Positions 1-50,223 of a DNA stretch of 50,223 nucleotides are shown here, one piece after another. The notes beneath the pieces were generated by a model. That model searched no databases, was not told the origin of the DNA, and was given only the letters and a program-made list of their open reading frames with translations. The DNA comes from an uncultured Bacteroidota bacterium (GTDB lineage Bacteria; Bacteroidota; Bacteroidia; Bacteroidales; GCA-2748055). The stretch is from the NCBI GenBank assembly GCA_937129385.1, contig CAKZNC010000101.1, forward strand, positions 1 to 50,223. Direction: 5' to 3'. Position numbers and translations under genes: made by a program. The stretch's first letter is position 1; the number at the start of each line of letters is the position of its first letter.

Positions 1-291
1 GAAATCGATGTTCCTCACGCCCTGCTTCTCGCACTCGCCCAGGCGGATCTTCCGCAGCTCGGTCTTCACCATCGTATGCACCAGCAGTCCGGATGCTGCT
101 TTCACTTTTGCAACCACCTCCCTGATCTTTTTGTCGGTCTGCACATTCGGGATCACCTTCACCGGGATATGGTCTTCAGGGTACTGGATGATCAGGGAAT
201 GTACCATCGTATGCCCGGCAAGTCCCTTACCACCCGATACAACGAATATCGGGATAGTCGTGTTCTTTTTCTTCCTGGTGGGTTCATTCAT
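1..291 (-). CDS. PEP synthase / pyruvate,phosphate dikinase regulatory protein-like (DUF299), N-terminal part
   Basis: The minus-strand frame opens with ATG at 291 and runs off the left edge, leaving 97 N-terminal residues. The protein begins MNEPTRKKNTTIPIFVVSGG and continues with a GLAGHTM segment, a QYPEDHIPVK segment and a LVHTMVKTELRKI segment. This follows the order seen at the start of DUF299 kinase/pyrophosphorylases, which switch PEP synthase or pyruvate,phosphate dikinase on and off by threonine phosphorylation. The P-loop that would confirm catalysis lies outside the window. An in-frame stop at 304-306 fixes the start region. It lies 56 bp downstream of prfB on the same strand and may be cotranscribed with it. 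The family call rests on motif order only. Confidence 0.65.
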   Translation of the reverse strand, partial: MNEPTRKKKNTTIPIFVVSGGKGLAGHTMVHSLIIQYPEDHIPVKVIPNVQTDKKIREVVAKVKAASGLLVHTMVKTELRKIRLGECEKQGVRNIDF

Positions 292-347
292 CTTTTCTGC
301 CTTTCATCTCTCCCCATCCTCCTGAACAGGGATCTACTGGTCAGCTT

Positions 348-1437
348 TTATTCTCCCCCGAATTCCATCAGGTAGGCCTTGATGAAATCATCAAGTTCAC
401 CGTCAAGCACAGCCTGCACGTTTCCTGTTTCATGATTCGTTCGCAGGTCCTTCACCAGCTTATAGGGATGCAGTACATAATTACGGATCTGGGAGCCCCA
501 TTCGATCTTCTTCTTGTTTCCTTCAACCTCGGCCTGCTTCTCCCTTCGTTTCTGCAGTTCCATTTCATAGAGGTGCGACTTCAGGATCCGCAATGCATTC
601 TCCCTGTTCTTCAGCTGCGACCTGGTCTCGGTATTATCGACCGTGATCCCCGTCGGCAGGTGTTTGACACGTACACCGGTCTCAACCTTGTTCACATTCT
701 GACCACCGGCGCCTCCCGAGCGGAAGGTATCCCATTCAATTTCAGAGGGGTTGATGGTGATCTCAATGGAGTCATCAATCACGGGAGCGACAAATACGGA
801 TGCAAATGAGGTGTGCCGCCTGTTGGCTGAATCATAAGGGGAGAGCCTGACGAGCCTGTGCACACCGGATTCGCCTTTCAGGTACCCATAAGCATAATCG
901 CCCGAAAACTCCAGGGTGACCGATTTGATCCCTGCCTCATCCCCGGGAAGGTAATGCAGCTCCTTCACCTTGAAATCGCTCTTTTCACCGTACCGGATGT
1001 ACATGCGCATCAGCATTTCCGCCCAGTCTGTACTTTCTGTCCCGCCCGCTCCGGGGTTAATCTTCATGATCGCCCCCATGGCATCTTCCTCGTTGCGGAG
1101 CATGTTCTTTGATTCAAGCGCCTCGGTGAGCTTCATTGCCTTTTTGTACTGGACGGTCACATCCTCTTCTGTTGCCTCATCTTCACGGTAGAATTCCTCC
1201 AATACCTTGAGGTCCTCGATGGCAGTTTCCACCTCGGCATAAGCATCGGTCCATGATTTCAACCGGGAAATTTTCTTCATTTGCTGCTCCGCGGCCTTTG
1301 GGTCGTCCCAGAAGTCGGGTGCCTGGGTCAGTTTCTCTTCTTCTTCGATGGTCTGAATCTTTCCATCTACGTCAAAGATGCCTCCTTAACGCAGCCAGGC
1401 GATCAATGAGGTCTTTCAATTCTTCAGCGGTGATCAT
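348..1437 (-). CDS. prfB: Peptide chain release factor 2, with programmed +1 frameshift
   Basis: RF2 recognises UAA and UGA and triggers peptidyl-tRNA hydrolysis on the ribosome. The short first frame starts at ATG 1437 ([21 protein letters not shown]) and reaches an in-frame TGA at 1374-1372. The +1 frame from GAC at 1373 continues to the stop at 348. The joined product is about 362 residues, the usual RF2 length. The catalytic GGQ loop is present ([15 protein letters not shown]). The stop-codon-recognition tripeptide reads SPY in [18 protein letters not shown], where E. coli has SPF. Starting instead at the internal ATG (1280) would remove the conserved N-terminal helices. PrmC, encoded at 2804-3673, is expected to methylate the GGQ glutamine. 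Confidence 0.95.
1371..1386 (-). other. Programmed +1 frameshift site of prfB
   Basis: Reading the minus strand: a Shine-Dalgarno-like AGGAGG (1386-1381), three bases (CAT), then CTT TGA C. This matches the E. coli prfB arrangement: the SD-like element three bases before the CTT slippery codon, then a UGA followed by C. When RF2 is scarce, the ribosome slips from CUU to UUU and continues as Asp-Val-Asp, so RF2 controls its own synthesis. Confidence 0.93.
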
Positions 1438-1452
1438 TCATTTGAATTTTTG

Positions 1453-1483
1453 TAAAGATAACTTTTCCCATCAAAGCTTCAAA
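1453..1483 (-). promoter_or_regulatory. Bacteroidota-type promoter of prfB
   Basis: On the minus strand a -33 TTTG (1483-1480) is followed after 19 bp by TATCTTTA (1460-1453), which matches the -7 consensus TAnnTTTG at all but the last base. The box ends 15 bp before the ATG at 1437, so the leader would be very short. No strong ribosome binding site is visible, which is usual in this phylum. Confidence 0.6.
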
Positions 1484-1615
1484 ACGGGAAAATACCTATC
1501 TTGTGGAAGGTAGCAGGTTATGCTGAACAGGGACGCCGGGTGGTCCCTTCTGGCTGTTTGCCGAACCGGGACACAAGCCGGCCTCTTGAGGCGATCCTCC
1601 AAAATAACACGAATT

Positions 1616-2335
1616 ATGAAAAAAACCTTATTCATACTTAGCCTTGCCAGTCTGCTGACAATCGCAGGTTGCGGAAGCTCGAACAATCCGTTGCATGTCA
1701 TGGTCGTCGCAGGCGGACACGCTTTTGACACAGTTGAATTCGTGGACATGTTTCGCGGAATCCCCGGGATCACCTTTGATACGGTCATGCAACCCCGGGC
1801 CAACCGGTTGATCGCTGAAGGCAGGGTTGATGGCTACGATGTGATTGTATTTTACGATATGTGGAACGAGGCCGATGAACAGGTGAGGAGAGGATACCAT
1901 ACACTGCCCGTAGAAGGCACCGGGCTGGTGTTTCTCCACCATTCCCTGGCGGGATACCCGGGGTGGGAAGGATTCAGCTCCATCATTGGCGGCAGGTATA
2001 TCACACCCGGAAGCAGGGCGGATACTTTACTGCATTCAACATACAAGCATGATCTTCAACTGGAGATCGGGGTGATTGATCCCGACCACCCGGTGACACG
2101 ATCGATACCGGAATTCAGTATCCTGGATGAAGGATACGGGAACATCATGATCAATCCGGATGTGACCCTGTTACTGAAGACCGATCATCCCGACTGTGCA
2201 AAATATGTTGGCTGGACGCATACCATAGAAAAATCCAGGATCGTCTACCTGATGTCAGGTCATGACCGGCATGCATACGGAAATGAAAATTTTCAGAAGC
2301 TGCTGAGCAATGCAATGATGTACGTCAGCCAGTGA
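1616..2335 (+). CDS. ThuA-like domain lipoprotein
   Basis: The product has 239 residues. An N-terminal lipoprotein signal with a lipobox ending IAGC at Cys18 predicts export and lipid anchoring. The rest is a single ThuA-like fold, related to class I glutamine amidotransferases. It has an opening VMVVAGGHAFD strand-turn, a YDVIVFYDM strand, and a VFLHHSLAGYPGW turn with the paired His typical of the family. The ThuA family is linked to trehalose and other sugar utilisation, but its enzymatic role is poorly defined. The frame extends upstream to 1520, but ATG 1616 starts directly at the signal peptide (MKKTLFILSL). The stop is 5 bp from the end of convergent recX. Confidence 0.8.
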   Translation: MKKTLFILSLASLLTIAGCGSSNNPLHVMVVAGGHAFDTVEFVDMFRGIPGITFDTVMQPRANRLIAEGRVDGYDVIVFYDMWNEADEQVRRGYHTLPVEGTGLVFLHHSLAGYPGWEGFSSIIGGRYITPGSRADTLLHSTYKHDLQLEIGVIDPDHPVTRSIPEFSILDEGYGNIMINPDVTLLLKTDHPDCAKYVGWTHTIEKSRIVYLMSGHDRHAYGNENFQKLLSNAMMYVSQ

Positions 2336-2340
2336 ATCAT

Positions 2341-2811
2341 TCAGGATTTACCACTTTTTTCAAGCCTGTCCAATGCAGCGTAGGACTCTTCGGAGGTAAA
2401 CCCCCGTTGTGCAGCAAAACGAAGAAGCTTGGCCTTGTTGGCAGGATCCTTTACACTGCCCACATTTCGTTGTTTCTTTGATAGCAGCTGATCAAGCATG
2501 GCCCGGTACTCGTCGGAATCGATTTTTGCAATCGCGTCGTCGATCTTCTGTTGAGGTATAGCTTTCTGGCGGAGGCCATAACCGATCTTTATCCGGCCCC
2601 ACTTATTGATCCTGAATTTGTCTTTTACAAAGTAGCGTGCAAAACGTTCCTCATCCAGGAAATTGTTTTCTTCCAGGTACCCGATCGCTTTCTCTGCTTC
2701 CGTCTCCGATAATCCCCATTTCAACAACTTATCATGAACATCTGCACGGCACCGTTCCGCAGTGCTGCAAAGCTTTGCCGCTCTTGCAAGTATTTTTTCG
2801 TAGTCAGACAT
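2341..2811 (-). CDS. recX: Regulatory protein RecX
   Basis: RecX binds RecA filaments and modulates recombination and the SOS response. The 156-residue product is the normal size and is built of three-helix repeats. It carries the landmarks RCRADVHDKLLKWG, YLEENNFLDEERFARYFV and KWGRIKIGYGLRQKAI. Its ATG lies inside the end of prmC: the two genes overlap by 8 bp (ATGTCTGA), which points to translational coupling. It is not next to recA here; pairing with prmC is the visible context. Confidence 0.9.
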   Translation of the reverse strand: MSDYEKILARAAKLCSTAERCRADVHDKLLKWGLSETEAEKAIGYLEENNFLDEERFARYFVKDKFRINKWGRIKIGYGLRQKAIPQQKIDDAIAKIDSDEYRAMLDQLLSKKQRNVGSVKDPANKAKLLRFAAQRGFTSEESYAALDRLEKSGKS

Positions 2812-3673
2812 TGTTCCGCATTGCTTTTATAAACCGTTCTTTGCCGTGGATATCCTTCATCAGCCGGGTGTTAATGAATCCATGATCACTGAATAATTGC
2901 GAGGTCTCCCTTCCAAATTGCTCATTGATCTCTACCCATATTGTCCCGGTCTGCTTCAGCCATTTCTCCGCAAACCTGCCGATCGCCCGGTAATAGAGCA
3001 GCGGATCGTCATCCGGGACATACAAAGCCAGGTCGGGCTCATGATCCGTCACCCGTTTTTCCAAGAATGATTTTTCTCCATGGGTAACATACGGGGGATT
3101 ACTCACAATAACGTCAAACAGTGCTTCCGGCTGAAATGAACCTTCATCCAGGATATCTCCCTGTATGAATTCAGGAACCACCTCATTAATTTCGGCATTT
3201 TTTTTTGCAATGTCAAGTGCGGCCGGGTCCTTTTCAAATGCGGTCACCCTGCTGCCGGGCAATAATGCGGCAAGGGAGATGGCAATGCATCCGCTTCCGC
3301 TTCCAATATCAATGACCCTGGGTGAAGGATGTTTTGTTTCCAGGAGTATATTGGATACCAGTTCCTCGGTTTCCGGACGTGGAATAAGCACATTTTCATC
3401 CACATAAAACTTCAATTCATGGAATTCTGTTTCTCCAAGGACATATTGTACCGGCCTGTTATTGGTTAATTCGCCTACAATTTTGTTAATTTCGGACTGT
3501 ATTTCATAATCCACAAGCGCCACGGGATCTTTCAGCATGTCAGTTTGAGGGTATCCGAGATGCTCAAGGATCAGCCTCGAAACGGACACGGCCTCATTTC
3601 CCGGGTAAAGATCTGCCAGGGAAGCGATAAGGTCTCTCCTGACCTCGGAGATTCTGGCAGGAAGATTGTTCAT
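2804..3673 (-). CDS. prmC: Release factor glutamine methyltransferase PrmC (HemK)
   Basis: PrmC uses S-adenosylmethionine to N5-methylate the glutamine of the GGQ motif in release factors. The 289-residue protein has an N-terminal helical substrate-binding part, the LIPRPETEELV segment before the methyltransferase core, the SAM loop VIDIGSGSGCIAISLA, and the catalytic NPPY (VSNPPYVTHGEK). The frame extends upstream to 3781 but that stretch overlaps ribD. ATG 3673 (MNNLPARISEVRRD) gives a family-like N terminus and leaves 26 bp to divergent ribD. It is followed by recX with overlapping ends. Confidence 0.92.
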   Translation of the reverse strand: MNNLPARISEVRRDLIASLADLYPGNEAVSVSRLILEHLGYPQTDMLKDPVALVDYEIQSEINKIVGELTNNRPVQYVLGETEFHELKFYVDENVLIPRPETEELVSNILLETKHPSPRVIDIGSGSGCIAISLAALLPGSRVTAFEKDPAALDIAKKNAEINEVVPEFIQGDILDEGSFQPEALFDVIVSNPPYVTHGEKSFLEKRVTDHEPDLALYVPDDDPLLYYRAIGRFAEKWLKQTGTIWVEINEQFGRETSQLFSDHGFINTRLMKDIHGKERFIKAMRNNV

Positions 3674-3699
3674 ATTGTAAAGATAAGGATAAAGTTTTG

Positions 3700-4755
3700 A
3701 TGAATTCAGCAGACGAAAAATACATGCGGCGATGTTTTGAACTGGCATCACACGGAATGGGAAGCACCCAGACCAATCCACTTGTTGGCTCGGTGATCGT
3801 CCGCAACGATCGCATCATCGGGGAGGGATATCACCATGAATACGGCGGACCACATGCCGAGGTGAATGCGATCAGGAGTGTCAGGGACAAGTCCTTGCTG
3901 GAAGAATCAACCATCTATATCAACCTGGAACCCTGTTCACATTTTGGAAAGACACCGCCCTGCAGTACTTTGATCCTGAATCATAAGATCCCTCGCGTTG
4001 TCGTTTCCAACGCCGATCCGTTTCCCAGTGTAAGCGGAAAAGGAATTGCAGCCCTGAAAGATGCGGGGGTGGAAGTGCATGTGGGAGTGCTCGAAGAGGA
4101 GGGGAGATATCTGAACCGGAGGTTCCTCACTTTTCACGACCGTAAACGTCCTTATATTATTCTGAAATGGGCGGAGACCGCTGATGGTTTCATTGACATC
4201 GAACGCCAGGAAGATACAGCTGTTGGAACGAACTGGATCACCGACCAGGTGGCCCGAACGCTTGTGCATAAGTGGAGGTCCGAGGAATCGGGTCTGCTGG
4301 TGGGAACAAATACCATCATTGCCGACGATCCAAAACTGAATGTAAGGCGCTGGGCCGGAAGCAACCCACTCAGGATCGCCTTTGACAGGAACGGGCGTGT
4401 GCCGGAGACAGCTAATATCCTGGATAATAGTCAGGACACCCTCGTATTTACCTGCACCCAGGAAAAGTTCTCAGGAAAAACGAAAAGCGTCCTGATCGAC
4501 CATGATTATGACTTGATGGATGTGCTGACCGAATTGTATGATCAGAAGGTGATCTCTGTCCTGGTAGAGGGAGGAAGACAGATCCATCATACATTTATTA
4601 CAAGCGGCTTGTGGGATGAAGCCAGGGTGTTCAAAGGAAACATCAACTTCACTGCCGGGGTGAAGGCACCACACATGGACAGGTTGCCGGTGGAGATCAT
4701 TGAATTTGAAGGAAGTGAACTGAAGATCTTCTATAACACAGACAATGAACGATGA
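3700..4755 (+). CDS. ribD: Bifunctional riboflavin biosynthesis deaminase/reductase RibD
   Basis: RibD carries out two steps of riboflavin synthesis: deamination of the pyrimidine ring, then NADPH-dependent reduction of the ribosyl side chain. Residues 1 to about 145 form the deaminase domain with the zinc motif HAEVNAI and the PCSHFGKTPPC cluster. Residues from about 150 onward form the reductase domain, starting RPYIILKWAETADG, with VGTNTIIADDP and VLVEGGRQ. Length (351 residues) is normal. The ATG at 3700 is preferred to the TTG codon just before it. The divergent spacing to prmC is only 26 bp, so promoter elements must overlap the neighbouring gene starts. Confidence 0.93.
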   Translation: MNSADEKYMRRCFELASHGMGSTQTNPLVGSVIVRNDRIIGEGYHHEYGGPHAEVNAIRSVRDKSLLEESTIYINLEPCSHFGKTPPCSTLILNHKIPRVVVSNADPFPSVSGKGIAALKDAGVEVHVGVLEEEGRYLNRRFLTFHDRKRPYIILKWAETADGFIDIERQEDTAVGTNWITDQVARTLVHKWRSEESGLLVGTNTIIADDPKLNVRRWAGSNPLRIAFDRNGRVPETANILDNSQDTLVFTCTQEKFSGKTKSVLIDHDYDLMDVLTELYDQKVISVLVEGGRQIHHTFITSGLWDEARVFKGNINFTAGVKAPHMDRLPVEIIEFEGSELKIFYNTDNER

Positions 4756-4762
4756 TAAGAAA

Positions 4763-4795
4763 TTTGGCAATTGATCATCTAAAAATATACCTTTG
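4763..4795 (+). promoter_or_regulatory. Bacteroidota-type promoter of the caspase-like/SpoIIE operon
   Basis: A -33 TTTG at 4763-4766 is separated by 21 bp from TACCTTTG (4788-4795), a full match to the -7 consensus TAnnTTTG. Transcription should start a few bases downstream, leaving a leader of about 60 bases before the ATG at 4863. Confidence 0.7.
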
Positions 4796-4862
4796 TGTAA
4801 ATCACAGGGATACAGGTAACCTGGTACGGAAAAATGCGTAAAAAAAAGCAAAACGAGCAGCT

Positions 4863-7202
4863 ATGAAACGAATTATACCCATTTTGGTCCTGCTGATCAC
4901 CGGGGGAATGGTCTTTGGGCAATCAGCAAGGAAGTATTTCAAAGCGGGAGAGGATTTCCTCGAAGTACACAAATACAAGGATGCGATCAGCCAGTTTAAT
5001 AATGCACTAGAACTTGATCCTGAATATGATAAGGCATATATCGCCCGTGCGAGAGCCTATGAGCGGCTGGACGATTTTGATGCAGCAGCTGAAGATTACG
5101 AACGGGCACTTGTTTTTGACCAGGACGACGAGGAGGTGAACTACCTTGCCGGGCGTGCCTATTTCAAGGCCGGGAACAATGGTGCGGCCCTTGCTAAACT
5201 GAACAAGGCCATCCAGGAAAAATCCAGCTATGTGGAGGCATACCAGGAACGAACACAGGTGTACATTGAACTCGGTCGATACGATGATGCACTTGACGAT
5301 TGCAAAAAGGCTTTGCGGTTCAAGGAGAACGAAATGAACCTCTTTTACCTTGGCAAGGTATATGAAAAGCTGGACCTCCTCGAGCAGGCTGAGGAGGCAT
5401 ACCAGAAATCGATCCGGAAGAACAGCAAGGTGACCGATACCCACCTTGCCCTTGCTAAACTGGCCTTCAAGAGGGAAAAATACGATATGGCCATGGCGTC
5501 TGTTAATGAGGCACTGGGGATCAATTCCCGATCAAAGGATGCCCTCATGCTGCAAAGTTCCATTAATGCGAAACAGATGAATCTTCCACAGGCCATCAAT
5601 AACATTTCAGTGGCCCTGAATCTTTACCCGGGAGATCCTGAATTGCTCATCACCCGGGGGGATTTTTACCAGATGATGAGCCGGCATACGGAAGCGATTG
5701 TGGATTACACCTATGCACTGGAGACGGGCAAAGCTCCTGCCGAAGTCTACTTTAAGCGTGCCCGTTCATACGAAGCCATGAGGAATTTCCCCCAGGCAAT
5801 GAATGATTACGACAAGCTGCTGGAGTTATCCGAATACGACGGAAATGCCCAGAAGCTTCTCGCGGAGGCTGAGAATCGTATGTTCGAGATCAACAGGGAA
5901 GATGATAAACCAGTGGTTTCATTGCTAAATCCTGTTTCCGGTGCCGACAGGACGGTGAATGTTCCTAAGAACCAGGAAGTGATTTCGCTGACCGGACTGG
6001 TGAAGGATGAAAGTGATATTAAAACGCTTAAAATCAATGATTTCACTGTTATTCCTTCAGCAGTGGAAGAGGGATATGAATTCCTGGCCAGCATCAACCT
6101 CAGGGATACCGATCAGATCACGGTTGAAGTGAGTGACGTGTATGACAATTCAGAAACGGCTGTATTTAATATTCTCAGAACCGAAACAGAAGCTCCCGAT
6201 GTGAGGATCATCGCTCCGTATGCCTCAGATAACAATGTGATCTACCTGGATACAGACGACCCGGTGATTTACGTGGAGGGAAAGATCTCTGATGAGAGCA
6301 AGATCAAATCCATCTATATCGATGACATCGCTGCCAGTTATGTGCCCTCCGATATCAACCCGGTGTTTTCAGCCAGGGTCAGGGTGGAGAACAGGGGTAA
6401 ATTCACCGTAGTGGCTGAAGATGCTTATGGCAACAGGTCAGATGTGGATTTTACACTGAATCGGGAAGCATCCAGTTACAGTGACAATCCCATGGGAAAA
6501 ACATGGGCCATCTTTATCGAGAATTCAAATTACCAGTTTTTTGCGAGCCTGGAAGGACCGACAAAGGACATTACCCTGATGAAAACAGCCCTGGCAAAAT
6601 ACCAGGTACATAATTTCATCCATAAGAAAGACATGACCAAAGAGGAGCTGGAGCGTTTCTTTGCCATCGAGTTGCGCGACCTGCTCCGGAGCAACAGGGT
6701 CAGTTCCATTATGGTCTGGTATGCCGGACATGGCAAATTTGTGAATGAGACAGGCTACTGGATTCCCGTAGATGCCAAAAGAGATGATGAATTCACCTAT
6801 TTCAATATCAATGCGCTGAAAGCCTCCATGCAATCCTATCCCGACCTGGTGACGCATACACTCGTGGTGACCGATGCATGCGAATCAGGCCCGAGTTTTT
6901 ACCAGGCGATGCGATCAGCAAATGATATCAGGAGTTGTGATGACTGGGAAGCAACAAGGTTCAAGTCCTCACAAGTACTCTCTTCTGCAGGTTATGAACT
7001 GGCCAGCGATGACAGTCAGTTTACCCGGACATTTGCCAATACCCTTGCCAACAACCCCGATTCCTGTATACCCATTGAAAGTATCGTGCAGAAGGTGACT
7101 ACAGCAGTGACCGGCAACAACCAGCAGAAGCCTCAATTTGGGAAGATCGCCGGACTGGAAGATGAAAATGGTACCTTCTTCTTCATTCCGAAAGATTATT
7201 AA
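4863..7202 (+). CDS. Secreted TPR-repeat protein with C-terminal caspase-like (peptidase C14) domain
   Basis: The product has 779 residues. A signal peptide (MKRIIPILVLLITGGMVFGQS) is followed by an array of tetratricopeptide repeats (about residues 22-345, with repeated A..DYE.AL and YLAG.AY patterns). Two Ig-like segments follow (about 350-440 and 445-535; both contain VKDES or ISDES turns). A caspase-like domain occupies about 545-779, with the catalytic histidine in WYAGHGK (His623) and cysteine in VVTDACESG (Cys673). The two are about 50 residues apart, as in clan CD peptidases. It is probably periplasmic or surface located. The next gene, a SpoIIE-phosphatase sensor, begins 2 bp after its stop, so the two are surely cotranscribed. 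Substrate and role are unknown; a protease or a scaffold in a signalling pathway are both possible. Confidence 0.85.
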   Translation: MKRIIPILVLLITGGMVFGQSARKYFKAGEDFLEVHKYKDAISQFNNALELDPEYDKAYIARARAYERLDDFDAAAEDYERALVFDQDDEEVNYLAGRAYFKAGNNGAALAKLNKAIQEKSSYVEAYQERTQVYIELGRYDDALDDCKKALRFKENEMNLFYLGKVYEKLDLLEQAEEAYQKSIRKNSKVTDTHLALAKLAFKREKYDMAMASVNEALGINSRSKDALMLQSSINAKQMNLPQAINNISVALNLYPGDPELLITRGDFYQMMSRHTEAIVDYTYALETGKAPAEVYFKRARSYEAMRNFPQAMNDYDKLLELSEYDGNAQKLLAEAENRMFEINREDDKPVVSLLNPVSGADRTVNVPKNQEVISLTGLVKDESDIKTLKINDFTVIPSAVEEGYEFLASINLRDTDQITVEVSDVYDNSETAVFNILRTETEAPDVRIIAPYASDNNVIYLDTDDPVIYVEGKISDESKIKSIYIDDIAASYVPSDINPVFSARVRVENRGKFTVVAEDAYGNRSDVDFTLNREASSYSDNPMGKTWAIFIENSNYQFFASLEGPTKDITLMKTALAKYQVHNFIHKKDMTKEELERFFAIELRDLLRSNRVSSIMVWYAGHGKFVNETGYWIPVDAKRDDEFTYFNINALKASMQSYPDLVTHTLVVTDACESGPSFYQAMRSANDIRSCDDWEATRFKSSQVLSSAGYELASDDSQFTRTFANTLANNPDSCIPIESIVQKVTTAVTGNNQQKPQFGKIAGLEDENGTFFFIPKDY

Positions 7203-7204
7203 TT

Positions 7205-10200
7205 ATGAGATCGATCCAGCACCGGAAAATTATTCGTCTTCAAAGGCGAATAATTTTTTTATTCCTGCTGTCGCTGCCGGCAGCAGCGATCCCACAGCAA
7301 TACTATTTTGATGAATACAGCGTGTCAGAAGGACTGGCACAGTCGACTGTATACAGTGTCATACAGGATCGTGAAGATAATTTCTGGCTGGGTACGCAGG
7401 CCGGAGTATCAAGGTTCGACGGGGTCTCTTTCCAGAATTTCACTGCTGAGGATGGATTGACTGAAGGTGGCGTAAGGGCTGTATTTGAGGATTCATTTGG
7501 AAACATCTGGATGGGTCATGAAGGGGGTGGGGTAACCCGCTACAATGGGAACAGATTTGAGATACTGGAACAGACCGAACTCCATATTCACAGTACCATC
7601 ACGACCATCATCGAGGATGCCAGTCAAAGTCTCTGGATCACCTCCCAGGAATCGGGAGCTGCCATGTTAACAAACCCGGAGGCTGCAATCGATTCAATCA
7701 GGTATGAGATGTTTGTCGGCCGGCGCCTGTCTGACCGGATCTTCGGGAGCCTGGTTACCCCAGACGGCTCCCTCTTTTTTGTAACCGATCCCGTTGTAAA
7801 GAAATTTAATCGCGACAGCCTGGTGTTCGAAAACCTGGACCTGAACGGGATCCCTAAATTTTTTGCCACCACCTCGATCATGGAAGATAGCCGGAAAAAT
7901 TTCTGGTTTGGAACATACCACGGGGGGTTGTTCAGGTACCTTCCTGAATTGAATGATACAAAAATGTACGACCTGATCAAGATGGGGATGACCTCCAACT
8001 GGGTGAGTGCATTGTACGAGGACCGTTACGGGAATATCTGGATCGGAACATGGGGAGGGGGTGTTGGCAGACTGGATCCTGATGAAAATTTCACGGTCTT
8101 TGACAGCAGAAACGGGATGCCCGGGAGTAAAATATGGAATATCATGGAGGACGAAGAGGGCAATGTCCTCTTTGGAACAAATGAACATGGGATGTGCGCT
8201 TACAAAGGAGACTATTTTGTCTCCTGGTTTGAAGATGACGGACTGGTCAATCCACAGGTCTTTGCCATAGAGCAGAGCAGTGACAGGTCATTTTGGCTGG
8301 GTACAAATAATGGCATATCGATATTGCAGCCTGGTGAAAAGGGGAGCAGCATCGAAGCCTTTGGTAAGCTTCCCGGCGTTAGGGTGAGGTTTATCTGTGA
8401 AGACCAGAATGGGAGTATATGGATTGCTGCGGAGGGTGAGGGTGTGTTTACATGGTCAAAAAACGGGAATTTCAGATTTGAGCCCATGATCAACAGCAAT
8501 ATCCCGCTTGGTCAGATCACAGCCATGGAGGTGGATGGCGACAACAACCTGTGGATCGGTACCCTGGATGGACTTGTCTACTATGAGATCGATAACCGGA
8601 AGATCAGTCGGCTGACCCAGGTGAGCGGGCTCGAAGGCAGCGAGATATCTGCGGTATATCCAGACAGTAAAGGGCGGATCTGGGTTGGGATTGAGGGAAA
8701 AGGGGTGAATGTGATCGAAGGATCTACATTTACAACACCTGATCTTGGGATCACGGTGACACCCACCTGTTTCACTGAAGACAGGGACGGCATCATCTGG
8801 ATGGGAACCGAGGGCAGGGGACTGATCGCTTACAGTGAAACTGAAAATAAGGTGGTCAAACATCTCACGGTGAGTAACAGTGGTTTGCTGGCCAACCTGA
8901 TCAACCTGCTGAATTGTGACCAGAACAACTATATTTACATAGGCACAAACCGGGGTCTTAATAAATATGACCAGCAGAATGACAAACTGTTTGCTTTCAC
9001 ACGAAAAAGTGGATTTGTAGGAATCGAGACCAAACAAAATGCAACTTGCCTGGACGAGCAGGGGAAGGTGTGGTTTGGTACAGGTCTCGGGGTGACGCGG
9101 TATGATCCTTCATTGAAGCCACGTGATGTGATTGAACCCCTTACCCACATTACGGGACTGATGGTCAACTACAAGCCCTATCCTATTGAAGAGAACATGA
9201 AGCTTTCCTATCGTCAGAATTCCCTGATCTTTGACTATCGCTGCATCACCCTGAATCCAGATGCAGTACAGTACCAGATCATGCTGGAAGGGATAGATAT
9301 CGATTGGAGACCTCCGGGTACACAGACCCAGGTGAACTATCCCTCACTGCCACCAAAGAAGTACACGTTCTTCGTTAAAGCCAGGAACAGTGACGGTGTT
9401 TGGAATGATCAGCCGGTGTCACTTAGTTTCCAGATCAAACCGCCCTTTTATATGACCTGGTGGTTTATCCTCTCCTGTATTGCAGCACTATTCGGACTGA
9501 TATTTACATACATCAAGGTGAGGGAAAAGGCCCTCGTAAGGGAGAACCGGGTCCTGGAAGATAAGGTCAGGGCAAGGACCGCCGAAGTGGTGGCCCAGAA
9601 GGAGGAGCTTGCGCAGAAGAACAAGGATATCACTGACAGCATCAGGTATGCAAAGCGGATCCAGTTTGCCATCCTTCCCCCCAGGTCACCTTTCCCGGAT
9701 ACGTTTATCATGTTCAAACCGAAGGACATTGTCAGTGGTGATTTTTACTGGTTCACCGAAGTGGAAGGAAGGGAGTATATTGCTGTAGTTGATTGTACAG
9801 GACATGGTGTCCCCGGTGCGTTTATGTCGATCATCGGGCACAATTCACTGAACAAGATCGTCAACCAGTATGGCATCCTGGAGCCAGGGAAGATCCTTTC
9901 GCAGTTGAACAGGGAAGTTGTTGAAACGCTGCACCACACAAGCGATGACGGGGATGTATATGATGGCATGGATCTCTCACTGATCGCCTTTGACAGGAAG
10001 AAGATGAAGATCAGCTATTCAGGTGCTTACAATTCGATGTACCTGGTCCGGGAAGGCAAGCTAAATGAAGTGAAGGCCGATCGTCAGCCGATTGGCCTGG
10101 CCGGAGGAGAGGAAAAGACCTTTCAAACGCAGGTTGTTGAGGTGAAAAAGAATGACATGGTCTACCTTTTCTCTGATGGCTATGCCGATCAGTTTGGTGG

Positions 10201-10366
10201 TGAAAAGCTCAAGAAATTCAAATCCAGGAACATGAAACAGCTTTTAGAAAAGATTGCTGATCAGCCTGTGAAAAAGCAGCGGGACATCCTGGATAAATCA
10301 ATTGAGCAATGGCGTGGGGATGTGGAGCAGATTGACGATATATTGGTTATTGGCCGGAAGTTCTGA
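7205..10366 (+). CDS. Regulator-propeller / Y_Y_Y sensor with SpoIIE-type PP2C phosphatase
   Basis: A 1053-residue membrane sensor. After a signal peptide comes a long series of two-component-regulator propeller repeats (about 30-660), with recurring DxxGNIWIGTxxGG patterns such as YEDRYGNIWIGTWGGGVGRLD. Next is a Y_Y_Y domain (about 670-745, with YQIMLEGIDIDWRPPG). One membrane helix lies around 752-772 (WWFILSCIAALFGLIFTYI), then a coiled coil (VLEDKVRARTAEVVAQKEEL). The cytoplasmic phosphatase has the metal motifs PKDIVSGDFYW, DCTGHGVPGAFMS and LFSDGYADQFGG. The family architecture usually ends in a histidine kinase; here it ends in a Ser/Thr phosphatase. The ligand is unknown. The 3' end overlaps the convergent LOG gene by 20 bp. 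Confidence 0.9.
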   Translation: MRSIQHRKIIRLQRRIIFLFLLSLPAAAIPQQYYFDEYSVSEGLAQSTVYSVIQDREDNFWLGTQAGVSRFDGVSFQNFTAEDGLTEGGVRAVFEDSFGNIWMGHEGGGVTRYNGNRFEILEQTELHIHSTITTIIEDASQSLWITSQESGAAMLTNPEAAIDSIRYEMFVGRRLSDRIFGSLVTPDGSLFFVTDPVVKKFNRDSLVFENLDLNGIPKFFATTSIMEDSRKNFWFGTYHGGLFRYLPELNDTKMYDLIKMGMTSNWVSALYEDRYGNIWIGTWGGGVGRLDPDENFTVFDSRNGMPGSKIWNIMEDEEGNVLFGTNEHGMCAYKGDYFVSWFEDDGLVNPQVFAIEQSSDRSFWLGTNNGISILQPGEKGSSIEAFGKLPGVRVRFICEDQNGSIWIAAEGEGVFTWSKNGNFRFEPMINSNIPLGQITAMEVDGDNNLWIGTLDGLVYYEIDNRKISRLTQVSGLEGSEISAVYPDSKGRIWVGIEGKGVNVIEGSTFTTPDLGITVTPTCFTEDRDGIIWMGTEGRGLIAYSETENKVVKHLTVSNSGLLANLINLLNCDQNNYIYIGTNRGLNKYDQQNDKLFAFTRKSGFVGIETKQNATCLDEQGKVWFGTGLGVTRYDPSLKPRDVIEPLTHITGLMVNYKPYPIEENMKLSYRQNSLIFDYRCITLNPDAVQYQIMLEGIDIDWRPPGTQTQVNYPSLPPKKYTFFVKARNSDGVWNDQPVSLSFQIKPPFYMTWWFILSCIAALFGLIFTYIKVREKALVRENRVLEDKVRARTAEVVAQKEELAQKNKDITDSIRYAKRIQFAILPPRSPFPDTFIMFKPKDIVSGDFYWFTEVEGREYIAVVDCTGHGVPGAFMSIIGHNSLNKIVNQYGILEPGKILSQLNREVVETLHHTSDDGDVYDGMDLSLIAFDRKKMKISYSGAYNSMYLVREGKLNEVKADRQPIGLAGGEEKTFQTQVVEVKKNDMVYLFSDGYADQFGGEKLKKFKSRNMKQLLEKIADQPVKKQRDILDKSIEQWRGDVEQIDDILVIGRKF

Positions 10367-10964
10367 CCCTGCCGATGTTCGCCTCCACGGCCGCATATTT
10401 GATGGCCTGTGGATCCCAGTCCGGTTCATTTTCAATGCGTTCAATCACTTCTGAGGGATGTGATGCCACCTGCCAGATCTTCCCATGCAGCGGTCGCATA
10501 AAGTGTTCATTGATCATCTCCTCGAAATGCTTTAAAAGCGGATCATAAAAGCCTCCTGTGTTGAGGATGACAATGGGTTTGAGAAATTTTCCCAATTGTT
10601 TCAGTGTGATCGCCTCAAGCAACTCTTCAAGGGTCCCCACACCTCCGGGCATGGAAATGATCGCATCAGCTTTCTCCATCATCAGGGATTTCCGTTCATG
10701 CATGGTATCCACTACAACCAGGTCCTTGAGACCCGGGTGGGCCCAGCCCATCTCCTTCATGAATCCCGGGATGATCCCTGTAACATTTCCGTTGCGGTCG
10801 AGCAGTTCGTCGGCCATCACTCCCATGATCCCTACGGAGCCTGCACCATAGGTCATCGAGATATCCTTTTCTGCCAGTATCCCGGCCATCTCTTTGCCGG
10901 CTTCCAGGTAGCGGTCACTGATTCCCGGACTGGAGGCTGCAAATACACATACATTGCTGATCAT
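10347..10964 (-). CDS. LOG-family (TIGR00730 Rossmann fold) nucleoside-monophosphate phosphoribohydrolase
   Basis: The LOG family cleaves nucleoside 5'-monophosphates at the N-glycosidic bond and includes the cytokinin-activating enzymes. The product (205 residues from ATG 10964) has the signature PGGVGTLEE and the upstream MHERKSLM arginine-lysine motif that together form the active site, plus the nucleotide-binding loop YGAGSVGIMG. The frame extends ten codons upstream, but MISNVCVFAASSPG is the usual family start. It lies downstream of trxA behind a terminator, so it is probably transcribed separately. The physiological substrate cannot be told from sequence. Confidence 0.88.
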   Translation of the reverse strand: MISNVCVFAASSPGISDRYLEAGKEMAGILAEKDISMTYGAGSVGIMGVMADELLDRNGNVTGIIPGFMKEMGWAHPGLKDLVVVDTMHERKSLMMEKADAIISMPGGVGTLEELLEAITLKQLGKFLKPIVILNTGGFYDPLLKHFEEMINEHFMRPLHGKIWQVASHPSEVIERIENEPDWDPQAIKYAAVEANIGRVRTSGQ

Positions 10965-10970
10965 AACAGG

Positions 10971-11019
10971 TAAAATAAAACCGCAGGAGTACATCTGGTA
11001 AAAAATGTCACCTGCGGTT
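10971..11019 (-). terminator. Rho-independent terminator after trxA
   Basis: On the minus strand AACCGCAGG (11019-11011) pairs with CCTGCGGTT (10987-10979), a perfect 9-bp stem with a 23-base loop, followed by a T-rich run (TTATTTTA). It lies 24 bases after the trxA stop. The loop is longer than usual. Confidence 0.7.
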
Positions 11020-11042
11020 CAATAAAAATTTTGGCAATTATC

Positions 11043-11360
11043 TTACAACAAAGCATCCAGCTTACTTACGAGTGCACTTTTGGGTACAGCACCCACCTGC
11101 TTGTCAGCAATCTCACCATCTTTAAAATAGAGGATAGTCGGGATATTCCTGATGCCATACTTCTGTGTAACACCGGGATTGTTATCCACATCAAGCTTTG
11201 TAACGATCGCCTTGCCATCGTAGTCTTTTCCGATCTCTTCAACGATGGGACCTACCATTCTGCAGGGACCGCACCATTCTGCCCAGAAATCTACGATTAC
11301 CGGCTTATCTGATTTGAGTACAAGCTCTTCGAAATTGCTGTCTGTTACTTCTAATGCCAT
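11043..11360 (-). CDS. trxA: Thioredoxin
   Basis: A cytoplasmic dithiol oxidoreductase that reduces protein disulfides with electrons from thioredoxin reductase. The 105-residue protein has no signal peptide. It shows the active site DFWAEWCGPC (Cys32-Cys35 in E. coli numbering), the buried Asp region and the cis-proline in NIPTILYFKDG. It sits just downstream of dnaE on the same strand but has its own promoter overlapping the dnaE end and its own terminator. Confidence 0.96.
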   Translation of the reverse strand: MALEVTDSNFEELVLKSDKPVIVDFWAEWCGPCRMVGPIVEEIGKDYDGKAIVTKLDVDNNPGVTQKYGIRNIPTILYFKDGEIADKQVGAVPKSALVSKLDALL

Positions 11361-11400
11361 GATCTTTTATTTATTGAATGAATAATATGCAATTAGAACA

Positions 11401-11432
11401 CAAAAATAGTTGAAAAAGTTTATCACACCAAC
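11401..11432 (-). promoter_or_regulatory. Promoter of trxA
   Basis: Minus-strand TATTTTTG (11408-11401) matches the -7 consensus TAnnTTTG. GTTG (11432-11429), one base off TTTG, lies 20 bp upstream. The -33 element sits inside the last codons of dnaE. The leader would be about 35 bases. Confidence 0.6.
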
Positions 11433-14400
11433 TTGAATTCCAACTCCGGTGTATCATTTAAAAATGCAATGAACTCCTCATTGAGCTCAACCTGACTGTT
11501 TCTGCTGAAAAGGCTCACTTTCACATTGCTTTCTGGGTCGGTCACATTTATCTTCAGGGTCTTTCCATCCGAGGGGACGGTGTATTTTTCAAGTTCTTTG
11601 ATCAGGTGTTCATTGACAAGGGACAGGGGAACCTGGAGATCTACCGCCTTTACCATCTTTTCTTTTACTTCAGACATCAGGCTGATATGCTTCACCTTCA
11701 GGGAGTAGACCACCTTTCCTGGTTCATCTCTCGGGCGCCATTCATTGACCGAGGCCCTGATCAGCAATGCGATCTCAGGATTGAAAAAATGTTTGAATTT
11801 GATATAATCATCACCCCTGAGCCTGACGGTATAGGATTCGGTAAAATCTTCCATCACTGCCATCAGGTAGGGCTTGTTTCTCCACTGATCCACGGTGTCA
11901 CGAATGGTTTTTACTATTCCGCAGAAGGTGAATTCCCTCCCGGAGAGGGCCTTCAGGTCATTCATTTCATGCAGGTTGGTTGAGCAGAATGAATCAATCT
12001 CAGTTCTGAACCTATCCAGCGGATGGGCGGTGAGGTACATCCCGATCAGTTCTTTTTCCCTGTTGATCTTATCCAGCATATGCCATTCATCGATATCCGG
12101 GGGTTCCGGTTTCGAGATGGTACCCTGATTCATCTCCCCGAACAGGTTTTGTTGTGGGGTATTTTTCTCGTATTGGTGTTTGTTGCCGTATTTGATCAGA
12201 CGTTCAATGAACGTAGCATCATTGTCCTCGACCTCGATGAACTGTCGCCGTGCGATCTCTCCAAGAGAGTCGAATGCTCCTGCAATGGCCAGGCTCTCAA
12301 AAGCTTTTCGGTTGATCGACGAGAGGTTGTTTCTTTCAACAAAATCATAAATATCCAGGAAGTGTCCGTTTTGCTTTCGCTCATCGACCATCATTTCGAC
12401 CGCGGATTCTCCAACACCCTTGATGGCACCGAGTCCAAAACGTATGTCCCCGTCCTTGTTCACTGTAAATTTCAGGTTGCTTTCATTTACACACGGACCC
12501 AGCACTGAGATCTCCATCCGCCTGCATTCATCCATGAAAAGCCCGATCTTCTTGATGTCGGTTATGTTACGGCTCAGAACCGCTGCCATGAATTCGGCCG
12601 GGTAATGTGCTTTCAGGTATGCAGTCTGGTAAGAGACATAAGCATAGCAGGTTGAATGGGATTTGTTGAATGCATATTGTGCAAACGCCTCCCAGTCTTT
12701 CCAGATTTTATCGACGGTCTTTTGTTCGTAGCCATTCTGCTTACATCCCTCGGTGAATTTCACCTTCAGCTCGTCCATCATCTTCCGGATCTTCTTTCCC
12801 ATGGCCTTTCTAAGGGAATCCGCTTGTCCGCCGGAGAACCCGGCAAGTTTTCTTGACAGCAACATCACCTGCTCCTGGTAGACAGTGATCCCGTATGTGT
12901 CTTTCAGGTATTCCTCCATCTCAGGCAGGTCATATTGGATCTTTTCCTGGCCGTGTTTTCTCCGGATGAAACTTGGTATATATTCCATCGGTCCGGGTCT
13001 GTAGAGCGCGTTCATGGCGATCAGGTCCTCGAACCGGTTAGGTTTCAGGTCCCTGAGATGCTTCTTCATTCCGGCCGATTCAAACTGGAACAGTCCGGTC
13101 GTATCTCCCCTGGCATACAGTTCAAATGTCAACTGATCATCAAGGGGTATATTTTCAACATCGATCGTTTTCCCGGTTGATTCCCTGATGTTCTCCAGCG
13201 TATCTTTGATAATGGAAAGCGTCTTCAGCCCAAGGAAGTCCATTTTCAGCATGCCCACATCCTCCACATGCTTTCCATCGTACTGGGTCACGAGGAGATT
13301 CGATTCCTTGGAGGTGCAGATCGGGATCTCCTGGGTAAGGTCGTTTCTCCCGATGATGATTCCGCATGCATGCAGTCCGGTTTGGCGAACCGATCCTTCC
13401 AGGGTTTCAGCGAATTTCAGCGTGTTGACGACCAGCTGGTTTTCAGACAGTTTCTCTTTCCTGAGCTCTTCTACCTCCTCAAATGCCTTTTTCAACGAGG
13501 TGCCGGGTCTTTCGGGGACCAGCTTCGCCAACCTGTCGGCCTCCGGCAGTGGAAGCTTTTGGATTCGTGCCACATCCCTGATGGCCATTTTTGCTGCCAT
13601 TGTTCCAAAGGTGATGATGTGGGCCACAACATCATGACCATATTTCTCCACCACCCATTTCAATACCAGGTCGCGACCATCCTCGTCGAAGTCGATATCG
13701 ATATCAGGCATTGAGATCCTGTCGGGATTCAGGAATCGTTCAAACAGGAGGTCATACTTGATCGGGTCAATGTCTGTAATCTTCAGGCAATAAGCGACTG
13801 CAGAACCGGCTGCAGATCCCCTGCCGGGCCCCACAGATACGTTCATCTCCCTGGCCGCAGCAATGAAATCCTGTACGATCAGGAAATATCCCGGGAAGCC
13901 CATTCTCCTTACTGTGTTCAACTCGAAATCAAGCCGTTCTCGCAGCTCATCGGAGATTTCGCCGTACCGCTCTTCAGCCCCCTCATAGGTGATGTGCCTG
14001 AGGTAATCATCTTCGTTTTCAAAATCTTCCGGTATGCGGAAGATCGGCATGATCGGCTTAGAACTCAATTGGTATTCCTCTACCTTTTCAGCGATCTCCA
14101 TGGTGTTCTGAAGGATGTCCGGAATATCACTGAACAGATTCCGCATCTCTTCCTGTGTCTTCAGCCATTCCTGGTGGGTATACCTCATCCGGTTCGGATC
14201 CTCGAGGTCCTTCCCGGTACTCAGGCAGATCAGGTGGTCGTGGGCCCCGGCATCCTCTTCATTGATGAAGTGTACATCATTTGTTGCAATGCACTTGATC
14301 CCGAGCTTTTTACCGAGCTGCAGCAGGGTCTTGTTCACATAAACCTGGTCGTCGAATACCTTCCTGTCCATCTCCGGATCATTGGTCTGATGACGCATCA

Positions 14401-15655
14401 GCTCCAGGTAGAAATCCTCGCCAAACACCTCGCGATACTGAAGGATAATCTTTTCAGCCTCATCAACCGATCGCTTCATGATCGCCTGTGGGATGACACC
14501 TCCCAGGCAGGCAGAGGTGACAATGATGTCCTCGTGGTATTTCTGCAGCAACTCAAAATCGATCCTGGGCTTGTAATAAAAACCTTCGGTCCAGCCCAGC
14601 GAGACAATTTTCACAAGGTTTTTATACCCTTTTTTGGATTTGGCCAGAAGGACCAGGTGATCATTCCCGTCCAGGTTCTTGTCCTCCTTGCTGTGCCTCG
14701 AACGGTTGGCTACATAGGCCTCGACGCCAATGATGGGCTTGATTCCCCGCTTTACCGCTTCGTTGTGGAACTCCTTCACACCAAACATGTTGCCATGGTC
14801 GGTGATGGCGATCGCCCGCATTCCGTCATCCACAGCTTTGCTGATCAGCGCCGGGATATTTGCGGCACCATCCAGTATCGAATACTGGGTGTGTACATGC
14901 AGGTGACAAAAATTGGCATCATCAGCCGCTATTTCCGATTCGATCACAACATCCTCCGCCCGATCTTTCGGATGCTCCTCAGCCACCTGTGTTTCGATGC
15001 GGATGTCGAATGGCTGCATCTTGTCAGGATGGACCTCCAGGAATGCCTTGTGGTCATCCGGATGTATCTTCAGGATATCGGGGGAGATTACCCTTCTCCT
15101 GTACAGTTCAAAAAATGCACGTGCGGTTGCATTCACATCTGCGGATGCATTATGCGCTTCGTCAAAGGATTCCCCGAACAGGATATCATACAACTCTTCC
15201 AGGCGAGGAGCCTTGTATCGGTTACCCCTGCCTGGCAGCTTGCAGAATTCCCGTGTAAGTTCCATGGTGCACACCGACGGAGTCGCAAGCAGTTTGTTTT
15301 CAATTTTGAATCTCAGGAATTCTGCTGCCGTAATCTTCAGGTCAAACTGTACATTGTGACCGATGATAAATGAAGCCTGTTCAATGGCCTCCGCAAATTT
15401 GATGAGCGCCTCTTTTGCAGGGATACCGGTTTCCATGGCCACCTGCGTGGAGATTCCGTGTACCTTCTCTGCTGAATAGGGAATTTCAAAACCATCTGGC
15501 CGGATGATCAGATTCTCCACCTGCAGGACCTTCCCCGTCTTATCGTGTAGCTGCCATGCAATCTGTACCACCCTGGGCCAGTTATCCAGCTGTTCGATCG
15601 GCGCATTGTCGCTAAGTGGCAATCCGGTTGTTTCGGTATCAAAGATCAGGAACAT
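11423..15655 (-). CDS. dnaE: DNA polymerase III subunit alpha with fused N-terminal 3'-5' exonuclease
   Basis: The replicative polymerase, 1410 residues, about 200 longer than exonuclease-free DnaE. Residues 1 to about 190 are a DEDDh exonuclease: FDTETTGLP, IGHNVQFDL and HNASADVNATARAF supply the four acidic residues and the histidine. A linker leads to the PHP domain near residue 250 (CHLHVHTQYSILDG, ITDHGNMFG), whose metal-binding histidines look intact. The palm domain carries the catalytic aspartates in PDIDIDFDEDGRD, followed by fingers and helix-hairpin-helix parts (FGLGAIKGVGESAVE) and an OB-like C-terminal part (FTFCGIVKTIRD). ATG 15655 begins directly at the exonuclease strand. The fusion would put synthesis and proofreading in one chain, unlike the separate DnaQ of E. 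coli. Confidence 0.95.
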   Translation of the reverse strand: MFLIFDTETTGLPLSDNAPIEQLDNWPRVVQIAWQLHDKTGKVLQVENLIIRPDGFEIPYSAEKVHGISTQVAMETGIPAKEALIKFAEAIEQASFIIGHNVQFDLKITAAEFLRFKIENKLLATPSVCTMELTREFCKLPGRGNRYKAPRLEELYDILFGESFDEAHNASADVNATARAFFELYRRRVISPDILKIHPDDHKAFLEVHPDKMQPFDIRIETQVAEEHPKDRAEDVVIESEIAADDANFCHLHVHTQYSILDGAANIPALISKAVDDGMRAIAITDHGNMFGVKEFHNEAVKRGIKPIIGVEAYVANRSRHSKEDKNLDGNDHLVLLAKSKKGYKNLVKIVSLGWTEGFYYKPRIDFELLQKYHEDIIVTSACLGGVIPQAIMKRSVDEAEKIILQYREVFGEDFYLELMRHQTNDPEMDRKVFDDQVYVNKTLLQLGKKLGIKCIATNDVHFINEEDAGAHDHLICLSTGKDLEDPNRMRYTHQEWLKTQEEMRNLFSDIPDILQNTMEIAEKVEEYQLSSKPIMPIFRIPEDFENEDDYLRHITYEGAEERYGEISDELRERLDFELNTVRRMGFPGYFLIVQDFIAAAREMNVSVGPGRGSAAGSAVAYCLKITDIDPIKYDLLFERFLNPDRISMPDIDIDFDEDGRDLVLKWVVEKYGHDVVAHIITFGTMAAKMAIRDVARIQKLPLPEADRLAKLVPERPGTSLKKAFEEVEELRKEKLSENQLVVNTLKFAETLEGSVRQTGLHACGIIIGRNDLTQEIPICTSKESNLLVTQYDGKHVEDVGMLKMDFLGLKTLSIIKDTLENIRESTGKTIDVENIPLDDQLTFELYARGDTTGLFQFESAGMKKHLRDLKPNRFEDLIAMNALYRPGPMEYIPSFIRRKHGQEKIQYDLPEMEEYLKDTYGITVYQEQVMLLSRKLAGFSGGQADSLRKAMGKKIRKMMDELKVKFTEGCKQNGYEQKTVDKIWKDWEAFAQYAFNKSHSTCYAYVSYQTAYLKAHYPAEFMAAVLSRNITDIKKIGLFMDECRRMEISVLGPCVNESNLKFTVNKDGDIRFGLGAIKGVGESAVEMMVDERKQNGHFLDIYDFVERNNLSSINRKAFESLAIAGAFDSLGEIARRQFIEVEDNDATFIERLIKYGNKHQYEKNTPQQNLFGEMNQGTISKPEPPDIDEWHMLDKINREKELIGMYLTAHPLDRFRTEIDSFCSTNLHEMNDLKALSGREFTFCGIVKTIRDTVDQWRNKPYLMAVMEDFTESYTVRLRGDDYIKFKHFFNPEIALLIRASVNEWRPRDEPGKVVYSLKVKHISLMSEVKEKMVKAVDLQVPLSLVNEHLIKELEKYTVPSDGKTLKINVTDPESNVKVSLFSRNSQVELNEEFIAFLNDTPELEFKLV

Positions 15656-15787
15656 AAGGTGAAGACAGTTCTAATTGGTTAATAATCAGCTACGTAATTT
15701 TAGGGGCGCCAGGATTTAAAGTTAGTTCATTTGTGTTTACATCTGCCCCGGTGTTGAAAAGTTTTTATATGAATTTTTTCCGCATTG

Positions 15788-15820
15788 CAGGCCTTTTATT
15801 TTATATGTGGCCTGGTTTTT
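15788..15820 (+). other. Terminator-like hairpin upstream of the small T9SS gene
   Basis: CAGGCC (15788-15793) and GGCCTG (15809-15814) can form a 6-bp stem with a 15-base loop, followed at once by GTTTTT. It ends about 28 bases before the ATG at 15848. It could be an attenuator in the leader or a chance hairpin. The rest of the 192-bp gap upstream of the gene shows no convincing promoter. Confidence 0.3.
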
Positions 15821-15847
15821 GAGGCAATTAATAACAAACCCATTGCT

Positions 15848-16186
15848 ATGAAATACAGGATTACATTTGTACTGGTGGCTATTTTTACTGCATTCACTTT
15901 AAATGCATCGGGAAATCCTTTTAAAGAGGATCCCGGACTGACAGTCTATCCAAACCCTGCCACCGAACAGTTGAATGTAAGATTACAGGCCGATAGTCCC
16001 ATTACCCCCGAGATCAGGATCCTGGACCTCACCGGCAAGGTAGTGATGGAATTTGAAGATCCGTTCTCTCTGTCCGGCCAAAATTTCAGGGCCAGTCTCG
16101 ACATCAGTGAGCTCAGGAATGGAATCTATTTTGTAAAGGTGGTACAGGCAGACAAAGCCTTTACAAAGAAACTGGTAGTCAGGTAA
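15848..16186 (+). CDS. Small secreted protein consisting of a signal peptide and a type A T9SS sorting domain
   Basis: The product has 112 residues. After a signal peptide (MKYRITFVLVAIFTAFTLNA) only about 15 residues precede a type IX secretion sorting domain: LTVYPNPATEQLNVRL, then IRILDLTGKVVMEF, then LRNGIYFVKVVQADKAFTKKLVVR. This matches the Por secretion C-terminal domain end to end, and no separate cargo domain is present. The frame is open upstream to 15785, but ATG 15848 begins at the signal peptide. Its function is unknown: a stand-alone surface adhesin, a decoy or carrier for the machinery, or the remnant of a larger exported protein. Confidence 0.75.
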   Translation: MKYRITFVLVAIFTAFTLNASGNPFKEDPGLTVYPNPATEQLNVRLQADSPITPEIRILDLTGKVVMEFEDPFSLSGQNFRASLDISELRNGIYFVKVVQADKAFTKKLVVR

Positions 16187-16499
16187 CCATGCCATACTTA
16201 GTTGCAATCACATTTTTTTTATTTTCCAGTTTCGATGAGTGTATCATTTTGATAATGCTTCACCCCAACACAATTCGCAGACCAGGCAGGTTTTGATTCT
16301 ACTTACCATATTTTTGTTACGAATTACCAGGTTGCTGTTTGGAGACTGCCACAGGCACTGCTCTAACTGAATTTTTTGCAAAATCCTTACCGGCGGATGC
16401 GTGCTTCTTTTTTCTTTTGTATTCCTTTGTAAATAAGAAGGGAAAAGCTACCTTTGCAGCCACGTTTTTTTAAGGTAGATAAAATTAAATTAAAAGAGA
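16187..16499 (+). other. Intergenic region ahead of rpsP
   Basis: This 313-bp AT-rich stretch holds no credible gene. A lone -7-like TATTTTTG occurs at 16309-16316 without a -33 partner. The rpsP promoter lies near the right end. No tRNA, repeat or strong hairpin was seen. Confidence 0.5.
16426..16456 (+). promoter_or_regulatory. Promoter of rpsP-rimM
   Basis: TTTG (16426-16429), 19 bp, then TACCTTTG (16449-16456): a full match to the Bacteroidota -33/-7 consensus. The leader is about 35-40 AT-rich bases before ATG 16500. Confidence 0.75.
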
Positions 16500-17480
16500 A
16501 TGCCAGCAAAAATCAGATTAGCGCGACGAGGTCGCAAGTTTTCAAAGATCTACACGATTGTAGTTGCTGATGGCAGGGCGCCACGGGATGGTAAGTACAT
16601 CGAAACTCTGGGACAGTATAATCCCAACACAAATCCTGCTACCATTATACTTGACTTTGACAAGTCATTGGAATGGTTACAAAAAGGCGCTCAACCTACA
16701 GATACCTGTAGGGCTATCCTCTCCTACAAAGGAGTGTTGTACAAGAAACACCTGCTTGACGGTGTGAAAAAAGGTGCCTTCGACGAGGCTGAAGCCGAAA
16801 AGAGATTCCAGTCCTGGATGACAGCGAAGGAACAGAAGATCCAGGCCAAGGTTGATAAACTGCAGTCAGACGAAGATTCCGAAAGGAAAGAACGGCTGGA
16901 GGCAGAAGCCAAGGTCAACGAACAGAGAGCATTGGAGATTGAAAAACAGCGTTCAGAATTGTTGAAAGAAGAGGCTGAAGCTTCCAGTGAGGCTGAAGGT
17001 GAAACTGCAGAAGCGCCTGCTGAAGAAGCTGCTGCTGAAGCTAAAGAGGAATCACCCGCTGCTGAAGAGAAACCCGCTGCTGAGGAGAAGCCCGCTGCTG
17101 CTGAAGTGAAGGAGGACAAGCCTTCAGATGAAGCTTCAGAAGATAAAAAAGAGGAAGAGAAGCCCTCCGCTGCTGACGCTAAGGAGGACAAGCCTGCAGC
17201 TGAAGCAAAGGAAGTGAAGGAGGAAGCCAAGGAAGAAAAGCCTGAAGCTGAAGAGAAGAAGGAAGAGAAGTCCGCCTCCGCTGAAGCCAAGGAGGACAAG
17301 CCTGCGGCTGAAGCAAAAGAGGAGAAAAAGGAGGAAGCCAAGGAAGAGAAGCCTGCTGCTGAGGAGAAATCCACCTCCGCTGAAGCTCCGGTCGATAAAA
17401 AAGAGGATGTGAAGGAGGAGACCAAGGAAGAGAAGCCTGAAGCCCCGGCAGATAAAAAAGAAGAAAAAAAGGATAAATAA
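16500..17480 (+). CDS. rpsP: 30S ribosomal protein S16 with a very long Ala/Glu/Lys-rich C-terminal tail
   Basis: Residues 1 to about 85 are a normal S16 (MPAKIRLARRGRKFSKIYTI, VADGRAPRDGKYIETLGQYN, SLEWLQKGAQPTDTCRAILS), a protein of the 30S body needed for assembly. The remaining 240 or so residues are first a coiled-coil-like stretch (about 90-160) and then a low-complexity tail built of imperfect repeats such as AEAKEDKPAAEAKEEKKEE and EEKPAAEEK, ending EEKKDK. Typical S16 has about 80-90 residues. Some Bacteroidota carry an extension, but I know of no role for it. No stop or frameshift separates the tail from S16. rimM follows after 14 bp. Confidence 0.93.
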   Translation: MPAKIRLARRGRKFSKIYTIVVADGRAPRDGKYIETLGQYNPNTNPATIILDFDKSLEWLQKGAQPTDTCRAILSYKGVLYKKHLLDGVKKGAFDEAEAEKRFQSWMTAKEQKIQAKVDKLQSDEDSERKERLEAEAKVNEQRALEIEKQRSELLKEEAEASSEAEGETAEAPAEEAAAEAKEESPAAEEKPAAEEKPAAAEVKEDKPSDEASEDKKEEEKPSAADAKEDKPAAEAKEVKEEAKEEKPEAEEKKEEKSASAEAKEDKPAAEAKEEKKEEAKEEKPAAEEKSTSAEAPVDKKEDVKEETKEEKPEAPADKKEEKKDK

Positions 17481-17494
17481 TTTATATCCACGGC

Positions 17495-18004
17495 ATGTCC
17501 CGGGATGATCATATTGCAACCCTTATCAAACCTCACGGTTTCAAGGGTGGAATGGTGATCAGGGGAGCAGCCGGAGATCTTCAAAAACTCAGGAAAGGGA
17601 CGCCGTTGTTCATCGGTATATCGGAACAACGGGTCCCTTTTTTTATTGAATCATTTGACCCGGATCCCACTTCGGAGAGCGGGATCATCAAGCTCGAATT
17701 TATCGATTCCGAGATCGAAGCAAGAAATTTTACCGGTCTTAAGGTGTATGCTGAATTGAAACCGGCCAGTGCTGCGTCGGAGAATGCACATGGATCCGGA
17801 TTGATTGGTTTTACGGTCACCGATAAAGGTTCAGGAAGGGTACTCAGCGTTGCTGACTTCCTGGATCAACCTGAAAATCCGCTGCTTGTCCTGGACCATG
17901 CAGGTGAGGAAATTCTCCTTCCTTTGAATGCAGATTATATCCTTGCGGTGCATACTGGTGAAAGGAAGATCGAAGTTGATTTTCCCGAAGGTTACTTCGA
18001 TTGA
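17495..18004 (+). CDS. rimM: 16S rRNA processing protein RimM
   Basis: RimM binds S19 and helps maturation of the head of the 30S subunit. The 169-residue protein has the N-terminal RimM barrel (ATLIKPHGFKGGMVIRG, then PLFIGISEQRVPFFIESF) and a C-terminal PRC-barrel-like domain (LIGFTVTDKGSGRVLSV to EILLPLNADYILAVHTGERKIEVDFPEGYFD). The ending with PEGY is typical. It is in an operon with rpsP. The usual trmD and rplS do not follow; the convergent tsaC begins about 100 bp later. No clear terminator was found in that gap. Confidence 0.93.
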   Translation: MSRDDHIATLIKPHGFKGGMVIRGAAGDLQKLRKGTPLFIGISEQRVPFFIESFDPDPTSESGIIKLEFIDSEIEARNFTGLKVYAELKPASAASENAHGSGLIGFTVTDKGSGRVLSVADFLDQPENPLLVLDHAGEEILLPLNADYILAVHTGERKIEVDFPEGYFD

Positions 18005-18106
18005 GTCAGGCCGGCAAGGTTCATCTTAAAACGTCGGAAATATCCCGCTTGAAAGAGGTGGAAGAAAGATTCATCCTCCGTATGCTGAAAAGCTCACTCC
18101 GGCCAC

Positions 18107-18670
18107 CTATTTTCTGAGAATCTCAATCTGACCGCCTGTTCCCAGCCTGATCACGGAAGAGGGACTGGCCCTGTGCAGATCATCCTGCCGCCATTTCACC
18201 ACGTAATCGGCCTTCTCCAGGATCTCAGCGTCGATCTCATCAAAGAGTGCAGGGGAGGGGTGGCCCGACAGGTTGGCGGATGTGGAGACAATGGGTTTCC
18301 TGAAACGCCGGATCAGCTCACTGCAAAAATCATCGCCGGTCACCCGTATGCCCATTGACCCGTCTCCCGCAACAAGATTTTTCGCAAGGTTCTTCGCACC
18401 CGGGTAAATGACCGTCATCGGATTGGCAGCAGCATCGAGAAGCTCCCATGCGATCTCCGGAACCTGGTCGATATAGGATGACAACATGGACTCGGAATGC
18501 ACCAACACCAGCATGCTTTTTGAATCTTCACGCTGCTTGATGTCATATACACTTGCAACTGCTGCAGGATTTGTGGCATCACATCCTATGCCCCAGATGG
18601 TATCAGTCGGGTAGACAATGACCCCTCCATCTTTTAATACCTGCAGGGCTTGATGTAAATCTTCTGTCAT
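18107..18670 (-). CDS. tsaC: L-threonylcarbamoyladenylate synthase (Sua5/YciO/YrdC family)
   Basis: It makes threonylcarbamoyl-AMP from threonine, bicarbonate and ATP for the t6A modification at position 37 of ANN-decoding tRNAs. The 187-residue protein has the YrdC-fold landmarks VYPTDTIWGIGCDA, the basic KQREDSKSM motif and STSANLSGHPSP. It lacks the extra C-terminal Sua5 domain. Its ATG at 18670 overlaps the stop of the glycosyltransferase gene (ATGA), which decides the start over the slightly longer frame. It is the last gene of the dapD-glycosyltransferase-tsaC operon. YciO-type paralogues of unknown role cannot be wholly excluded. Confidence 0.88.
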   Translation of the reverse strand: MTEDLHQALQVLKDGGVIVYPTDTIWGIGCDATNPAAVASVYDIKQREDSKSMLVLVHSESMLSSYIDQVPEIAWELLDAAANPMTVIYPGAKNLAKNLVAGDGSMGIRVTGDDFCSELIRRFRKPIVSTSANLSGHPSPALFDEIDAEILEKADYVVKWRQDDLHRASPSSVIRLGTGGQIEILRK

Positions 18671-19785
18671 GAAAGGCACTCATTATATACATTATACAAT
18701 TCCGGAATGATATTTTCAAGCCTGAACTTGAGGGCATGCTGTTTTCCCTGTTTCACGAGCAAGTCTGCAAAGGAGCTGTCATCCAGGATCTGCCGGATGG
18801 CCTCTGCCAGCTGATCCGGATTCCCGGGTTCCACAAGGAGTCCGCCATCACCAGCTGTCTCTTCCAGGCACCCCCCTTTTGAGGTGATCACGGGGATCCC
18901 TGAATTCAGCGCCTCCAATACAGGGATGCCAAATCCTTCATAGCTGCTGGGGTAGATAAATATGCTTGCCTGCTGATATATGGCCGGGAGGTCATGATTT
19001 TCGATCTCGTGCAGGAGATGGATATTCTTCAAATCATTTTTATCCATATATTCACGGATCTTACTGAAATACCCGGTTTTCCTGCCCACGGCAACGAGCG
19101 GGATGTCAATGCCGTGTTCATGGAGGGCCCTGATGATGGTCAGTAGGTTTTTTCGTTCCTCGATGGTGCCAACATAGAGCAGGTACTGACCGGGAAGATC
19201 GTATTTCTTCCTGGTGTGTTCGAGCGTTTCCGCACCTGCTTGCTCATAGAACCATGGATTACAACCCTGACCCACTACCCGCACCCTGTCAGGATCAGCA
19301 CCAAGCAATTCGATCAGGTCATCCCCGGTCTGCCTGCTCACTGCAATGATCCTGTCGGCATTATCAACGGCATGACGGGTCTTTTTCCTGTAGATGGCTC
19401 GGTCGGCTGCCGGGTAAAATTCAGGCAACCGCATAAAGATCAGGTCATGGATCGTTACCACGCTGCTGATCTTGCGTTTCCTGAGGCCGGATGGAATCTC
19501 GTTCGAAAGTCCGTGGTAAAGTTCCACGCCATCTTTTTTAAGCTGTGCCGTTATCCCGGTTGTTCTCCACCACCCATTGAATCGCTTGTGGAGAAAAGTG
19601 CCTGGCAGACGCACATCCGTTCCCGCGGGAGCACTGTAATACCTGTTTTCACCCTTCGAAGGAGTATACAACGAGTAGCTGTTTACTGGGTACGTCCGAC
19701 TCAATGCATTGATCATGGTCCGGCTGTAATTTCCCAGCCCGGTATTGTTCAGAAAGGCTCTTTTGGCATCGAACGCAATGTGCAT
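18667..19785 (-). CDS. Glycosyltransferase family 4 protein
   Basis: A 372-residue GT-B fold enzyme that transfers a sugar from a nucleotide sugar. The N-terminal half has NNTGLGNYSRTMINAL and ELYHGLSNEIP. The C-terminal Rossmann half has LLYVGTIEERKNLLTIIRA and the conserved EGFGIPVLEALNSG (the E-x7-E donor-binding motif). No membrane segment is seen. Its ATG overlaps the dapD stop by one base and its stop overlaps tsaC, so the three genes are translationally coupled. The acceptor is unknown, and the neighbours do not suggest a polysaccharide cluster. Confidence 0.88.
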   Translation of the reverse strand: MHIAFDAKRAFLNNTGLGNYSRTMINALSRTYPVNSYSLYTPSKGENRYYSAPAGTDVRLPGTFLHKRFNGWWRTTGITAQLKKDGVELYHGLSNEIPSGLRKRKISSVVTIHDLIFMRLPEFYPAADRAIYRKKTRHAVDNADRIIAVSRQTGDDLIELLGADPDRVRVVGQGCNPWFYEQAGAETLEHTRKKYDLPGQYLLYVGTIEERKNLLTIIRALHEHGIDIPLVAVGRKTGYFSKIREYMDKNDLKNIHLLHEIENHDLPAIYQQASIFIYPSSYEGFGIPVLEALNSGIPVITSKGGCLEETAGDGGLLVEPGNPDQLAEAIRQILDDSSFADLLVKQGKQHALKFRLENIIPELYNVYNECLS

Positions 19786-20597
19786 CACACGGCTACATTA
19801 TATTCACGCAGGGCATCATTAAGGGAGGTTTTCAGATCCGTAGAGGGTTTGCGTTTTCCAACGATCAGGGCGCATGCCACCTGGTAATCACCCGCGGGAA
19901 AGGACTTTGTGAATGTTCCGGGTATGACGACCGATCTTGCCGGTACAACGCCCCTGTGTTCGATAGGTTCCGGTCCGGATACATCAATGATCCTGGTCGA
20001 TTGGGTGATCACCACGTTGGCACCAAGTACCGCTTCTCGCTCCACCCTTACCCCTTCAACAACGATGCTTCGTGAACCAATGAAACAGTTGTCTTCAATG
20101 ATCACCGGGGCCGCCTGGACCGGTTCAAGGACTCCACCGATGCCCACACCACCGCTCAGGTGAACGTTTTTCCCGATCTGGGCACACGATCCCACGGTTG
20201 CCCAGGTATCCACCATTGTTCCCTCCTCAACATATGCCCCGATGTTTACGTAGGAGGGCATCATGATCACACCTTTAGAGATGTAAGCGCCGTGGCGTGC
20301 AATGGCATGGGGAACCACCCTGATCCCTTTTTCCCTGTACCCGCTTTTCAGTGGTATCTTATCGTGAAATTCAAAGGGAGGCACCTCAATGGTTTCCATT
20401 TTCCTGATCGGGAAATAGAGGATCACAGCCTTCTTCACCCAGTCATTGACCTGCCACTGGTCATCTTTTTTCTCGGCTACCCGCAGGCTGCCATCGTCCA
20501 GCATGGCAATGACTTCGGTAATGGTGTCCCGGACTTCCTTCTTTTTCAGGTTTTCCCTGTCTTCCCAGGCCTGTTCAATGATCTTCTTGTGTTCCAT
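19785..20597 (-). CDS. dapD: 2,3,4,5-tetrahydropyridine-2,6-dicarboxylate N-succinyltransferase
   Basis: DapD succinylates tetrahydrodipicolinate in the succinylase branch of the diaminopimelate/lysine pathway. The 270-residue protein has an N-terminal helical part and a left-handed parallel beta-helix of hexapeptide repeats (GAYISKGVIMMPSYVNIGAYVEEGTMVDTWATVGS, shown here as one continuous family block), followed by the GGVGIGGVLEPVQAAPVIIEDNCFIG region. Length and order are those of the family. It is the first gene of a three-gene operon. Confidence 0.94.
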   Translation of the reverse strand: MEHKKIIEQAWEDRENLKKKEVRDTITEVIAMLDDGSLRVAEKKDDQWQVNDWVKKAVILYFPIRKMETIEVPPFEFHDKIPLKSGYREKGIRVVPHAIARHGAYISKGVIMMPSYVNIGAYVEEGTMVDTWATVGSCAQIGKNVHLSGGVGIGGVLEPVQAAPVIIEDNCFIGSRSIVVEGVRVEREAVLGANVVITQSTRIIDVSGPEPIEHRGVVPARSVVIPGTFTKSFPAGDYQVACALIVGKRKPSTDLKTSLNDALREYNVAV

Positions 20598-20620
20598 GTG
20601 ATCCTGTTTTTATTCAGCCG

Positions 20621-20652
20621 TGAAATTAACTAAAATAATTACACTGCTCAAA
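20621..20652 (-). promoter_or_regulatory. Candidate promoter of the dapD operon
   Basis: Minus-strand TTTG (20652-20649), 20 bp, then TAATTTCA (20628-20621), which matches six of eight consensus positions. The spacing is right and the box lies about 24 bases before the dapD ATG, but the -7 match is weak. Confidence 0.4.
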
Positions 20653-20712
20653 CCCGAAGCACGGTTAACGGGGCTGAGAGCTTCCTCCATGCACGATCTC
20701 CGACAACGTCCT

Positions 20713-20726
20713 GCAGTCATGACTGC
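20713..20726. repeat. 14-bp perfect palindrome between znuB and dapD
   Basis: GCAGTCATGACTGC is its own reverse complement. It lies about 45 bp after the znuB stop and 115 bp upstream of the dapD start. It could be an operator; no second copy was noticed in the window. Confidence 0.35.
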
Positions 20727-20770
20727 TACACTGAAAGCAGGGCGTGATCAGATGCTGTACGGTATCAGCT

Positions 20771-21610
20771 TTACACCTGTGAGACGGACCTGCGGTTATT
20801 TTTTCTATAGAGCGTCCTGAACAGCCTTGCAAACAGGTAGATCAATACCAGACTGAAGATGATCGTGGCTCCCGATGGGATATCCAGGTAATAGGATGTA
20901 TACAGACCGATTACAGCTCCCGAAAAACCGATGAGGACCGACCAGGCCATGATCCTGCCAAAACTGCTGGTGAAAAGGTTGGCGGTATTCTGTGGAATCG
21001 TCAGCAAACTCAGCACGAGGATGATCCCCGCCACACGAATACTCAGCACAATGGTGAGGGCCACCAGGACGATCAGCAGGTAATTGATGAACATCACGGG
21101 GATCCCCCTGGTCCGGGCAAACTGCTCGTCAAACGACACATAGAGGATCACCCGGTAGAGGAGAACAAATACAAGGACCACGATCAGCGTTAACGTCAGC
21201 ATCAGTGCAAGGTCGACCGTGGTCACAGTGATGATGCTTCCGAAAAGGAAACTCATCAGGTTGGGTGAGTACCCCGGTGTCAGGTAAATGAAGATGATAC
21301 CGATGGCCATACCCAGCGACCACATTACTGCGATCAGTGAGTCGTTCCTGATCAGCTTTCGTCTTGTGAGATTTTCCGTGGTCAGCGCTGCGATCAATGC
21401 AAATACCGCCGCGCCTGCCATCGGGGGCCAGCCAAAAAAGTAGGCGATACCCACTCCTCCAAAAGAGGCATGGGTGATCCCGCCGCTGATGAATACCATT
21501 CTCCTTGCAACGATATAGGTACCGATCAATCCGCACGATACCGCCATCAGCAGTGCAGCGAAAAATGCGTTACTGAAGAAATCATATTGAAACAATCCGA
21601 TCATTTCCAT
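20771..21610 (-). CDS. znuB: Metal ABC transporter permease (ZnuB/MntB type)
   Basis: The membrane channel subunit of a zinc- or manganese-type ABC importer, 279 residues with about eight hydrophobic helices. Family marks are SCGLIGTYIVARRMVFISGGITHASFGGVG near the N terminus and the cytoplasmic coupling region ending VAGIILVLSLLTIPQNTA. It is the last gene of the fur-yidD-znuA-znuC-znuB operon, 3 bp after znuC. Metal specificity is inferred from the neighbours, not from this sequence. Confidence 0.9.
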   Translation of the reverse strand: MEMIGLFQYDFFSNAFFAALLMAVSCGLIGTYIVARRMVFISGGITHASFGGVGIAYFFGWPPMAGAAVFALIAALTTENLTRRKLIRNDSLIAVMWSLGMAIGIIFIYLTPGYSPNLMSFLFGSIITVTTVDLALMLTLTLIVVLVFVLLYRVILYVSFDEQFARTRGIPVMFINYLLIVLVALTIVLSIRVAGIILVLSLLTIPQNTANLFTSSFGRIMAWSVLIGFSGAVIGLYTSYYLDIPSGATIIFSLVLIYLFARLFRTLYRKNNRRSVSQV

Positions 21611-21613
21611 GGC

Positions 21614-22357
21614 TTAGTGTTTGTGATCTTCCATGACACGATGTGGAACGGGTCCATGGGCGACCAGCTCGATCGGACAGTTGTACACCCTGAGCTGTTC
21701 ATTCGTTATCTGGTTGGAATTGTGAAAATGCAGGTTGCCATTCACACAGGCGATCGATTTGATGTACGGTGAGATCATCCCCACGTCATGCGATACCAAT
21801 AGAATGGCCATTTTTTTGTTCAGTTCGACAAGCAGTTTATAAAGCTCCTGCTCAAAGCGGTTGTCTACGTATGTATTTGGTTCATCAAGGATCAGCAGGC
21901 GGGGTGATGAAATAATCGCCCTGCCCAGCATGGTACGCTGGAGTTCACCGCCGGATAATTCCCCGATCGGCCGGTTGTGCAAGCCCGAGACCCCAACGGA
22001 TTCAAGCACCTCGCTTACCCGCTGCTGGAATCCCCTTTTTCTCTTCACACCCTGACCAAGTCCTTCTGCAAGGCCCGACATCACCACATTTGAAACCGTA
22101 ATGGGAAACTGGTCATCGAACTGGTTGACCTGGGGCAGGTACCCGATCTCATTCATTGGGATATTCCTTTTGATCGTCCCGGAGGCCGGCTTCAGAAGCC
22201 CCAGGATCAGTTTCAACAAAGTGGTCTTCCCACCGCCGTTGGGACCGATCACACCTGTAAAGTCGTCCGGGGCGATGTCCAGGTCTACCTCCCTGAGTAC
22301 GTTTTTTCCTGAATAGGAAGCAGAAACACCCTTCAATGTGAGCAGCGGTTCTTTCAT
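21614..22357 (-). CDS. znuC: Metal ABC transporter ATP-binding protein (ZnuC/MntA type)
   Basis: The 247-residue ATPase has a Walker A GPNGGGKTTLLK, the signature LSGGELQRTMLGRA, a Walker B LLILDEPN and the switch histidine in LLVSHDVG. The signature helix and the YLPQVNQFD Q-loop are those of the metal-uptake branch. The frame extends upstream, but ATG 22357 overlaps the znuA stop as ATGA, which decides the start. The C terminus is histidine-containing (HGPVPHRVMEDHKH). Confidence 0.92.
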   Translation of the reverse strand: MKEPLLTLKGVSASYSGKNVLREVDLDIAPDDFTGVIGPNGGGKTTLLKLILGLLKPASGTIKRNIPMNEIGYLPQVNQFDDQFPITVSNVVMSGLAEGLGQGVKRKRGFQQRVSEVLESVGVSGLHNRPIGELSGGELQRTMLGRAIISSPRLLILDEPNTYVDNRFEQELYKLLVELNKKMAILLVSHDVGMISPYIKSIACVNGNLHFHNSNQITNEQLRVYNCPIELVAHGPVPHRVMEDHKH

Positions 22358-23238
22358 TGCAGGTTCTCTTTCAGTTTTGCAGCGATGAATAGCATTTGCG
22401 CATACCACTCCGGGTCCAGCGGGTTGATCTGAACGATCTCCGCATCGATCTCCCTTGCCAGGACTTCCGCATTCTTCTGGTCGAACTGCATCTGCAGGAA
22501 TACGACCCCGATATCGTGCGATCTTCCCATGTCGACCAACTTCTTCATATGCGAAGCAGATGGGGTTTTACCACCAAGCTCCAGCGGATGCTGCACCAGG
22601 TCATAGTCGCGTGCAAAATAGGACAGCGAGGGATGGTAGGTGAAGAAGTCACGGGAAGAGAGACCTTCAAGTTCCTCCCGGATCAGCATATCAAGGCTGT
22701 CCAGTTCACTGAGAAACGATGCAAGGTTGGTATCAAAGGTTTCCCTGTGTTCCGGGAATTCCGCGACAAGTGCTTCATGAATGTTTCTTGATATTATTTT
22801 GGCGTTGACCGGGGAAAGCCATGTATGGGGATCGATCCCTCCATGTTGGTGCCCTCCGGCAGCATGATCATGATCCTGCATCGTACCCTCCATGATCAGG
22901 TCCACCCCCCCGGAAAGATTGACCACCTTCATCTCCTGGTTTACCGACACCAGTTTTTCCATCCATGCCATCTCGAAACCGGTGTAGCCCATCTTCATAT
23001 AAAGAGAGGTGGACGATAAAGATGAAAGCTGTGCAGGGGTGGGTTCATAGGTGGCCGGACTGGCACCAGGGGGGATCATGATATTTATGCTGAACAGATC
23101 GCCTGCGATCCTGGTTACAAAATACTCCTGCGGTAGAATGCTGACAGCAATCGTGGTGCTGCCTGTTTCTGTGGATTTATTGTTGCAACCTGCGAGAAGC
23201 AGGGAACCCAATACCAGGATGATAAAACTTCTTCTCAT
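22354..23238 (-). CDS. znuA: Zinc-type ABC transporter substrate-binding lipoprotein
   Basis: A cluster A-I solute-binding protein, 294 residues, exported and lipid anchored (lipobox LLAGC, Cys18). It binds the metal in the periplasm and delivers it to ZnuBC. Family marks are [17 protein letters not shown], the [15 protein letters not shown] loop, and a histidine/acid-rich flexible loop ([13 protein letters not shown]) directly before DPHTWLSP. That loop favours zinc over manganese. Additional metal ligands are plausible in [13 protein letters not shown]. Its ATG overlaps the yidD stop (ATGA), and its stop overlaps znuC. Confidence 0.92.
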
Positions 23239-23546
23239 TTCGATTTGTATTTTTTAAATTTGATTAAAGGGGTTCCCCTTGGTGGGACAGGATCATATCC
23301 GTGACCTCCCCAGGGATGACAACTGAGGATCCTGCGTGTGCCCATGATCAGCCCCTTGATCGGTCCATGGACCTTCAGGGCTTCGATCGCGTAACTGGAA
23401 CAGGTCGGTTCATACCGACAGGTTCCGGGAAACATGGGTGAGATCACCCACTGGTAGATCTTAACTGGAATGATCAACAAAAATGCCAGTCCTGCCCGTA
23501 TCCATTTAACCAGGTAAAAACGATTTATTTTATCTGTGAATGACAC
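23235..23546 (-). CDS. yidD: Membrane protein insertion efficiency factor YidD
   Basis: YidD is a small inner-membrane-associated protein that aids YidC-dependent insertion. The diagnostic core is present: an amphipathic helix ([21 protein letters not shown], given only as a landmark), [15 protein letters not shown] and [16 protein letters not shown]. The open frame extends to 23756 and would overlap fur. A GTG at 23546, 13 bases after a GGAG, gives 103 residues, close to family size, and starts after the fur stop; GTG 23585 is an alternative. It is unusual for yidD to sit inside a metal-uptake operon; it normally lies near rnpA and yidC. Confidence 0.85.
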
Positions 23547-23568
23547 CTGTTTAATACTTCTCCATTCA

Positions 23569-23979
23569 TTAACGGCATTTGTCACATCGTCCAATGACCA
23601 GGAACTGGTTCTCCTCCCTGGTAAATCCATCAGGAAGTTTAAAATCATCGACCAGGTTGTCTTTGAGACAAAACAGCCGGTCACATACCGAACACTTGAA
23701 ATGGATGTGATCTTTTCTGTGTTGCCCCTCCTCTGGATGAACCGATGAAAGGGCATATTTTACCTCGTGGTCGATGATGATACGCTGAACCAGCTTCTTT
23801 TCAAACAATGAATTCAGGGTTCTGTAGACCGTGGAAATGTCGCAGCGTTCCGACATACGGTTGCATATTTCCTTTCCCGACATGGGTATCCTGGCGCTGT
23901 ACAGTGTGTCCAGGATGCTAACCCTGGTACGCGTCCTGCTCAATCCATTGGTATGTAACAATGTTTCCGGATTCATCAT
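23569..23979 (-). CDS. Fur-family metalloregulator (Zur-like)
   Basis: A 136-residue metal-dependent repressor. It has the winged-helix part ([34 protein letters not shown]) and the dimerisation part with two CxxC zinc sites (CSVC and CDKC) and HIHFKC. It leads an operon with znuABC, which suggests a zinc-uptake regulator (Zur) rather than an iron regulator, but specificity is inferred. The start is one of two adjacent ATG codons (23979 or 23976). A candidate operator lies 3 bp upstream, so it is probably autoregulated. Confidence 0.88.
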
Positions 23980-23981
23980 TA

Positions 23982-24004
23982 TTTGCAACTCGTTTGCAAA
24001 AATA
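23982..24004 (-). promoter_or_regulatory. Candidate operator and -7 box of the fur-yidD-znuACB operon
   Basis: A 19-bp inverted repeat, TTTGCAA-N5-TTGCAAA (23982-24000), overlaps a minus-strand TATTTTTG (24004-23997), a full match to the -7 consensus. No -33 TTTG is seen at the normal distance. A repressor on the repeat would cover the -7 box and the start of transcription, fitting autoregulation by the Fur-family product. Confidence 0.6.
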
Positions 24005-24118
24005 CGAAAAAATAATTTAAAGCTGTTCTAAAGCAGATTTTCTTCAAAATTGATTAATTTGGCGCTTTCAAAAATCGTACTTGAATTTATTGATTTACTA
24101 ATACTTAATACATTGGAA

Positions 24119-25348
24119 ATGAAAGAAGCTGTCGCAATACTTTGCGCGGGTGGTCCCGCACCGGGGATCAATACTGTGATCAGTTCGGTGACAAAGATTT
24201 TTATCAATAACGGCTACAACGTGATTGGTCTGAACGGCGGATATAAAAGTCTGTTTGCCGAAGAACCTGCATTTGAATATCTCGATTTTGATTATGCAGA
24301 CCAGATCTATAGCAGGGGAGGTTCTGCACTTAAAATGAGTCGCTACAAGCCAAGAGATGATGAGTTCTCTGTTGATTTCTTCAAGAAATACAAGGTGAAA
24401 TTGCTTGTAACCATCGGTGGTGATGATACTGCATCCACAGCAAACAGGCTGACCAAGTACCTGGCAAGTAAGAAACTGGATGTGAAAAACATCCATGTAC
24501 CCAAAACCATCGACAATGACCTTCCGCTTCCTGAAGGAACACCCACATTCGGGTATCATTCGGCAAAAGAGGAGGGTGTGCGTCTTGCAACCACCATCTA
24601 TGAAGATGCAAGGACCAGTGGAAACTGGTTTGTTGTTTCGGCCATGGGGCGTGAAGCCGGACACCTGGCCATGGGGATCGGTACCGCCACTCATTACCCG
24701 ATGATCATCATTCCTGAAATGTTCGATAAAACCAAGATCACTTTTGACAAGATCACCAAGCTCGTGATCAGCTCAATGGTCAAAAGGAGAATCCTGGGCA
24801 TCGATTACGGTGTGGCCATTATCAGCGAGGGTGTATTTCACTTCATGAGCGACAAGGAGATCATCGATACAGGTATCAATTTTACCTACGACGATCACGG
24901 TCATCCTGAACTTGGAAATGTGAGTAAATCACACATTTTCAACATGCTTACGCAACAGGAACTTAAAAATCTCCGCATCAAGGTAAAAAGTCGTCCCAAT
25001 GAAATGGGCTATGAACTCCGCTGTTGCCGTCCGGTGGCTTATGACCTTGCGTATGCAACCCGACTGGGATTGGGTGTATACAATCTTTTTGAGGCAGGAC
25101 ATACCGGCTGTATGATCATGATCAACAGGAATGCAGAGGTGAAGCCACTGTTCCTCAAAGATGTGGAAGACGACAAGGGGAAGGTGAAGCCTCGCCTGGT
25201 AGATGTCACTTCTCAGAATGTCCAGATGATCTTCAGGAACAATCTGCACTACCTGACCAAAGAGGATTACAGGGCTGCGAAGAAGTATGTAAAGAATCCG
25301 GAGGAGTATGATTTCTTCGAGATCCTGGAGTGGAATCAGAACGGATAA
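24119..25348 (+). CDS. 6-phosphofructokinase, pyrophosphate-type residues (first of two)
   Basis: Phosphorylates fructose 6-phosphate at C1 in glycolysis. The 409-residue protein has the phosphoryl-donor loop GGDDT and the substrate loop PKTIDND. In this family Asp in GGDD and Lys in PKT replace the glycines of ATP-dependent enzymes and mark pyrophosphate use, so a reversible PPi-dependent enzyme is likely. Other landmarks are AGGPAPGINTVI, GREAGHLAMGIG and AIISEGV. The frame opens upstream at 24050 but ATG 24119 (MKEAVAILCAGGPAPG) is the natural start. A terminator follows. The second PFK gene belongs to a visibly different subgroup. Confidence 0.9.
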   Translation: MKEAVAILCAGGPAPGINTVISSVTKIFINNGYNVIGLNGGYKSLFAEEPAFEYLDFDYADQIYSRGGSALKMSRYKPRDDEFSVDFFKKYKVKLLVTIGGDDTASTANRLTKYLASKKLDVKNIHVPKTIDNDLPLPEGTPTFGYHSAKEEGVRLATTIYEDARTSGNWFVVSAMGREAGHLAMGIGTATHYPMIIIPEMFDKTKITFDKITKLVISSMVKRRILGIDYGVAIISEGVFHFMSDKEIIDTGINFTYDDHGHPELGNVSKSHIFNMLTQQELKNLRIKVKSRPNEMGYELRCCRPVAYDLAYATRLGLGVYNLFEAGHTGCMIMINRNAEVKPLFLKDVEDDKGKVKPRLVDVTSQNVQMIFRNNLHYLTKEDYRAAKKYVKNPEEYDFFEILEWNQNG

Positions 25349-25371
25349 CAGGTCACCCGGAAGATAAATTG

Positions 25372-25400
25372 AGAGCGGTCGGCTGACCGCTCTTTTTTTT
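25372..25400 (+). terminator. Rho-independent terminator after the first PFK gene
   Basis: AGAGCGGTC (25372-25380), loop GGCT, GACCGCTCT (25385-25393), then a run of T: a perfect 9-bp GC-rich stem followed by at least seven T. It isolates the two PFK genes transcriptionally. Confidence 0.92.
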
Positions 25401-25505
25401 GCTTTTAATTATCAGAATCGCCGGCATCAGGGAGGAAAGAAATCCTGTTGCTGCTTGACATCAACCCAAGAATGTTCTATTTTTAAGACACAAAAACACG
25501 GACCC

Positions 25506-26717
25506 ATGGCAAATATCAAGAAAAAAGGAACCATCGGCATACTTACCGGCGGGGGTGATGTACCCGGACTAAACCCTGCGATCAGGGCAGTAACGATCAG
25601 GGCGTTGAGAGAAGGCTACCAGGTGATAGGATTGCGACGCGGCTGGGCTGGTACCATGGAAATTCAAAGGGATAAAGACTCAGACAACAGTGATTGTTAT
25701 ATCGTTCTGTCGGAGCAGATCGTCAATAAAGCGGGCAGAACCGGGGGAACTTTTCTGCATACCAGCAGGATGAACCCGGGGCGGGTAAATAAAAAAGATG
25801 TACCTCCTCATCTTACAGGGAAATACAACAAGGAGGTAAATGACCTGACACCTGAAGTGATCAAAAACCTTGAATTCCTGGGGATCGATTACCTCATTCC
25901 CATCGGTGGCGATGACACACTCAGTTTTGGTGTCAGACTGTTCAAGGAGGGCTTCAAGGTGATCGCCATTCCGAAAACCATGGACAATGATGTTCCCGGT
26001 ACTGATTACTGTATCGGGTTCAGCACGTGTGTGACCCGGACCATCCAGATGACCAATACCCTGCGTACTTCTGCGGGATCTCATGAAAGGATCCTGGTCA
26101 TGGAAGTTTTCGGAAGGTACTCCGGCTTCACAGCCATGTTGCCAACCATGGCAGGAGCAGCGAACAGGTGCGTGATACCGGAACATAAATTTGACCTGGA
26201 GAAGCTGACCGATCTGCTGGTCGAAGACCGTTACAAGAATCCCTCCAAATATTCAGTTGTGCTGGTCTCAGAGGGTGCAACTTTCAAGGGAATGGATAAG
26301 ATGGTCATGAAAAGTGAAGAGAAGGATGCATATGGGCATGCAAAACTCGGGGGAATCGGTACCCAGGTCTCGGACCAGATCAAAAATCTGTCACCCAAAT
26401 TCAATAATGGACGTGAAATCAATGTGATCAACCAGTCGCTTGGATACCTGGTTCGGGGTGGTGATCCCGATGCGATCGATTCAATTGTTCCGATGGCATA
26501 TGGCAACCTGGCCCTGGACCTGATCCTGAAGGGCATTCACGGTAGATTGGTTGTGCTACGCAATGGCAGGTATGACAATGCACCACTGGATGTGGTTACG
26601 AGCAAATCCAAGTTTGTGGATGTGAAAAAGCACTACAATGTCGACCGGTTACGGCCACATTTCAAGAGTTTTGAATTCCAGCCACTGTTTATAATGACCG
26701 GGAGCGGATTGGGATAG
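25506..26717 (+). CDS. 6-phosphofructokinase, pyrophosphate-type residues (second of two)
   Basis: A 403-residue PFK homologue with LTGGGDVPGLNPAIRAV at the N terminus, the donor loop GGDDT, the substrate loop PKTMDND, and VFGRYSGFTAM and VLVSEGA further on. As in its neighbour, Asp and Lys at the two donor-determining positions predict pyrophosphate rather than ATP use. Sequence around these motifs differs clearly from the first copy, so it is not a recent duplication. ATG 25506 (MANIKKKGTIGIL) is chosen over the longer frame. The two genes may serve opposite flux directions or different sugars (fructose 6-phosphate, sedoheptulose 7-phosphate); this is inference. Confidence 0.9.
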   Translation: MANIKKKGTIGILTGGGDVPGLNPAIRAVTIRALREGYQVIGLRRGWAGTMEIQRDKDSDNSDCYIVLSEQIVNKAGRTGGTFLHTSRMNPGRVNKKDVPPHLTGKYNKEVNDLTPEVIKNLEFLGIDYLIPIGGDDTLSFGVRLFKEGFKVIAIPKTMDNDVPGTDYCIGFSTCVTRTIQMTNTLRTSAGSHERILVMEVFGRYSGFTAMLPTMAGAANRCVIPEHKFDLEKLTDLLVEDRYKNPSKYSVVLVSEGATFKGMDKMVMKSEEKDAYGHAKLGGIGTQVSDQIKNLSPKFNNGREINVINQSLGYLVRGGDPDAIDSIVPMAYGNLALDLILKGIHGRLVVLRNGRYDNAPLDVVTSKSKFVDVKKHYNVDRLRPHFKSFEFQPLFIMTGSGLG

Positions 26718-26722
26718 CAGTA

Positions 26723-27175
26723 CTACTTCTGCTTCCAGATCCAGGCATCCTCTGATACATTGCTGCGCACATTGTACATGCTCTCAGCAGCAGCTGAAAG
26801 TGTTTCGTGTACACTAAAGGCAACAAGGTTGAAATTATAGGGCCCGGGGACAATCGTACCGGTACCTCCCATTTGCCTCACCTTGTCTGAGAATTCGCTG
26901 GCATACTGGCTGTTTTTGAAGCTGCCCGCAATCACATAGTAGTTTCCGGTCAGCATTTCTTGTTCACTGGTTTGCTCCTCAAGCAACTGGGCGCACTCTT
27001 CAGCTTTAAGTTTCCACATATCCCGGTCCTGTATGACATTGGCAAGTTCCTCTTCCACATTGGCTTTTTCCTGGACCAGTGAATTGATGTCTTCCTCTGT
27101 CATGGTCGGTTTTTCAAACAGGGAACAAGATGATACAGAGATGATCAAAATCAGGAGTATGGCTACCTTTTTCAT
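26723..27175 (-). CDS. SPOR-domain lipoprotein
   Basis: The product has 150 residues. A lipoprotein signal ends at SVSSC (Cys17), then comes a coiled coil (about 28-75, ...EEELANVIQDRDMWKLKAEEC). The C-terminal SPOR-type domain (NYYVIAGSFKNSQYASEFS to NFNLVAFSVHETLSAAAES) would bind glycan strands stripped of peptides at division sites. ATG 27175 begins at the signal peptide. It converges on the second PFK gene with 5 bp between stops. Role in division or envelope upkeep is inferred from the domain. Confidence 0.82.
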   Translation of the reverse strand: MKKVAILLILIISVSSCSLFEKPTMTEEDINSLVQEKANVEEELANVIQDRDMWKLKAEECAQLLEEQTSEQEMLTGNYYVIAGSFKNSQYASEFSDKVRQMGGTGTIVPGPYNFNLVAFSVHETLSAAAESMYNVRSNVSEDAWIWKQK

Positions 27176-27199
27176 GATGGTCGGTTTTAAATTCTTATT

Positions 27200-27226
27200 C
27201 AAATGTAATACGATTAATTGAATCGT
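27200..27226 (-). promoter_or_regulatory. -7 box and inverted repeat upstream of the SPOR lipoprotein
   Basis: Minus-strand TACATTTG (27207-27200) is a full -7 match, 25 bases before the ATG. Just upstream, ACGATT-N5-AATCGT (27210-27226) is a perfect inverted repeat where the -33 region would lie; no TTTG is present. This suggests a promoter helped by an activator or blocked by a repressor. Confidence 0.45.
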
Positions 27227-27429
27227 GGTCAGAAGTTTATTAACAATGTTTTTTTCACATTCTCCCACTATTTCCGCGCTGATTCCGGGATGTCATCCCA
27301 ACCTTTTTCAATTGAAGGACGCATTCCCGGAAGCTGCAACGCATGTATTGAGAACAATTTTATACCCAAAGGGTTCTGTTGTAAGGAACATTTCAGACGA
27401 TCGACTAAATATTCAGACAACTTAACCAG

Positions 27430-27909
27430 ATGAACAAATCTACTTTTCTCGTCATGTGTCTTGTTTTTGGGCTGCAGGTCTCTGCCTTTGCACAACAGCC
27501 CTGGTTTGAGCTCAGGAACCTGGACATGGAATGGATCACCTATGAAGAGGTGAAGGGAGAGACGCTCACGATCATAGATTTTTGGGCCACCTGGTGTCAG
27601 CCCTGTCTGCGCTCCATACCCGAATTGAACGACCTCTACCTTGAATTCAGGGACCAGGGTGTCGGGTTCGTGGGAATCAGTATTGACGGACCTCGTAACC
27701 AATCCAAGCTGAAACCTTTTGTAAATTCACTTGGCGTGGAATACCCGATTGCAAGGGATATCAACAGCGAGGTGATGTCTGAAATGAATGTTTACGCTGT
27801 ACCTACATTGCTCATCCTGGATCAGCAAGGCGAACTTGTATTTATCCACGAAGGATTCCGTCCGGGAGACGACCATATCATCCGGGAGAAGATCAAGGAA
27901 TATCTATGA
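27430..27909 (+). CDS. TlpA-like periplasmic thioredoxin
   Basis: The product has 159 residues, with a signal peptide (MNKSTFLVMCLVFGLQVSAFAQ) and one TlpA/AhpC-like thioredoxin domain. The active site is WATWCQPC, followed by VGISIDGPRNQ and the cis-proline in YAVPTLLILDQQG. It should act as an exported disulfide reductase or maturation factor. Its stop overlaps the ATG of the DUF6029 gene (ATGA). The 250-bp divergent gap upstream contains a GGGATG-T-CATCCC palindrome (27287-27299) but no clear promoter. Confidence 0.88.
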   Translation: MNKSTFLVMCLVFGLQVSAFAQQPWFELRNLDMEWITYEEVKGETLTIIDFWATWCQPCLRSIPELNDLYLEFRDQGVGFVGISIDGPRNQSKLKPFVNSLGVEYPIARDINSEVMSEMNVYAVPTLLILDQQGELVFIHEGFRPGDDHIIREKIKEYL

Positions 27910-29384
27910 TGCCCAGGATCCTGCTCTTCATATCGCTCCTGTTCTATGGTGCCAATGCCATTTCACAGCTCTCCGGGAACAACCACATGGAGTTCCAGCT
28001 CGGGAATCTTCCTGGTTCAGATCCCCGCGATCTGACCACCCACTATAACCAGCTCAACCTGCAGTACAGGTACCGTTCACTTACAGCCGGGATCAGGTAT
28101 GAACACTTTTACAGTCAGAACACTGCCAGTTCATACAACAGGCTGACACAGTACAATGTCAAATACAGGAACAAAGGGCTCGAAATTGAAGTCGGGAATT
28201 TCATCGGCATCCTCGGGAACGGACTATTGCTGCGGGCCTATGAGATCCCCGGTTCTGTTTTTGAAGCACAATCCTACAGGTCACGATACGGTTTCTATCG
28301 TGACCTTCGTGGAGTCTCTGTAAAATACAATGGGAAAGTTGGCTACGCAAAAGCATTGCGGGGGAAGACACTCGCCAATGTCTTTCCGCCATTAATTGAG
28401 GAGTCAGATCGCAGACCCGATCTCACTGAAGGGATTGAAACAGGGTTGAATTTTTTTGGGCAGACTGCCGGGTTGGTGTTCATGAGGAATACGAATATCA
28501 CTGACCAGGAGCAATTCTATTCGCTGCTTTTCAGTGGCAACCTCTCTGCATTTGTGAGTTACAATTTTGAATTTGCTCATAATATTGAAAATCAGACCCC
28601 TCTATTCGCTCTCAGCGAAGATGCCAGGTATGGAATTTACTCATCCCTGAATTTCAGTCTGGGTACATTCGGACTAAGCTTGGAATACAAGGACTACCAT
28701 GACCTGCTGATCGGATCCGGGATCAGCGATCCGCCCACCCTTGTGAAGGAACACAAATACAAGCTACTGAACAGAAGTATTCACGTGCCTCAGTATGTTG
28801 ATGAATCCGGGACCCAGGTGGAAGCCTACTACTCTTTTCCCCGGGGAACAAGATTATTGCTGAATTATACGCGGGCAGTGAACGAATTTGCATCGTCCTA
28901 CGTTTTCAGGGAATTTTTTGCGGAAATTGGGTTTGATGCCGGGAGCAGGAACACGGTTACGCTGTTTGCCGATTATTCCGAGGAGCCAATCAGGCTGGAG
29001 GACCACAGGTACACGGGGGGGATGATCTGGGAGCTGGAATTGTCCGGGGGCCACAGCACCTTACTTGAATTTGAATACCAGGCCATCGAAAGGAGCCTCC
29101 TCGGAGGACAGGTATATCAGAATATGGTCGTAGTGGCTGGCTGGTCGAAATCTCCGAAAACCAGTGTCTCACTCACATGGGAATACAGTACCGATATCAA
29201 TGTGACCGGTGGCGATCCTCAACGAAATTGGTTTGGGGTGGATGTCAGCCACAAGATCGATCAAAGGAACACGGTCACACTGTTTGCAGGCCAGAGAAGG
29301 GGAGGGCCGGCATGTACCTCAGGGATCTGTTACGAGGTGCTGGATTTTGAAGGTGTGGAAGTCCGCTTAAAAACGAGGTTCTGA
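27906..29384 (+). CDS. DUF6029-type outer-membrane protein
   Basis: The product has 492 residues, with a signal peptide and then almost continuous alternating beta strands with aromatic girdles (LNLQYRYRSLTAGIRYEHF, VTLFADYSEEP, LLEFEYQ, VSLTWEYS), ending in a final strand VRLKTRF with a C-terminal Phe. This is the look of a beta-barrel. The GNFIGILGNGLLLRAYE segment matches the Bacteroidota family I recall as DUF6029. A CTSGIC pair near the C terminus could form a disulfide. It is flanked by two exported thioredoxin-like genes in one operon, so a redox or folding link is plausible. Molecular function is unknown. Confidence 0.75.
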   Translation: MMPRILLFISLLFYGANAISQLSGNNHMEFQLGNLPGSDPRDLTTHYNQLNLQYRYRSLTAGIRYEHFYSQNTASSYNRLTQYNVKYRNKGLEIEVGNFIGILGNGLLLRAYEIPGSVFEAQSYRSRYGFYRDLRGVSVKYNGKVGYAKALRGKTLANVFPPLIEESDRRPDLTEGIETGLNFFGQTAGLVFMRNTNITDQEQFYSLLFSGNLSAFVSYNFEFAHNIENQTPLFALSEDARYGIYSSLNFSLGTFGLSLEYKDYHDLLIGSGISDPPTLVKEHKYKLLNRSIHVPQYVDESGTQVEAYYSFPRGTRLLLNYTRAVNEFASSYVFREFFAEIGFDAGSRNTVTLFADYSEEPIRLEDHRYTGGMIWELELSGGHSTLLEFEYQAIERSLLGGQVYQNMVVVAGWSKSPKTSVSLTWEYSTDINVTGGDPQRNWFGVDVSHKIDQRNTVTLFAGQRRGGPACTSGICYEVLDFEGVEVRLKTRF

Positions 29385-29414
29385 TTTAAAATGTATAACA
29401 AAAACCAATCTATA

Positions 29415-30191
29415 ATGAAAACACGAATACTTACATTTTTATTGCTTTTCATCATTCCTGCGGGATTAGTAAAAGCGCAGAGTGTTGGAGAGAACGCTCC
29501 AGATTTTACGGTTTCACTTTCCGGGGGAGGAGAGTTTGAATTGTCTGATCACCAGGGAAAAGTGGTGATGATCTTTTTCTTTGGCAATGGTTGTCCCTAT
29601 TGCATCTCATCCGGACCGGAGGTTCAGGGCATTTACAATACGTATAAGAATGATGCCAATTTCGTGGCTGTCGGGCTCGACACCTGGAACGCAAGTTCAA
29701 GCGAGGAGACGGTATCTGGATTCAGGGAGGAGACCGGTCTGACCTTCCAGCTGGCCCTGAGTGCCGGGGCAGTTGAGGAGGCCTATAGCACAACGTATGA
29801 CCGCCTTGCAGTGATCGACCAGGAAGGTGTATTGAGGCACAAAGGGACTGTGCCTGCAATAAATGATATCGAGAACACCAGTAGTGTGATCTCGGGTTTG
29901 CTGAATGAAACGGGAGTTCCCCTTCAGGCTGTTTCCACTGGGGTACAGGTCTTTCCGAACCCGGCTTATGGAAATGTGCAATTTTTCACGGACAGGAAGA
30001 CTGGCGGACCATTCAGCATAAGCATTTATGATGGCGCTGGAAAACAGGTGTACCACAATGCCTATGGAAAACAGGAGGCTGGAGAGGCGATTGTCGTGGA
30101 CCTGGATGGTCACAATGGAGGACTGTATATCTATCGTTTCCAGGATGGATCAGGTACAGAAACGGGCAAGTTTATCCTGGATCCTCAGTGA
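29415..30191 (+). CDS. Thioredoxin-like protein exported by type IX secretion
   Basis: The product has 258 residues: a signal peptide, a thioredoxin/AhpC-like domain (APDFTVSLSGGGEFELSDHQ, active site NGCPYCISSG) and a type A T9SS sorting domain (QVFPNPAYGNVQFF to GGLYIYRFQDGSGTETGKF). It should therefore be released or anchored on the cell surface rather than stay in the periplasm. ATG 29415 starts at the signal peptide. The CPYC site resembles glutaredoxin in its inner residues. It is cotranscribed with the TlpA-like and DUF6029 genes and its end overlaps the convergent endonuclease-family gene by 20 bp. Confidence 0.85.
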   Translation: MKTRILTFLLLFIIPAGLVKAQSVGENAPDFTVSLSGGGEFELSDHQGKVVMIFFFGNGCPYCISSGPEVQGIYNTYKNDANFVAVGLDTWNASSSEETVSGFREETGLTFQLALSAGAVEEAYSTTYDRLAVIDQEGVLRHKGTVPAINDIENTSSVISGLLNETGVPLQAVSTGVQVFPNPAYGNVQFFTDRKTGGPFSISIYDGAGKQVYHNAYGKQEAGEAIVVDLDGHNGGLYIYRFQDGSGTETGKFILDPQ

Positions 30192-31293
30192 TCTCGCGGT
30201 CATCCAGGATGGCAATCACCGGGAAATGATCGGAAAATTTTGACTTGATCCGTTTGAATTTTACAGCTTCAAGTGATTCGCTGTAAAGGATGAAATCGAT
30301 GCGGAATGAAGGTAGTTCCCCGGCATAGGTATTGCCGAATCCCCTGCCTGCCTCCCTGAAGGCATCGACCAGCCCCTTTTGAATACGCCGGTATGCATAG
30401 GACTGGGGGGTGTCATTGAAATCGCCGGTGACGATCACCGGGTGGGGTGAGTCAAGAATGTAATTGTGAATGATCTTCGATTGTTCGGCCCGTCTGACAA
30501 ATGCCTCCCTGAGACGTTTGCTGATATCCTTCACCTCCTGGATCTGCCGGTTGGAATACTTAAATGAGAGTGAATCCATGAAACTGTAGTTGCGCTGTCC
30601 GAAACGTATGGATTGAAGGTGGATGTTGAATACCCTGACTGTATCCTCTCCCATCAGGATATCTGTATAGACCGCCTGGTTCATGGTGTTGGAGAAGGGG
30701 ATTCGGCTGGTCTTGACGATCGGATGTTTGCTGAAGGTGGCGATGCCAAAGCCTGCAGCCGGACTGTTTTTTACGCCGTAGTAGACCGAATAATAGGGGT
30801 AACTCTTTAGTTTGCGCCGGATGTCGGATTCGCGTTTCCCGATCTTGTCTTCGGTATAAAACTCCTGCATGCATAGGATGTCCGGGGTATTCTCATGAAT
30901 GATATCAAAAATCCCATCTGTCGAATTTTCCTGTTCGCTCCAGTTGTAGAGATCAAAGGTCCGCACATTGTACGACATAATGCTGAACCCTTCCTCAATG
31001 CGGGACTCCTTTTTTCTTTCCCCCGTTGAAAAATTCAGTGGCAGGAAATTCATCAAATGTCCCCAGCCCACCATGATCACCACCAGGGAGATCAGCAATT
31101 CCTTCCTGAAACGGATGGTCCAGTACACCAGGAATATGAGGTTGATCAGCAGGAGGTAAGGATATGCAAGGCCGAGAAATGCAGGAAACAGGATCCTGGA
31201 AGGATTGATAAACGGGGCGGTGTATGAAAGCAACAGCAGGAGGGCCACCGCCACATTTATGTATAATATCAGTTTACCTGTTATCTTTCTCAC
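30172..31293 (-). CDS. Membrane-anchored endonuclease/exonuclease/phosphatase family protein
   Basis: The product has 373 residues. Three hydrophobic helices (about 7-27, 34-60, 67-88) precede an EEP domain with the motifs IMSYNVRTFD, ILCMQEFY, VFNIHLQS, VTGDFNDTP and a final SDHFPVIAIL, which supply the Asp/Asn/His metal and phosphate ligands. Homologues cleave DNA, inositol phosphates or lipids, so the substrate is open. The start codon is GTG (31293); no nearby ATG is in frame. It is the last gene of the mutL-rhomboid operon. Confidence 0.85.
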   Translation of the reverse strand: MRKITGKLILYINVAVALLLLLSYTAPFINPSRILFPAFLGLAYPYLLLINLIFLVYWTIRFRKELLISLVVIMVGWGHLMNFLPLNFSTGERKKESRIEEGFSIMSYNVRTFDLYNWSEQENSTDGIFDIIHENTPDILCMQEFYTEDKIGKRESDIRRKLKSYPYYSVYYGVKNSPAAGFGIATFSKHPIVKTSRIPFSNTMNQAVYTDILMGEDTVRVFNIHLQSIRFGQRNYSFMDSLSFKYSNRQIQEVKDISKRLREAFVRRAEQSKIIHNYILDSPHPVIVTGDFNDTPQSYAYRRIQKGLVDAFREAGRGFGNTYAGELPSFRIDFILYSESLEAVKFKRIKSKFSDHFPVIAILDDREITEDPG

Positions 31294-31343
31294 TGCTTAC
31301 CTCATTGATTAAAAAGTACGATTCGGGCGAACAGAGTTCAGGG

Positions 31344-32231
31344 TTAATTCTTCATGTTGAACAATTTCTCTTTTTCAGACTTTGTAAGTGCATCGTAGCC
31401 CGCCTTCGAGATCTTGTCCAGGATCCTGTCCATCTCCTCTTGTTCTTCCGCTTTTACCTTGTTGTATTCATAATCGTTGGCCGGACGCCTATGGGTGACC
31501 TTCATCTTCTTTTTCCGGCTGAAAAGGCCGGCCATATTGTCCATGAAACTGTCGAATCCGCGTGTCACATCCTGGCCCTTTTTGAAGTAGGTGGCAAAGA
31601 AAAACCCGACGAGCGCCCCCCCGAGATGTGCAATTTTACCCCCGGTGTTATCTGTGAAATCCAGGATCGTGGAGGTGACAAACAGCACGAGGGCCACGTA
31701 TACGATCTTCACCGGACCGATCAGGATCAGGTTGATCTGGCGGTTTGGCGCGATGGTGGCGACAGCGATCAGGATCGCCATAACCGAGGCTGAGGCACCG
31801 GTGGCAACCGATTGTTGCTTTACCTCATCAAAGAAGGGAAAGATATTATAGAACAGGATGTAAAGAAACGCCCCTGCGAGTCCGCCCAGGATATAGATCC
31901 CGGTGAGTTTTTTCAGGCCAAACTCTTCGATAAACAGTTTTCCAAACCAGAATAGAATGAGCAGGTTGAATACAATATGCCAGAGGAAGCCATGTGTGAA
32001 CATGTAGGTAAAAACAGTCCACGGTCTTCTGCTCAGGGCCACCAGGTCGGAAGGCACGGCCAGGTAGTGAAGGATCTGGTTGATCCCCTGCATCCGGTCG
32101 ATCTGGTTGGAGAGCACCAGGACGATCACACCCACATGCAGCAAAAGGAACACCCCTACGTTGATGTAGATGAGCTTGTGCAGGGTGGTACCCTGACTGT
32201 ATGATTGTTTTATTTCCTGGAATATTGTCAT
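31344..32231 (-). CDS. Rhomboid intramembrane serine protease with C-terminal cytoplasmic extension
   Basis: A 295-residue membrane protease with about six helices. The nucleophile is the serine of TGASASVM (GxSx) and the histidine lies in AHLGGALVG. The conserved loop RRPWTVFTYMFTHGFLWHIVFN is present in part as WTVFTYMFTHG. About 75 soluble, charged residues follow the last helix (HRRPANDYEYNKVKAEEQ). It lies 12 bp after another rhomboid gene; the two differ in loops and tail, so they are paralogues rather than a fresh duplicate. Substrates are unknown. Confidence 0.88.
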   Translation of the reverse strand: MTIFQEIKQSYSQGTTLHKLIYINVGVFLLLHVGVIVLVLSNQIDRMQGINQILHYLAVPSDLVALSRRPWTVFTYMFTHGFLWHIVFNLLILFWFGKLFIEEFGLKKLTGIYILGGLAGAFLYILFYNIFPFFDEVKQQSVATGASASVMAILIAVATIAPNRQINLILIGPVKIVYVALVLFVTSTILDFTDNTGGKIAHLGGALVGFFFATYFKKGQDVTRGFDSFMDNMAGLFSRKKKMKVTHRRPANDYEYNKVKAEEQEEMDRILDKISKAGYDALTKSEKEKLFNMKN

Positions 32232-32243
32232 GTATGGGTGCGC

Positions 32244-32972
32244 TTAGTAAAACCTGTTGCTGGTCTTGTTCCAATACTTGATCAGAATGAACCCGAACAG
32301 CATTCCCCCCAGGTGTGCAAAATGGGCAATGCTGCTTCCCGGCATGGTGAGCCCCAGGTACAATTCAAGTGCACCATATCCGATCACCAGCCATTTGGCT
32401 TTTATGGGGAATGGGAATGGAATGATGAACAGGGGTGTATTGGGGAACAGCATCCCGAATGCAAGGAGTATGCCGAAGACCGCACCGGAGGCACCTACAG
32501 TAGGTGTGCGCAGTGCCTGGTAAAGACCCGGATGTGAAGAGGCCAGTCCGCGCAGACGTTCAGCCGTGATCGTATCAAAGTTATATTGTGCTTTCACCGC
32601 TTCAACGGCGTTGGAAAATTCAATGTACTGCACCAGCTGGTGAAGCACCGCCGCACCCAGTCCGGTCACAAGGAAGTAGACCAGGAATCGCTTGCCACCC
32701 CAGACGCTTTCCAGCGTCTTACCGAAGATCCACAGGGCCCACATGTTAAAGAAGATATGCATGAATCCTCCATGCATGAACATATGGGTCACCACCTGCC
32801 ACGGTTGAAAATAGGGTGACTGCACATAGAACATGCCCAGGAGCGCATTCAGGTTGATGCCCGCTGTATTTGCCGCCAGCCATGAGATGACGAATACGGC
32901 TACATTAATGATAATCAGGTTTTTTACCACCGGGGGCGTGCCTCCTGCCCTTCCAAAATTAAATCCGCTCAT
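32244..32972 (-). CDS. Rhomboid intramembrane serine protease
   Basis: A 242-residue compact rhomboid with six helices. Catalytic residues are the serine of VGASGAVFG and the histidine of AHFAHLGG; WQVVTHMFMHGGFMHIFFNM, a landmark of the family, has the HxxxN histidine and asparagine. A loop of about 55 residues between helices (AVKAQYNFDTITAERL) is longer than usual. It lies 37 bp downstream of mutL on the same strand. Confidence 0.9.
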   Translation of the reverse strand: MSGFNFGRAGGTPPVVKNLIIINVAVFVISWLAANTAGINLNALLGMFYVQSPYFQPWQVVTHMFMHGGFMHIFFNMWALWIFGKTLESVWGGKRFLVYFLVTGLGAAVLHQLVQYIEFSNAVEAVKAQYNFDTITAERLRGLASSHPGLYQALRTPTVGASGAVFGILLAFGMLFPNTPLFIIPFPFPIKAKWLVIGYGALELYLGLTMPGSSIAHFAHLGGMLFGFILIKYWNKTSNRFY

Positions 32973-33009
32973 GAGAAAAAATTAAATTCGGTTACCTATA
33001 GAACAAAAA

Positions 33010-34821
33010 TCATGCAAGATGTTTCTCAAAGTCCTCCAGTTTAACAATATTTAGTATCACTTTGCCCCCCGGCGTGGTATTGGGATTCGAACATGCAAAG
33101 AGTTGATCGACTATCTCCTGCATCTCTTTGTTGTCAAGCTGTTTGCCATAATTGATCGCGGAAGCAACTGCTGTTGAACGTGCGATTTTTTCATGCTGAT
33201 CGAGCTTCATTTCAGACTCAAAATTTTTATACTGCTCAAGGAATGTTTCAATGACTGACTTGATGTCATGAATGGCAGTATTGGCAGGAATACTATGAAC
33301 GATCACGCAATTTTGTCCAAAATCGCGGATCTCGAAACCCAGCTTTCCGATCTCGTCCACCAGGTCGAGGCACAATTTGTAATCTGACGGGTTCAGTTCA
33401 ATTGTCTCCGGGAAAAGTGTGTTTTGTGCATTCACGGAATCTCTCCTCAGTGTTGCCAGGTTCTGTTCGTATAGGATCCGTATATGTGCCCGTCGCTGAT
33501 CGATCACCATCAGTCCGGATTTCACTGGCGTGAGGATATATTTCCCTTTCAATTGCAGGTAACGGGTTTCTGCAACAGGTTTCTTGTTTTCCGACGCGTC
33601 AAAGTCCAGTCCGGGCGACAGGTCACTGTTGTTCCTGCTGTCGTAAAGTTTCTGCCAGTCGCGGTGCGCATCTTTTCTGCCCGGGTCTCCCTGGCCAGGT
33701 GACCTGGATTCATTTTCAAACGGATTGAAGGCCGGGTTGATATTTTCTCTCGGTATCGAGATGTCCTGATCCTTGGTGAGGGTGGGGATGTCGATAACGC
33801 CCTCCCTGCTGAAATCCAGACTCGGGGAGAGGTTGTGTTTCCCGATGGCTTCCCTGGTCGCGGCCTGTAATATTTGCCAGATGCTTCTTTCGTCCTCGAA
33901 CTTGATCTCCGTCTTTGTAGGATGAATATTGATGTCAATACTTGCGGGATCGGTTTCGAAAAAGAGGAAATAACTCGGGAAATGATCACGTGGCAGTATC
34001 TCCTCGTAGGCCTTCATGATCGCCTTGTTGAAATAGGGATGCCGCATGAATCGCTGGTTGACGAACAGGAACTGCTCGCCATAGGTCTTTTTCGCATATT
34101 CGGGTTTACCTATGAATCCTGAGATCCTGACGATGCTGGTTTCAGTTTCCAGGTTGATGAGGTTCTGGATGATCTGTTTTCCGAAGATGCCCGATATTCT
34201 TGACTTCAATTTCCCCGCCTGGAGGTTAAAGATCTGCGCGTTGTTATGGATCAGCTGAAATTCAATATCCGGATAGGCCAGTGCCGCATGGTTGAATTCC
34301 GTGATGATGTGCCGTAGCTCGGTCTGGTCGGTCTTCAGGAACTTCCTCCGTGCCGGTACGTTGAAGAAGAGGTTTTTGACCGTGATGTTGGTGCCGGTGG
34401 GAGTGCCCTCCTTTTCCTGGGATTCTATTCTTGATCCGCTGATCCGGACATGGGTGCCAAGTTCGTTTTCAGCGTTTTTGCTTTTTACCGACACCTCCGC
34501 CACTGCAGCAATGGATGCAAGGGCTTCTCCCCTGAATCCCATGGTGCGGATGGCGAAAAGATCATTGGCGTCTGAGATCTTCGATGTGGCGTGGCGTTCG
34601 AAACAGAGCCGCGTATCAGTGTCAGACATGCCACGGCCGTTATCGATGATCTGTATATATGTTTTCCCTGCATCCTTCACCCTGACGATAATGGAACTTG
34701 CTCCGGCGTCAATGGAGTTTTCCACCAGTTCCTTCACGACAGAGGCCGGTCGCTGGATCACTTCTCCGGCGGCAATCTGGTTGGCGACGGAATCCGGTAA
34801 GAGCTGTATGATATCCGACAT
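33010..34821 (-). CDS. mutL: DNA mismatch repair protein MutL
   Basis: MutL couples mismatch recognition by MutS to strand removal. The N-terminal GHL ATPase is complete: VANQIAAGEVIQRPASVVKE, LVENSIDAGAS, DNGRGM, TMGFRGEAL and GTNITVKNLFFN. The C-terminal dimerisation domain begins near residue 415. Its motif reads VIDQRRAHIRILYE where the endonuclease consensus is DQHA(x)2E(x)4E, so the histidine and the first glutamate are absent. Length is 603 residues. The gene starts directly after the stop of the small membrane gene (TAA then ATG) and is followed by two rhomboids. Confidence 0.95.
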   Translation of the reverse strand: MSDIIQLLPDSVANQIAAGEVIQRPASVVKELVENSIDAGASSIIVRVKDAGKTYIQIIDNGRGMSDTDTRLCFERHATSKISDANDLFAIRTMGFRGEALASIAAVAEVSVKSKNAENELGTHVRISGSRIESQEKEGTPTGTNITVKNLFFNVPARRKFLKTDQTELRHIITEFNHAALAYPDIEFQLIHNNAQIFNLQAGKLKSRISGIFGKQIIQNLINLETETSIVRISGFIGKPEYAKKTYGEQFLFVNQRFMRHPYFNKAIMKAYEEILPRDHFPSYFLFFETDPASIDINIHPTKTEIKFEDERSIWQILQAATREAIGKHNLSPSLDFSREGVIDIPTLTKDQDISIPRENINPAFNPFENESRSPGQGDPGRKDAHRDWQKLYDSRNNSDLSPGLDFDASENKKPVAETRYLQLKGKYILTPVKSGLMVIDQRRAHIRILYEQNLATLRRDSVNAQNTLFPETIELNPSDYKLCLDLVDEIGKLGFEIRDFGQNCVIVHSIPANTAIHDIKSVIETFLEQYKNFESEMKLDQHEKIARSTAVASAINYGKQLDNKEMQEIVDQLFACSNPNTTPGGKVILNIVKLEDFEKHLA

Positions 34822-35106
34822 TTACCTGTAGAACAATATGTAGGCGAGTAACATCAATGCAGCAGCGATGACGATCAGGCGAATATTCGACTCCCGTCCT
34901 GCCTTTCTCCTGCTCTTTGAGCTATATTGTCTGAAGGACCCCCTCGTGATCGCGGAAGAGGTCTTGCTGAATGAAATCTCCTGTCCAAGCTCGGCTTTGA
35001 TCCTCCTCACCCGTTCTTCCCGTTCTTCCCTTTCAGGATCCCAGTACAAGGGCTTATAATCGAAGCGATTGGGCTCTTTTACCTTGAAAAATCTTGGTAT
35101 TCCCAT
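34822..35106 (-). CDS. Small single-pass membrane protein of unknown function
   Basis: The product has 94 residues. The charged N-terminal part has a KPLYWDPEREEREERVRRIK helix rich in Glu/Arg, then a basic Ser-rich linker (SSKSRRKAGRESNIR) and one C-terminal membrane helix (LIVIAAALMLLAYILFYR), i.e. a tail-anchored layout. No family is recognised beyond similarity in style to short proteins found upstream of mutL in Bacteroidota. It abuts mutL with no gap and so is the first gene of the operon. Confidence 0.72.
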   Translation of the reverse strand: MGIPRFFKVKEPNRFDYKPLYWDPEREEREERVRRIKAELGQEISFSKTSSAITRGSFRQYSSKSRRKAGRESNIRLIVIAAALMLLAYILFYR

Positions 35107-35125
35107 AGTTCAACATTTAACAGGA

Positions 35126-35133
35126 CAAAGGTA
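35126..35133 (-). promoter_or_regulatory. -7 box of the mutL-rhomboid operon
   Basis: Minus-strand TACCTTTG, a full match to TAnnTTTG, 19 bases before the ATG at 35106. No TTTG is found at the -33 position. Confidence 0.55.
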
Positions 35134-35285
35134 CCACTTTTTTTTGTTTGACCCTCTGGTTTTAGAACGTCTTGCAGACTTAGAATATTTTAATCCCGCC
35201 CGTCAATGTATGGTAGAGAGCCGTTTCTTTTTTCCTGGTTGTGTTTAGAGCCTGTCACTGCATCGGCAGATTCAGAAGTATTGTG

Positions 35286-35293
35286 TACTTTTG
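35286..35293 (+). promoter_or_regulatory. -7 box of gmhA
   Basis: TACTTTTG, a full match to TAnnTTTG, 17 bases before the gmhA ATG. No -33 TTTG at the expected distance. Confidence 0.5.
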
Positions 35294-35310
35294 GGAGAAA
35301 TAACCGGAAC

Positions 35311-35886
35311 ATGAAAGACAATATCAGGCAGCAGTTGAGTGAAGCCAGAGAGGTCCTGGAACAGTTCCTCAGCGACCCGGAAAAAGTTGCTGCCATTGAA
35401 GCTGCCGCCAGGTTGATGACAGAAGGAATCAACCAGGGCGGGAAGATCATCTCCTGCGGAAACGGTGGATCGATGTGCGATGCGATGCATTTTGCCGAAG
35501 AGCTCACCGGCAGATTTAAGCATGACCGCCCGGCGCTTCCGGCAATAAGCATTTCCGATCCGTCCCATATCACCTGCGTGGGAAACGACTATGGATTTGA
35601 CGAGATCTTCTCCCGTTATATTGAGGGGGTCGGAAACAAGGGAGATGTCCTCCTGGCGATCAGTACCAGCGGCAACTCAGGAAACATCATCAAAGCTGCG
35701 GAGGCTGCACTTGAAAAAGGAATGAAGGTGGTTGCGCTTACGGGGAAGACGGGCGGACTGCTGGCGAAACTTGCGGATGCAGAGGTGAGGGTGGAAGGTG
35801 GCAAATACAGCGACCGTATCCAGGAGATTCATATCAAAGTGATCCATATCCTGGTGGGACTTATCGAAGCGGAGGTGCTGGGATAG
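35311..35886 (+). CDS. gmhA: D-sedoheptulose 7-phosphate isomerase
   Basis: GmhA converts sedoheptulose 7-phosphate to D-glycero-manno-heptose 7-phosphate, the first step of heptose synthesis for LPS or surface glycans. The 191-residue SIS-domain protein has [22 protein letters not shown] (landmark [10 protein letters not shown]), [15 protein letters not shown] and [13 protein letters not shown], with a C-terminal [12 protein letters not shown] helix. ATG 35311 is chosen over the long upstream extension because the -7 box lies just before it. No other heptose genes are in the window. Confidence 0.92.
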
Positions 35887-35983
35887 CTTCATCTTTTTCA
35901 GCCCCGTTAGCCGCGAAATCTATATTCAAAACACATCAACTGTAAAAGCAGTAGAACAACTATAAATACAGTTGAAATGAAAA

Positions 35984-36040
35984 TCCGGGCCGGATTTAAG
36001 TCTCATGAGCTCTTCTGACGACTAATTTCCCCGGCCCGGA
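35984..36040. repeat. Long inverted repeat between gmhA and the antiporter gene
   Basis: TCCGGGCCGG (35984-35993) and CCGGCCCGGA (36031-36040) are perfect 10-bp arms with a 37-base loop. A near-identical direct repeat AGTCTYATGAGC (start near 36000 and 36041) overlaps the second arm. No T-run follows on either strand, so this is not a standard terminator, though it lies between convergent genes. Confidence 0.5.
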
Positions 36041-36090
36041 GTCTTATGAGCAGGGCCTGTTGCCTTATGGACTTGTCCCTCGGCTTTAGT

Positions 36091-39000
36091 TCAGCAGACA
36101 AACAGCCGCACCTCTTTTCCAAATTCAAAGGCGTAATGATCCAGCACGGCGGGCCCTGTGATCTTTTTCCCTGAATCCCTGTCCCTGGCCGTACCGTTCA
36201 GCAATACAACCACTTTGTCACGTATGTCTTCTTCGCTGAGTTCCCCTGAACGGATCACGGTCCCTTTCTGAACCAGCGCCTGGACCTTGTCCTGTTTCCA
36301 CTGGCTGTATGGAGCCGTGCGGTTGAGGAGGTTCTCGGCAATCCTTTGTCCGCCAATATTCCAGATCCGCTCTTCCAGTTCGGGATACTTCTTCACGATC
36401 CTGTTGAGCTCTTTGAGGTTGATGTGGAAGACCGTGACCGGTGATTCGGCAAATACATCGGCTGTGCGTGAACCTGTAAGGCTGGCAATCTCGCCCAGGA
36501 ACGCCCCGGTACTGAGAATGTCTACATCATGCTTATTAATGGAGACGCGCACTGTACCCCGGGCCACGAAGTAGAGTCCGTCGCTGGGGGTGTTGTCCTT
36601 GATGAACCGGTCGCCGACGGAGAAGATCCGTGTCTGGAATTTCGGAACGATCTCTTCCATCAGGGAGCTGTCGAGATCCCGGAACAGGGCAGAGTCCCTC
36701 AGCAGGTTTTCGGTTTCGGGTTGCCTGATCACCGGAGGTGAATACATCAGGCGCTTCATCCGCTCCTCGATCTCCTCGATAATCTTGTGGGCTTCGCCGC
36801 TTTCGAGCTGACCGTTTTTCTGCATTCTTTCGACCGTGTGACGTTCATAATTCAGCAGCGTACGGATGGCCTGACGGGTTGCAACTGCAGTATAGATCTC
36901 CGGGTAGTTTTTCCGAAGGTTCCTGAGGAAGGTCTGACCAAGCATCCTGTTCTCAGTGACCTCCTCTTCCAGTTTCTCAAGAATCTTTGCATCCTGCTCC
37001 TTGTTCTCAACGCTCTCAGCCTCGAGTCCGCGTACCATCCTTTCAATAAGTTTCAGCGCATCCTCCTGTGCCTGGACAAATCCCCGGGCACTGTCGTAGC
37101 TCACCGATATGCGTTCGAAGAAGATCCGCCTGGACAACTGTGCCAGGAACGGGATCCTCTGCATGACATCGATCCACCTGCCGGTCTTCCAGTTCTCCTC
37201 AAGGTCTTTGCGCTGGGAAAGGGGGATCATGCCACCTTCATCCAGGATCTTCTGGATGGTATCTGAAAGGCTCATTACCGCTGTCGGCCCCAGGAGTCCG
37301 TCCTTGAACTGGTGCCAGTAACTGCTTTTTTCCTTCTCCAGGATCCGGCGCCTGTATTCGGCGATCGTGTCGATCTTGATGTCCGAACCTTCATCTTCGG
37401 CAGCCTCCTCGGGCAGGTATTCCTCCACCACATTCCAGTTTGCCCTGCTCAGGTACCTGTCGGTCTTCGTCTTTTCAAGTGCATTCCTGGAGCTGTTATA
37501 CAGGTATTTTTTCGCATTGATCTGTATCAGTCTTTTGGCAGGCGATGCCTTGGTGAGCCCCAGCTTTCTTACAATCGGTTTGATGGTGGTGGCATTGACC
37601 AGCAGGGTCAGCGTCACCAGTCCGGCTGTCAAAAACATGAACTGACCGCGTATCTCATCAGGAATCGCGCTCTCCCCGGCCACGATGAGTGCCAGTGCAA
37701 GACCGACTGCTCCCCGGAGTGCTCCATACCAGACCACGATGGCATCTTTTTTTGGAAGTCCGTATCCTGCCCTGCGCATCAGCGGATAAAAGATCAGGAT
37801 CACGAGGGCTCGGATCAGGTGTACGCCGACATAGATGATCAGCAGGATCACGATGTTCCTTCCTGTAATCGCAGCCTGCTCGGCGATCACCACGCCCACA
37901 ATAATGAAGATGAGGGTATTGGCGATAAAGGCGAATAGCTCCCAGAATTCGTGGAGGAAATGTTCCACTTCCGGACTGATCCGCGTTTTTCCGACACTGG
38001 CCATGGCAAGTCCCAAAGCAACGAGTCCGAGTACACCTGAGACATGCAGAAAGTGTTCACATATGAAGAAGGTGATATAAGCCGCTGCAACGATTACGCT
38101 GATCTCCACCAGTGCATCGTTGAATACTTTCCTGACCCAGCGGATAGAGAGGCTCCCGATGATCACGCCAACCAGTATTCCGCCTATGGCTACTTTCAGG
38201 AATTCCATGATGGGTGAAGTGTCGGAGGCACCTCCGCTTACCATCGTGAAAAACAGCATGAACAGCACAATCGCCGTACCATCGTTCAGCATCGATTCCC
38301 CTTCGATCAGTGTTCCCAGTTTCTTGCTGGCACCAAGCTCCTTCAGCAATGCAACAACAGCTACAGGATCAGTTGCGCTTGCAACAGCACCGAACATCAG
38401 TGCATATGCCCAGCCCCAGCCTTCCAGGCCAAGTCCGACCCTGTCGATCAGGATCACGATGCCTGCCGTGAGGAACATGGCGATGATGATCCCGGGGATG
38501 GCCAGCAGGGATGCATTTACCGCACTTTTCTTGAAAGTGTGTACATCCATGGCAAAGGCGGCTTCGAAGATCAGGGTCGGCAGGAAGACATACATGATGA
38601 TGTGCGGATCAATATTTCCCGCCCAGCTGAATGCGTTTTCAAGCAGACCGAAATCCACCGCCAGTCCGCCAATATTCGTAATACTGAACCATCCAAGTCG
38701 GAGCATGGCCCCGAGAGCCAGTCCGACAATGAGCAACCATACGGTGAAAGGGATCGGGCTTTTACGCAGCAGGTGCCTGACTGCCGCACCCATCAGCAGG
38801 GCAATGATGATAAAGAACAGCGGGGACATATCCGCACCATGTCCGCCTCCATGCTCCCCTTCCTCTAACGTTTCATCAGTATGCATACCATCTCCCTGGA
38901 CATGCATTGTTGCATGTTCGTTGTGACCTTCCAGGGCTTGATCCTCCCCGTCTTGTTGCTCGCTTCCGTGGTGGTGATCTTCACTTTCACGGACCTCCAT

Positions 39001-39108
39001 CGCGGAATGGTCTTGCAGGGTATCGGCTGAGTGATGTTGTGAATAGGACGTGCCTGGTAATAAGATTAGAATTGCGATCGCATTGATGACGAGTATGGTT
39101 CTTTTCAT
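36091..39108 (-). CDS. CPA1-type Na+/H+ antiporter with His-rich N terminus and cyclic-nucleotide-binding domain
   Basis: The product has 1005 residues. A signal-like N terminus (MKRTILVINAIAILILLPGT) is followed by about 70 periplasmic residues rich in His, Asp and Glu (HHSADTLQDHS, EDHHHGSEQQ, EGEHGGGHGAD). Then come about 12 membrane helices with the CPA1 marks ASATDPVAVVALLKELG, GESMLNDGTAIVL and WYGALRGAVGLALAL. A long cytoplasmic part holds helical segments and, at about 800-920, a cNMP-binding domain (GEIASLTGSRTADV, VGDRFIKDNTPSDG). This is the domain order of plant SOS1 and sperm-type NHEs. It should exchange Na+ for H+, with gating by nucleotide or domain state. The upstream extension to 39345 is not needed. 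Confidence 0.9.
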   Translation of the reverse strand: MKRTILVINAIAILILLPGTSYSQHHSADTLQDHSAMEVRESEDHHHGSEQQDGEDQALEGHNEHATMHVQGDGMHTDETLEEGEHGGGHGADMSPLFFIIIALLMGAAVRHLLRKSPIPFTVWLLIVGLALGAMLRLGWFSITNIGGLAVDFGLLENAFSWAGNIDPHIIMYVFLPTLIFEAAFAMDVHTFKKSAVNASLLAIPGIIIAMFLTAGIVILIDRVGLGLEGWGWAYALMFGAVASATDPVAVVALLKELGASKKLGTLIEGESMLNDGTAIVLFMLFFTMVSGGASDTSPIMEFLKVAIGGILVGVIIGSLSIRWVRKVFNDALVEISVIVAAAYITFFICEHFLHVSGVLGLVALGLAMASVGKTRISPEVEHFLHEFWELFAFIANTLIFIIVGVVIAEQAAITGRNIVILLIIYVGVHLIRALVILIFYPLMRRAGYGLPKKDAIVVWYGALRGAVGLALALIVAGESAIPDEIRGQFMFLTAGLVTLTLLVNATTIKPIVRKLGLTKASPAKRLIQINAKKYLYNSSRNALEKTKTDRYLSRANWNVVEEYLPEEAAEDEGSDIKIDTIAEYRRRILEKEKSSYWHQFKDGLLGPTAVMSLSDTIQKILDEGGMIPLSQRKDLEENWKTGRWIDVMQRIPFLAQLSRRIFFERISVSYDSARGFVQAQEDALKLIERMVRGLEAESVENKEQDAKILEKLEEEVTENRMLGQTFLRNLRKNYPEIYTAVATRQAIRTLLNYERHTVERMQKNGQLESGEAHKIIEEIEERMKRLMYSPPVIRQPETENLLRDSALFRDLDSSLMEEIVPKFQTRIFSVGDRFIKDNTPSDGLYFVARGTVRVSINKHDVDILSTGAFLGEIASLTGSRTADVFAESPVTVFHINLKELNRIVKKYPELEERIWNIGGQRIAENLLNRTAPYSQWKQDKVQALVQKGTVIRSGELSEEDIRDKVVVLLNGTARDRDSGKKITGPAVLDHYAFEFGKEVRLFVC

Positions 39109-39354
39109 ACCGGGTGGGTTGGAGAGTTTATGGATGGTAATATACAAATTTTTTCCTGTAGACCGGGGTCTGGAAGCATTCACTACCTTGCTATAAGAGA
39201 AAATGTTACAGGAGGAGGTCCCCGCACGGCACCATAATTCAAAAACAGGTGCAAACTGGAGTACAGCTTTTATCTCCTTGGCCCGAAAATTGCATTCATT
39301 TAAAAGGGAATGAAGATTTATAAACACTGCAAGGGTACTTTTCAAAATCTGGAT

Positions 39355-39362
39355 TACTTTTG
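39355..39362 (+). promoter_or_regulatory. -7 box of the Tyr-rich lipoprotein operon
   Basis: TACTTTTG, identical to the gmhA box, 18 bases before ATG 39381. No -33 TTTG at the expected distance. Confidence 0.5.
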
Positions 39363-39383
39363 CAGCTGTTTGAAAATGACATG

Positions 39384-39956
39384 ATGAAAAAAATTCGAAT
39401 ATACCTTGTGGCCGCTATGGCCGCTGTACTTGTTGCATCCTGTGGGGTTTCAGGTGATCCCGGACATTGTTATATATCCGTGGACTGGGAATATTATGGT
39501 CCCGAATACGGGGTATTTCTCTACGAGGATGACAATCCGGATGTTCCCGACCTGGAATTCATCGATCCCGGATTTTACTACGATTCCTACCCGGGAGTGT
39601 ATGAATATTACTATGAGTCGGAGGACGAAGACTATGTCTATTATTATACCGGTACATATACCCTTTTCCAGAATCTTGGTACCCAGGGTGGAGTTTTTAA
39701 TGACGGGATGGACGGTGCAGATACCTATTTCGACCTCTACCTGGAGATCTATGCGAAAAAGGGGCTCACAGAAAAGCAGGGTGTAGCCGGAGGAAGCTCA
39801 GCCCTGCACCAAAGCTCTGATAATATTACTTCCCTTCGGGGATTTGCCAACACAACAACCCCTGAGGATGTGCAGGTCCGTAGTTGGAAACAACAATCCG
39901 GGAACTGGACCCTGGATGTGGAGGAGACTGTTGAAATCTATAGAAAGCCTGAATAA
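39384..39956 (+). CDS. Tyr/Asp/Glu-rich lipoprotein of unknown function
   Basis: The product has 190 residues (an alternative ATG at 39381 adds one). The lipobox ends LVASC (Cys20 or so). The mature N-terminal half is extraordinarily rich in Tyr, Asp, Glu and Pro (DWEYYGPEYGVFLYEDDNP, DSYPGVYEYYYESEDEDYVY) with scarcely any basic residues. The second half is more ordinary (FDLYLEIYAKKG, WTLDVEETVEIYRKPE). No family is recognised. It is followed 9 bp later by an FMN-binding-type lipoprotein, so the two probably act together at the periplasmic or outer surface. Acidic-aromatic stretches could bind metal or calcium; that is inference. Confidence 0.7.
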   Translation: MKKIRIYLVAAMAAVLVASCGVSGDPGHCYISVDWEYYGPEYGVFLYEDDNPDVPDLEFIDPGFYYDSYPGVYEYYYESEDEDYVYYYTGTYTLFQNLGTQGGVFNDGMDGADTYFDLYLEIYAKKGLTEKQGVAGGSSALHQSSDNITSLRGFANTTTPEDVQVRSWKQQSGNWTLDVEETVEIYRKPE

Positions 39957-39965
39957 AAAAGCAGA

Positions 39966-40535
39966 ATGAAGTTTATTGCGACCCCTGTGAGCCGGATCAT
40001 ACCTCTTTTCATTGCGGTGATCATTGCTTCCTGTACGCCCGAATCGGACAGTCTTGATGCGGTCAGGGACTTCAGGCCGGATGACAAATATTTTAAATCG
40101 GGCCTTGTTTCGTTGCATTTCCTGACAGAGGTATCACCCATACCAAGGGTGGACAGTGCCTACAGCGAAATGATCGCACATTACAATCTTCCCATGGACG
40201 CTGAAGGGGCAAAAGATGGCACCTTTATTGGGGCCTCTCCCCGCGATGCTTTTGACTACAGCCACGTGGCAACGATCACGATCAGGGACGAAAAGATCAT
40301 CTCAGTCGACTATAACGAGGTGAACAGGGAAGGAGTGGGAAAAGAGGAGGACGAGGCATATTGCGAGGAGATGAGCATTGCCGGCATAACCCCTGCCATC
40401 GCTTACCCCCTGATGGAAAAACAACTGCTGGAAGAGCAAGACCTGGGAGCCGTTGATGCAACAACCGGGGCTACCTATTCGCTCTATCGGTTCAGGTTTG
40501 CAGTGATGGTGGCATTGATGAAGGCGAATCTATAA
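39966..40535 (+). CDS. FMN-binding-type lipoprotein with ApbE flavinylation motif
   Basis: The product has 189 residues; the lipobox ends VIIASC. The mature part resembles the FMN-binding domain of RnfG/NqrC: DGTFIGASPRDAFDYSHVAT, then ITIRDEKIISVDYNEVN, and near the C terminus VDATTGATYSLYRF. The last contains the D-x2-(S/T)-G-A-T motif whose threonine is covalently linked to FMN by ApbE in this family. It is therefore probably an exported, covalently flavinylated electron carrier. No apbE is in the window. It is cotranscribed with the Tyr-rich lipoprotein. Confidence 0.78.
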   Translation: MKFIATPVSRIIPLFIAVIIASCTPESDSLDAVRDFRPDDKYFKSGLVSLHFLTEVSPIPRVDSAYSEMIAHYNLPMDAEGAKDGTFIGASPRDAFDYSHVATITIRDEKIISVDYNEVNREGVGKEEDEAYCEEMSIAGITPAIAYPLMEKQLLEEQDLGAVDATTGATYSLYRFRFAVMVALMKANL

Positions 40536-40702
40536 CAGGGCCTCCCGGAATCTCCTTTCAAATATTTGGAATCCTTTTCAGATCAGGTCGAAGACATCGC
40601 CATTTTATTACCGGAAAAACTGAAAAAATTCTTACATTCGTAGTCCCGTTATTTCAACCACTGACCTACCTGTATTATTAAGCATTTTGAAGACAGTATT
40701 CT

Positions 40703-41446
40703 ATGATTTTACTGAATAGGATTATCATTTCGTTTTGCCTTCTTACCGGATTGTTTTTGGACTTGTCAGCCCAGGAAACCAGCGGAAGCCAGGAGGCACA
40801 ATATACGGAAATATACCGGCAGACAGAGGCGCTGGTTGGTGTCAACCCGCTGCTCAGAAATGGGGTCTATTACGAAGATTTCTATTTCAATGCAGAGGGC
40901 CATCCCTTTTTCACGGATGAAGGTTACCTCGCGGGATCTGTCACATATCGAGGACAATCTTATGAGGATGTAAAGCTCAGGTACGATATTTTCAGTCACC
41001 AACTTCTGATCCTGCATGATGACGGGAAGGAGATCTTCGAGAACTATCTGTCGGTGGAGTTTATCACGGAATTCACCATTGCAGGTGCCCGTTTTAAAAA
41101 ACTCCTTGCTGGTGATGAGCAGGAGGGATTCTACCAGCTGGTTGCCGGCGATGAACGCCTGCTCTGCTGCTACCATTGGATCAAGTCAAGAAGCGAAGAT
41201 CACGAAGGGAATTACATGAAATATGTTTTCGGAGAGCAACGGGCCCGGCGCTATTTACTGATGGAAGGAGAATTGAAAAGGTACCGGAACAACCGTTCCT
41301 TTCTGAAGGCTCTTCCAGACGGTGTGCGTTCCAGCACACGCAGTTACCTGCGCGATCATAAGCTGAAGGTCAAAAAAGCTGATGATGGCCGGATGCAGGA
41401 GCTGCTCTCCTTTATCACCGGCCGCCTTACACAAGATCCCCAATAA
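40703..41446 (+). CDS. Secreted protein of unknown function ahead of a TonB-dependent receptor
   Basis: The product has 247 residues; a signal peptide (MILLNRIIISFCLLTGLFLDLSAQ) is followed by a beta-rich mature part (VTYRGQSYEDVKLRYDIFSH, LLILHDDGKEIFENYLS, LLMEGELKRYRNNRSFLKAL). I recall such proteins next to Bacteroidota TonB receptors but cannot name a family. It lies 19 bp before the receptor start and so is likely in the same operon. A weak -7-like TACATTCG occurs at 40633-40640. Confidence 0.7.
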   Translation: MILLNRIIISFCLLTGLFLDLSAQETSGSQEAQYTEIYRQTEALVGVNPLLRNGVYYEDFYFNAEGHPFFTDEGYLAGSVTYRGQSYEDVKLRYDIFSHQLLILHDDGKEIFENYLSVEFITEFTIAGARFKKLLAGDEQEGFYQLVAGDERLLCCYHWIKSRSEDHEGNYMKYVFGEQRARRYLLMEGELKRYRNNRSFLKALPDGVRSSTRSYLRDHKLKVKKADDGRMQELLSFITGRLTQDPQ

Positions 41447-41465
41447 TCCAAACTTCCATTTCAGC

Positions 41466-44237
41466 ATGCATCGCATAAAATTCATCATATATATACTGTT
41501 CATCCCAGCACTTCTTTTCAGCCAGGAATCACCTGTGCTGACCCACTCATACGCCGACGGAGCTTTTGGGCAATTTTTAAAGGAGGCCGCCGATAACGAA
41601 AACCTCCAATTCTATTACAGGAGTGAGTGGATCGATTCCATCACCACCCCCGGTTTTAGTCAGGGTACACCCATTGCCGGCCTGCTGGAGCGTATGCTCG
41701 ATGAAACAGACCTTGATTTTTTCATACGGGGCAGGAGTATCTACATCTTTCCCGGGGAACCCGTCCTGGAGGCATTGCCTGAGTATGCAACGGATCGCCG
41801 TTCGGTTACCAGCAGAACTTCTGCAAGTGACAGTGTCGAGGTAGGCACCAGGTACGTGAAGACCAAAAACCTTTCGGAGAACAATTTTATCACTGTTGGC
41901 AGCAGGCAGTATGCCGAAAATGGCAATACCTACCGTGTACGTGGAAAGATCAGGAACATGCAGACCGAAGAACCTTTGATCGGAGCCACCATCTATGTCC
42001 GCGAAACCGGCTCGGGGACCATCACCGATGTGGATGGCAATTTTCAGCTCAGGCTTAAGGAGGGCGTCTACCACATCGTGGTGGACCATATGGCCATGAA
42101 GGATGCAGAATATGGTCTGAATGTATTGTCTGCAGGCAGTTTCACAATTGAGCTGGAGAACGAACTGATCGAACTCCAGGAGGTGACACTGGTGAATCAA
42201 CGGCAGAGCAATGTAAAGGGGATGCTGATGGGGTTTGACAGGATCTCATCCGAGTCGGTCAGGGAGATTCCCGCTGTGCTGGGTGAAAAGGATGTGCTGA
42301 AGGTTGCACAGATGCTGCCGGGCGTGCAGAATGCCGGGGAAGGTTCTTCCGGTTTCAATGTGAGGGGCGGTTCTGCCGACCAAAACATGTTCTATATCAA
42401 CAAGATATCGATCTACAACACCTCGCACCTGTTTGGTTTTTTCACAGCCTTCAGTCCGGACATCATCTCCGATTTCTCCCTCTACAAGAACAATGTCCCT
42501 GCCAAATACGGCGGCCGGATCGCTTCGATCTTCGAGATCACCACCCGGCAGGGGAACAAGGAGAATTTCTTTTTCCAGGGCGGCATCAGTCCCATCACGG
42601 GCCATGTGGAGGTTGAAGGGCCCATCGTGAAAGACAAGGTGACCTTCGTAGGCAGTGTCAGGAGTACCTATTCAGACTGGATCCTGAAGCGGATGAACGA
42701 CCAGGACCTGCGGAACAGCAATGCCTCCTTCTATGATGGAACTTTCGGGATCAACGCCGAGCTCAATAAGAACAACCAGCTGCGGGCCTTTTTCTACAGG
42801 AGCTCCGATGAGTTTTCCCTGTCTGTAAGAAACGAATACAAATATTCCAACACAGGCGGATCACTGAGCCTGAAACACAATTTCAGCGAATCGTTCTCGG
42901 CCGATTTCTCACTGGCCAGCAGCAATTATCAGTTTTCCACCGTTGACCGGAACAATATAACAGAGGCTTACCAGCACGATTATTTCATTCGGCACACCGA
43001 GGCGCGGGCCGATTTCCTGTCGCTCAGCAACGACCGGCACCGGCTCGAATTCGGGGTCAACAGTATCCTGTATAACCTCAATCGCGGAGACATCCTGCCT
43101 TACGGTGAAGAGTCAAATCGCGTGGCTGTGAACCTTGGCAGCGAACAGGGCATCGAGACTGCGATTCACATTTCGGATGAGTTCAGGGTGCTGCCACGGC
43201 TGAACCTCCTGGTAGGACTTCGCTATGGCATCTACAATTATTTAGGTCCGGCTGAAATCACGGAATATGAAGCCGGGATGCCCAGGAACAGGTTCAATAT
43301 TACAGAAACCAGCCAATACGGAAGCGGTGAGGTCGTGAAGACCTATTCGGGCTTCGAGCCGCGTGCTGCCCTGAACTACACGGTGGCTCCGAACACCTCG
43401 GTGAAGGCCTCGTACAACAGGCTCCGCCAGAATATTTTCCTTTTGAGCAATACCATCGCCATCGCACCGAACGACCAGTGGAAGCTCACCGATTACCACA
43501 TCACACCACCGGTTTCCGACCAGGTTTCCGTGGGCTTTTACCATGACTTCATGGATCCCGGCCTCCATTTCTCTGTTGAGGTATACAAGAAGTGAGTGAG
43601 CAACGTGGTGGAGTACAAGGATGGCGCCGATTTTTTGTCACCTGATCCCATCGAGACCCAGGTGCTCCAGGGGTCACAGGATTCGGAGGGCGTTGAGTTG
43701 ATGGTGAAGAAGAACAACGACCGGCTCACGGGCTGGGTCTCCTACACGCTGTCACGCTCCATGGTCCTGATCAACGGTCTGTACGAGGAGCAGAAGGTGA
43801 ATGGCGGGGTTCCGTATCCATCGAACTTTGACCGGCCCCACAGTTTCAACCTGGTGGCCAACTACAGGATCAGCCGCCGCCTGAGCTTCTCTTCGAACAT
43901 CGTATATTCAACGGGCCGACCGGTGACCCTGCCGGTGGCTGCCTACTACGCGGAGGGAAGGCCGTTCCTGTTGTATTCGGCGAGAAATGCCTACCGCATC
44001 CCCGATTATTTCAGGATCGATCTGTCGGTCAACCTGGAGGGGAACCTGAAATTCAAAAAGGTGGCACACAGTTTCTGGATGCTGAACGTCTACAACCTCA
44101 CCGGTAGGAGCAATGCCTATTCGGTCTTTTACGAGGTTGAGGACGGGGCGATCAACGGTTACCAGCTGTCGGTATTCGCGCGGCCGATCATCACCCTGTC
44201 GTGGAACTTCAAGTTCGGAAATTACAACAGCAATTAA
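41466..44237 (+). pseudogene. TonB-dependent receptor with STN-like and carboxypeptidase-regulatory domains, broken by one in-frame TGA
   Basis: An outer-membrane receptor that would import a substrate with energy from TonB. The frame runs from ATG 41466 to TAA at 44237 with a single internal stop TGA at 43593-43595, after codon 709 of 922. Before it: signal peptide, an STN-like part (about 25-95), a carboxypeptidase-regulatory-like domain (about 155-245, EPLIGATIYVRETGSGTITD), the plug (about 255-370, GFNVRGGSADQNMFYINKI) and most barrel strands. After it the same frame continues EYKDGADFLSPD to a barrel ending WNFKFGNYNSN. No frameshift or insertion is seen. The gene would be annotated as two pieces, 41466-43595 and 43596-44237. 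It is flanked by a secreted protein and a DUF4249 lipoprotein. Confidence 0.85.
43593..43595 (+). other. In-frame TGA inside the TonB-dependent receptor
   Basis: Context is GAG GTA TAC AAG AAG TGA GTG AGC AAC GTG GTG GAG TAC: Glu-Val-Tyr-Lys-Lys-stop-Val-Ser-Asn-Val-Val-Glu-Tyr. One base change from CGA (Arg) or TGG (Trp) explains it. A GTG follows immediately, so reinitiation is conceivable, with a GAGG 13 bases upstream. Confidence 0.9.
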
Positions 44238-44249
44238 CGGAGGATTGGA

Positions 44250-45446
44250 ATGAATATTCAGCATACATACAAATATACCGTGACGAAATTATTCCCCGGA
44301 GGCGTACGGCCGAAAATGCACTTGTGGGTTGTGTTGATCATCGCCCTTGCCGTGAACAGCTGTATTGAGCCCTATTTTGCCGATATCGGCGATGAACCTG
44401 AGCTGATCTCCATCGAGGGGAGCATCATCAAGGGCCTTTCGCGGCAGGAGATCGTGATCTCGCGGACCACCTCGCTGGGCAACCCGGTTTTTGAGCCGGT
44501 CAAGGGCTGCCTGGTTTCCGTGATGGATGAACTGAACAATGAGTTTGTCTTCGATGAGACCTACAACGGGATCTATACCCTGGAGATCGACCAGTCATCG
44601 CTGGTTGAAGGGAGGAATTACAAGATGGTGGTGGTCACCCCGGGCGGAGCGCATTACGAGTCGGAATACGAGATCCTGGAGAGCAGTGTGCCGGTGGATT
44701 CGGTCTATTACGACATTGAGCCGAGCCTGGACCCGGTGAATGGCATCGAGGCCGACGGACTGCAGTTCTATGTCGACCTCCTGGCGCCCGACACTGTCTC
44801 GCGGTATTTCCGCTGGAAGATCACCGAGACCTATGAGTACACGAGTGCCGGGCCGATCCATTATTACTACATGGACCTGAGCTTTGAGCCGGTGGTGCCC
44901 GATGATATCTGGGGGTTGTACCGTTGCTGGAAGACAGACGAGCTGGAGGATATCTTCCTTACGAGCACCCTCAACCTGGCGACCAACGAGAAGAAGCAGA
45001 TTCCCCTGAATTATGTGTCGACACTCAACGACCGCCTGAAGATCAGGTACAGTCTGTTGGTACACCAGTACGCCCTCGATGAAGAGGCGTATAACTATTT
45101 CATGCAGAACAAGATTGCGACTGAGGGATCCGGCGGACTCTACACGCGGCAGCCGCAGCAGCCCATCACGAATATTTACAATGTCGACGATGCGTCGGAG
45201 CGGGTGCTGGGGTATTTCTGGACCTCGGAGATGACAAGCAGGCGGATCTTCGTGTCGAAGCTCCCGGAGCTTGATGTGAAGGATTATTTCTACCCGCTGG
45301 AGATTTTCAATATGGAGGATCACGGGGCAGGTCCGTTCCCCATGGCGATCATGGAGGAGGATGGTGTGCGCATCACGGGAAGTCCGATCTGCTTTGACTG
45401 CACCCGCCGTGGAGGAACAACGGAACGCCCCGATTTCTGGGAATAG
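44250..45446 (+). CDS. DUF4249 lipoprotein
   Basis: The product has 398 residues. A long N-terminal basic lead precedes a lipoprotein signal (HLWVVLIIALAVNSC). The mature protein is beta-rich, starting EPELISIEGSIIKGLSRQEI, and ends with the DUF4249 signature CFDCTRRGGTTERPDFWE. DUF4249 proteins occur beside TonB-dependent receptors in Bacteroidota and probably act as surface or periplasmic partners, but the substrate is unknown. A strong GGAGG (44239-44243) six bases before ATG 44250 fixes the start. Confidence 0.88.
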   Translation: MNIQHTYKYTVTKLFPGGVRPKMHLWVVLIIALAVNSCIEPYFADIGDEPELISIEGSIIKGLSRQEIVISRTTSLGNPVFEPVKGCLVSVMDELNNEFVFDETYNGIYTLEIDQSSLVEGRNYKMVVVTPGGAHYESEYEILESSVPVDSVYYDIEPSLDPVNGIEADGLQFYVDLLAPDTVSRYFRWKITETYEYTSAGPIHYYYMDLSFEPVVPDDIWGLYRCWKTDELEDIFLTSTLNLATNEKKQIPLNYVSTLNDRLKIRYSLLVHQYALDEEAYNYFMQNKIATEGSGGLYTRQPQQPITNIYNVDDASERVLGYFWTSEMTSRRIFVSKLPELDVKDYFYPLEIFNMEDHGAGPFPMAIMEEDGVRITGSPICFDCTRRGGTTERPDFWE

Positions 45447-45459
45447 AAAAATTTTACCC

Positions 45460-47169
45460 ATGCAAGAAAGAGACAGAAACATACGATTGTTATTCATTTT
45501 CCTGGTCCTCCTGTTGCGGCAGGGGGTGTATGCTGAATGGAGACCGGCTATCCCCGACGCCACGGGTGAGGAGGTGCTGTTGTTTACCGACCGCGCCCTG
45601 TATGCAGTGGAAGAGGAGCTGTTTTTCGCAGTTTCGCTTGGCCAGCCCGTTCTTCCAGGCAGTGCCGACTGGAGCAGGGTGGTCTACGTGGAGCTGATCA
45701 GGTGGGACGGTTCCAAGCTGGTACAGGCGAAAGTGCCCGTCGAAGAGGGGCTTGCAAAAGGCTCCCTGGTGATCCCGGACGATCTCAATTCGGGGAACTA
45801 TTACCTGAGGGCCTACACGAAATGGATGCGCAACTATTCCCCTTACCGGTATACCTATGTAAAGGTGAAGGTGGTCAACCCGCATCGCAAAAGCATTGAT
45901 CCTGGTCCGTCCGATGAGACCGCGGATGTGCCTGCAATGAAATACCTCGTTTCAGGGTGCAGCGATGAGATCGGGATTGACCTGGTGAAGGCTTCCTGCC
46001 AGCGGAGAGAAATGGTGGAGGCGGAGATCATGCTGCCAGGAGGCACTGATGCAGGAGACGTGCTGGTGGCGGTGAGACTGAAAGAGAGCGGTGAAGTGCC
46101 ATGGAACCGCTGTTTCAGCTTTGAATCACTGGATACGGTCCCGGCCGACGGACCGGCGTTCCTGCCGGAGATCTATGGGCTGACTGTTTCTGGAAAAATC
46201 CTTGATGCTGTGACCGGGGAGCCGGTGGCAGGATCGACCGTCAACCTCTCTTCTTATTCCTCCTCCTTCTATTTTTCTACGACCCGTAGTGGGGAGGATG
46301 GCCTTTTTATCTTTACACTCCCTCCTGAGACCGGAACACGTGAGCTGCACCTTGCAGAGGAAGGAGAGGATGCTGGCGAACATGAACTATTGATCACCAG
46401 TGAGTTTTGCAACCAGCCGGTGACCCTGCCGTATGAACCCTTCCTGATTGCCGGACATGAGCGTGCTGTAGCAGAACAGCTGATTGTAAATGCCCAGCTG
46501 ATGGCGAGGTTCAGGGATGACAGGGTGGAGGATGAGAGAGACGCGGATGAGGTGGCACCCTTTTATGGCAGGCCTCTGTCAACAACCTATGTGAAAGAGT
46601 ACATTGAACTGATCGACCTTCGGGAGTTCTTTTTTGAGCTGGTGCAACCGGTGCTGGTAAATTACAACGACCAGGGGCCTTACCTGGCATTGAACACCCA
46701 GGGGAGCATGGCGCTTTATCCACCGCTGGTGCTGATGGACAACATCCCGGTGGAAAACGGCGGACGGTTGCTGGAGATTCCCTCTGCGCGTGTCAGCAGG
46801 ATCGAGGTGATCAACAAGGGATACCTTGTGAACAACAGGCGGTACAGCGGGATCATCAGTATCTTTTCAGAGAACCGGGATATGGCCGGACTGGAGATGG
46901 AAGAGAAGCGACATTTTTTCAATTTCTCATTTTTCCAGGAACAGCAGGAAGATCGGTTCCCGGAATATGTCCAGGCAACGACCGGTTCCACTGTTCCTGA
47001 TTTGCGCAATCTGCTCTGCTGGGAAACGGGCTTTCAGCTTACACCCGGGGAAGCCGGTCAGCTGCATTTTTTTACCTGTGATGCTCCCGGAACCTACGAG
47101 GTGGTGGTGATGCATATCGGGGAAGATGGCAAGGCAGTGTGCGGGAGGAGCGAGTTTGAGGTGAGGTAG
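45460..47169 (+). CDS. Macroglobulin-like / TonB-plug-like exported protein
   Basis: The product has 569 residues. A signal peptide (NIRLLFIFLVLLLRQGVYAEW) is followed by an MG2-like domain (about 30-160: LFTDRALYAVEEELFFAVSL, SGNYYLRAYTKWMRNYSP). Then come a carboxypeptidase-regulatory-like repeat (about 245-320: GKILDAVTGEPVAGSTVNLS) and a plug-like segment (about 415-480: PPLVLMDNIPVENGG, RIEVINKGYLVNNRRYSGII). The mixture resembles the alpha-2-macroglobulin-like proteins that accompany TonB receptor and DUF4249 genes. ATG 45460 is 13 bp after the DUF4249 stop. Its role is probably in the same envelope complex. Confidence 0.75.
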   Translation: MQERDRNIRLLFIFLVLLLRQGVYAEWRPAIPDATGEEVLLFTDRALYAVEEELFFAVSLGQPVLPGSADWSRVVYVELIRWDGSKLVQAKVPVEEGLAKGSLVIPDDLNSGNYYLRAYTKWMRNYSPYRYTYVKVKVVNPHRKSIDPGPSDETADVPAMKYLVSGCSDEIGIDLVKASCQRREMVEAEIMLPGGTDAGDVLVAVRLKESGEVPWNRCFSFESLDTVPADGPAFLPEIYGLTVSGKILDAVTGEPVAGSTVNLSSYSSSFYFSTTRSGEDGLFIFTLPPETGTRELHLAEEGEDAGEHELLITSEFCNQPVTLPYEPFLIAGHERAVAEQLIVNAQLMARFRDDRVEDERDADEVAPFYGRPLSTTYVKEYIELIDLREFFFELVQPVLVNYNDQGPYLALNTQGSMALYPPLVLMDNIPVENGGRLLEIPSARVSRIEVINKGYLVNNRRYSGIISIFSENRDMAGLEMEEKRHFFNFSFFQEQQEDRFPEYVQATTGSTVPDLRNLLCWETGFQLTPGEAGQLHFFTCDAPGTYEVVVMHIGEDGKAVCGRSEFEVR

Positions 47170-47178
47170 GGGTTAGTT

Positions 47179-47206
47179 GGCAGTCGGCAGTCGGCAGTCG
47201 GCAGTC
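47179..47206 (+). repeat. Tandem repeat (GGCAGTC)4
   Basis: Four exact head-to-tail copies of GGCAGTC start 10 bp after the stop at 47169. The 7-bp unit is out of phase with codons and no coding frame uses it. It could vary in copy number by slippage. Confidence 0.9.
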
Positions 47207-47247
47207 AGACGATACCTGCAGGGCTCTATGCCTTGGTTCTCGATTAA

Positions 47248-47367
47248 ATGGCCATGCAAGCTGAACAGTATGGGCTGGAAATTCGTTCGGACGAAGAGAT
47301 GATTGTACGCGGACAAGACTCCGAAGCAACGGGGATGTTTGTGAAGGGTGAATTTGTTGTGGAATGA
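47248..47367 (+). CDS. Short orphan ORF or gene remnant
   Basis: The frame ATG-TGA gives 39 residues, starting MAMQAEQYGLEIRSDEEMI and ending FVKGEFVVE. It is preceded by an in-frame TAA, has no Shine-Dalgarno sequence and matches no family I recognise. It may be the relic of a larger gene or chance. The surrounding 47170-47414 gap otherwise holds only the tandem repeat. Confidence 0.2.
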   Translation: MAMQAEQYGLEIRSDEEMIVRGQDSEATGMFVKGEFVVE

Positions 47368-47414
47368 TGACAGAATCCACTATCCTGAGATGGTATATGA
47401 TCAACAGTCCGATA

Positions 47415-48674
47415 CTAAGATTTTCCGGCATATTTTTTAAAGAATAATCCGGCCAGGAGCCCGGTCAGCCCGAAACCCGCAAGTACAAGGAATACCAGGC
47501 GATGACCGGCTTCACCAGGATGGTGATCCAGCAGGGCACCCATCCAGGGGCTCATGAACACCTCAGGTGTATATCCGAGGAATGAGACAAGACCCACCGC
47601 GGTGCCCGTGAGCGCTACCGGAATTCCTGCCTCTTTCAGAATAGCAAAATAGAGTGCACGCATGCTGTAGATTCCCACGGCCAGGGCCGCCATGTTCAGC
47701 AATGCAACAATTCCGCTCCATTCAAGCAGTCCGGATGCAGCCAGGATCGATCCGGCTGTTGTCAGGGCAAAACATCCGACGATCAGGTTCCCTTTCGGCA
47801 GCCTGTCGGCCAGGATTCCGGCTCCGACGGCGACGAGTGCCCTCAGCCACAATCCTCCGGTTCCCACTGCCGCTGCGCCTATTTCAGAAAATCCAAGTAC
47901 TTCCCGGGCATATAGTGAAAAATCGTCGGTGATCTTGTACCCCGAATAGGCACAGACGATGATAAGGATCAGGCTCCGGATGGTGGGCATCCGAAGGAGT
48001 TTCAGGATATTGGCAATGACGATTTTGGGTGGATCTCTCTTCAATTGCTTGCGATTATCGGGAATGACATACCAGGTTAGGATCCCGGCGATGATGGTGA
48101 GCACAGACACTGCCAGGATCACTACCTGGAATGGGTGCAGAAAAGTGTTTGTTGCTGGCACATTGATTGCATCCAGTGACAGTTTTGTAAATATGAGCCA
48201 CGACAGTGTGCCGAGCAGGGCAGCCACCAGGCCCCGGCCTCCTTCGAGCCAGCCAAAGGCACGTCCCTGGAATCCGGGTCCGCCCCATTCACGTGTGGCA
48301 CGGATGAGGGCTGCCCAGAAGAGGAAAATGGTGGTAAACCCCCACCACCCATATACCAGCGACAGACCCAGGGGAGTGTGCAGGAAGGCGACGAATAGCC
48401 CTCCCAGGGCGGTAAGCCATAGCGCTATGGCCATCAGCTTACGCGCAGGGAACCGGTCGGCAACCGGACCTCCCAACAGGTAAGCTGCCATTGCGATGAT
48501 TCCGTATATGGCGAAAAATCCACCGAGCTGCAGGTTGGTAATATCAAAGACCTCGAGCATGGTTGGGCGGAAGATCCTGGGGACCAGGAATGGCAGAAAA
48601 AAGACCGTCTCGCCCGCAATGATCAGCGTGACAAGGGGAAGGGTGCGGTGAGCCTGATGCTTCTTTGGTTTCAA
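47415..48674 (-). CDS. Major facilitator superfamily transporter
   Basis: A 419-residue inner-membrane transporter with about 12 hydrophobic helices. MFS marks are the A-like motif GGPVADRFPARKLMAIAL and GILADRLPKGNLIVGCF, the matching loop of the second half. The first half has VYGWWGFTTIFLFWAALIRATREWGG. Substrate is not evident; the family layout resembles sugar-phosphate/organic anion type carriers. The only upstream initiator is TTG at 48674 (no ATG in frame), so the start is uncertain. It faces the macroglobulin-like gene across the repeat-containing gap. Confidence 0.85.
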   Translation of the reverse strand: MKPKKHQAHRTLPLVTLIIAGETVFFLPFLVPRIFRPTMLEVFDITNLQLGGFFAIYGIIAMAAYLLGGPVADRFPARKLMAIALWLTALGGLFVAFLHTPLGLSLVYGWWGFTTIFLFWAALIRATREWGGPGFQGRAFGWLEGGRGLVAALLGTLSWLIFTKLSLDAINVPATNTFLHPFQVVILAVSVLTIIAGILTWYVIPDNRKQLKRDPPKIVIANILKLLRMPTIRSLILIIVCAYSGYKITDDFSLYAREVLGFSEIGAAAVGTGGLWLRALVAVGAGILADRLPKGNLIVGCFALTTAGSILAASGLLEWSGIVALLNMAALAVGIYSMRALYFAILKEAGIPVALTGTAVGLVSFLGYTPEVFMSPWMGALLDHHPGEAGHRLVFLVLAGFGLTGLLAGLFFKKYAGKS

Positions 48675-49083
48675 ATGATTGAATTTGTAGTCTGGAGTAA
48701 AGATAGGGAGGATTATGAAAACCGGGAATTTCTGATCCTGAATATGGGATCGGAGCCACCTTTTTTGTGTTTTGCACCGATATTTCTTCCCATCAACACA
48801 TTAACAGGTGAAGCAGAATAAAAAAACCAGCACAGAAAGATAGGAATACAGGAATCACAACATTCATGAAAGTGTGCGAGGCACATGTATCATAGGGGAG
48901 TTGCGGAATCTCTCCAGACGCAAAATTCCAGGACAACTCACCCTCGGCCAAATAGGGTAAAGACTCAAAGGGGCGGGCCGGTATGCCCGGAATTGTTGGG
49001 GATACCTTTTAAAAGGACAGTATACATCAAGTATTCGAATGATGAAATTCACCACCAATTTATGAACTTAAAATCACCGTATT
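48675..49083. other. Intergenic region between the MFS gene and a lipoprotein operon
   Basis: 409 bp with no supported gene. A minus-strand TATCTTTA near 48697-48704 could be the MFS -7 box. Two small hairpins are visible (TGTGC-N3-GCACA near 48873; CGGGC-N6-GCCCG near 48975). No tRNA or insertion sequence trace was recognised. Confidence 0.45.
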
Positions 49084-49803
49084 ATGAAAACAAGAATTTA
49101 TCTGTTTACCGTTATTGCTTTTCCAATGATGCTTCTTTTTTCGAGTTGCACCAATGAGGATAAAGCAGGCAATACTGAATTTATTGCAAATGCAGGAATC
49201 ATCCACAACCAGTTGCTGGACCATTACTATGGAAACCGCACGAATGTACATCCCGATGCAGGCGAAATGATCTCAGAAGTCATCCGGTTGTCATCCGGAG
49301 AGATGATCAACATGGGGTATGACGAAGAGATTGTTTTAAGTGCAGAAAAAGTGTTGGAAGCACGTTATGCTCCTTCACATTTGAAAAGCGTGATGTCTTC
49401 CGACTACTCCATTGATCTTGAATCGCTTTCACAACAGTTGGAGCAGACGGGGCTTTACAGTGACCTCTTTATTGAGGAAGTTGAGAAAGTCCTGGAGATG
49501 GTTGCTGAAAATGTGAAAATTCCGACCATTTCTGACTATGTGAATACAAATTTTGCTTATCTTGTATTTCAGAATAAGCATGATCAACAGGGGCAGATGT
49601 TGTTTACCAACGTATTTAATGCCTCATATGCGTACTGGACAGAAGATCGAAACTCCAACTTAAAGACGCTGAAGCTGAGTGACAGGTCGAAGGTAATTAT
49701 CAATGACGGGATCGGGGGACTGTTGGGATTGGTCTTTGGTCCGGCTGGATCGGTAATAACAGCCACAGTATTTTCTGTGGGTACAAACGAAGAGATAAAA
49801 TGA
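49084..49803 (+). CDS. Lipoprotein with glycine-rich hydrophobic C terminus, unknown function
   Basis: The product has 239 residues; the lipobox ends LLFSSC (Cys22). The mature part is acidic and helical (SQQLEQTGLYSDLFIEEVEK), then a hydrophobic glycine-rich C-terminal segment (GIGGLLGLVFGPAGSVITAT) of about 25 residues, which could form a membrane hairpin or glycine-zipper helix. I do not recognise the family. Its stop overlaps the next gene (ATGA), so they are translationally coupled and probably act together. Confidence 0.65.
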   Translation: MKTRIYLFTVIAFPMMLLFSSCTNEDKAGNTEFIANAGIIHNQLLDHYYGNRTNVHPDAGEMISEVIRLSSGEMINMGYDEEIVLSAEKVLEARYAPSHLKSVMSSDYSIDLESLSQQLEQTGLYSDLFIEEVEKVLEMVAENVKIPTISDYVNTNFAYLVFQNKHDQQGQMLFTNVFNASYAYWTEDRNSNLKTLKLSDRSKVIINDGIGGLLGLVFGPAGSVITATVFSVGTNEEIK

Positions 49804-50223
49804 AAAAGATTTTGCCATTTTACCTGTATCCCGGATATTTTAAGTTGATCGGGATCGTGATCAGTGTCACCGGAATTTTCCTGAGTCTTCTTTTGCAGCC
49901 TGATTACCAGATGCTGTTCTATTTCGGATTGTTCCTGGTGATTTTTGCAAAACAGAAAGAGGAAACAGAACTCACAGTAAAGATCAGGGGGGAGTCGTTC
50001 AAAACCGTGCTGGGGTATTTACTGGCCCTCATGTTCGTTTTTTACCTGATGGGGATCTTGTACAAGAATTTCAGTTTCCCCACCCATATTTTCCTGCTGG
50101 TCGGCGTTCCGATGCTCCTGTACCTCATCTATTTCAACCTGCTCCTGCTCATCAATGTTGAGAAGGAGGCGGCTGACCGGAAGAACAGGAGACAGGGATA
50201 CCTGCTCTGGATCGTCTTCGCGC
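49800..50223 (+). CDS. Multi-pass membrane protein of unknown function (partial)
   Basis: The frame ATG 49800 (MKKILPFYLYPGYFKLIGIV) is open to the window end, 141 residues seen. At least four hydrophobic helices: about 14-32, 40-50, 71-87 and 96-119 (FLLVGVPMLLYLIYFNLLLL). Charged loops lie between them (KQKEETELTVKIRGESF). It overlaps the preceding lipoprotein stop by 4 bp. No family recognised; the C terminus lies outside the window. Confidence 0.65.
   Translation, partial: MKKILPFYLYPGYFKLIGIVISVTGIFLSLLLQPDYQMLFYFGLFLVIFAKQKEETELTVKIRGESFKTVLGYLLALMFVFYLMGILYKNFSFPTHIFLLVGVPMLLYLIYFNLLLLINVEKEAADRKNRRQGYLLWIVFA

Follow-up and report, generated by a model that had tools for sequence, protein, structure and literature searches.

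A linked gene pair for an exported caspase-like protein and a receptor phosphatase in Bacteroidota, a possible envelope-to-cytoplasm signalling unit

In a contig from an uncultured Bacteroidota bacterium, analysed over its whole length of 50,223 nucleotides (the window), a gene for an exported protein with a caspase (peptidase C14) domain, P1, lies directly upstream of a gene for a receptor phosphatase, P2, and this linkage recurs outside the close relatives of the genome and with divergent caspases. We propose, with about even confidence for and against, that the pair forms one envelope-to-cytoplasm signalling unit. Little is known of what bacterial caspase homologues cleave, and surveys, in the portions available to us, mainly discuss cell death and diverse guesses. 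The genome organisation described here links an exported caspase to a definite partner, namely a receptor whose cytoplasmic output is defined, and the function of the caspase is therefore testable. The first-pass annotation knew of no description of the pair as a system, and no paper on a caspase and receptor-phosphatase pair was found in a literature search.

Layout of the locus and domains of the two proteins

The two ORFs are separated by 2 bp, as first annotated, with P1 ending at 7202 and P2 starting at 7205 (Table 1); scripted gene calls followed a simple longest-ORF rule. A consensus promoter had also been placed ahead of the pair and was recovered as TTTG-21 bp-TACCTTTG, which matches what we take to be the Bacteroidota consensus; the pattern TTTG-N17-23-TAnnTTTG has two matches in the whole window on both strands, one of which is this element. 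The TAnnTTTG part was found within 170 nt upstream of P1 at 59 of 78 named loci versus 133 of 1560 random stretches from the same loci, a soft control since these stretches consist mainly of coding sequence. Only 1 of the 78 has both parts of the pattern upstream of P1, and a sigma-70-type scan listed nothing on the plus strand of the intergenic stretch. P1 and P2 are best read as one operon.

Table 1. Features of the P1-P2 locus, in window coordinates
Feature	Position	Strand	Basis
Bacteroidota-type promoter: -33 TTTG, 21-bp spacer, -7 TACCTTTG	4763..4795	+	pattern scan
P1, exported TPR / Ig-like / caspase (C14) protein, 779 aa	4863..7202	+	sequence, profiles, AlphaFold2
P1 signal peptide, residues 1-20	4863..4922	+	by eye: charged start, hydrophobic run, Q20
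P1 TPR superhelix, residues 22-343	4926..5891	+	profile and model, 19 helices
P1 strand-rich Ig-like region, residues 344-539	5892..6479	+	model
P1 caspase domain, residues 545-777	6495..7193	+	profile match and alignment
P1 catalytic His623 codon	6729..6731	+	sequence and alignment
P1 catalytic Cys673 codon	6879..6881	+	sequence and alignment
P2, receptor phosphatase, 1053 aa	7205..10366	+	sequence, profiles, AlphaFold2
P2 two beta-propellers, residues 33-640	7301..9124	+	profiles; periplasmic by homology
P2 Y_Y_Y domain, residues 684-745	9254..9439	+	profile
P2 transmembrane helix, about residues 752-775	9458..9529	+	by eye
P2 helical linker to phosphatase, about residues 776-830	9530..9694	+	model
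P2 SpoIIE/SiaA-type PP2C phosphatase	9710..10363	+	profile, PDB sequence match, fold, alignment

The AlphaFold2 model of P1 has a mean pLDDT of 84.6. The signal peptide is without a lipobox Cys, Q20 is invariant in a 22-row alignment, and on the best reading P1 is exported to the periplasm rather than placed at the surface. The TPR profile matches are strong, and the Ig-like region has no Pfam match. In the caspase domain, GHG from residue 622 and DAC from residue 671 give the dyad H623 and C673; D671, two residues ahead of the Cys, is also invariant and presumably fits a pocket for basic residues (Arg/Lys) like that of metacaspases. The Pfam profile PF00656 matches the domain alone over its cut-off (63 bits, 4.3e-17, cut-off 21.4), which, together with the motifs and the TPR array, bears out the protein architecture first annotated, and it matches 13 of the 16 members of the caspase-domain alignment, the window included, at E 1 or better. 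The profile missed P1 in a whole-protein scan and gave no match in a six-frame search of its own genome; we ascribe these misses to filter loss, because the isolated domain scores so well.

The caspase domain is the best-conserved part of P1, with a mean identity to the window protein of 75.5% over 79 relatives, the TPR part having 38.0%. The dyad, as first expected, is kept almost everywhere in orthologues: in 80 of 80 rows of alignment A3, where the His count is biased by loci found partly via a peptide pattern containing GHG, and, in sets found without this pattern, in 22 of 22 rows (alignment A1) and in 21 of 22 members of the order sample, the exception being the P2-paired orthologue L222, in which Leu replaces the catalytic His. 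Protease activity is predicted from the C14 domain and this dyad. Among PDB sequences the caspase domain matched only MALT1 paracaspases, and these weakly (E 0.04 at best), and the best 50 Foldseek and VIA-align rows for the whole P1 model all cover the TPR part. Against the NCBIfam model for the EACC1-associated caspase (NF047832) P1 scored 37.7 bits, below 140, and the PADLOC defence models gave no system match, the only match being to PrimPol, inside the TPR array.

P2 was modelled with a mean pLDDT of 87.5, and its profile matches are to Reg_prop (4.7e-50), Y_Y_Y (4e-11) and SpoIIE (1.6e-18). A helix spanning residues 752-787 of the model covers the transmembrane segment. D846, D863, D923, D991, D1044 and D1045 of the PP2C domain do not vary across the 60 rows of alignment A4, and the metal-binding aspartates are presumably among these six. 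A transmembrane protein with a PP2C phosphatase had been annotated correctly, but its propeller had been called extracellular; the match of the P2 model to the BT4663 periplasmic domain makes a periplasmic position the best reading for the propellers. In the same way, the conserved linkage behind the suggested surface signalling unit was upheld, but 'surface' should read periplasmic.

Linkage of the two genes in relatives and across the order

Eighty named P1 loci, the best 80 of 240 obtained with two peptide patterns (one with GHG) and some of them from the same genomes as in earlier relative sets, were inspected for the next gene downstream: P2 is intact in 59, cut by a contig end in 8, split or partial in 4 and missing in 6, and the contig ends too soon in 3. 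Plebeiibacterium marinum is a named strain in which the pair is present (L187). The whole P1-P2 neighbourhood is syntenic in close relatives. Adjacency within this family proves little, because the entire neighbourhood is common to them, and it was rejected as evidence of function.

Over the order, P2 orthologues were found in 22 of 197 genomes, and all 22 are within the 24 that have a P1-type caspase, among the matches listed, with at most four candidates scored per genome and a threshold (969 bits and up, plus the truncated G511) that was fixed after the list was seen; the next P2 scores, from 878 bits, include several caspase-paired ones (L264, L266, L257, L268). Of the 22 P1-type regions outside the close group, 17 have P2 as the next gene, in one case split over two frames, and none of six flanking marker genes occurs in 9 of those 17. 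The P1-P2 adjacency is thus meaningful beyond close relatives, as the first-pass annotation had mainly predicted, and it recurs with divergent paralogues. The link is not obligatory. P1 is kept beside dnaE with P2 missing in G009 (L075), G014 (L080), G018 (L083), G020 (L084) and G024 (L086), which have only distant P2 paralogues elsewhere in the genome, and G539 (L206) likewise has P1 without P2 among the matches listed. G452, G454 and G459 hold P1 copies apart from P2 (L215, L217, L221, L226), with P2 elsewhere in the genome, and the P2 orthologues L290 and L291 do not adjoin a caspase. Among 395 genomes sampled from across the phylum, with scoring of two candidates per genome shown, P1 was found at 1e-60 only in its own genome, and it is therefore confined to some Bacteroidota lineages.

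Among 80 divergent exported caspases, a propeller-PP2C gene is first or second downstream in 11; four of these (L089-L092) were fetched after the adjacency was seen, leaving 7 of 76 caspases without them, and the other regions (16 from relatives and 58 places from the order sample, a subset of its caspase matches) were fetched blind to adjacency. A P2-like gene in the orientation of the caspase occupies slot +1 in 9 of 76 and slot +2 in 2 of 71 cases, and slots -4 to -1, +3 and +4 gave none in 351. The remaining 69 of the 80 have no P2-like gene within two genes. The paired receptors form two clades in a quick tree without bootstrap, where L090/L091 sit on a long branch with unsure placement; the caspase tree, also quick and without bootstrap, carries a warning of long branches meeting. 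The caspase scaffolds across the two receptor clades are TPR-Ig, WD40, unassigned and bare. At L223 and L225, P2 is preceded by a gene for a bare caspase, exported but lacking the TPR and Ig parts, and the caspase domain is therefore the constant partner. Another receptor type beside unpaired caspases of the same clade was also considered, and no common type was seen downstream at 12 loci whose gene starts and ends were read.

Proposed signal flow and its alternatives

P1 would be a cysteine protease of the caspase/metacaspase type, active in the periplasm and carried on a TPR/Ig scaffold, and P2 a receptor phosphatase, probably dimeric by analogy with SiaA-PP2C. The periplasmic propellers of P2 would detect a signal and, by way of the membrane helix and the linker that follows it, switch the SiaA-like PP2C. 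Because the PP2C sits across the membrane from P1, P1 could meet only the P2 sensor, and the likeliest flow would therefore run from caspase to sensor to phosphatase to a SiaC/STAS-type target. P1 would be engaged or activated; it, or a product of its cleavage, would act on the P2 propellers; the activity of the PP2C would change; and a SiaC/STAS-type phosphoprotein, encoded at another place in the genome, would lose its phosphate. We suggest tentatively, and as a rather doubtful version, that the exported caspase activates the receptor by cleaving its periplasmic part or by making a peptide ligand; if true, this would be a caspase-based bacterial protease-activated receptor in two receptor clades of Bacteroidota. 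Anti-sigma or STAS partners, which the first-pass annotation had proposed to look for nearby, did not turn up, as the contig has no STAS, SiaB, SiaC or HATPase_c_2 match, and a cytoplasmic partner would therefore act in trans. The genome has eight SiaC, four SiaB over cut-off and four STAS matches as possible targets, and all the SiaB and SiaC matches listed are on other contigs.

The pair might instead share a promoter and a condition while serving separate processes, namely turnover of envelope proteins for P1 and glycan sensing for P2, which we regard as somewhat unlikely. The full synteny in close relatives, the frequent survival of P1 after loss of P2 and the many unpaired divergent caspases are what co-transcription of this kind would lead one to expect, whereas the paired regions that lack the six usual flanking genes, the repeated pairing with divergent caspases, confined to two downstream slots and a single orientation, the two separate receptor clades and the nesting of P2 presence in P1 presence (among the matches listed) argue for a functional link.

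The flow could also be reversed or parallel: P2 would sense an envelope signal, its cytoplasmic output would set how the operon is expressed, and P1 would be the effector protease in the periplasm. Control of sigma or anti-sigma switches is common among SpoIIE-type phosphatases, and the shared operon is in keeping with this order of events, but the membrane keeps P2 from dephosphorylating P1, the P1 dyad is intact where P2 is lost, and the four partner families searched are absent from the contig, so we consider it quite improbable. That the caspase is a non-catalytic scaffold in which the TPR array is the part that counts would suit L222, yet the far higher conservation of the caspase domain, the dyad in all rows of A3 and the bare caspases of L223 and L225 make this very improbable. 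Our preferred reading remains a flow from P1 to P2.

Comparison with known systems

PorZ, which is not known to have a PP2C domain, shares propeller repeats with P2. Its structure (PDB 5M11) gave a target TM of 0.32, and P2 scores 92.9 bits against the NCBIfam PorZ model, under the cut-off of 260. Prokaryotic metacaspases and orthocaspases resemble P1 in the C14 domain and the His/Cys dyad, and the portions available to us of a C14 survey (PMC3501461) record TPR_1 in 47 and TPR_2 in 39 sequences; in its main text the words phosphatase, SpoIIE, propeller and periplasm occur 0 times. Unlike the proteins covered there, P1 is exported and linked to a receptor phosphatase.

SiaA of the SiaABCD system of Pseudomonas aeruginosa (PDB 6K4E; available portions of PMC7647112) is like P2 in its PP2C domain, both by sequence (residues 779-1053, 8.5e-39) and by fold (target TM 0.88-0.89, 32% identity). 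Unlike SiaA, P2 senses through a two-propeller domain and scores 201.9 bits against the NF038263 equivalog cut-off of 700, over the PP2C region and linker only, and siaB and siaC are absent beside it, so that the SiaABC module organisation is not that of this locus. In its sensor, on the other hand, P2 is like the BT4663 hybrid two-component system (PDB 4A2L, 4A2M), with a periplasmic two-propeller and Y_Y_Y arrangement (target TM up to 0.81 against BT4663-type structures; sequence 9.2e-58), whereas its output is a PP2C phosphatase instead of a histidine kinase and receiver. P2 thus represents a class of receptors that join the sensor architecture of hybrid two-component systems to a PP2C phosphatase as output.

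Architecture and setting of the gene pair

The genome amounts to 4.28 Mb in 236 contigs, of which the window is the whole of one, C101. The open reading frames of P1 (the exported TPR, Ig-like and caspase protein) and P2 (the receptor phosphatase) coincide exactly with the positions given in the first-pass annotation, and are separated by 2 bp. The predicted model of P1 is good overall (mean pLDDT 84.6, pTM 0.48), with pLDDT below 50 at residues 674-684, which adjoin the catalytic Cys, and at residues 710-716. The P1 caspase domain was missed by a whole-protein Pfam scan and by a six-frame family search, and was matched (63 bits against a cut-off of 21.4) only when scanned alone; filtered scans may overlook a domain hidden by repeats. 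The model of P2 (mean pLDDT 87.5) structurally matches the periplasmic domain of BT4663, a hybrid two-component sensor (target TM up to 0.81), and the PP2C domain of the phosphatase SiaA (up to 0.89).

Features of the P1-P2 region (window positions, or residues where stated)
Feature	Position	Remarks
ribD-type gene	end at 4755	upstream of P1, same strand
Promoter TTTG-21-TACCTTTG	4763-4795	upstream of P1
P1	4863-7202 (+)	779 aa
P1 signal peptide	N-terminus	by eye
P1 TPR	residues 22-343	19 helices, predicted model
P1 Ig-like region	residues 344-539	strand-rich, predicted model; no Pfam match
P1 caspase domain	residues 545-777	predicted model
P2	7205-10366 (+)	1053 aa
P2 hydrophobic helix	N-terminus	signal peptide or anchor
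P2 membrane helix	near residues 752-775	by eye
LOG-family gene	10347-10994	downstream of P2, convergent, its end overlapping the end of P2

Conservation and inheritance of the pairing

As far as contigs reach, the order prfA, recX, prmC, ribD, P1, P2, (log), dnaE is common to the window's own family, and P1-P2 adjacency there is uninformative because the whole gene order is common. P2 is absent between P1 and dnaE in five loci (L075, L080, L083, L084 and L086); in another, L081 (G015:C153, 3037-8872), a tandem duplicate of P1 lies ahead of P2.

Named relatives' loci, mostly from Bacteroidales or Bacteroidetes metagenome-assembled genomes, were examined as the best 80 of 240 for P1, some coming from genomes already in other relative sets. 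An intact P2 is next downstream in 59; in the others P2 is cut by the contig end (8), split or partial (4) or lacking (6), or the contig ends too early (3). Both usual flanks are out of their usual place in six of the 59 paired loci (L128, L160, L161, L175, L185 and L187), dnaE lying on the upstream side instead in L187. Of 78 named loci, 59 carry the motif TAnnTTTG ahead of P1, and 1 carries the full two-part promoter pattern; the motif is present in 133 of 1560 randomly chosen stretches, most of them coding.

Of 197 genomes sampled from the order, 24 encode a caspase domain of the P1 type, scoring at least 334 bits; for G455, the regions read show this domain solely in the form of a bare caspase. 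Among the matches listed, P2 orthologues occur in 22 genomes (21 at 969 bits or more, and a truncated one in G511), all of them within those 24; G009 and G539 are the exceptions without P2. Conserved adjacency of the caspase and propeller-PP2C genes, predicted in the first-pass annotation, extends past local synteny and recurs: outside the close group, P2 adjoins the caspase gene in 17 of 22 regions fetched from 20 genomes, and none of six flanking markers is present within the 6-15 kb read in 9 of these 17. In L290 and L291 the P2 orthologue is not beside a caspase, yet P1 is present in both genomes.

Eighty divergent caspase genes were scored by neighbour slot out to four genes. A same-strand propeller-PP2C gene occupies slot +1 in 9/76 and slot +2 in 2/71, and the remaining slots in 0/351; 69 of the 80 are unpaired. 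L089-L092 were fetched after the adjacency had been seen, and leaving these out 7/76 are paired. A tree was built of 64 propeller-PP2C proteins, 28 of which are paired. These 28 fall in two clades with unpaired proteins between, the first of 19 rows (17 paired, SH-aLRT 100) and the second of 11 (all paired, SH-aLRT 81). Pairing requires at least 4 changes on this tree, against a mean of 21 with shuffled labels, and 11 against 25 on the caspase tree (103 rows), 5 of them forced by well-supported branches. The few changes on both trees mean that pairing is heritable, with either more than one origin or several losses in its history.

Elsewhere in the window's own genome (L309, C198:1-12000), the stretch 3307-10029 holds a further propeller-PP2C gene, which follows three others: one for PorP/SprF (PF11751, 1.4e-31), one of PD40-PKD type, and one of 337 aa that matches no Pfam family. 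In 15 more of the regions fetched (L294-L298, L301-L307, L310, L313 and L317), homologues come after a trio matched by size alone (about 300-345, 467-493 and 319-356 aa). The L309-type cluster may be a receptor phosphatase module linked to type IX secretion.

Constant part of P1 and its catalytic residues

Mean identity of 79 relatives to the window's P1 is 75.5% in the caspase domain, 45.7% in the Ig-like part and 38.0% in the TPR array. The gene ahead of P2 in L223 and L225 encodes an exported caspase of 261 or 263 residues without TPR or Ig. In L128, L135, L146, L147 and L185, P1 itself directly follows a gene for a bare caspase of 258-270 aa, which keeps its H and C motifs and, judged by eye, has a signal peptide. 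Among second-clade caspases, the scaffold consists of WD40 repeats in L259, that of L240 gives a weak CARDB match below cut-off, and the long N-terminal parts in L257 and L264 have no Pfam match. The common theme is a protease domain beside the receptor.

Residues H623, D671 and C673 are kept in all 80 rows of the alignment of the window with its 79 relatives, the His count leaning because the loci came from two patterns, one containing GHG; H623 and C673 are likewise invariant in 22/22 rows collected without that pattern. In the order sample both are kept in 21/22, the motif reading YSGHG in L214 and L218 and DACEAG in L224. The dyad, whose loss in orthologues would have counted against the first-pass annotation, is thus intact in nearly all, the sole paired exception being L222 (G570, 4843-7239), a P1 orthologue with GLG for GHG and P2 still next. 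This orthologue is, from its sequence, a candidate for a naturally inactive form; G570 has six more caspase-domain matches. The six PP2C aspartates of P2 are invariant in 60/60 rows.

Probable direction of signalling and relation to known systems

A functional link between P1 and P2 is likely on these comparisons. P1 is exported, homology with BT4663 places the P2 propellers in the same compartment, outside the inner membrane, and the PP2C domain is cytoplasmic. P2 therefore cannot dephosphorylate P1, which can reach the sensor only, and the most economical order of flow would run from P1 to P2.

STAS partners near the pair, a check proposed in the first-pass annotation, did not emerge, nor did SiaB or SiaC: the genome has eight SiaC matches, five SiaB matches (four over the cut-off) and four STAS matches, all elsewhere than C101. 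SpoIIE phosphatase, SiaB and SiaC genes stand in a row at C42:37678-39367, a SiaABC-like cluster, and such pathways therefore exist in this genome. Three SiaC copies lie near each other on C43. On C146, two SpoIIE domains (9016-10586) occupy neighbouring open frames of 1152 and 278 aa, and a SiaC match lies at 13030-13377 on the opposite strand.

Full-text searches of published open-access papers found none that describes a caspase paired with SpoIIE or PP2C. A metacaspase survey (PMC3501461) counts 23 operons in which metacaspases occur with domains for signalling, sensing or regulation, and the words phosphatase, SpoIIE, propeller and two-component are absent from its main text; the parts examined of PMC4933709 hold nothing on a caspase-phosphatase pair. 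The P2 phosphatase resembles SiaA, which, according to the part of PMC7647112 covered here, acts on SiaC phosphorylated at T68, opposing the kinase SiaB. The parts of this gene pair are known ones, and their pairing is new.
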